Shown piece by piece: positions 1-36,741 of a stretch of 36,741 nucleotides of DNA. Numbering within the stretch: position 1 is the first letter of the stretch; every line of letters starts with the position of its first letter. The notes beneath the pieces were generated by a model. That model was given only the letters and a program-made list of their open reading frames with translations, had not been told where the DNA came from and made no database searches. The translations under genes were made by a program, and so were the position numbers. The DNA is from Chloroflexota bacterium. Lineage in GTDB: Bacteria; Chloroflexota; Dehalococcoidia; JACPPY01. Where the stretch lies: the NCBI GenBank assembly GCA_016190755.1, contig JACPPY010000066.1:1-36741 (forward strand). Direction: 5' to 3'.

Positions 1-9
1 CCATGGAAT

Positions 10-114
10 TTCCCGCGAAACGCGGTAGTCGGTGAATCAGTCCGTATCTGTGGAACTGCCCCGGTCAAGACCTTTCGTATCTGGCGCTTTGCAGTTTTGC
101 GCGTTTCGCGGGAA
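10..114. repeat. 15-bp perfect inverted repeat (ttcccgcgaaacgcg, 10-24 / cgcgtttcgcgggaa, 100-114) enclosing 75 bp
   Basis: Read directly; arms are exact reverse complements. RHS-like reading frame becomes recognisable right after the right arm. Confidence 0.75.
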
Positions 115-167
115 GCTCTACCTACGGGCTGACCGCCAGTACCCTGTACCATTTCCGGGCCAAGGCT

Positions 168-2318
168 GTGGGCGGCGGTACCGCCTATGGCAGTGACTTT
201 ACCCTCACCACTATGGCGCCTAATGCCATCACCACCACCTACACCTACGATACCCTGGGCAACCTCACACAGGTGACGGACAATAAGGGCAATACGACGG
301 CCATCACCTATGACTGGCTCTCCCGCAAGGCGAGCATGACGGACCTGGATATGGGATACTGGGCCTATACCTATGACAGCAACGGCAACCTGATAAGCCA
401 GAGGGATGCCAGGGGGACGGTGCTCACCTTCACCTATGACGCCCTGAACCGTATGGCGGCCAAGAAGAACGGGGCCAACACACTGGCCAGCTACAGCTAC
501 GATGACACCACCGGCGGCAACAAGGGCAAGGGCCGGCGCACTGGCATGAGCGATGCCGGAGGCACGGTCAGCTACACCTACGATTCCTGGGGCCGGAACA
601 CCAAGGAAGACCGGGTGATAGACAGCAACACCTATACCACCCAGTACGCCTATGACGGCGCCGACCGGGTAACCACCATCACCTATCCCACCACGGAGAC
701 GGTCACCCAGACCTACAATGGTCGGGGGCTGCCTTACACCCTGTCGGGGTCGGTAGCCGGCACGCTGGTAAGCTCCACGCTGTACAACCAGATGGGCCAG
801 GGCACGCAGATCGACCTGGGCAACGGCCTGCGCTCCCTAACCAACTACTATGGCCTGGATACCCTGGACTCAGGTGATGCCTCCAACTACTATGGGAAGC
901 TGTACCGCATCAAGACGTATAAGGTGTCCGACGGCACAACCCTGCAGCACCAAAAGTACTCCTGGGATGCCGGCGGCAACCTCTCTTCCCGGCAGGATGC
1001 GGTGGCCTCGGAGACGGAGAGCTTCACCTACGACAACCTGTCGCGGCTGGTGGCAGCGAGCGGGCCCTACACGGAGTCCTTTGCCTACGACACACTGGGC
1101 AACATGACCTCCAAGAACAGTGTGAGCTACACCTATGCTCCTTTGCAGCCGCATGCGGTAGTCGGGGTAGGGAGCTACACCGAGCACTATGACCTCAACG
1201 GCAACATGGACACCAGGGCTGATGCCACCGGCTCCCAGACTATAAGCTGGAACGTGGAGAACCAGCTCTCACAGATAGTAGGCTCAGGAGGATATTCCGG
1301 CACCTCCACCTATACCTACGACGGGGATGGCAGGCGCATCAAGAAGGCAGAGGGTGGGAATACCATCGTCTACGTGGGCCGGTACTACGAGAAGAACATC
1401 ACCACCAGCACGGAGACCTCGCATTACTACCTGGGCGGGCAGCAGGTAGCCATCAAGAAAGGGAGTACGCTGGAGTACCTGCACCAGGACAGCCTCAACA
1501 GCACCAGTGTAAGCACCACCTCCACCGGGGCACAGCAGTCCACCATACGCTACTTTCCATACGGAGCTACGAGGTCTTCTACAGGTACGCTGGGAACAGA
1601 CCAGCAGTATACCGGGCAGAGGCTGGATGGCACAGGGCTCTATTATTATGGTGCAAGATACTACTATTATGGTGCAAGATACTACGACCCACAGATAGGA
1701 AGGTTCATTAGCCCAGACCAAGTAACTCACTCCGGGCCTTTGCCTTTCGGGAAGACCATCGACGCACTCACTGTATCATATGACGGGCCTTGGGCATTGA
1801 CCAGCAAGTCCAATTTGCCTGCTTTGCCAGCTGTGGTTGATCCGCAGGAACACAATCGATACACCTATGTATTGAATAACCCATTCAAATACACGGATCC
1901 AACAGGGAATCAGGTGCAGGTGGGCGTTCTGGTGCCAGTATTGGTTGGTGCGGGTCCGGTGGGTTGGACTATTCTGGGAATACTGGGAATCGGGTTAGTT
2001 GGGTATGTCGTTTACAGATACGAGGACTCCCAACCGATCCAGTCCGCGAAAACTGCGACAGGAAAGTTGATTGAGGATATCACAGCGCATCCAGAAGGCT
2101 GGCGCTTGGTCGATCGCCAAATGCCTGTTCCGGCCACCGGCAAGAAGTACCTTCGTGGTACCAGCATAGAGGAGGTTTGGGAAAATGCTGATGGTCAGAG
2201 ACTGGAACGGCATATCATTTACGACGAGAATGGTAATATAGTGCACGACCATTACCGGGGTACCGATAACGACCAGTCCGATCAAGATGAAGGAGGTGAT
2301 GAAGAATATGCTGAATAG
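168..2318 (+). CDS. RHS/YD-repeat protein with RHS-associated core and variable C-terminal tip (candidate polymorphic toxin), 5'-truncated
   Basis: Many YTYD/GN repeats, core motif YYGARYYDPQIGRFISPD, DPTG boundary, then a unique tip. Frame is open upstream only to a stop at 33-35; FN3-like 'GLTASTLYHFRAKAV' precedes the GTG at 168. Confidence 0.85.
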   Translation: MGGGTAYGSDFTLTTMAPNAITTTYTYDTLGNLTQVTDNKGNTTAITYDWLSRKASMTDLDMGYWAYTYDSNGNLISQRDARGTVLTFTYDALNRMAAKKNGANTLASYSYDDTTGGNKGKGRRTGMSDAGGTVSYTYDSWGRNTKEDRVIDSNTYTTQYAYDGADRVTTITYPTTETVTQTYNGRGLPYTLSGSVAGTLVSSTLYNQMGQGTQIDLGNGLRSLTNYYGLDTLDSGDASNYYGKLYRIKTYKVSDGTTLQHQKYSWDAGGNLSSRQDAVASETESFTYDNLSRLVAASGPYTESFAYDTLGNMTSKNSVSYTYAPLQPHAVVGVGSYTEHYDLNGNMDTRADATGSQTISWNVENQLSQIVGSGGYSGTSTYTYDGDGRRIKKAEGGNTIVYVGRYYEKNITTSTETSHYYLGGQQVAIKKGSTLEYLHQDSLNSTSVSTTSTGAQQSTIRYFPYGATRSSTGTLGTDQQYTGQRLDGTGLYYYGARYYYYGARYYDPQIGRFISPDQVTHSGPLPFGKTIDALTVSYDGPWALTSKSNLPALPAVVDPQEHNRYTYVLNNPFKYTDPTGNQVQVGVLVPVLVGAGPVGWTILGILGIGLVGYVVYRYEDSQPIQSAKTATGKLIEDITAHPEGWRLVDRQMPVPATGKKYLRGTSIEEVWENADGQRLERHIIYDENGNIVHDHYRGTDNDQSDQDEGGDEEYAE
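1644..1685 (+). repeat. Perfect 21-bp tandem duplication (tattatggtgcaagatactac x2) inside the RHS core motif
   Basis: Read directly; encodes YYGARYY twice in frame. Confidence 0.95.
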
Positions 2319-2688
2319 GCTGGAGCACAATTTGCTGTCGGAAATGGTTCAAAGTAGTGAACCATTTCACGCCTTATATTCTGATATCACTCGTGACGTA
2401 CCAGGAACAACATTGAACAAAATCCTCGAAGCTCTTGTGCGATTGAAGGATCTGAGTCTGATATATTGCTTCTACTATGGTCAGGATGCAGGTGGCACCC
2501 CTGGGAAGGAGTTCTCATGTCAAGACATGTCTCTGCAGGACTTTGCAGCGCACTACGCCGGAAGGACTCATGAGCAGTTGAGTAAGTATCCACTTGGTGT
2601 CGAGTATTACTTTCAAGCAACGCCTAAGGGGCGAATGGAAGAGGCAAAGGAAGAGTACGACGCCTACTATGTCAAGAAACGAGGCTGA
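2287..2688 (+). CDS. Small protein overlapping the RHS tip by 32 bp; candidate cognate immunity protein
   Basis: 133-aa ORF in another frame overlapping the 3' end of the RHS gene; position typical of RHS immunity genes. Family not recognised. Confidence 0.55.
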   Translation: MKEVMKNMLNRLEHNLLSEMVQSSEPFHALYSDITRDVPGTTLNKILEALVRLKDLSLIYCFYYGQDAGGTPGKEFSCQDMSLQDFAAHYAGRTHEQLSKYPLGVEYYFQATPKGRMEEAKEEYDAYYVKKRG

Positions 2689-2773
2689 CAGTCGGCATTC
2701 TGTTTCCTGCTTCGACTCTCGGTTTGGCGTTAACGTTAAAATGACGCCAGGTTAGAACCACGGAATGAGTTCG

Positions 2774-2801
2774 TTGAATCCGCCATTGTATCTGCTACAA
2801 T
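2774..2801 (+). promoter_or_regulatory. Sigma70-like promoter (TTGAAT-16 bp-TACAAT) in front of transposase remnant / RHS cassette
   Basis: Motif match by eye: ttgaat 2774-2779, tacaat 2796-2801. Confidence 0.4.
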
Positions 2802-2830
2802 AGCCTCGCATTCATTTGCGGAGGTGCTCG

Positions 2831-2946
2831 ATGCTTCGGCAGAAGTCGCCCCAAGCCTCGTTTTATGGCAGCTACCTCTATGACCGCACTGTTCCTCCAG
2901 ACCACCTTCTCAGGAAGATCAACGCGGTGGTTGACTACCGATACCT
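2831..2946 (+). pseudogene. N-terminal fragment of an IS1182/IS5-type transposase
   Basis: MLRQKSPQASFYGSYLYDRTVPPDHLLRKINAVVDYRYL resembles the N-terminus of IS1182-like transposases; ends abruptly where RHS homology starts. Confidence 0.6.
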
Positions 2947-3968
2947 GGAATGTAGAGAACCAGCTCTCACAGATCGTGGGCTCAGGAGGCTATTCCGGCA
3001 CCTCCACCTATACCTACGATGGAGACGGCAAGAGGATCAAGAAGGTAGAGGGTGGGAATACCATCGTCTACGTGGGCCGGTACTATGAGAAGAACATCAC
3101 CACCAGCATGGAGACCTCGCACTACTACCTGGGCGGGCAGCAGGTAGCCATCAAGAAAGGGAGTACGCTGGAGTATCTGCACCAGGACTCCCTCAACAGC
3201 ACTACGGTAAGCACCACCTCCACCGGGGCCCAGCAGTCCACCATACGCTACTTTCCATACGGAGCTACGAGGTCTTCTACAGGTACGCTGGGCACAGACC
3301 AGGAGTACACCGGGCAGAGGTTGGACAATACCGGCCTGTACTTCTACAATGCCCGGTACTACGATCCTAACATTGGGAGGTTCATTTCTCCTGATGATGT
3401 AACACCGGACTATACCAATCCGCAGGACCTGAACAGGTATTCCTACGTCCACAACAACCCGCTAACTTATAATGATCCAACAGGACATTTTGCCCCGATC
3501 GCAATTGCGGGAATCGTAATTGGTGTCAAGGAGTTGGTAGTAATCACGGCCAGTGCCATCGGCTTGGTGTACTATGGCCAGCGCCTGGGCAGTGTCGTGG
3601 AAACCAGAAGCCACTATCCTTCTTCTACGCAGCCTGATTTCAGTATTCCAACACCTGACGAATTCAACATGTGGCCTGGCGGATCTGGACCTCCCAAGCT
3701 CGGACCTATAAGCAAAGCCATCCTGGCGGGCCTTGCTACTGCAACAGCTGCAGGGGCTGTGGCGCAGACATCGCAAGATGACCAACCGCCTTTGCCTTCG
3801 TCTGAGCCCGACCTCCCTGGTACTTCTTCTGGTGCACCTGGGACGGGAGGATATCCATATGCTCTTAATACTCCAACACCTGTTGGGGATGCGGAATCCA
3901 CAAACAGAGGATCAGATGCATCTATGGACGATCCAAGCACATATTACTATTATGATGAGTGGAACTGA
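2865..3968 (+). CDS. Orphan RHS core plus distinct C-terminal tip (displaced rhs-CT cassette)
   Basis: From ~2945 nearly identical to ~1251-1713 of the first RHS gene, then diverges after RHS core/DPTG. The first ~28 aa are an out-of-frame read of the transposase remnant. Confidence 0.75.
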   Translation: MAATSMTALFLQTTFSGRSTRWLTTDTWNVENQLSQIVGSGGYSGTSTYTYDGDGKRIKKVEGGNTIVYVGRYYEKNITTSMETSHYYLGGQQVAIKKGSTLEYLHQDSLNSTTVSTTSTGAQQSTIRYFPYGATRSSTGTLGTDQEYTGQRLDNTGLYFYNARYYDPNIGRFISPDDVTPDYTNPQDLNRYSYVHNNPLTYNDPTGHFAPIAIAGIVIGVKELVVITASAIGLVYYGQRLGSVVETRSHYPSSTQPDFSIPTPDEFNMWPGGSGPPKLGPISKAILAGLATATAAGAVAQTSQDDQPPLPSSEPDLPGTSSGAPGTGGYPYALNTPTPVGDAESTNRGSDASMDDPSTYYYYDEWN

Positions 3969-4036
3969 CGATAATGTCTATGATGGACGAGTACCCGTGA
4001 TTCTGAAGCTGTTCATGGCTTTGGAGAGAAGTTTGT

Positions 4037-4408
4037 GTGGGTGCCATAGACCGATTGCTAAACCGATTGGCACGTGGAGATATGGCACAGGATGGAGATC
4101 CCAACATGATAAATGATCGACTCTTGTTTCACTTAGTTGCGGGCATGATGTTCCTTATCTTTGCCGCACGTGCCTACACCATATACTCAAAGCGGCGCAC
4201 CAAGTACAACCTGGCCATGCTAGTGGTCGTCATTGTTCTCTTCGTTCTGATAGTCTTGGACTACGTCTACCCAAGAAGTTTGAAGTATGTTGGTGGAACT
4301 CCAGTTCAAATCCTATTAGCCACGATCTCCATACTGTCGTTGCTGTTGTTCTTGTTTTACCCGGAGATGAAGGGGTTTCTTGCCCGGAGGAAGATGAGAG
4401 ATAAATGA
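4037..4408 (+). CDS. Small multi-TM membrane protein, candidate immunity for second RHS tip
   Basis: About three hydrophobic segments; directly downstream of the RHS cassette. True start may be ATG 4082 or 4106. Confidence 0.5.
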   Translation: MGAIDRLLNRLARGDMAQDGDPNMINDRLLFHLVAGMMFLIFAARAYTIYSKRRTKYNLAMLVVVIVLFVLIVLDYVYPRSLKYVGGTPVQILLATISILSLLLFLFYPEMKGFLARRKMRDK

Positions 4409-4415
4409 TCTAAGA

Positions 4416-4572
4416 AGCACAGAGACCTCGCACTACTACCTGGGCGGGCAGCAGGTAGCCATCAAGAAAGGGAGTACGCTGGAGTACCTACACCAGGACT
4501 CCCTCAACAACACCAGTGTAAGCAGCACCTCCGCCGGGGCACAGCAGTCCACCATATGCTACTTTCCATACG
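4416..4572 (+). pseudogene. Third RHS core fragment (157 bp)
   Basis: Collinear without indels to 1407-1563 and 3105-3261. Confidence 0.85.
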
Positions 4573-4674
4573 CGGACCGCTGAGATAGTCGTGCAGTTCG
4601 TCCGTCCGAGCCAACAGCTCCATATCGGCCTGGGAATACTTCTGGGGGAAACGATGCCGCAGGTAGGGCTGCCT
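4573..4674 (-). pseudogene. Integrase/transposase fragment
   Basis: Minus-strand frame reads RQPYLRHRFPQKYSQADMELLARTDELHDYLSGP, resembling the segment of DDE integrases preceding 'LSGPATRKI'. No start codon; abuts the RHS fragment. Confidence 0.45.
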
Positions 4675-4782
4675 TAGAAACAACCCCCTTCTTCAGTCTC
4701 ATCTTGTGTTAGAAGAGACTTGCTGCGGAGGCACCCCTATCATCCATGGTATTATAAGGAGCTTTGGATACGTAGCCGGTGC

Positions 4783-5079
4783 ATGGCCAGAGCAAGGAAG
4801 TCACTTACCAGGGGATATCGTCCTGTGGCGAAAATCGTTTTGGATTTGCACGATATCTTCAATCGGGGCGTAGCGATTGACGCCGAGCTGAACCGCGTCA
4901 TCGACGAAGCGGTGCGGAAGAGGGTTACACTGGTAGAAATCATCCCCGGCAAGGGATCGGGACAGTTGAAGAAGCGGGTCTTGCGGTTCCTGGCACAACC
5001 GGAAATAAAGAGGCTTTACCACCGGCTGGAGAAGGACGACAAGAACTTCGGCAGGATCTTTGTCCATTTCAGGTTCTAG
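4783..5079 (+). CDS. Smr (small MutS-related) domain protein
   Basis: VLDLHDIF...AVRKRVTLVEIIPGKGSGQLKKRVLRFL matches the Smr LDLH / HGKGxG-like pattern. Confidence 0.8.
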   Translation: MARARKSLTRGYRPVAKIVLDLHDIFNRGVAIDAELNRVIDEAVRKRVTLVEIIPGKGSGQLKKRVLRFLAQPEIKRLYHRLEKDDKNFGRIFVHFRF

Positions 5080-5141
5080 GCAATCCGGGTTTTTGGGGAA
5101 GCTGATCGAGGTTGGTTCGTCGGCGATATAGTCGTTACGCT

Positions 5142-6065
5142 CTACTTCCGTGATGGCCTGTCCAGTAGGTCTTCCAGCGCTGAGTCGGCGGTTGGAAATT
5201 GGAAGCTGAATCCCAGCTCCAGCAGGCGCCGCGGCACAGCCCGCTGGCCGTCGAGGAGAACTGTTGACATTTCGCCGAACAGGGCGCGCAATAGCAGGGC
5301 TGGCGTCGGCGCCAGTGCCGGACGATGCAGGTGCTTTCCGAGAAGGCGGGTGAACTCGGCGTTGGTGATAGGGGTTGGAGCAGACAGGTTGAACGTACCC
5401 CTGGCGGACTCGTTATCTATCAGGAAGCGGATAGCCTTTACCTCATCGGACATGTGTATCCACGAAAGCCACTGGCGTCCGCTGCCAGTGCGCCCGCCGA
5501 CGAACATCCGAAACGGCAGCAGCATACGTGGCAGTGCACCACCCTTGGTGCTTAACACCACTCCGCTGCGGATAACGGCGCGACGGACTCCCATGGCCTC
5601 CACCGGAACCGTAGAGGTTTCCCAGTCGGCGACAACCCCGGCCAGGAAGTCGTTCCCCGGCGGCGTCGCCTCGGTCACCTCTTCATCCCGGCAGGGGCCA
5701 TAGTAACCGACCGCTGAAGCCTGGACGACCACGCGAGGCTTCTTTGCTGCCAGCTCGACGGCCTGTACCACGGCTGAGCCGGCATTCAACCGGCTCTCAC
5801 GTATGGTCTGCTTCCGGTTGGCGGTCCAGCGGCCGGCGCCGATATTCTCGCCTGCGAGGTTGACGATCGCATCAGCCCCGTTGGCCAGGGAAGCCCACCC
5901 ACCGGCGGTGCGTCCATCCCATTGCTCGGCGTGCACTCCGGCTGGCAACCCCGCAGCGCCAGAGGGGCTCCGGCTGAGGACGACAACCTCGTTGCCGTCT
6001 TGAGCCAAATCGGTCGCCAGAGCCCGGCCCACAAGGCCGCTGCCACCTGTGATCAAGACGCGCAT
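5142..6065 (-). CDS. TIGR01777-family NAD(P)-dependent epimerase (SDR, YfcH-like)
   Basis: MRVLITGGSGLVGRAL, NLAGENI, SAVGYYG, C-terminal GEMSTVLLDGQRAVPRRLLELGF. Start moved to the internal ATG at 6065. Confidence 0.9.
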   Translation of the reverse strand: MRVLITGGSGLVGRALATDLAQDGNEVVVLSRSPSGAAGLPAGVHAEQWDGRTAGGWASLANGADAIVNLAGENIGAGRWTANRKQTIRESRLNAGSAVVQAVELAAKKPRVVVQASAVGYYGPCRDEEVTEATPPGNDFLAGVVADWETSTVPVEAMGVRRAVIRSGVVLSTKGGALPRMLLPFRMFVGGRTGSGRQWLSWIHMSDEVKAIRFLIDNESARGTFNLSAPTPITNAEFTRLLGKHLHRPALAPTPALLLRALFGEMSTVLLDGQRAVPRRLLELGFSFQFPTADSALEDLLDRPSRK

Positions 6066-6094
6066 GTCTGGCCGGACCTCCTTGTGGCCGGTGC

Positions 6095-6505
6095 CTAAGG
6101 GGCTATTAGCTCGTTGAGGCCCGTGTACGGGTCCAGTTCCCGCCTCAACTGGTAGTCCAGTTCGCCGAGGACGACCTCGGCTGTCGAGAACACCGTCGCC
6201 TCGACGAGGTGTCCTCCGTGACATCTATCCTTGCTGCCGAGCTGGACGTGAAGGTGGACGACGAGGTCGTTGTCTTTGAGAGCTACCGAACCCTGTCCGC
6301 AAACGATCTCAAATGGTCCGGTGTAGTCGACGCTCGTGTACCCTCCCGGCATCTTGAGCAGAAAGTTCAGTCGGGCCCTCTCCAGCGACCCAATCAGGCC
6401 GATAATTACGGCAGAACGGACTCCGTTCGTGCTGCAGTAGGAGTTCACCGCCCGCATCAGTTCCTGGCCGGGCTTCATTCTGAATGTGTGTATCTTCTTG
6501 AACAA
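6095..6505 (-). CDS. PPC/DUF296 domain protein
   Basis: MFKKIHTFRMKPGQELMRAVNSYC...GLIGSLERARLNF...LHVQLG...GGHLVEATVFSTAEV. Confidence 0.8.
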   Translation of the reverse strand: MFKKIHTFRMKPGQELMRAVNSYCSTNGVRSAVIIGLIGSLERARLNFLLKMPGGYTSVDYTGPFEIVCGQGSVALKDNDLVVHLHVQLGSKDRCHGGHLVEATVFSTAEVVLGELDYQLRRELDPYTGLNELIAP

Positions 6506-6565
6506 GCTAACCCCCAGCCGGATTGGCCGGGGTAATCATAACACACTTTTTTCGTCGGGATCTGC

Positions 6566-6832
6566 TTAGGCTCTTGATTTCCTGACGTACACCCTGAGCC
6601 CGTCGGCGCCTTCGGTTATTCCCAGGAACTCATTACTCGTTGCCTGGCACCAGGCGGGCATGTCCGCTCTTATTCCCGGGTCATCGGATATCACTTCGAG
6701 CACCTGGCCTTTGGACATTCCCTTGATCTTCATGGCTGTATGCACGATAGGCATGGGACAGAACAGGCCGGTGCAATCCAACGTGGCATCGGAGTCTATG
6801 GTTTGTATCTTGCCCGTCTTTGTTATGGTCAT
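6566..6832 (-). CDS. TusA/SirA-family sulfurtransferase
   Basis: LDCTGLFCPMPIVHTAMKIKGMSKGQVLEVISDDPGIRADMPAWC. Confidence 0.9.
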   Translation of the reverse strand: MTITKTGKIQTIDSDATLDCTGLFCPMPIVHTAMKIKGMSKGQVLEVISDDPGIRADMPAWCQATSNEFLGITEGADGLRVYVRKSRA

Positions 6833-6909
6833 CGGCTATTCTCCCGGTTGAGCCATCGCTCTTTTCCTCTAGACCGACTGTTTGAAAAGGTGGAGCGCAG
6901 TCTCGGGCC

Positions 6910-7335
6910 TCAGATGTACCAGTTAGCCGTCGCACCCTCAGCAAGCTGCACGAAGTTTGCCAGCCCTGTCACCTGGTCTATCTCCGGAAGCAAGTCATCC
7001 CGGGCGATGTTCAACGTGGCCATCGCGCTGGCACAAGCGTGCAACTTCAACCCCAGCGCCTTGGCATCGGCCAGATAAGAACCTATGGCCTTGATACCGC
7101 CGGTGGACAGGCCGCGTTCGATGGCTTTCCTCTCTACAGGAGGTGTCTCTTCTCCAAGGTCGTCCAGATGGCATTTCGTGAACCGTCTCAGGCCGCCGTA
7201 GGTGAGCAATAAATGTACCTCACGGCCCATGGCAAGCCCGATCAATGCCAGCGACAGGGCGTACGTGGCTCGGTCGTAGGACCCGCTATGCAGAATTATG
7301 GTGATGCGCGGATTCGCCCCGCCTTCTCGCTTCAT
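6910..7335 (-). CDS. DsrE-family protein
   Basis: ITIILHSGSYDRATYALSLALIGLAMGREVHLLLTYGGL...LKLHACASAMATLNI. Confidence 0.75.
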   Translation of the reverse strand: MKREGGANPRITIILHSGSYDRATYALSLALIGLAMGREVHLLLTYGGLRRFTKCHLDDLGEETPPVERKAIERGLSTGGIKAIGSYLADAKALGLKLHACASAMATLNIARDDLLPEIDQVTGLANFVQLAEGATANWYI

Positions 7336-7343
7336 GAGTAAAT

Positions 7344-7832
7344 CTACTTTGCTCGTATCGTATCGGCCCAGGTCAGCAAGCCTACACCGGCATCCCGGGC
7401 TGACTGGTATCTTCCTGCCAGGGCCCGCAGTTTTTCAGACGAGAAGCGCTCGGCCAGTATATTGAGCCCATCGCAGTTGGTCACATGCACCAGCAGGTTG
7501 CGCGCAGCCTTTGCCACAGTGGCGCGTTCTTCGGGAGTTAGCTCTGGCCTGGCCAGCAGTGAAACCGCGACCTTGGCTGTCGCCACAACTCCGTCATGCT
7601 CTTTGATCAGTTGGTCGACGTACTCTCCAAGGAACTCCCTGAGAGCAGGATAAAGCGCTTCCTCTTCATATCGGAAATGCGGTCCGGTCAGGACGTCCAA
7701 TGCCCCCAGGGTTTGCCTGGCAGTTTCCAGGTCTCCCGCCTCCGCGGCTGAAGCCAGCTTCAGAAGCCCGTCGCGTACCTTCCGGTGGTCCTCGCGGAAT
7801 TCATCGATAGGGTCAAGTGTCTTTAGTGTCAT
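7344..7832 (-). CDS. Hemerythrin HHE-domain protein
   Basis: DEFREDHRKVRDGLLKL...HFRYEEEALYPAL...LIKEHDGVV. Confidence 0.85.
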   Translation of the reverse strand: MTLKTLDPIDEFREDHRKVRDGLLKLASAAEAGDLETARQTLGALDVLTGPHFRYEEEALYPALREFLGEYVDQLIKEHDGVVATAKVAVSLLARPELTPEERATVAKAARNLLVHVTNCDGLNILAERFSSEKLRALAGRYQSARDAGVGLLTWADTIRAK

Positions 7833-7857
7833 CTCATATCCTCCTCACGGGCGTCAA

Positions 7858-7873
7858 GCATGCGCCCGCATGC
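7858..7873. repeat. Palindrome GCATGCG-CC-CGCATGC upstream of hemerythrin gene
   Basis: Read directly; 7-bp perfect arms, 2-bp spacer. Confidence 0.8.
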
Positions 7874-7995
7874 AGATTTATGTACAACTAATGCTACAGT
7901 TAAGCGGACCCACCATCGACGACTAAAGTCTTGTATGAACTGGGGGAGGTCATGTATTCTGCACCGGCTTGGCGCTGCATATTGGGGATGTGAAA

Positions 7996-8301
7996 CTACG
8001 CGAGTAGATCGGCGCCGAATATGCCCTCTATCGCTCTCCTGGCTCCTGAACTGGCCCTTGTCGCAGTGGGATGATCGTAGGCCGCCGAATCGACAGTCAC
8101 CAGGCGCGCTAGGCCCCTTCTGCTCCTGAGCAACTGTTCCAGTATCACCTTGGCCATAGGGGAACGGCACGTGTTTCCAGCGCACACGAATAGCACATAG
8201 GCCTGCGAAGCTACCTGGCTCTGCTGTGCTGGAGGGCTTCCAGTGGCGAAGGCAGTGCTGAGCATATTGTTCTGCGACCACAAACCTACAGCTTTATACA
8301 T
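7996..8301 (-). pseudogene. C-terminally truncated low-molecular-weight phosphotyrosine phosphatase / arsenate-reductase-like protein
   Basis: VLFVCAGNTCRSPMAKVILEQLL (C-x5-R loop) and VTVDSAAYDHPTATRAS; stops before the C-terminal part carrying the general-acid Asp. Confidence 0.6.
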
Positions 8302-8302
8302 A

Positions 8303-8590
8303 CTATGGCACAGTATTCTTAATGAACTTGATCAACTTATCGATCTGCTGAGACGTCATGTCGTCTGCATGTCCCTGCATGGCTGTATCTTGTATGCCGT
8401 TGGATATAATGCCTTGCAGCACCTCTTCGCTCTTTCCTTTCAGATTATCTGCCGTTAGTGCCGGGCCGAGGCCGGATACACCCTCGCGGTTGACTCCATG
8501 GCACTCGCTACAGTGGTGTTCGTAGAGTTCCTGGTAGGTGTGGCACGCCTGTGGCGCATGAATAACACTGAGAGTGGCGTAGGACCTGTG
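8303..8590 (-). pseudogene. Cytochrome c domain without signal peptide or ATG/GTG/TTG start, in frame after the narK stop
   Basis: Frame reads HRSYATLSVIHAPQACHTYQELYEHHCSECHGVNREGVSGLGPALTADNLKGKSEEVLQGIISNGIQDTAMQGHADDMTSQQIDKLIKFIKNTVP*; paralogous to the domain in 18478-18939. Confidence 0.8.
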
Positions 8591-9949
8591 CTAATGCCGT
8601 TGCAGGTCGGCTGGTCCCACCTTCGCCTTGGCATAGCCTGCGCCGGGATTCAGCGTCCCTGCCGTTGCTGGCCCTGGAACCCGCTGGACCCGCATCAGTA
8701 AGTACCCCAGCAGCAGCGAGACCAACGAGATGGCGACGAAGATGGTGAAACCTGTAGCGTAGCCGTCGAGCCCCCACAGGCGCACGGCCAAGGCCATCAG
8801 CGGCGGCAAGGCGAATCCACCGAAGGCCCCAATGCCACCTACCCAGCCGGCAGTCCCTCCAACAGACTGCTTCGCCACCTGAGGCACGATCTTGAAGACC
8901 GCAGCGTTGGCGATGCCCATGCCGAAGGCCATCACGACCAGGCCGGCGACCGAAAAGGAACTATCATGCGAGAGAGTCATCAGCGCTGAGCCGGCCAGGA
9001 ACACTGCCAGGGAGAACATGAGAGTCTTCTCGCCGCCAATCCGGTCTGACATGGACCCTCCGGCAACACGGAACACGGAGGTCAGAATGGAATAGAGAGC
9101 TGTGAGAGCTCCCGCCCTGGCCAGGCTGTGACCGAAGAAGGACATCCAGTAGGTTGGAAGCCAGGCCGTCAAGGCGATGAAGCCGCCGAAAGTGGCAAAG
9201 TAGATGGCCACAAGGACCCATGTCTTCCAGATCCGGCTTGCTGCGACCAAGCCCCGGAAGGTGTTGCCGGAGGGGAAGATGTCCTGACCGAATCTGCGAG
9301 AGGTCTCAAGCGCCTCATTGTGTGGCACTTTCCTGTCCCGCAACTGGAAGTAGCATGCGTTCTGGCCGGTGATGACGTAAGCAGCTATACCCATGGCGAG
9401 GAAGATGAGCCAGGCAAGATAGGTGCCCGGCAACCCCCAGCCGACAAGGCTGTATGGCAGGACAAGGGAGAAGATGCCGGGGGCCATATTCGCTAGGCCT
9501 CCGTATATGCCGAGCGCCGTGCCTTGCTTGCCCTGCTTGCACCAGTATGATACCTGGCCTATGCCTACTGAGAAGGTCGCGATGCCGCAACCGCAGAGCA
9601 CGCCGGTGAGCAATAGCAGAGGGTAGTGGGCGGAGGTCAAACTGTCCGGGTAGAGGAGGCTCACAACGATGAACAGGGCCGCCATGCCAAAAAATGCCAG
9701 GACCAGGAGGAGTATAAAGGGCTTCCGCCCGCCGTTGCCGTCTGTCCAGGCGCCGAATGGGATGCGCAATAGTGAGCCTGACAGCGCAGGCATGGACACG
9801 AGGAACCCTACCTGGACCGGGCTGAGGTCCATTACTTGCTTGAACTTTTGCGCTGTGGGTCCAAACAGTGCGACCGCGGCCAGTCCGATGAAGAACCCCA
9901 GAGTCGAGCTGAAGAGACATTGCCTGAAAGAGCCCTTTATTTTATGCAT
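8591..9949 (-). CDS. narK: NarK-type nitrate/nitrite MFS transporter
   Basis: 12-TM MFS with PFGAWTDGNGGRKPF and GGxANMAPGIF-type motifs; follows narGHJI. Confidence 0.9.
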   Translation of the reverse strand: MHKIKGSFRQCLFSSTLGFFIGLAAVALFGPTAQKFKQVMDLSPVQVGFLVSMPALSGSLLRIPFGAWTDGNGGRKPFILLLVLAFFGMAALFIVVSLLYPDSLTSAHYPLLLLTGVLCGCGIATFSVGIGQVSYWCKQGKQGTALGIYGGLANMAPGIFSLVLPYSLVGWGLPGTYLAWLIFLAMGIAAYVITGQNACYFQLRDRKVPHNEALETSRRFGQDIFPSGNTFRGLVAASRIWKTWVLVAIYFATFGGFIALTAWLPTYWMSFFGHSLARAGALTALYSILTSVFRVAGGSMSDRIGGEKTLMFSLAVFLAGSALMTLSHDSSFSVAGLVVMAFGMGIANAAVFKIVPQVAKQSVGGTAGWVGGIGAFGGFALPPLMALAVRLWGLDGYATGFTIFVAISLVSLLLGYLLMRVQRVPGPATAGTLNPGAGYAKAKVGPADLQRH

Positions 9950-9954
9950 GTAGT

Positions 9955-10641
9955 TTACTGCCCTCTACGAGAAGTTATCTGGCGCTGGCCCCACACCACC
10001 ACCTGGTATGATCGCCACAGATAGGCCAGGGGCACGGACAGCATATGTACCAGCCGCGTGAACGGGAAAAGCGCCAGCAGTACGAAGGCATTTACAATGT
10101 GTACCTTCACCAGCAAAGGCAAGGACGTCACGTAATCAGTCTGCGGCTGAAGTTTGAACAAGGACCAGAAATACGGCGTCGCAGTGTGTACATACCAGGA
10201 GCTGCCCCAGCGATAGTAGATAGCTATGCCGAGCCCGGCTCCTACCTGGAGGAGCAGCAAGAACAGGAGTACGGCATCCATGCCCGAGGTTACGGCGCGC
10301 AGGCGTGCATTGGAGCTTCGCCTCACAATCAGGACCAGCAGGCCCAATAAGAGCAGAAACCCCAGGGCCAGCGCTGTGCCCTCCAGTATGTACAGGCGAA
10401 CAGGCTCTCCGTTGAAAACCTTAACCCCCGAGGGGAAGACGACGCCCACAAGGTGGCCTATGAGGATGGTGATTATACCGTAGTGCCAGGGGACCGAGCC
10501 CCAGAACAACTGCCGACTCTCCAGAAACTGTGACGAGACGCTCGAAAAGGAGAACTGGCTGGCGCGGTAACGCCATATCGAGCCCACGATGGCCGATAGA
10601 GCGGCTAAATAGGGTAAGACTGCGAACAGAAAATCACTCAC
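9955..10641 (-). CDS. narI: Respiratory nitrate reductase gamma subunit (cytochrome b)
   Basis: NarI-like TM protein with conserved His pairs (WHYGIITILIGH; VKVHIVNAF...RLVHMLS). GTG start at 10641 overlaps the narJ stop (GTGA). Confidence 0.9.
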   Translation of the reverse strand: MSDFLFAVLPYLAALSAIVGSIWRYRASQFSFSSVSSQFLESRQLFWGSVPWHYGIITILIGHLVGVVFPSGVKVFNGEPVRLYILEGTALALGFLLLLGLLVLIVRRSSNARLRAVTSGMDAVLLFLLLLQVGAGLGIAIYYRWGSSWYVHTATPYFWSLFKLQPQTDYVTSLPLLVKVHIVNAFVLLALFPFTRLVHMLSVPLAYLWRSYQVVVWGQRQITSRRGQ

Positions 10642-11192
10642 CGGTGGACCTCCTGTGTCCTGGCCAGCTCTGCCGAGACCTGTTCGAGAAACAGCCAGAG
10701 AGAGCGGACCGCCAGCCAGTATTGGTTTTTGTCTTTCTGAAGGCCTTTTTCTATGCGTCCGAGGGTGGGCACCATGCACTCTTCAAGCAGAGGCCCGGTG
10801 AACTGGAAGTCTGAGGTGACGCCCAGGAACCTCAGCATAACGCAGAGATGGTCGCCCAGCTCGCCCCCACACTCGACACCATTGGCCGCATAGGCATCGT
10901 GCAAATGGATGAGAAAGGAGCTCCTTTTGGGCCCATCCCCGAACAGGTGGTAGCCCAGGTATAGAGTGTTAGAGTTATCAAGGTCGAACGCCTGCGTGTA
11001 GGCCTCTTCCAGGGTCCGCAGGGGCAAACGCCTGGTCAGGGACGCGAACGACAGCATCGGGGCTGCCGCTGCCGGGCATTGCATCTCAAGCGCTCCGCAG
11101 CAGGTGGCTGCCGATTCCGAAAACGAGCCGGTGGGATAGTCCATGACTCGTGCGAACAGCCGGCACAGCTCTCTTGTATTCTCGATCAGCAT
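10638..11192 (-). CDS. narJ: Nitrate reductase molybdenum cofactor assembly chaperone
   Basis: NarJ/TorD-like; position between narH and narI; LEEAYTQAFDLDNSNTLYLGYHLFGD. Confidence 0.88.
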   Translation of the reverse strand: MLIENTRELCRLFARVMDYPTGSFSESAATCCGALEMQCPAAAAPMLSFASLTRRLPLRTLEEAYTQAFDLDNSNTLYLGYHLFGDGPKRSSFLIHLHDAYAANGVECGGELGDHLCVMLRFLGVTSDFQFTGPLLEECMVPTLGRIEKGLQKDKNQYWLAVRSLWLFLEQVSAELARTQEVHR

Positions 11193-12691
11193 TATGGACC
11201 CCGCCGGGGAGAGTTATTGGGGCCAAAACCTGTCCGGCCCTTGTGAATCATGGGGTCTACAGTGGCCTCAATAGAAGCCTCGCGCTGATACGGCGGCAGG
11301 GAGAAACGGTCCTGGAAGCGTGGCAAAGCAGTCAGGCGTGATATGGCTTCTGCCTCGGAGGGGGTAGACCCGGCCATCTTCAACGCGGCGAGGGCATTGT
11401 CCTTGCCTCCACTCCCGAATGATGCCGCGTGCTTGTACAGCCTGACAGCCCGGAGCTTGTCCAGCGCCCTCTCAACGGTCTTTTCATTGCCGCCCGAGAA
11501 CAGCCTGGCCAAATACCACAAGGGCAGGCGCGCGTTTTCCGTGTCCGAGAAACGACCGGAGCCGGACATATCGAAAATCCCACCAGCGCTGTCCCGGGAA
11601 GCCGCGACGACAGGCAGTAGCGGGGGAACGTAGAACAACGTGGGCAATGTTCGGAACTCCGGATGAAGCGGCAGGGCAAGCTCCCATTCTTTGACCCATT
11701 TGTAAATGGGTGACTCGCATGCCGCATCGACCCAGGACTGGCTTATGCCGTTCCTGAGCGCGGCGGAAGCAACGGCCGGGTTGCGGGGATCCAGTATCAG
11801 GCTGCGCTGGGCTTCCACCAGCACTGCTTCGGGCGCCCTCGCCACCTCGCCGATTCGCTCCGCGTCGTACAACAGGAGCCCCACATAGCGGATCCGGCCA
11901 ACACAGGAGTGGAAGCATGCCGGCGCCTGTCGGCTCTCCAGGCGAGGATAGCAGAGCACGCACTTCTCAGACTTGCCTGTCTTCCAGTTGTAGTACACCT
12001 TCTTGTACGGGCAGCCGCTTATGCAGAAGCGCCACCCGCGGCATTTATCCTGGTTGACCAGGACGATGCCGTCTTCGGCACGCTTATAGGGGGCGCTGCT
12101 CGGGCACACGGCTACGCAGGCCGGATTGAGACAGTGGTTGCAGTTGCGAGGGATATAGAAAAAGGCCATCTGCTCCACCTGGAACAGGGACGCTCGTTGC
12201 GCCAGCGTCAGGCCCTCCAGGTTGACATCGTTTCTGGCGTAAACCGCTGAGCCGCTCATGTCATCGTCCCAGTTGGGTCCCGCTTCGATATCTATGTACC
12301 TGCCCGTAAGGCGAGAGACTGGCCGCGCGGTCGGCTGGTCCTCGCCTTTCGGGGCATCGGTAAGTACCCCGTACTGATAGGTCCAGGGCTCGTAGTAGTC
12401 ATCCAGTGTAGGCAGGTTAGGGTTGTGGAACAGGCTGGAAACCAGCCTCAGCCGTCCGCCAAGCCTGGGAGTCAGGGATTTTCCGTTTAGCTCCCATCCT
12501 CCGCGATATTTCCGCTGGTCTTCCCACATCGTGGGATAGCCCGTGCCCGGCTTTGTCTCCACGTTATTCCACCACATGTACTCGGCCCCGTCCCGAGAAG
12601 TCCATATGTTCTTGCAGGCTATGCTGCATGTGTGGCAGCCGATGCATTTGTCGAGATGGAAGACCGCAGATACCTGTGCTCGAATGTCCAT
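11192..12691 (-). CDS. narH: Respiratory nitrate reductase beta subunit
   Basis: CIGCHTCSIACKN, CNHCLNPACVAVCP, CRGWRFCISGCPYKK. Start at MDIRAQVSAVFHLDKC (12691) rather than the longer ORF. Confidence 0.95.
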   Translation of the reverse strand: MDIRAQVSAVFHLDKCIGCHTCSIACKNIWTSRDGAEYMWWNNVETKPGTGYPTMWEDQRKYRGGWELNGKSLTPRLGGRLRLVSSLFHNPNLPTLDDYYEPWTYQYGVLTDAPKGEDQPTARPVSRLTGRYIDIEAGPNWDDDMSGSAVYARNDVNLEGLTLAQRASLFQVEQMAFFYIPRNCNHCLNPACVAVCPSSAPYKRAEDGIVLVNQDKCRGWRFCISGCPYKKVYYNWKTGKSEKCVLCYPRLESRQAPACFHSCVGRIRYVGLLLYDAERIGEVARAPEAVLVEAQRSLILDPRNPAVASAALRNGISQSWVDAACESPIYKWVKEWELALPLHPEFRTLPTLFYVPPLLPVVAASRDSAGGIFDMSGSGRFSDTENARLPLWYLARLFSGGNEKTVERALDKLRAVRLYKHAASFGSGGKDNALAALKMAGSTPSEAEAISRLTALPRFQDRFSLPPYQREASIEATVDPMIHKGRTGFGPNNSPRRGP

Positions 12692-12702
12692 GCGCTTCTC
12701 CG

Positions 12703-15700
12703 TTACCAGACTGGTTTGCCCTGGAGCTTGCGAACAAGGATATGCGTATCCCTGTTGATGCCCGTCGGGCCCCAGTAGTTGAAACTGTAGGTGAACTGCC
12801 CGTAGCCGCCTGCCATCAGCACTGGCTTTAGCCTTATACGAGTAAGGCTGTTGTGTCCTCCGGCACGCCGCAGCCCGCGCAACGGCGACTTCGGTACCGA
12901 GATGGTGCGCTCCGGCGAGTGGTACAAGAGGCATGTCCCCGCGGGCACCCTCGCCGTCACCACGGCGCGAGTCACCACCACGCCATGGTCGTTGTAGACC
13001 TCCACCCAATCGTTATCCTTCACCTGTATGGCAGCAGCATCTTGCTCGCTTAGCCACAGAGGCTCAATTCCGCGCGACAGGGTCAGCATCAGCTCGTTGT
13101 CGGAGTACGTGGAGTGTATGTGCCACTTCCCATGCGGTGTGAGGTAGTTAAGCATGATGCTGCCGTCCTTGGGCTTCGTACGAGTGAAATCCCCGAAGAA
13201 CTCCGGGCTGGGCGCCGGCTTGTATGTCGGCAGGTTCTCTCCAAATGCAAGGTACAGCTCGTGGTCGAGATAGAACTGCTGCCGGCCCGTGAGAGTCCGC
13301 CAGGGAACCAGGTGCTCCGTGTTGATGCAGAAAGGCGCGTACGTCCGGCCATCGGCTATGATGCCCGACCAGCAGGGGCTGGTTAGCAGCCTGGCAGGGC
13401 GTTGCTGAAGTTCAGCGAAGGTCGTCCTGACTCCCCTGTCTTTCTCAACCAGGTGCGCCAGCGGGCGGCCTACTTTCTTTTCCTCCTCCTGGAAGGCCCG
13501 GTAGGACACCTCACCATTCGTCTCTGGAGCCAGGAACAGTATCACGTCGGCAGCCTCGCGCGCCTCCTCCAGCGAGGGGTACCTGTTGCCGTTCCACTCC
13601 TGAAGGCGGTGAGATGTCATCAGTTGATCGTAGAAGTCTTTGGCATCCCACTTTACCCCGTGTGCTCCCAGGCCGCCCTGCCTCAACTGCGGGCCAAGTG
13701 AGATGAAGCGGTTGTACAGGTTCACATAGTCGCGTTCCACGACCCGAAGATTGGGCATGGTCTTGCCGGGAATAGGCTCACTTTCACCCTTGGCCCAATC
13801 CTTTACTTCCGGCTGCGCTATCTCGTCCGCAGTGTCATGCTGAAGGGCGGTACAGACGATGTCTTTCACGGGCTGCGGGAAGTGCTTCTTTGCCAACTCG
13901 CTGATCTTCCTGGCAAGGGACTTGAAGATTTCCCAATCGCTCTTCGACTCCCAGCAGGGAGGTACGGCCTGCGAGAGGGGGTGAATGTAGGTGTGCAGGT
14001 CCGTGGAGTTGAGGTCGTCCTTTTCATACCAGGTCGCGGTCGGCAGGACGATATCCGAATACAGGGCGCTGGTGTCCATGCGGAAGTTGATATCTACCAT
14101 CAGGTCTATCTTGCCGGTAATGGAATCGCGCCATTCCACTTCGCTCACCTGGCCCTGGGCGACCTCGGATGCGTTGATGTTGGAGTCTGTGCCGAGGAAG
14201 TTCCGGAGGAAGTACTCATGTCCCTTGGCGCTGGAGGTGAGGGCATTGCCCCGCCAGATAAGCCACAGACGTGGCCAGTTCTCGGGCGCGTCAGGGTCTT
14301 CCGCCGCAAAGCGCAGTTTTCTGTCGTTCAACTGCTTGATCGTCCAGGCGATCGTCTCCGCATCTCTCTGGGCCCCAGCCTTCTTGGCCTCCTCCGCCAA
14401 CGAGAGTGAGTTCTGGTGGAACTGCGGGAAAAATGGCAACCATCCCATGCGCACGGCCCTGGCCTGGATATCTGCTGTATGGCCGCGAGCTACCGCGCTG
14501 TTCTCCGCCATGGGCTGGTACTCGTTGAAACCGCCTTCGTAGCGCCACTGGCCGGTATGCATGTAGTAGAAGGAGGGCGCGTTCTGAAGGCGAGGCGGCG
14601 CCACCCAATCTGTCGCGAAGGCTATCGTGGACCATGGAGCAACGGTGGCCAGCTTTTCCTGCCCGACATAGTGGGCCAGGCCGCCGCCGTTCCGCCCCAC
14701 GCTGCCCGTGAGCATCAGGGCTGTGATCGCCGCACGGTAGATCAGGTTGTTGTGATACCAGTGATTGATGCCGGCGCCAACCATGATGGTACATTTGCCC
14801 TGTGTCTGTTCTGCCGTGTCGGCGAACTCGCGGGCGAATTTGACCACCGAATCGCGGCCTATGCCGGTGAGCTTTTCCTGCCAGGCGGGAGTATAGGATT
14901 TCTCATCATCGTACCCGGCGGGATAGTCGCCCCGCAGATTGCGCCGTATACCGAACTGCGCCATCATGAGGTCGAAAACCGTGGTCACAGCGACGGTGCC
15001 CTCATCGGTCTGCACGTGTTTGACGGGCACGCCGCGCAGGGACGTGGCAGAAGGCTCAAAGCCGGTAACCTTGACTTCTACGATATCATCGTATCCATCG
15101 AGGAACGTGAGCGCCGGTTTCAGGTCCGACCCGTCCGCGCCGTCCTTCATCTCCAGGTTCCACTTCCCCATGTCCTCTTTTGACCAACGCGCACCGACGC
15201 TGCCTCTGGGCATCCGAGGCCGCCCCGATTTCTTATCGTAGACGAGGAACTTCCAGTCGCCGTTCTCCACGTTGCGGTATTCCGGGAGGGATTTCGCCCG
15301 CAACAGTTTTCCCGCCTTATGGGCATCGCCGTCCTTGCTTAATGCCACAAGGAATGGCGAGTCGGTGAACCTGCTGAGATAATCGTTGAAAAATGGTACT
15401 TGCCGGTCCGCGAAGAACTCCTGAAGGATCACATGGTCAACCGCCATCCAGAAGGCGCCGTCCTGGCCGGGGTGCACGGGTATCCACCAGTCGGCATACT
15501 TCGACACCTGGCTGAAATCAGGCGCCAGGACGACGAACTTTGCCCCGTTGTGTCGTGCCTCAGCCACGAAGTGAACGTCAGGGGTCCTGGTCATGCTCAG
15601 GTTGGCCCCCATGCTAACGATGAACTTAGCATGGTACCAATCGGCGCTTTCTTGCACATCGGTCTGTTCTCCCCATACCTCCGGGGAAGCAGGAGGCAGG

Positions 15701-16317
15701 TCACTGTACCAATCGTAGAAGCTCAGATTGATCCCGCCGAAGAGCTGCAAGAGCCGCGCGCCGCCCGCGTAGCTCAGGTAAGACATCGCCGGAATAGGCG
15801 AGAAGCCGGCTACTCTGTCGGGTCCATGGCGCTTGGCGGTATATATCATCGAAGCCGCGATGATCTCAAGGGCTTCATCCCAGGACGTTCGACGCAGCCC
15901 GCCTTTTCCCCGGGCTTTTTGATAGATGGAACGTGCCGCCCCATCCTCCATCAGGGCACCCCAGGCTTCGACAGGATCGCTGTGCAGCCTCCGCGACTCC
16001 CTCCAGCGGTCCGCTAGCACGCCCCTGATGTACGGGTACTTCACCCGGATAGGGCTGTAGATATACCAGGAGAAAGAGATGCCCCGTTGACATCCCCTTG
16101 GTTCATACGGAGGGATCTGCCTTTCGAAGTCAGGGTAATCGACGGCCTGCGACTCCCAGGTCACGATGCCGTTCTTGACGAAGACCTGCCATGAGCACCC
16201 GCCGGTGCAGTTGACTCCATGCGTGCTGCGTACCGTCTTGTCATACTGCCAGCGGTTTCGGTAGAAGTCTTCCCAGCACCGCAGCTCCGGGTTCGCGATA
16301 TCCTTTATCCAGCTCAT
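12703..16317 (-). CDS. narG: Respiratory nitrate reductase alpha subunit (molybdopterin)
   Basis: [50 protein letters not shown] at 16317 has an AAGGAGG SD and a 4-bp ATGA overlap with the upstream cyt c gene. Confidence 0.96.
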
Positions 16318-17204
16318 CTTGAGCCTCCTTGAACCATGCGTCGACGCACCCCGGAGAGCCGGCCCCTCCAGACAAAACCCAGGAGGACCATTATGATCAG
16401 CCAACCGGCGGCGCTTGCCACCAGGTACCAGGAGAAGAGACTTGCCGGCCTGGCTTCACCTGGCTTTCCGGCCTCTTCCAGGAAGGCCACCAGGTTGGCG
16501 ATCTCTTCGTCGGTCAGTGGCTTGTCCGCGCCGATCTCGCGCATTACAGGGAACGGCATATTCTTCAGGACGGATGTTACGCCCTGCGCACCAAAGACGG
16601 AGTAAGCTCCCGTAAGGTCTTTGGCCACTGCCCCGCCACCCGCCCCTCCGAGGCCGCGAACGGAATGGCAACTCAGACACGCAGGTCCGCCGTTTTTCAA
16701 CGGTGTTACACCGGTGAACAGGTCTCGACCGGCAGTGGCACTACCGGCGACAGCGACGGTCGTGGTGCTTCGGGGCTGGCTGCTCTGTGTCGATTGTCCT
16801 GTACCGGTGGGCTGACTGGCCTGACCTGACATCTTGTCGAGATAGGCCAGAACCTCCCGCGCCGTCTCGGGGGAAACCCCCAGGTTGGGCATTGGTATCG
16901 CGTACTCAGCCAGAAGCTGCTTCGCGATGGGATCTCCCGAGGCGATCACCTGGTCCGGGGATACGATGAAACGGACCAGCCACTCACGGTCGCGCTTCTG
17001 AGTTACCCCCTGGAGGTCGGGGCCTACTTTCCGACCGTACCCAACAGTGTGGCAGCTCGCGCATTTCTGCGCGAAGGCCGAGGCGCCAGCTTCCTCGGGC
17101 CCGGCGGCGCGCACCGCAGTGGTTGCAACGGCTGACGTCAAGGCCAGGGCCGAAACGGCGAGAGCGATTCCCCAGACTACTGCGCGCGGGTATGTCGTCT
17201 TCAT
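16314..17204 (-). CDS. Diheme c-type cytochrome with N-terminal signal and C-terminal TM anchor, first gene of nar cluster (narC-like)
   Basis: Two CxxCH motifs (CASCH, CLSCH), signal peptide, TM near the C-terminus. Confidence 0.88.
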
Positions 17205-17218
17205 AGGATTTCCCCGGT

Positions 17219-17449
17219 CTACTCCTGTTCTATTCTAGTACGGCGGCTACTTGGGGGTGTGACCCCGCTCCTGGACTGGATGAAGTCCCATATCCTTTTC
17301 AGTTCCAGGAAGTGTGCCTCATCACCGCTCTGTACGTGGTAGACATGCCAGCGCAACTGGGGAGAGTCGGGCCTATCCTCGTGTTCAAGCCATAGTCGGA
17401 TGACGAATGAAGCCTCCTGTCTTTTCAGCGGCGTCCTGACGGGCCAATT
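17219..17449 (-). CDS. Short open frame (76 codons) lacking ATG/GTG/TTG; conserved-looking small protein or remnant
   Basis: Frame reads NWPVRTPLKRQEASFVIRLWLEHEDRPDSPQLRWHVYHVQSGDEAHFLELKRIWDFIQSRSGVTPPSSRRTRIEQE*; composition resembles small 'SFV.RIWLE...WRG.I.HV.SGE...F.dL..i..FI' hypothetical proteins. Confidence 0.45.
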   Translation of the reverse strand, partial: NWPVRTPLKRQEASFVIRLWLEHEDRPDSPQLRWHVYHVQSGDEAHFLELKRIWDFIQSRSGVTPPSSRRTRIEQE

Positions 17450-17528
17450 CTAGCTCAGCGTGCATAGGTTTACGAGTATCTTCTCCTTGCGCCTCAATGC
17501 TGGCATGTTGAGAGGGAAAATCCAAATA

Positions 17529-18098
17529 TTATGAGACCAACAATATCTCCTTGGCCTTAGGGAGAAGAGCTTCGTTTTCCCTGGCGATGTGAGATCCAAG
17601 GTTGAAGCCAAGCTCTTTTGCTGCATGTATAATCAAGGTTCCACGGTCACCCGTTAGCCTCCGGCGATCCAGGTGGCGCACCTGAAGCCTGAATTTATCA
17701 ATACATTCTCTGATGATCCGGTGGTCGTTTTTGTAGACGGATAACGGCCCATACATTTGGCACAGTGTGGCACAGAGTGCGAACATATTGTCACAAATGT
17801 CCGGTGTTCCAGTTATTAGCTCGATTGGTCCGGGCCCAGCCAGTGCCCCTTGCACAAGTGGAAACAGGACCTCCTCTTCAAAGCGGAAGTGCCTGGGCAA
17901 CTCGTCCTGCACGAATCGCAGGAACTCGATCAGATGGCGTTTCGATGCCATGACATCCTCGTCCTGCAAGCTGTCGAACAGGACTTCGACCTGGGCTAAT
18001 CCGCGGTCGTGGTCACATTTGATAGTGTCCAGTGCGTCAGCTATATTCAATTGCAGTCTTCCAATTTCGTCTATCTGCCTCAGCTTCTGCTCCGTCAT
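17529..18098 (-). CDS. Hemerythrin HHE-domain protein
   Basis: IKCDHDRGLAQVEVLFDSL...HFRFEEEVLFPLV...HIARENEALLPKA. Start set to MTEQKL. Confidence 0.75.
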   Translation of the reverse strand: MTEQKLRQIDEIGRLQLNIADALDTIKCDHDRGLAQVEVLFDSLQDEDVMASKRHLIEFLRFVQDELPRHFRFEEEVLFPLVQGALAGPGPIELITGTPDICDNMFALCATLCQMYGPLSVYKNDHRIIRECIDKFRLQVRHLDRRRLTGDRGTLIIHAAKELGFNLGSHIARENEALLPKAKEILLVS

Positions 18099-18477
18099 TG
18101 CAAGAAGTCCTTCGGCTGAAGAGCGACGCGGCAACCTCTGCCTCCACATAGCTACAGGCACAATCCGGTACCTGAAGGGCACATAGCTCAAATCCAAGAG
18201 GGGCTACCTCACCGGTGACATATGCCTCTTGCCTGGTAGGGACAGCACTGACTACTTACTATCTATACTAGAAGTAGGGATTGCTTCGTCGGCTCCCTCC
18301 ACCATCCCACCACCCCAGCCTTCTCGCAACGACGGAGAGGAGAGCCGTCTACTGAGACTGTCCTGTCCGAACGGCATGCCTATCTTTCTCCTATGTTCAC
18401 TTTCCCAAAACATTGATACACACCCACACATCCGAGCAAACTGCCCCGGCGTGTTGGGTGACTTTAATTACAACATG

Positions 18478-18939
18478 CTACGGCGCCACGGTCTTTATGT
18501 ATTGCGCCAGCGCGTTTATCTGCTCCGGCGTCAAACGCCCCTTGAAACCAGCCATGGCGGTGTTGGGCCGCCCGTTGGTAATCGTGTCCGTGACCAGGTC
18601 GACGGACTTGGACGATAGGCTAGTCGGCGTAAGCGGAGGACCAAGACCCGAAACCCCCTGGCGATTGTTACCGTGGCACACGGCACAGTTAGCGGCGAAG
18701 AGCGCCTTGGCATCCACGCCCGATGCGGTTGTGCTCGTGGCCGCCGCCGTTGTGGTCGTAGTGGCCTTGGTAGTAGTTGTGGTAGTGGTGGCCGATGCCT
18801 TAGTCGTAGTAGTGGTCGTAGTTGCCTTAGTCGTGGCAGCCGATGAAGTCGACGTGGGGCTTGTTCCAGAGGAGCAAGAGGCTGCGACTACCCCGATGGC
18901 AACTATAACTGTGACAAGCGCGATTTTCATCCTCGACAC
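18478..18939 (-). CDS. Cytochrome c lipoprotein with Thr/Lys/Ala-rich low-complexity linker
   Basis: Lipobox VAASC, (T)n linker, CAVCHGNNRQGVSGLGPPLT...MAGFKGRLTPEQINALAQYIK. Confidence 0.88.
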   Translation of the reverse strand: MSRMKIALVTVIVAIGVVAASCSSGTSPTSTSSAATTKATTTTTTTKASATTTTTTTKATTTTTAAATSTTASGVDAKALFAANCAVCHGNNRQGVSGLGPPLTPTSLSSKSVDLVTDTITNGRPNTAMAGFKGRLTPEQINALAQYIKTVAP

Positions 18940-18960
18940 AAAGCTATTCCTTTCTGGCTT

Positions 18961-19866
18961 CTAGATCAGCACATCGATGAGCATGAATGCGAACAGTCCC
19001 AGCAGGTACAAGCCGGAGAATTTGTAGCTGGCCCAGGCCGTTTTGCGCTCGTGCCTGCGCCATAGCAATAGGTTCGAGCCAAGGAAGAGCCCTCCGAAGA
19101 GCAATGCTCCGGCGAGGTATACCGGCCCCAGTTGCGAGAAGAAGAACAGCGCAATGGAGGATGCTACCATCAGCGCCGAGTGCAGCATGATATAGCGGGC
19201 CGTTGCCTGCCGGCTGGCCACCAGCGGCAGCATAGGTATGTTCGCCTCACGATAGCTCTCACTGTGCACCAGCGCAAAGCTCCAAAAGTGGCTGGGAGTC
19301 CAAAGGAAAAGGATGACGGCAATGACAAGTGGCGCAGCAGACAGTTGTGTTGCTACAGCAGCCCAGCCGGCAAGCGCCGCGCACGAGCCTGCCAGGCCTC
19401 CGACCACGATATTCACAGGCGTGCGCCGTTTCAGCCACCAGGTATAAACAAGCGCATAGACCGTCGCGCCAAGGAGTACGAAGATCGCCGTGAGGTAGCT
19501 CAGAAGCAGTGAGATGGCCACCGCCACAATTAACATTCCCACGGCAACGGACAGGGCTTTCCAGGCAGGTATGATGCCCCTTGCCATTGGCCTGTTCCTG
19601 GTCCGGGACATGACCGCATCGATGTCCCGGTCCATGTAGTTGTTCATTATGGAGGCACTCGCGCTGGCCATAACCCCGGCCACAGCCACCAGCGCTACGC
19701 GGAGCCAGGGCACGCTGGGCCCGGCGGCAACCGTCGCAGTAACTACCGCCACGACTACCAAAAGCGCCAGTATCCTGGGCTTGCATAGCGAGATGTAGTC
19801 CCGTATGCTGGCCACTTCTATGGAACCGGCAGGGGATAGCGCTGGCTCTGAGGCTTCCCCGATCAT
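18961..19866 (-). CDS. ctaB: Protoheme IX farnesyltransferase (heme O synthase)
   Basis: UbiA family: LCKPRILALLVV, NNYMDRDIDAVMSRTRNRPMARG, WTPSHFWSFAL. Confidence 0.93.
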   Translation of the reverse strand: MIGEASEPALSPAGSIEVASIRDYISLCKPRILALLVVVAVVTATVAAGPSVPWLRVALVAVAGVMASASASIMNNYMDRDIDAVMSRTRNRPMARGIIPAWKALSVAVGMLIVAVAISLLLSYLTAIFVLLGATVYALVYTWWLKRRTPVNIVVGGLAGSCAALAGWAAVATQLSAAPLVIAVILFLWTPSHFWSFALVHSESYREANIPMLPLVASRQATARYIMLHSALMVASSIALFFFSQLGPVYLAGALLFGGLFLGSNLLLWRRHERKTAWASYKFSGLYLLGLFAFMLIDVLI

Positions 19867-19882
19867 GTTTACCCTCCTCCAG

Positions 19883-20020
19883 CTAACGGATTGGCCATGC
19901 CTCGCTGAGCAGACGGTAATTGGCCAGGACCATCAGCGCAAAGAAAGCCAGGAAGATAAGCGCCAGGACGAGTGTGCCGGGCGTCTGTACCTTGGGCTCT
20001 CTTTCTTCGTTTATCGCCAT
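19883..20020 (-). CDS. Single-TM small subunit (ba3 subunit IIa-like)
   Basis: 45-aa MAINEEREPKVQTPGTLVLALIFLAFFALMVLANYRLLSEAWPIR directly after subunit I. Confidence 0.6.
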   Translation of the reverse strand: MAINEEREPKVQTPGTLVLALIFLAFFALMVLANYRLLSEAWPIR

Positions 20021-20146
20021 GCTTTTGACCTCCTTACACTCATGCCGGCAGCGGGACGAGTCGCGTCTTCCGCAGCGCACCGCTACCTGCATCCTCGGGC
20101 ACGGTATAAGTACAAGCCTTCTCACCTGCCTCTGTCTCCGTTGCTT

Positions 20147-21667
20147 TTAGCATTTCTGCCTCTTGCCGAAGAGCAGTGTGCTTACAGCTATCAATATGTA
20201 AATCACCAACCCGGCGAACGCTATGGTGCCGCCGACACCTACCAGTACGAGCGTCGTGTCCACCCCGGCCAAGCCCGATGCGGAGATATCCGCTGTCCTG
20301 CGGGGCACTCCCTGTATGCCGGACCACAGCATGCCAAGTGCTAGAATGGCAATACCGCTACCGAAGATATACGGCTGCACCCGCGCCCAACCCCGCCCCA
20401 CAAGCTGTTTCTGCGTCATCAGCGGCAGCAGGTAATACGTCAGGCCCATGAAGGCCAGAGTCGTCCCGCCTACTACAGTGGCATGGAAGTGTCCCGGTAT
20501 GCGCAGCGTGTTATGGGCGATCAGGTTTATCTGGTCGTTACCCTGTATGACCCCCGTGGTACCGCCGATGAAGCCGAAGATTACCATGCTTATCACCAGT
20601 GCTGCGAAACCGGGCTCGCCCCAGGGGGCCCTGGTAAGCCAGCCGAACAGCCCGGTGATACCCTTCTTGCGCTGGGCCACCTCAACGGCGGCCGGTATGG
20701 AATACGCATGGATCAGGCTTCCCACTACTGCCAGATACATGAAATAGGAGGTATTGAACATACGGGTTGCCGTGCCCAGTGCAGGGTCAACCAGCAGGTG
20801 GTGCATGGAACCTAGATTGATGAATAGCACGTAAAGTAGAAAAGCGAAGCGGCTTACCTTCTCGTTCACGGGTTTGGCCCCGACGGTCAGCGTGGCCAGG
20901 GCGTACCAGACAGCCACCATGGCCGCCAGATTGACCTGCTGTGCCGGGTGGCCGAAGGCCCAGAACACGATACGGTAGATGCCAGGATCCATTCTGGGTA
21001 GCAGGCCGACCGACCAGAGGAAGGTGGGAACGAAAGCCACGGCGCCCGCGAGCAACGTGAAGATGCCGATAATAGCGGCGACTATGAGTCCGTATGTCAC
21101 CAGGGGTACAGAGCCCGTGAACCTTCTCTCGGATTTAGCCACTATGACTGTGGCCATGAACAGGCCTATGGCCAGCAGGGCTCCAACGGCGAAAAGTATG
21201 ACTCCGAAGTAGAATAGCGGGTGAGCCTGCAACGGCGGATAGGCGGTGAACATCACGTCGGCCTTTCCGGCGAGCATGATGATATTTGTCAGTATAGCGC
21301 CGGCCAGCATCAGGACCCAGGCCAACCAGCCCAGCCCGGGCTTCACCAGCCGTGCATTGAGCAGCACCGCGCCGCCAAAGTACAACCCCGCCACCTCGAA
21401 GAAGACGATCCAGAACACCAGCATGTCAGTGCCGTGTGCCGTAAGCAGACGGTAGAATGTCTCCGGGGGGAGCAATTTCACCGCTGGCACGCGCGTAAAG
21501 GCGATGAGGATAGCAAATATGCCACCGATAAGCAGTGCAACCACTGCTGTCACTGCATTGGCTATTATCAACCTCTGCGCCGGCAGGTGTACCTTGAGGC
21601 CGGTTACCGGACAGGTCCTGAAATCCGTGCTGTCCATCGGTTGAACATTCGTTGACACCTTTGCCAT
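20147..21667 (-). CDS. B-family (ba3-like) heme-copper oxidoreductase subunit I; active-site Tyr absent
   Basis: Aligns by eye with Thermus ba3 subunit I: HNTLRIPGHFHATV, MHHLLVDP, LFGWLTRAPW. Helix VI motif is GHPAQQVN instead of GHPIVY/HPEVY. Confidence 0.92.
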   Translation of the reverse strand: MAKVSTNVQPMDSTDFRTCPVTGLKVHLPAQRLIIANAVTAVVALLIGGIFAILIAFTRVPAVKLLPPETFYRLLTAHGTDMLVFWIVFFEVAGLYFGGAVLLNARLVKPGLGWLAWVLMLAGAILTNIIMLAGKADVMFTAYPPLQAHPLFYFGVILFAVGALLAIGLFMATVIVAKSERRFTGSVPLVTYGLIVAAIIGIFTLLAGAVAFVPTFLWSVGLLPRMDPGIYRIVFWAFGHPAQQVNLAAMVAVWYALATLTVGAKPVNEKVSRFAFLLYVLFINLGSMHHLLVDPALGTATRMFNTSYFMYLAVVGSLIHAYSIPAAVEVAQRKKGITGLFGWLTRAPWGEPGFAALVISMVIFGFIGGTTGVIQGNDQINLIAHNTLRIPGHFHATVVGGTTLAFMGLTYYLLPLMTQKQLVGRGWARVQPYIFGSGIAILALGMLWSGIQGVPRRTADISASGLAGVDTTLVLVGVGGTIAFAGLVIYILIAVSTLLFGKRQKC

Positions 21668-21671
21668 ATTC

Positions 21672-22202
21672 TTACTCCGTAACGATTATCTTGCCTACCA
21701 TAGCCTGGTGGCCGAGGCCGCAGTACTCGTTGCATATGACAGTGTACTCTCCAGCCTTATCGGGGGTGATAGTAGCTACATAGTCGTAATCAGGGAGGAC
21801 CATAAGGTTAAGGTTGCCGGGTTGAAGAGAGAACCCGTGCTGGAAGTCCATGGAAGACAGATGCAGACGATAGGTTTCGCCCTCCTTGAGCTGAAGTATG
21901 GGCGACCACTGCCAGGCCCGGGCCACCAGGTATACGTCGCTGCCGGCTGGAGGGCTAACTACCGGCACTCCGGCGTCATCCCTCACCCTATACTGCTGAA
22001 CCATTCTCTGGGATGCATGGCTGAACTGGTCCTTAGTCACCTGGTATGTCTCTGTGGGTATGTTCTGTTTGCCGATGGCCATCCAGATAAACATGGAGGA
22101 GAACATTGCGAGGCCAACGATGATCGCCAGGACCACCCAGAACTTCTCGACCCGGCTAAGGGGGTTCCACCAGATGCGTTCCGGAGATGCTATACTGCTC
22201 AT
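21672..22202 (-). CDS. Heme-copper oxidoreductase subunit II with CuA site
   Basis: N-terminal TM, MDFQHGFSL and CNEYCGLGHQAM CuA ligand motifs. Confidence 0.93.
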   Translation of the reverse strand: MSSIASPERIWWNPLSRVEKFWVVLAIIVGLAMFSSMFIWMAIGKQNIPTETYQVTKDQFSHASQRMVQQYRVRDDAGVPVVSPPAGSDVYLVARAWQWSPILQLKEGETYRLHLSSMDFQHGFSLQPGNLNLMVLPDYDYVATITPDKAGEYTVICNEYCGLGHQAMVGKIIVTE

Positions 22203-22215
22203 AGTTCATCCGCTC

Positions 22216-22380
22216 CTAAGGTTTGAATAAGGGCACGCGCATCACGTCTATGACCGACCAGGCAACATAAAACACTAGGGGAATGCCCAAACCAAGAGCA
22301 AGCAGGAGATAGATGTCGTCCATCAGCACCTGGCCCAATGGTATCCGTTCCGGCTTGGTTCTCCGTTCACGCTCATCCAT
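22216..22380 (-). CDS. Small single-TM protein, first gene of the oxidoreductase operon
   Basis: MDERERRTKPERIPLGQVLMDDIYLLLALGLGIPLVFYVAWSVIDVMRVPLFKP; alternative start at 22398. Confidence 0.55.
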   Translation of the reverse strand: MDERERRTKPERIPLGQVLMDDIYLLLALGLGIPLVFYVAWSVIDVMRVPLFKP

Positions 22381-22437
22381 GTTCGTATCACCTCGCATGC
22401 CTTTTATTTTGAGTATAGCATCGGGCTGCGGTCTGGT

Positions 22438-22455
22438 CTGTCAAAAAAATGACAG
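22438..22455. promoter_or_regulatory. Perfect palindrome CTGTCA-AAAAAA-TGACAG in divergent promoter region; Crp/Fnr-type operator candidate
   Basis: Read directly; TGTCA-N6-TGACA matches the geometry of CRP-family sites (TGTGA-N6-TCACA). Confidence 0.7.
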
Positions 22456-22513
22456 TGTCGGTATATAGCTGCTATTATTTAGCGAACTCTTTTGACTGGA
22501 GACACAAAGGTAA

Positions 22514-23200
22514 GTGCTGAAGACTTTATACCGTAATCCGCTGGCATCCATACCTTGTTTCTCCAGCCTCGATGGGGATGCGTCGCGAGTCGTAATGGTG
22601 TCGCTGCAGGAAACCCCCTATCGCAAGGAGGAGGTTATCTTCTTCGAAGGTGATCCTTGCCCGGGACTATTCATCGTTAAGTCCGGCCGGGTTAAGCTGT
22701 ACCGTAGTTCTCCCAACGGTGATGAGCATATCGTCAGGGTGCTGGGGCCCAGTGGTTGTTTTGAATGCGCGCCACTATTTGACGGCGGTCCAAACCCGGT
22801 CAGCGCTCAGGCGATGGAGGATTGCATACTATATTTCTTACCAGCCCAAGCCTTTCACGCTATCCTGACCAACCCCGAGGTCACTATGAGCTTCGTCAGG
22901 GTGCTGGCTCTGCGGCTGCGCGGGCTCCTCAACCAGGTTGAGGATATGTCTTTTCGGACAGTAAGAGCTCGCCTTGCCCGCCTGCTACTTCAAATGTCCG
23001 GGCCTGCCATTGAGTCAGTTGCCGAGGCTCCACTGACGCTGTTGAATCAGCATCAACTGGCCTGTATGCTCGGCTGCACGCGCCAGATGGTCAACTCCTC
23101 GTTGGGCAGCCTTGCGCGGGAGGGAATTATACGCAAGGACGGCAGGCGCATAGTGATACTGAAACCGGACGAGTTGAAGAGGATGGTCGAGGAAGCCTAG
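22514..23200 (+). CDS. Crp/Fnr-family transcriptional regulator
   Basis: cNMP-binding-like fold (FFEGDPCPGLFIVKSGRVKLYR) plus C-terminal HTH (LACMLGCTRQMVNSSLGSLAREGII). GTG start. Confidence 0.92.
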   Translation: MLKTLYRNPLASIPCFSSLDGDASRVVMVSLQETPYRKEEVIFFEGDPCPGLFIVKSGRVKLYRSSPNGDEHIVRVLGPSGCFECAPLFDGGPNPVSAQAMEDCILYFLPAQAFHAILTNPEVTMSFVRVLALRLRGLLNQVEDMSFRTVRARLARLLLQMSGPAIESVAEAPLTLLNQHQLACMLGCTRQMVNSSLGSLAREGIIRKDGRRIVILKPDELKRMVEEA

Positions 23201-23315
23201 CCGCCTGCGGCCGCAAACCTGGAGCATCTATTCCCTACAAAGCCGACTAAAGTCGTTGTTAGCCTGGCACCACCGCCGTATCATTTCCGTATCATCTAAT
23301 GAGGAACAACCTCGC

Positions 23316-23882
23316 ATGCTAAAGACAGATGCACCACAGATCGATACCGCCACCAATACGAAGGAGGAGGTTAACCCTCCGGGAGAGCAAGGCGATTTCC
23401 GGTTGATGCATGCTGCCAGAAGTCGACTCAAGCTCGAGCTACAGGGGCTGGCCTTCGCAGTCACGCACGGGGCTACTCCCGAGGAATACGCACGGTTTCT
23501 GTGGGGGACTGGCGCGCAACGATGGATGGGCAAGGACTCGCCGGCGGCGGATGAGTACCTGCTGAAAGAGGAGGAGGCGATGTCGCACCTCTTTCCCTGG
23601 ATAAAGGCCCAACGCGTGAAGATGTCACCCACGGAAGCTGAGGCTGTCTTATTGGGAGGCTGTCTTGGTGGATGGGGAGAGAAGCGCTTTAACCTGGCGC
23701 GATCCCTCGGCCTCTTCCGGAAAGAGGTGTGCCGCTACTGTATCGAGGCATGCAGGGTTTGGGGCGAGCAACTGGGCCTTAAGGTTGTGCCCGTGCCCAA
23801 ATGCAGGGCCGGTTGCCGCCTGACGGTATCGCGTGAGGCTGCTGCTGGAGCCGCCTGCGACACGGATGGCCAAAGACCATGA
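23316..23882 (+). CDS. Hypothetical protein, Cys-containing C-terminus
   Basis: Long ORF with ATG at 23316; no family recognised. Same strand as and downstream of the Crp/Fnr gene. Confidence 0.55.
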   Translation: MLKTDAPQIDTATNTKEEVNPPGEQGDFRLMHAARSRLKLELQGLAFAVTHGATPEEYARFLWGTGAQRWMGKDSPAADEYLLKEEEAMSHLFPWIKAQRVKMSPTEAEAVLLGGCLGGWGEKRFNLARSLGLFRKEVCRYCIEACRVWGEQLGLKVVPVPKCRAGCRLTVSREAAAGAACDTDGQRP

Positions 23883-23946
23883 TACCAGGTTGGGAGGTCC
23901 GTTTTGCCTGCGCCAGCACCAGTGCAGTTTTCGCTTTGTCTTCAGT

Positions 23947-24732
23947 TCAGGGCTTTCGGGTGAGCTTCTCCTTGGCCTCGTTCCACAGGGCGTCCTGCTC
24001 GGCCAGAGTAAGCTTGTCCAGTGCCTTACCCCGCTCCCGTGCCAGCTTTTCCATGTACTCGAATCTCTCTCGGAAGCGGTCTGAGGAGCCTCTGAGCGCC
24101 GTCTCCAGGTCCAGTCCCATGCGCCGTCCCATGTTGACCAGCGTGAAGAGCAGGTCGCCGAACTCTTCAGACTTCCGCTCCAGTCCCTCGGCATCCTTGA
24201 GTTCTCTGACTTCCTCGCATACCTTGTCCAGCACGCCCGCGTCTTCATCCCAATCGAATCCAACACCGGCTGCCCGCCTCTGGAGAGAGTAGGCATACGC
24301 CAGGGCCGGCAGTTGGCGGGGCACACTGGACATAACTGACTGCTCCCCACCACGCTCTTTCGCCTTCAATTCCTCCCAGCGCTGCATGACCTCATCCGCA
24401 TCCTTCGCCTTGGCCGTCCCGAACACGTGGGGATGCCGATGCACTATCTTCTGGTGTATGCCGCGGGTGACATCGTCCATGTCGAACTCCCCCGCCTCCT
24501 CCGCGATCTGGGCGTTCAGCACTATCTGGAGCAGCAGGTCGCCAAGCTCTTCACGGAGCTTGTCAGTAGACTTGGAGTCAATAGCCTGCAGGACCTCGTA
24601 GGCCTCCTCCAGGAGCGTTGTCCTGAGGCTCTCATGCGTCTGCTTCCTGTCCCACGGGCAACCCTCCGGGCTGCGTAACTTCGCGATAAGGTTGCGAAAT
24701 TCATTGAAGCTATTGCTGTATTCTTTAGTCAA
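23947..24732 (-). CDS. mazG: Nucleoside triphosphate pyrophosphohydrolase MazG
   Basis: LRSPEGCPWDRKQTHESLRTTLLEEAYEVLQAID and WEELKAKER...FDWDEDAGVLDKVCEEVREL. Confidence 0.95.
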   Translation of the reverse strand: MTKEYSNSFNEFRNLIAKLRSPEGCPWDRKQTHESLRTTLLEEAYEVLQAIDSKSTDKLREELGDLLLQIVLNAQIAEEAGEFDMDDVTRGIHQKIVHRHPHVFGTAKAKDADEVMQRWEELKAKERGGEQSVMSSVPRQLPALAYAYSLQRRAAGVGFDWDEDAGVLDKVCEEVRELKDAEGLERKSEEFGDLLFTLVNMGRRMGLDLETALRGSSDRFRERFEYMEKLARERGKALDKLTLAEQDALWNEAKEKLTRKP

Positions 24733-24772
24733 GATGATTACCCCGGACCTCCAGTGCGCATGCTCGTTCAGG

Positions 24773-25306
24773 CTAGCGGCTCTTCTTTTTCACCTGATAT
24801 CGGATCAGTGTTTTCAGTACCTTGGCATCCGGCCGCGATTGGTATTCCTCCTCGTGCGGACCGGCTATTTCATAGCCATTCGCCGTGACGAACTGTTGAA
24901 GACGCTCAACAGTTTCCATCTCCTGGTCATAAGGTCCGAGGTGTAGGATTTGGGCCACCGTGCCATACTCCCAGGTTTCCAGATTAACTTTAATATCCCG
25001 TTCTTTCTGTGGCAAGGTAGTAGTGTTGTCGGGGACGGGTATGCCGACGATAATAGACCACTTTTCCTTTGGCTGGAGATGAGCATCCGGATAGCGGGCG
25101 CGAGGATAGCTAACTTTGAAGGACTCCAGTCCCCTCTTTTTCAGGTCGAACTTCAGCGTATATACTGATCCAAATAGAGCGGGGAAGACCCGGGAGAAGA
25201 CCTTGTCCGGAGAGCCTTTGCCCTGAACAACGGCCATTCTCTGGGGTGGCATGTCGAGTATTACGGGATCGGTCTTGAGTTTACGCGGAGACATTTGCAC
25301 CTCCAT
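24773..25306 (-). CDS. GyrI-like small-molecule-binding domain protein
   Basis: PQRMAVVQGKGSPDKVF...ARYPDAHLQPKEKWSIIVGIPVPD...LHLGPYDQEMETVERLQQFV...GPHEEEYQS. Confidence 0.75.
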   Translation of the reverse strand: MEVQMSPRKLKTDPVILDMPPQRMAVVQGKGSPDKVFSRVFPALFGSVYTLKFDLKKRGLESFKVSYPRARYPDAHLQPKEKWSIIVGIPVPDNTTTLPQKERDIKVNLETWEYGTVAQILHLGPYDQEMETVERLQQFVTANGYEIAGPHEEEYQSRPDAKVLKTLIRYQVKKKSR

Positions 25307-25362
25307 AGCTGATTTGTTTTTCCCGAGTACTACCCGTCAGGCTTCGAAGTAACAAAATGAAC

Positions 25363-25388
25363 AAGCCCCTGAACCAATTCAGGGGCTT
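25363..25388. terminator. Hairpin AAGCCCCTGAA-ccaa-TTCAGGGGCTT, likely terminator
   Basis: 11-bp perfect stem, 4-nt loop, between two minus-strand genes. Confidence 0.75.
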
Positions 25389-25492
25389 CGATTTCGTGCT
25401 ATCTGTTCCGTTTAGTTTGAGCCCGGCATGCTCCAATTTCGCCTTGCCCTGACTGGAATAGGGTTGTGCACGCCGTGCGTTGCGGCCTGTCT

Positions 25493-26209
25493 TTATCTGC
25501 TGTCTCGCCTCATGCCCATAAGCAGGAAGACGAAGTAGGCTAGTTGGGCCAGGGCCTGTAGCATCGCTGCTACATAGGTCAGCGCAGCCGCAGACAGGAC
25601 GGCGCTGGCGCCGGCGTACTCTGTTGTCGACACCAGTCCGTTGGACATGAGCATCTGCCGGGCGCGGTTGCTGGCGTTGTACTCCACGGGCAGCGTGACC
25701 AATGAGAAGAGCACAGCCGCTGAGAACAGCAGCACGCCGATCCAGGCTATTGTAAATCCAAACTCGGACCTGCTCATGGCATAAAGGACAAGGCCGAGCA
25801 TAACGAACACCCACCCCAGTGTGCTGCCCACATTCGCCGCCGGTACCAGGGCGCCGCGCACCGCCATCGGCGCGTAGCCGACATTGTGCTGCACTGCGTG
25901 GCCGACCTCGTGGGCCACAATCCCCATCGAGGCCACTGAGGACCTGCCATAGACATCTGGCGACAGCCGGAGCACCTTCTTGCTCGGGTCGTAATGATCG
26001 CCAAGCTGCTTCTGCGTCTGCTCAACTTGTACGATGCCTTCCAGGCCGTTGGCACGCAGCAGAGTGCGCGCCACATCCGCACCGGTGAGGCGTTGCATGT
26101 TGGCCACCTTGGAGTACTTGTTGAACGTCGAGCTTACCCTTGCCTGGGCGATGATCATGAAAATCAACGCCGGGGCCATGAAGAGAAAATATAGAGGATC
26201 AAAAAACAT
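25493..26209 (-). CDS. Membrane zinc metallopeptidase (YugP-like)
   Basis: HEVGHAVQHNVGYAPM, N-terminal MFFDPLYFLFMAPALIFMIIAQARV. Confidence 0.9.
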   Translation of the reverse strand: MFFDPLYFLFMAPALIFMIIAQARVSSTFNKYSKVANMQRLTGADVARTLLRANGLEGIVQVEQTQKQLGDHYDPSKKVLRLSPDVYGRSSVASMGIVAHEVGHAVQHNVGYAPMAVRGALVPAANVGSTLGWVFVMLGLVLYAMSRSEFGFTIAWIGVLLFSAAVLFSLVTLPVEYNASNRARQMLMSNGLVSTTEYAGASAVLSAAALTYVAAMLQALAQLAYFVFLLMGMRRDSR

Positions 26210-26277
26210 TGCTTTTCCCTACGTTATGTTTGTATTCGCCTTTTGCAGGCGAAAGATATCCTAGCACAGCGATGGTC

Positions 26278-27237
26278 TTAGCGCAAGGGTAGCACAGAGC
26301 CCACAAAGCCACGGGCGCCGCGGGCGAAATCCGAGGCCCACATCTCGCGCTTCCCCTCCGGCTGCACGCGGCGCAGCCCCAGAACACCCTCCCCCGTCTC
26401 CACGCCCACCTCAGCATCGTTGGTCTCCTCGGGCGAGATGGGCACCACGCGCCCGGGCACGCACCCCGGCCTGTCTGGCAGGGCCATGCAGTCCAGGACC
26501 TTGAGCATCTTGCCCTGGTACCAGGTGTAGCATGTAGGCCAGGGTTGAAAGGCCCGCACACGCCGCCAGAGCTCCGCCGCCGGCCTCTCCCAGCCCATCT
26601 CTCCGTCCTCTTTCGTTATGGTGCGGGAGTAGGTAGCACGGGAGTTATCCTGTGGATACGGTCTGATTTCGCCATTAAGCCACATGGGCAGTGTTTCTAC
26701 GAGAAGGGCAGATCCCAGCTTCGCCAGGCGTTCGGACAGCGTCGCGGCAGTGTCGTCCGGCAATATATGCTCGTGTGCTTGGTTGAGTATCGGCCCGGTG
26801 TCCATACCGGCATCCATAAGCATTATGGTGACGCCCGTGGCCTCATCGCCTTCTAGTATGGCCCAGGGAATAGGCGAGGCACCGCGCCAGCGAGGCAGCA
26901 GCGAGGGATGGATGTTGATGCAGCCATAACGCGGTATGTCCAGCACCGCCTGCGGCAGTATCTGCCCATAGGCGGACACTACGACGACGTCGGGAGCAAG
27001 TGAGGCTAGTTTCTGGATGTCGGATGGGTCTCTGAGCTTCAGCGGCTGGACGTTCTCGATCCCCTTGGACTCGGCAAGTTTTTTCACCGGGCTGGCTGTC
27101 AGCGCACGGCCGCGGCCTGCCGGCCGGTCGGGCTGAGTATACACTGCTACAATGTTATACCCGACACTCAGCAATGCTTCCAGAGAGGGTACGGCGAACT
27201 CCGGCGTACCCATAAAGACGACCCGTTGTGCGTTCAC
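26278..27237 (-). CDS. fmt: Methionyl-tRNA formyltransferase
   Basis: VVFMGTPEFAVPSLEALL, INIHPSLLPRWRGASPI, TYSRTITKEDGEMGW. Confidence 0.96.
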   Translation of the reverse strand: MNAQRVVFMGTPEFAVPSLEALLSVGYNIVAVYTQPDRPAGRGRALTASPVKKLAESKGIENVQPLKLRDPSDIQKLASLAPDVVVVSAYGQILPQAVLDIPRYGCINIHPSLLPRWRGASPIPWAILEGDEATGVTIMLMDAGMDTGPILNQAHEHILPDDTAATLSERLAKLGSALLVETLPMWLNGEIRPYPQDNSRATYSRTITKEDGEMGWERPAAELWRRVRAFQPWPTCYTWYQGKMLKVLDCMALPDRPGCVPGRVVPISPEETNDAEVGVETGEGVLGLRRVQPEGKREMWASDFARGARGFVGSVLPLR

Positions 27238-27359
27238 TATGCCATTCTAGCACGGGCTCTGCTCACACAGGAACAAGCGCCCGGGGGAATACCCGCCGCC
27301 GGGGAGAGCGCTGCGCACAGACAGACTTGAAAAGCGTGGTGCTGAGGTACCGACCGCGT

Positions 27360-28181
27360 TTATACTGTTGCCTTTCTGCCTTCCGCCTTGTCACGCCTTT
27401 TCTTCGCCCAAGGACAGGCGCTGATGCATACTCCGCAGGTAGGGTACTTCAGCTTGAGCGTTTCATGGAATATATTGAGCTGGGCCAGGCATTTCTCTGC
27501 GTCCACCGCGTCCGATGCATTCCGGTAGCATCCTCCGGTCGCTATGCCTTTTATCGCGCCAGCCGGACAGGCATCGGCGCAAGCCGTGCACCGGCCGCAG
27601 CGGTTCCGAATAGGAGCATCCGGCTCCAATGGCATGTCGGTAAGCACGCTGGTCAGGCGCAGCCTGGGGCCGAACTGCGGACTTATCAGCAACAGGCTCT
27701 TCCCTTGCCAGCCCAGTCCCGCCAGGATTGCCACCGCCTGGTGCGACAGCCCTTTCCTGCCGTTCCGCCAGTCGTCCAGGCATGAGGCTGCCGTGTACTC
27801 CGCCGCGAATCCCATCTCACGAATTCGGGCCGCCACCAGGGCAGCAAGCCTGTCCAGGGCCACGTTGGCGTCGTCGTTGGCCTTGTGGTACTGCTCGACG
27901 TACTCCGGCGTCGGACGGCAGGCGAAGATATCTACGACCTGCTCCGGAAGGCCGATACCGAGAGACAGGGCTCGCGGAAACTGGCCTGAGATATGCTCCG
28001 GAGCAGATACGCCGTTGTACGGCCTGGAGAGGTCGGCTATGCCCGCCAAGTCCGCGCCACGACGCAGGGCAAAGCCTTTTACCTCAGCGGCGAGCTGTTT
28101 TCCATCCGCTGTTCCCGTCCACGGGACGGAGCCACTGCAAGAGTTCACCTGGGAAGAGCGATCATCTCCATGTGTTGTCAT
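27360..28181 (-). CDS. QueG-like 4Fe-4S double-cluster protein
   Basis: RCGRCTACADACPAGAI and CGVCISACPWAKKRR; GLGWQGKSLLLISPQFGPRLRLTSVLTDMPL. Start set to internal ATG 28181; ORF extends to 28265. Confidence 0.7.
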   Translation of the reverse strand: MTTHGDDRSSQVNSCSGSVPWTGTADGKQLAAEVKGFALRRGADLAGIADLSRPYNGVSAPEHISGQFPRALSLGIGLPEQVVDIFACRPTPEYVEQYHKANDDANVALDRLAALVAARIREMGFAAEYTAASCLDDWRNGRKGLSHQAVAILAGLGWQGKSLLLISPQFGPRLRLTSVLTDMPLEPDAPIRNRCGRCTACADACPAGAIKGIATGGCYRNASDAVDAEKCLAQLNIFHETLKLKYPTCGVCISACPWAKKRRDKAEGRKATV

Positions 28182-28466
28182 TGGCGCCTGGCAGTGTAGC
28201 ACGGCATGCACAAGGGCAACAAGGCGTGTGCCGGCACAGCCCAGGCTGTTTTCCACCGGTGACACTGTATCTGTTGGTCCCTGTCTCTTTCGGAAACGCT
28301 AATAACGCTTAGCGCTAGCGAGCCGATTGACATAACGCGAGCAGGCAGTTACCATTAAGGCCGATTTTTCACGGCATCGGGACAGGTCGGCCTACCCGGA
28401 CGCTGTTTCCCGCGCCAGGGCGTTTAACACCCAAGACGCCATGCTGGCAGCTGTCAGGAGGGTACT

Positions 28467-29447
28467 CTGGACAAGAACGACAGGCAGGCTGCGACGGTAC
28501 TAGGTCGCAGGATCATCGACAACATCAAAACGGTCATTATAGGCAAGGACGCCGCCGTCGAGAGAAGCCTTATCACGCTGATGTGCCGTGGCCATGCGCT
28601 CATCGAGGACGTACCCGGGGTAGGCAAGACCATGCTCGCCCGCAGCCTGGCTATCTCTACAGGTTGCAACTTCAAGCGCATGCAGTTCACGCCGGACCTG
28701 CTCCCGTCGGATGTCATCGGCGTGTCTTTCTACAACCAGGCCAAGGGCACATTCGAGTTCCGGCCCGGCCCTATAATGGCGCAGGTGGTCATGGCCGACG
28801 AAATCAACCGCGCCACTCCTAAGACGCAATCGGCGCTGCTGGAAGCCATGGAGGAGAGGCAGGTGAGCGTGGACGGCGTGACTCACACGCTGCCGCGCCC
28901 ATTTTTTGTCATCGCGACGCAGAACCACGTGGAGTATGAGGGCACGTTCCCTTTGCCGGAAGCGCAATTGGACCGTTTCCTGCAGCGCATAAATATGGGC
29001 TACCCTGAGTTCTCCGAGGAGATGGCGATCATCGCCGGTCAGGCAACGGTGCACCCCATAGAGCGGCTCAAGCCGGTGGCGACGCCCGAGGAGGTGCTGT
29101 TCTTGCAGGATGCGGTCGGCACCATCTACATCGATGAGACGGTGCGTGAGTACGTCGTGTCGATCGTTAGGGCGACGCGCGAGAACACCGATATCGCGCT
29201 GGGAGCTTCGCCCAGGGCGTCGCTGGGGCTCTCCCACGCGGCCCAAGCACTGGCGCTTCTCAGGGGCCGTGAATTCGTGATCCCCGATGACGTTAAGGAG
29301 TTGGCCGAGGGCACCATCGCTCACAGGCTTATTCTCTCGCCCGCGGCCAGGATGAAAGGTGTGGAGACCAGCCAGGTAGTGGCACAAATTCTGAGTGAGG
29401 TCCAGGTACCAGGGGCCAGACGTGGGGCGACCTTGAAGGCCGTTTAG
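28467..29447 (+). CDS. MoxR-family AAA ATPase (apparent CTG start)
   Basis: IIDNIKTVIIGKDAAVERSLITLMCRGHALIEDVPGVGKTMLARSLA. Family-conserved N-terminus lies upstream of ATG 28581; AGGAGG precedes CTG 28467. Confidence 0.85.
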   Translation: MDKNDRQAATVLGRRIIDNIKTVIIGKDAAVERSLITLMCRGHALIEDVPGVGKTMLARSLAISTGCNFKRMQFTPDLLPSDVIGVSFYNQAKGTFEFRPGPIMAQVVMADEINRATPKTQSALLEAMEERQVSVDGVTHTLPRPFFVIATQNHVEYEGTFPLPEAQLDRFLQRINMGYPEFSEEMAIIAGQATVHPIERLKPVATPEEVLFLQDAVGTIYIDETVREYVVSIVRATRENTDIALGASPRASLGLSHAAQALALLRGREFVIPDDVKELAEGTIAHRLILSPAARMKGVETSQVVAQILSEVQVPGARRGATLKAV

Positions 29448-29475
29448 CTGGAACCGCAATTCGAGCAGGAAGAGC

Positions 29476-30747
29476 ATGTCTCAGCGTATCATTATCCCTC
29501 TGCTGCTTCTGTCTCTTGTCCTCTTCATCTCCCTGTCCACGGGCATGGAGCTCTACTACCGCTTTGCCTACGTGCTGGTGCTGGCCCTCGCCGGTGGGTT
29601 TGTGCTGGCGTGGTTGAACCTGCGCTGGCTGTCCGTCAAAGCGAAGGGGAGGACACGCGTGGCGCATGTGGGAGGACAGTACGAGGAGGAGGTCACGGTC
29701 GCCAACCGCGGCTGGCTGCCCAAAGGCTGGCTGGAGGTGCAGGAGCTTACTGATCTGCCCGGCCTGCGTTCCGGCGACATAATACGACTGGCGGGCAAGC
29801 TCGAACCGCCCTGGAGCACACGGACTTCGCAAGAGCAGTCCTGGAAGCTGACCACTTTCTGCTTCAAGCGTGGGCTGTTTCGGGTCGGCCCGGTGCGCAT
29901 CACCAGCCGAGACCCATTAGGTTTCTTCCGGCTTTCACGCAGCTTCCTTGACCCGCACAGGGTTACGGTATATCCGGCCGTTCAGCCCCTGCCGCAGTTC
30001 CCGTTGCAGATCGCGGATATGCCTGACGACGGCAGGCTGCAACGGCGGTCTTTGCAGGTTACGCCGCTGGCTTCCTCCGTACGGGAGTACCAATCCGGCG
30101 ATAGCATAAGCCGAGTTCACTGGCCGTCTACTGCCCGTATAGGTAAGCTGATGGTAAAAGACTGCGATGTCGGCAAGTCCTCCAGGATATGGCTGATCGT
30201 CGATATGCAGCGCAGCGTTCAGGCGGGACAGGGATATGAGACTACCGACGAGTTGTCGGCTTCAGTGGCCGCCTCCGTCGCGCAGCATTTCCTACTTAGG
30301 GGTTTGCCAGTAGGCCTGGTGTCCAATGGCGATGGGCGCTGTTTTGTCCCGCCAGAGCGGGGCCCGGAGCACCTGGAGCGCATACTCGAAAGCCTTTCTC
30401 TCCAGGCGGCTACCGGAGACAAGCCACTGGAAGACCTGCTCCTCGAAGAGGAGAGAAGCTTTAGCCGCAACGACGTGCTAATTGTAGTGACGCCTTCGCA
30501 GCGCGATGAGTGGCCCCGGATACTGGGAAGCCTCCGCGCACGCTATGCGGCTGTCATTGCCATTGTAGTTGACGCTGATGACTTCGGCGGTGAGCCTCGC
30601 GCCTCGTCCGTTATCGAAAGACTGATCGCCCTGTCGGTGCCCGGTTACCTGGTGAGGAACGGTCAACCTTTGTCGGAGGCCCTGTCCACACCTATCGGCT
30701 CCAGCTCCAGCATATCGAAGCTGGCTGCTGCAGGGGCCCGCCGGTGA
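29476..30747 (+). CDS. DUF58 domain protein
   Basis: VREYQSGDSISRVHWPSTARIGKLMVKDCD; downstream of MoxR. Confidence 0.9.
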   Translation: MSQRIIIPLLLLSLVLFISLSTGMELYYRFAYVLVLALAGGFVLAWLNLRWLSVKAKGRTRVAHVGGQYEEEVTVANRGWLPKGWLEVQELTDLPGLRSGDIIRLAGKLEPPWSTRTSQEQSWKLTTFCFKRGLFRVGPVRITSRDPLGFFRLSRSFLDPHRVTVYPAVQPLPQFPLQIADMPDDGRLQRRSLQVTPLASSVREYQSGDSISRVHWPSTARIGKLMVKDCDVGKSSRIWLIVDMQRSVQAGQGYETTDELSASVAASVAQHFLLRGLPVGLVSNGDGRCFVPPERGPEHLERILESLSLQAATGDKPLEDLLLEEERSFSRNDVLIVVTPSQRDEWPRILGSLRARYAAVIAIVVDADDFGGEPRASSVIERLIALSVPGYLVRNGQPLSEALSTPIGSSSSISKLAAAGARR

Positions 30748-33185
30748 CACATGCCGTAGCTTCCCCTTCGTCCGGCGGCGGCTCGCCTGGCCAGCGGGCC
30801 GCTGCCGTCCGCGATTTCCTTGTGGGCGAAGCCACGCTCTACGTTCTGTTGTTTTGCAGCATGCTCGTGGTGACGTGGTCGGTTGAGCAGGCAGAGTGGG
30901 TGACCACACCATCGCTGGCGTTGGTGGCCCTCCTGGGAGTGCTCACCGGAGTCCTGATGGCCAAAGTCAGGGTCCATCCGGCTGTCAAACACACAGCAGG
31001 CCTTCTCCTCGGCGTCGCGACTATTGTCTGGCAGACGCTGACCATAATACATGTGGATGGCGTTGCTCCGCGGATGAGGGAGGTGGCCTTGCGCCTGGGG
31101 CTCTGGGTCCAGGCAGCCGCCACGCGGGGCGTCAGCTCCGACGACTTACCCTTCGTCTTTCTGCTCGTACTCATCACCTGGCTGCTGGCCTATATTTGCA
31201 CGTGGCTGGTATCCCGCCGCAACTACTGGGGTGCGGTGTTGCTCCCTGGCTCCGGGCTGCTGCTCAATCTGTCACAGCTTCCACCGTCTTACCTGCGTTT
31301 CTTCTTGCTGTACGCCTTCACTGCCATGCTGCTTCGGGTGCGCATGGACTCGCTGGCCGAGGAATACCTCTATTTGCAGAGGCACACGCGGCGCCCACCG
31401 CGCATGGGCTTTGCTCGGTTGAGGAACGGTGCGTTGTTCGGCGTGGCGGTCATCGCAGTAGCGTACCTGCTGCCAATCGGGCCAAGCTTCAGCAGCCTGA
31501 ACCGGGTATACGACAGGGTACACTACCCCGGTGAGCGGCTGACAGACGACTTTGTGCGGCTCTTTGCCGGGCTGCCTGCGCGCAAGCCGAGCCCGTACCA
31601 CTCCTTCAGTGATGTCATAGCCCTTCAGGGGTCCATAGACCCGGGTGACAGCACGGCGCTGATGTTGCAAGCTCAAGCACCGCTTTACCTGCGGGCGCGC
31701 ACATACGACCTGTACACATCGAAGGGCTGGAAGTCTTCTGACTCAAAAACCTACGAGTCTGACTGGAAACCCACTTACACCAAGGAGGAGCCGTACAGCA
31801 AGCGCTACTCAATAACCTATACTGTCAATCCCGGCTACTCAACGGACCTCCGGTTCGCTGCCGGCGATGTGCAGTCTATCGACCAGCCTATCACACTGGA
31901 GACGTACGATTCTCCCACGTACACGCTGGACCTTACGGACCAATCGAAGGACTCTGCATTGCCCGACTCCGTAAAGGCGATAGCCGCAAGGCTCCGAACG
32001 GCGGCGAGCGCAGCAGGCGTAAGACGCCTCGAAAAAGCGGCCATACAAAAGCTTTTGCCTCAGGACATGGACTTGCTCGACGTTAAGTACAGAGGCGCTG
32101 CCGTACAACAGGTCAAGGTGGCGCGACAGTTGCCGGAGGGCGCCGACATCGTGAGCTACCATACCGGCAAGGGCGTAACTGAATTGGACCCCTACCAGGT
32201 TACCGTCTGGCTGTCGGAGGCTACGCCGACCGACCTGCGCTCTGCGGGGGCCGACTATCCGGGCTGGGTGCTCGACCGCTATCTTCAGCTTCCTTCGACC
32301 CTGCCGGACAGGGTCAAGGCGCTGGCGCTACAGGTCACGGAAAAGGCCAGCAACCCTTACGACAAGGCCATGGCAATACAAGAACATCTATCATCCCTCG
32401 ACTACAGCACAGACATAAAGCCGGCGCCTTTCGATGTCGACAGCGTGGACTACTTTTTGTTCAACTTGCGCAAGGGGTACTGCGACTATTTCGCTTCGGC
32501 GATGGCCGTGCTGTCCCGCAGCGTGGGCATACCGTCGCGTCTGGCGGCCGGATACGCCCCGGGAGACTATTCCTTTGACGGATACGTAGTCAAAGACTCG
32601 GATGCCCACTCCTGGGTACAGATTTACTTCCCGGGCTATGGCTGGATTGATTTCGAGCCTACGCCGGGTAGCGTGTTGCCCGCACCTCAGGCACATGCCC
32701 TGGACGAGGCTTCCGATACGGCCGACATAGACAGCCCTACACCGTTTTCGGGCGATGACCCCTACGGCGACGACTTATCCTTGCTGCTGGGCAGTGACGG
32801 CTCGTATATTGGAGATAGCCCTCAGGAGTCAACTCTGCTGTGGAAGGTGGCGATGCCCCTGGCGGCGTTGCTGGTGCTCGTGCTTCTCTGGCGCCGGTTC
32901 CTTTGGCCTTCCGGAGACCCCGGGGCGACTTATTCCCGCATGTGCTCGCTCAGTGCTCTGTCCGGCGCCGGCCCGAAGCCAGGCGAGACGCCCTACGAGT
33001 ACGCCCGTGCCCTGGCACGCACGCTGCCCGAGGCCGAAAACGAGGTCTGGTCCATCGCCCACTCATATGTGCTGAAACGCTACGGCAGGCTGGAACCTGA
33101 CACCAAGGAACGGTCAAAGCTGCGCCAGGACTGGCTGAGTATCAGGTTCAGGCTGCTGGGCAGGGCCGTGAGGCCGTCCAGGTGA
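30744..33185 (+). CDS. Membrane transglutaminase-like protein (TgpA-type)
   Basis: Multi-TM N-terminus; catalytic-type RKGYCDYFASAMAVLSRSVGIPSRLAAGY...DSDAHSWVQIYFPGYGWIDFEPTPG. 4-bp overlap with the DUF58 gene. Confidence 0.92.
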   Translation: MTHAVASPSSGGGSPGQRAAAVRDFLVGEATLYVLLFCSMLVVTWSVEQAEWVTTPSLALVALLGVLTGVLMAKVRVHPAVKHTAGLLLGVATIVWQTLTIIHVDGVAPRMREVALRLGLWVQAAATRGVSSDDLPFVFLLVLITWLLAYICTWLVSRRNYWGAVLLPGSGLLLNLSQLPPSYLRFFLLYAFTAMLLRVRMDSLAEEYLYLQRHTRRPPRMGFARLRNGALFGVAVIAVAYLLPIGPSFSSLNRVYDRVHYPGERLTDDFVRLFAGLPARKPSPYHSFSDVIALQGSIDPGDSTALMLQAQAPLYLRARTYDLYTSKGWKSSDSKTYESDWKPTYTKEEPYSKRYSITYTVNPGYSTDLRFAAGDVQSIDQPITLETYDSPTYTLDLTDQSKDSALPDSVKAIAARLRTAASAAGVRRLEKAAIQKLLPQDMDLLDVKYRGAAVQQVKVARQLPEGADIVSYHTGKGVTELDPYQVTVWLSEATPTDLRSAGADYPGWVLDRYLQLPSTLPDRVKALALQVTEKASNPYDKAMAIQEHLSSLDYSTDIKPAPFDVDSVDYFLFNLRKGYCDYFASAMAVLSRSVGIPSRLAAGYAPGDYSFDGYVVKDSDAHSWVQIYFPGYGWIDFEPTPGSVLPAPQAHALDEASDTADIDSPTPFSGDDPYGDDLSLLLGSDGSYIGDSPQESTLLWKVAMPLAALLVLVLLWRRFLWPSGDPGATYSRMCSLSALSGAGPKPGETPYEYARALARTLPEAENEVWSIAHSYVLKRYGRLEPDTKERSKLRQDWLSIRFRLLGRAVRPSR

Positions 33186-33468
33186 TCACCGCCGCAGTCT
33201 TGACGCCTTGCCGAGACGCCCGATCCCACCTGTGTCCCATACACGGCTTTGCAACCATCGGTCCCGTTTGATCACATCGGCACACCAGTCCTACGCCATG
33301 CTGCTCACAGCTTTTGATTACCAGTCTTTTCTGGTCATCAATGCCAAGCATAATATTTTCGAAATATCCACGTAGCCTGGCTGTAAAGCGGGCGTCATTC
33401 TCATGTAACACACCTTCAGGATAATGGTTCCAACATTTAGAAAAAAGACTTTGGCGGCGAATTGAATA

Positions 33469-34242
33469 ATGGCAACCATACTGGTTCTAATAGGCGATCA
33501 GCGCAGAGCCCCATCAGTTCAGGCCGATCTGAGACAGGCTGGACACGTATGCTTAACGATGTCTGATGCCGGTGGGAGTGGGATTGAAAAAGCATTGTCC
33601 CGAGGCCTGGACCTTGCCATAGTCGACAACGTAGCATTCCAGCCTGGCTCTCAGGCCAGGGAACAGCTTTGCAAACCATCAGTGGATGAAGTGGTACCGA
33701 TCATTCTGCTGATACCGGAGCATACCCTTTTTGATCGGGAGTGGGATCAGGCGATAGATGACTTCATTGTCGAACCTTATCGCAAGCTTGAATTGCTATC
33801 TCGCATACACAAGATAGTATCTCAGGCCACAGGAATAAACGCAAGGCCAACTATTTCACAGGGAGCACTAACCATAGATGAGGCCAGCTACGAGGTCAAG
33901 GTAGGCAAACGGAAAGTGGACTTGACCTACCGCGAGTACCAGATACTGAGATTCCTGGCCAACCAGCCTGGTCGGGTCATCACCAGAGAGAAGCTGCTAA
34001 CCGAAGTGTGGGGCTCGGACTATTTCGGTGGCCACCGGACCATCGATGTTCATATCCAGCGGTTGCGACGGAAGATTGAGGATGATAATTACGCCTTCAT
34101 TGAGACCGTGAGGAATGTGGGCTACAGATTCAAGAAGTCCGAGGATTTGGACACGCGTCATCTTCAACAGACGCCAGATCGATACAGTGTTGTTTTCGAC
34201 GCGATTCCAGACCCGCGTCAACCTGCTAAGTTGCCCCTATGA
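33469..34242 (+). CDS. OmpR-family winged-helix regulator with degenerate receiver domain
   Basis: C-terminal LTYREYQILRFLANQPGRVITREKLLTEVWG...RTIDVHIQRLRRKIEDD...TVRNVGYRF. Receiver lacks the acidic pair and conserved Lys. Confidence 0.88.
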   Translation: MATILVLIGDQRRAPSVQADLRQAGHVCLTMSDAGGSGIEKALSRGLDLAIVDNVAFQPGSQAREQLCKPSVDEVVPIILLIPEHTLFDREWDQAIDDFIVEPYRKLELLSRIHKIVSQATGINARPTISQGALTIDEASYEVKVGKRKVDLTYREYQILRFLANQPGRVITREKLLTEVWGSDYFGGHRTIDVHIQRLRRKIEDDNYAFIETVRNVGYRFKKSEDLDTRHLQQTPDRYSVVFDAIPDPRQPAKLPL

Positions 34243-34483
34243 CCTCCGCCGTACCACATACAACGCAAAAGCCTTCCTCAGGCTATGTGGAATAGCATCG
34301 TCGATACCGACTATCAAGAGCACGACTGCAAATTCTTCGTTACACGTCCTTAACGTTAGCTTCTCCTGAAAGAAACTTGCCCCGAATATAGAGGTAATAA
34401 TCATTCTCTATCATGGAGGCAGTTCAACGTGCCGTACGCAACAAGCGGCACATGGATGTGCATCATGGAAAGGAGGGAATCAA

Positions 34484-34615
34484 ATGTCAGTCGAAGCACT
34501 GGCCGCCGTCGGTACCTTTGTAGGGTTATTCATGGTCTGGGCAGTCATTCCCAGCCGCTTGAGGAAGAAACATGCTTCCAAGGCTGAGGATGAACTCCCA
34601 AAGCAGTCTGTCTGA
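34484..34615 (+). CDS. 43-aa single-TM miniprotein upstream of amt
   Basis: ATG after a strong AAAGGAGGG SD; MSVEALAAVGTFVGLFMVWAVIPSRLRKKHASKAEDELPKQSV*. Absent from the supplied ORF track, whose shortest entries are 60 aa. Confidence 0.7.
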   Translation: MSVEALAAVGTFVGLFMVWAVIPSRLRKKHASKAEDELPKQSV

Positions 34616-34745
34616 GTGGTCATTTTGAAAGAGGTTGTTGCCCGACTTTCGGCTCGTATCTGGTTGTAACGGCCTGCGAAAGGCAGGCCAAGTCTATGGC
34701 CGTACGCTGGTCCGGTTCGGCAACAACCCCGAAAGGAGTACAACT

Positions 34746-36230
34746 ATGAATGTATTCGAGCCCGTTGTTTCCCCTTTGTCACGCTGGTTAGATTCTGGTT
34801 CGGCGCGCCGAGATGCATGGACAAGGCGGAGCCTGGTCATTTTAGTGATGGCGGTATTGCTATATGCCTCGTTCTGGCTGGTTCCCACCCGCGTGTTAGC
34901 CGCTGACCCGACAGGCACCGACACCCTTAAAGATAATCCCAACATGGCGGTAAACATGGCCTGGACCTTGATCACCGGCTTCCTGGTCTGGTTTATGCAG
35001 CTTGGTTTTGCCTTCCTTGGGGCCGGCCTTATTCGATCCAAGAACCAGACGAACTACTGGACCAAGAGTTTCATGGACTTCTGTATAGCATCTCTGGGTT
35101 TCTGGGCCTTCGGCTTTGCCCTGATGTACGGAGGCTCCAAGCTGTTCCCGGGCCTTGATGTGGGCAACGGTTTCATCGGCTTTTCTGGCTTTTTCCTCAG
35201 CGGGACCAGCTATGACGTCTCAACAATAATGATGTGGTTCTTCCAAATGGTCTTCGCCGCCACCGCAACCACCATCGTGGCCGGTGCAGTAGCGGAGAGG
35301 ATGAAGATCACCGCTTACCTGGCGTATGCCTTTGTCATTGGTGCCCTTGTCTATCCTATTTATGGGAAATGGATCTGGGGCGGTGGGTGGCTAAGCACCC
35401 TCTCGATACTCGGAGCTACTGGGGCTAAGGACTTCGCTGGCTCCGGAGTGGTGCACATGGTGGGAGGCCTAGCTGCTCTTATAGGGGCAGCGATGGTTGG
35501 CCCCAGGATAGGAAAGTTCAACAAAGACGGATCGCCCAACAACATAAAAGGCCACAACCTCCCGTTCGTGGTCATTGGTACCTTCATCCTGTTCTTCGGA
35601 TGGTTCGGGTTCAACCCCGGCAGTACTCTGGCTGCTACTGACCTGCGTATCTCAGTAATTGCCGTCAATACGTTCTTGGCCGGTGTAACAGGCGCCGTGG
35701 TGGCCTTGTACTGGACATTTATCCGCACTGGCAAGATGGACATCATCGTGGGCTGCAACGGGTGCCTAGTGGGGTTAGTGGGCATAACCGCCCCAGCCGC
35801 TTTCGTGGCGCCATGGGCGGCAGTTCTCATCGGCGCGACCGCCGTTCCGTTCCTGTTCGTCACCGCCAATATTGTCGAGCGGGTGCTCAAGGTGGATGAC
35901 GCGGTCGGCGCCGTGCCGGTGCATTTCGGCGGAGGCTTGTGGGGCCTGCTCTCGGTCGGAATTTTCGCCGATGGCACGTATCAGGGTGTCAAGGGGCTTA
36001 TCACGGGCGAGGTGGGCCAATTGCTTCTTCAACTCATCGACATTGGTGCTCTGGTTGCGTGGGTCAGCCTGACGATGTTCGTTACCTTCTGGGTGATCAG
36101 GAAAACCATTGGACTCCGCGCCAGTCGCTCTGAGGAGTTGCTGGGCCTAGATTTGCCGGAGCACGGCATACAGGCTTATCCAGTGGAAGCTCCTGCGGTG
36201 GCAGGAGCCGCCGAAACAGATAAAGCCTGA
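34746..36230 (+). CDS. amt: Ammonium transporter (Amt/MEP/Rh)
   Basis: FFQMVFAATATTIVAGAVAERMK, twin-His candidates in GSGVVHMVGG and VPVHFGGGLWG. ATG at 34746 has a GAAAGGAG SD. Confidence 0.94.
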   Translation: MNVFEPVVSPLSRWLDSGSARRDAWTRRSLVILVMAVLLYASFWLVPTRVLAADPTGTDTLKDNPNMAVNMAWTLITGFLVWFMQLGFAFLGAGLIRSKNQTNYWTKSFMDFCIASLGFWAFGFALMYGGSKLFPGLDVGNGFIGFSGFFLSGTSYDVSTIMMWFFQMVFAATATTIVAGAVAERMKITAYLAYAFVIGALVYPIYGKWIWGGGWLSTLSILGATGAKDFAGSGVVHMVGGLAALIGAAMVGPRIGKFNKDGSPNNIKGHNLPFVVIGTFILFFGWFGFNPGSTLAATDLRISVIAVNTFLAGVTGAVVALYWTFIRTGKMDIIVGCNGCLVGLVGITAPAAFVAPWAAVLIGATAVPFLFVTANIVERVLKVDDAVGAVPVHFGGGLWGLLSVGIFADGTYQGVKGLITGEVGQLLLQLIDIGALVAWVSLTMFVTFWVIRKTIGLRASRSEELLGLDLPEHGIQAYPVEAPAVAGAAETDKA

Positions 36231-36275
36231 TCCTCTGACCCGCTCAGTCTGGAGGAAGAGTTAAGATGCCTGCAT

Positions 36276-36323
36276 GACACACCCCGAGTTTCACGGGAGC
36301 ACCGTGTAGGTTCGGGGTGTGTC
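36276..36323. terminator. Long hairpin GACACACCCCGA...TCGGGGTGTGTC with inner CACGG/CCGTG stem, downstream of amt
   Basis: 12-bp perfect outer stem; 24-nt loop contains cacgg-gagca-ccgtg. Confidence 0.6.
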
Positions 36324-36741
36324 AATTATTACCAGGACAGCGGCGTATCATCTTAACGAGCCATTCGAGCGCAGCGAGAAGGCGTGGCAGTCTCTGCCTC
36401 AAGCCTTCTCCTGGGGCTAAGGCCGCATGTCACCCGAGTAAAGTCTGCAAATCCACAGGTCTTGAGACTGCCTCACTTCTTGATCAGGGAAAGCAAGGCG
36501 TTGTTAGCAATGATGTGGCTGGAGCCCCGGGGGAAACAAGGCCTGTGACAGGCTGGCGCCTTCCCGCCTGCCCAGGCGTTTTCCGGGGGGTGTGTCATGC
36601 CTCCTCTTACTTGCAACAGAGGCAATGTAGGTTCCATCTTGGCCTTGGCCTGAAGCTGGGGAGCTCCGCACGTTTACGTTATTACCTAGTCGCAACTTCC
36701 GAGTCATCCGAAGCTGTTTAGCTTTGACGATGTAGACAGAA

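Follow-up and report, generated by a model that had tools for sequence, protein, structure and literature searches.

O2 reductases use a cross-linked His-Tyr cofactor for O-O cleavage. An NO reductase of the eNOR family from Rhodothermus marinus was reportedly characterised by Murali et al. in 2024 (PNAS). The haem-copper families differ at the position of the cross-linked residue: a published active-site table lists Tyr for O2 reductases, Glu for cNOR and qNOR, Asn for sNOR and CuANOR, Asp for gNOR and Gln for eNOR, with Gln serving as the eNOR criterion, and sNOR is described there as a B-family enzyme with a cupredoxin subunit II (PMC8756737). eNOR is one of four biochemically characterised NOR families (PMC11388526). 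Within the Chloroflexota it has been reported from Ardenticatena maritima, where it lies in an operon with nirK (PMC4653789).

We analysed a stretch of 36,741 nucleotides from a Chloroflexota bacterium of the class Dehalococcoidia (contig JACPPY010000066.1), referred to here as the window. Its minus strand carries a haem-copper gene set whose catalytic subunit very probably belongs to the eNOR family, and which would thus encode a predicted CuA-containing NO reductase of the B-family (ba3-related). As judged from its genes, this groundwater bacterium probably makes nitrous oxide with an eNOR beside its nitrate reductase. The gene set comprises the following features:

22216-22380, minus strand: small single-TM subunit, 54 aa, upstream of subunit II
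21672-22202, minus strand: CuA subunit II, 176 aa, with all CuA ligands
20147-21667, minus strand: predicted eNOR subunit I, 506 aa, 12 TM, with the haem b / high-spin haem / CuB site
20936-20950, minus strand: H-P-A-Q-Q motif, in which H240 is a CuB ligand followed by Q243 and Q244, the latter in place of the cross-linked Tyr
19883-20020, minus strand: separate gene for the last helix (helix XIII), 45 aa, with AAGGAGGT upstream of its ATG

The translation of subunit I, in which FWAFGHPAQQVNLAAMVAVWY is present, matches the Pfam family of COX1 proteins (PF00115, 240.8 bits), and its closest PDB sequence is the Thermus ba3 oxidase (E 4e-53). An AlphaFold2 model built from a 52-sequence alignment (pLDDT 87, pTM 0.89) superimposes on Thermus ba3 with a TM score of 0.87 at 2.8 A. 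In the alignment of the two proteins Gln244 lies opposite Tyr237. The haem and CuB ligands are complete (H78, H240, H289, H290, H393, H395) and the Arg pair corresponding to ba3 449/450 is kept. The position of the relocated Tyr of cbb3 enzymes in helix VII, which we take from cbb3 structures to lie six residues before the His-His pair, is occupied by Ile283, so that subunit I has no obvious replacement Tyr. One turn below this position lies Tyr279, which is invariant in all 105 members of the clade described below and absent in ba3. A preceding sequence-only reading had pointed to the H-P-A-Q-Q motif, to intact metal ligands and to the lack of a Tyr at the cbb3-style position. All three observations hold: H240 to Q244 correspond exactly to codons 20950-20936, the six His ligands of subunit I are accompanied by a full CuA set in subunit II, and the helix VII residue is Ile. 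We also considered the motif as an assembly error, a frameshift or a chance variant; this was ruled out by the conservation of the Gln in 105 of 105 clade members.

Searches for homologues in 301 Chloroflexota genomes, a genome collection and plasmids returned two well-separated groups. Sequences of one share 46-87% identity with the window subunit I and read H-x-x-Q-Q without exception (105/105), while those of the other, the ba3-type B-family, share about 30% identity and read H-x-(I/V/L)-V-Y (19/19). The third and fourth residues after the CuB His are thus Gln-Gln in every member of the clade versus Val-Tyr in every ba3-type sequence, and the groups differ at over 25 other positions, including Glu91 (helix II), Tyr279 (helix VII) and His320, the counterpart of ba3 Thr312. 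Cys19 in an N-terminal C-x-x-T motif of subunit I is likewise invariant in the 105 eNOR sequences and absent in ba3. In trees that took in the Gln clade, ba3 and A-type sequences, but neither the eNOR proteins characterised from R. marinus and haloarchaea nor any sNOR, bNOR or gNOR, the Gln clade is monophyletic and apart from both oxidase types (98 in one tree, 100/100 in another). Members from Ardenticatenaceae and Rhodothermales fall within it. Placement inside the O2-reducing ba3 oxidases with a relocated Tyr, which the sequence-only reading had named as the result that would overturn it, is not what the trees give; the clade is separate and Ile283 sits at the cbb3-style position.

The Gln at the Tyr position, the clade shared with Ardenticatenaceae and Rhodothermales and the branch apart from ba3 and A-type oxidases therefore assign the protein to eNOR and not to sNOR; the cupredoxin CuA subunit II encoded upstream is a further feature of the family. 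Published tables give Asn at this position for both sNOR and bNOR/CuANOR, and a ba3 O2 reductase would carry Tyr as the fourth residue past the CuB His, where the window protein has Gln244. The proposal that this is an NO reductase rather than an O2 reductase is thus supported at the level of the class by phylogeny, signature and context, while the suggested sNOR family gives way to eNOR.

Subunit II contains the CuA set H122, C157, E159, C161, H165 and M168, conserved in 80 of 80. Its Glu19, also Glu in 80 of 80, aligns with Glu15(II) of Thermus ba3, the first 18 residues of the reference having been entered by hand. The sequence-only reading had missed the 54-aa and the 45-aa genes that flank subunits II and I. 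The former has no Pfam or NCBIfam match. In 73 of 79 eNOR loci a simple filter picks up a similar hydrophobic ORF, likewise short, ahead of subunit II, and most of these ORFs have a D(N/D/E)..LL...Y..WG pattern in common. The latter accounts for a difference in length: subunit I of the relatives has about 570 residues and includes a C-terminal helix that the 506-aa window subunit I lacks. Among 80 named loci this helix XIII is split off in 20 and fused in about 56, with the remainder at contig ends or without a match, and the tree requires five changes of state. We considered whether subunit I and the last helix, which are in one frame here, might be joined by stop-codon readthrough, and rejected this: according to ORF coordinates only about one quarter of the split loci share the frame, where one third is expected by chance. 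As the frame is shared about as often as chance predicts, and a AAGGAGGT of its own precedes the helix gene, subunit I and helix XIII are separate genes.

The minus strand reads in the order small subunit, subunit II, subunit I, last helix, ctaB, cytochrome c, hemerythrin, dihaem cytochrome c, narGHJI and narK-like. The genes around the haem-copper set are:

22514-23200, plus strand: divergent Crp/Fnr-type regulator, from profile matches
18961-19866, minus strand: ctaB, heme o synthase, NF003349 and TIGR01473 above cut-off
18478-18939, minus strand: monohaem cytochrome c that includes a Ser/Thr-rich stretch of low complexity, from profile matches
17529-18197, minus strand: hemerythrin-domain protein (PF01814), between the oxidase-like and nar blocks
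16314-17204, minus strand: dihaem cytochrome c upstream of narG, from profile matches
12703-16314, minus strand: narG, respiratory nitrate reductase alpha, TIGR01580 at 1506 bits, above cut-off, start uncertain
11192-13009, minus strand: narH, TIGR01660 above cut-off, start uncertain, overlapping narG as listed
10638-11192, minus strand: narJ-like chaperone, TIGR00684 below cut-off
9955-10779, minus strand: narI, TIGR00351 above cut-off
8591-9949, minus strand: NarK-like nitrate/nitrite transporter, TIGR00886 at 168 bits, below cut-off

Of the linked nar genes, narGHI score above cut-off and the narJ-like and NarK-like genes below it. The nar block is flanked by two hemerythrin-domain genes (7344-7832 and 17529-18197). 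A homologue of the Crp/Fnr-type regulator (66%) adjoins the operon in the nearest relative as well, and a search for FNR-type boxes in the window gave no more than expected by chance. On account of the linked ctaB, the sequence-only reading had not excluded oxidase function. Heme o synthase adjoins Gln-bearing genes in Thermomicrobium roseum and Defluviimonas, directly downstream of them, and the gene is thus no argument against an NO reductase.

The genome to which the window belongs encodes one other COX1 protein, an A-type aa3 with HPAVY. As this enzyme bears the Tyr, O2 reduction is covered elsewhere in the genome. In this genome, which is 81% complete, neither NirK nor NirS was found above cut-off, and NosZ was not found. 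A partial match to cytochrome c552 (NrfA-type) falls in an open frame of 847 aa in the same genome (G000:C52:5486-5809, L147). Among the relatives, nirK lies within 5 kb of the eNOR gene in three (G088, G304 and G047); the four ba3-only genomes that have nirK do not carry it close to the ba3 gene. Of 28 eNOR carriers, 14 encode NirK or NirS above cut-off, versus 4 of 25 ba3-only Chloroflexota (Fisher p 0.011, a value that ignores kinship); a recognised NO-forming nitrite reductase is accordingly missing in half of the sampled genomes with eNOR. Genes for a multicopper oxidase, DUF542 and P460 surround the Gln-bearing gene of a Thermus thermophilus plasmid. The nirK linkage, the co-occurrence with NirK/NirS and the plasmid neighbours fit with NO handling. 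Two Thermus thermophilus plasmid loci (L119 and L121) have eNOR-type genes, annotated as cytochrome oxidase, beside multicopper oxidase and DUF542.

A gene for a cytochrome b N-terminal domain, resembling that of the Defluviimonas cluster, occurs within a few kb of eNOR in 51 of 80 named loci, suggesting a linked bc-type donor. The window's operon has no such gene, and the genome as a whole gives two cytochrome b matches. In several phyla a second haem-copper subunit I-like gene lies near eNOR (L052:7723-9306, L053, L054, L057, L081, L086, L095 and L112). It keeps the haem His residues, the first CuB His and H-x-x-Q and has lost the CuB His-His pair, which reads PY, IY, AT or AP. Seven of these sequences group together next to eNOR in the tree on long branches, and the gene is, by its predicted ligands, a CuB-less twin of eNOR.

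The sequence with its ligands, the family placement, the architecture and the surrounding genes are observed; from them we infer what the enzyme reduces, where its electrons and protons come from and what it does in the cell. The complex would consist of the 12-helix core of subunit I, the 45-aa last helix, the 54-aa single-helix subunit and subunit II. Electrons would pass from a soluble or anchored cytochrome c to CuA of subunit II, the monohaem protein encoded at 18478-18939 being a possible donor, and from CuA via the low-spin haem to the high-spin haem/CuB site of subunit I. This site would work without a cross-linked His-Tyr cofactor, as the Tyr is replaced by Gln, and would convert two NO to N2O and water. 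Protons would probably be taken from the cytoplasm through a remodelled K-type path formed by Glu19 of subunit II and Tyr255, Ser317, His320 and Ser323 of subunit I, possibly with Tyr279 added. An eNOR is expected to have one conserved proton channel; of the ba3 channel positions, Glu19(II), Tyr255, Ser317 and Ser323 are kept here, while Thr312 is changed to His, Ser261 to Asn and Tyr244 to Val. In the cell, the enzyme may clear the NO that forms from nitrite when nitrate is respired with Nar, with the A-type aa3 handling O2.

We consider it very unlikely that the enzyme instead reduces O2, either with no cross-linked Tyr at all or with Tyr279 as proton/electron donor. Oxidases, too, have a CuA subunit II, a linked ctaB and the ba3-like fold, Tyr279 is invariant in the clade and missing from ba3, and relatives are publicly annotated as cytochrome c oxidase. 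However, Tyr279 lies one whole turn farther away from the metal pair, Ile283 fills the cbb3-style position, the clade is separate from ba3, a family member is reported as an NO reductase (PMC11388526) and the genome already has a Tyr-bearing aa3. An assignment to sNOR (NorSY), the type found in ammonia oxidisers, is extremely improbable. sNOR is also a B-family enzyme with a cupredoxin subunit II (PMC8756737), but its defining residue is Asn, where the window protein and all 104 relatives have Gln, in a comparison whose tree is free of sNOR sequences; the PLSDB matches fetched likewise included no Asn- or Asp-type (sNOR, bNOR, gNOR) sequence. A CuA-containing B-family NO reductase thus appears as the best-supported reading, based on phylogeny, the signature invariant in 105 sequences and genomic context.

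Within the eNOR reading, NO reduction may be mainly protective, without energy conservation, a role that we regard as possible but somewhat doubtful. It would suit a genome in which NirK, NirS and NosZ were not detected and a locus with hemerythrin neighbours. On the other hand, the clade as a whole retains the CuA entry, Glu19(II) and a number of K-path positions, and the Nar linkage suggests a respiratory context. A more specific and rather unlikely scenario is that of a nitrate-respiring member of the Dehalococcoidia which, having no recognised NirK, NirS, NosZ or cNOR/qNOR, would conserve energy by a proton-pumping CuA NO reductase of four polypeptides with a separate last helix. If true, such an enzyme would be a source of N2O that present gene surveys would miss.

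Public annotation calls the Gln-bearing genes of relatives cytochrome c oxidase, and in profile searches of the window proteins no NCBIfam or Pfam model singled out eNOR subunit I. Because of this annotation and the lack of a specific model, potential N2O producers are undercounted. The 105 sequences provide a simple recognition signature, H-x-x-Q-Q plus Glu91, Tyr279 and His320. In a purified enzyme or a structure, two details deserve attention: the small subunit encoded upstream and the helix XIII that is repeatedly split off.

Compared with known systems, an already characterised family gains a new member, and the split last helix is a minor architectural variant. With the eNOR of Ardenticatena, Rhodothermus and Anaerolineales the window protein shares Gln for Tyr, a CuA subunit II immediately upstream, the B-family fold and a narrow clade with invariant QQ, Glu91, Tyr279 and His320. 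It differs in that the last helix of subunit I is a separate 45-aa gene, as in 20 of 80 named relatives, and in that the locus adjoins narGHJI rather than nirK. The Thermus thermophilus ba3 O2 reductase has the same fold, metal ligands, CuA and several K-path positions, whereas Tyr237, Thr312, Tyr244 and Ser261 are replaced by Gln, His, Val and Asn, and the two proteins, about 30% identical, belong to separate clades. sNOR (NorSY) is similar as a B-family enzyme with a cupredoxin subunit II and no Tyr, but has Asn at the Tyr position. The same residue is given in the published table for bNOR/CuANOR of Bacillus azotoformans, likewise a B-family NO reductase with CuA, which is known from Bacillota. 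Finally, cNOR and qNOR also reduce NO at a haem/metal site, but are related to the C-family, carry Glu at the Tyr position and have no CuA.
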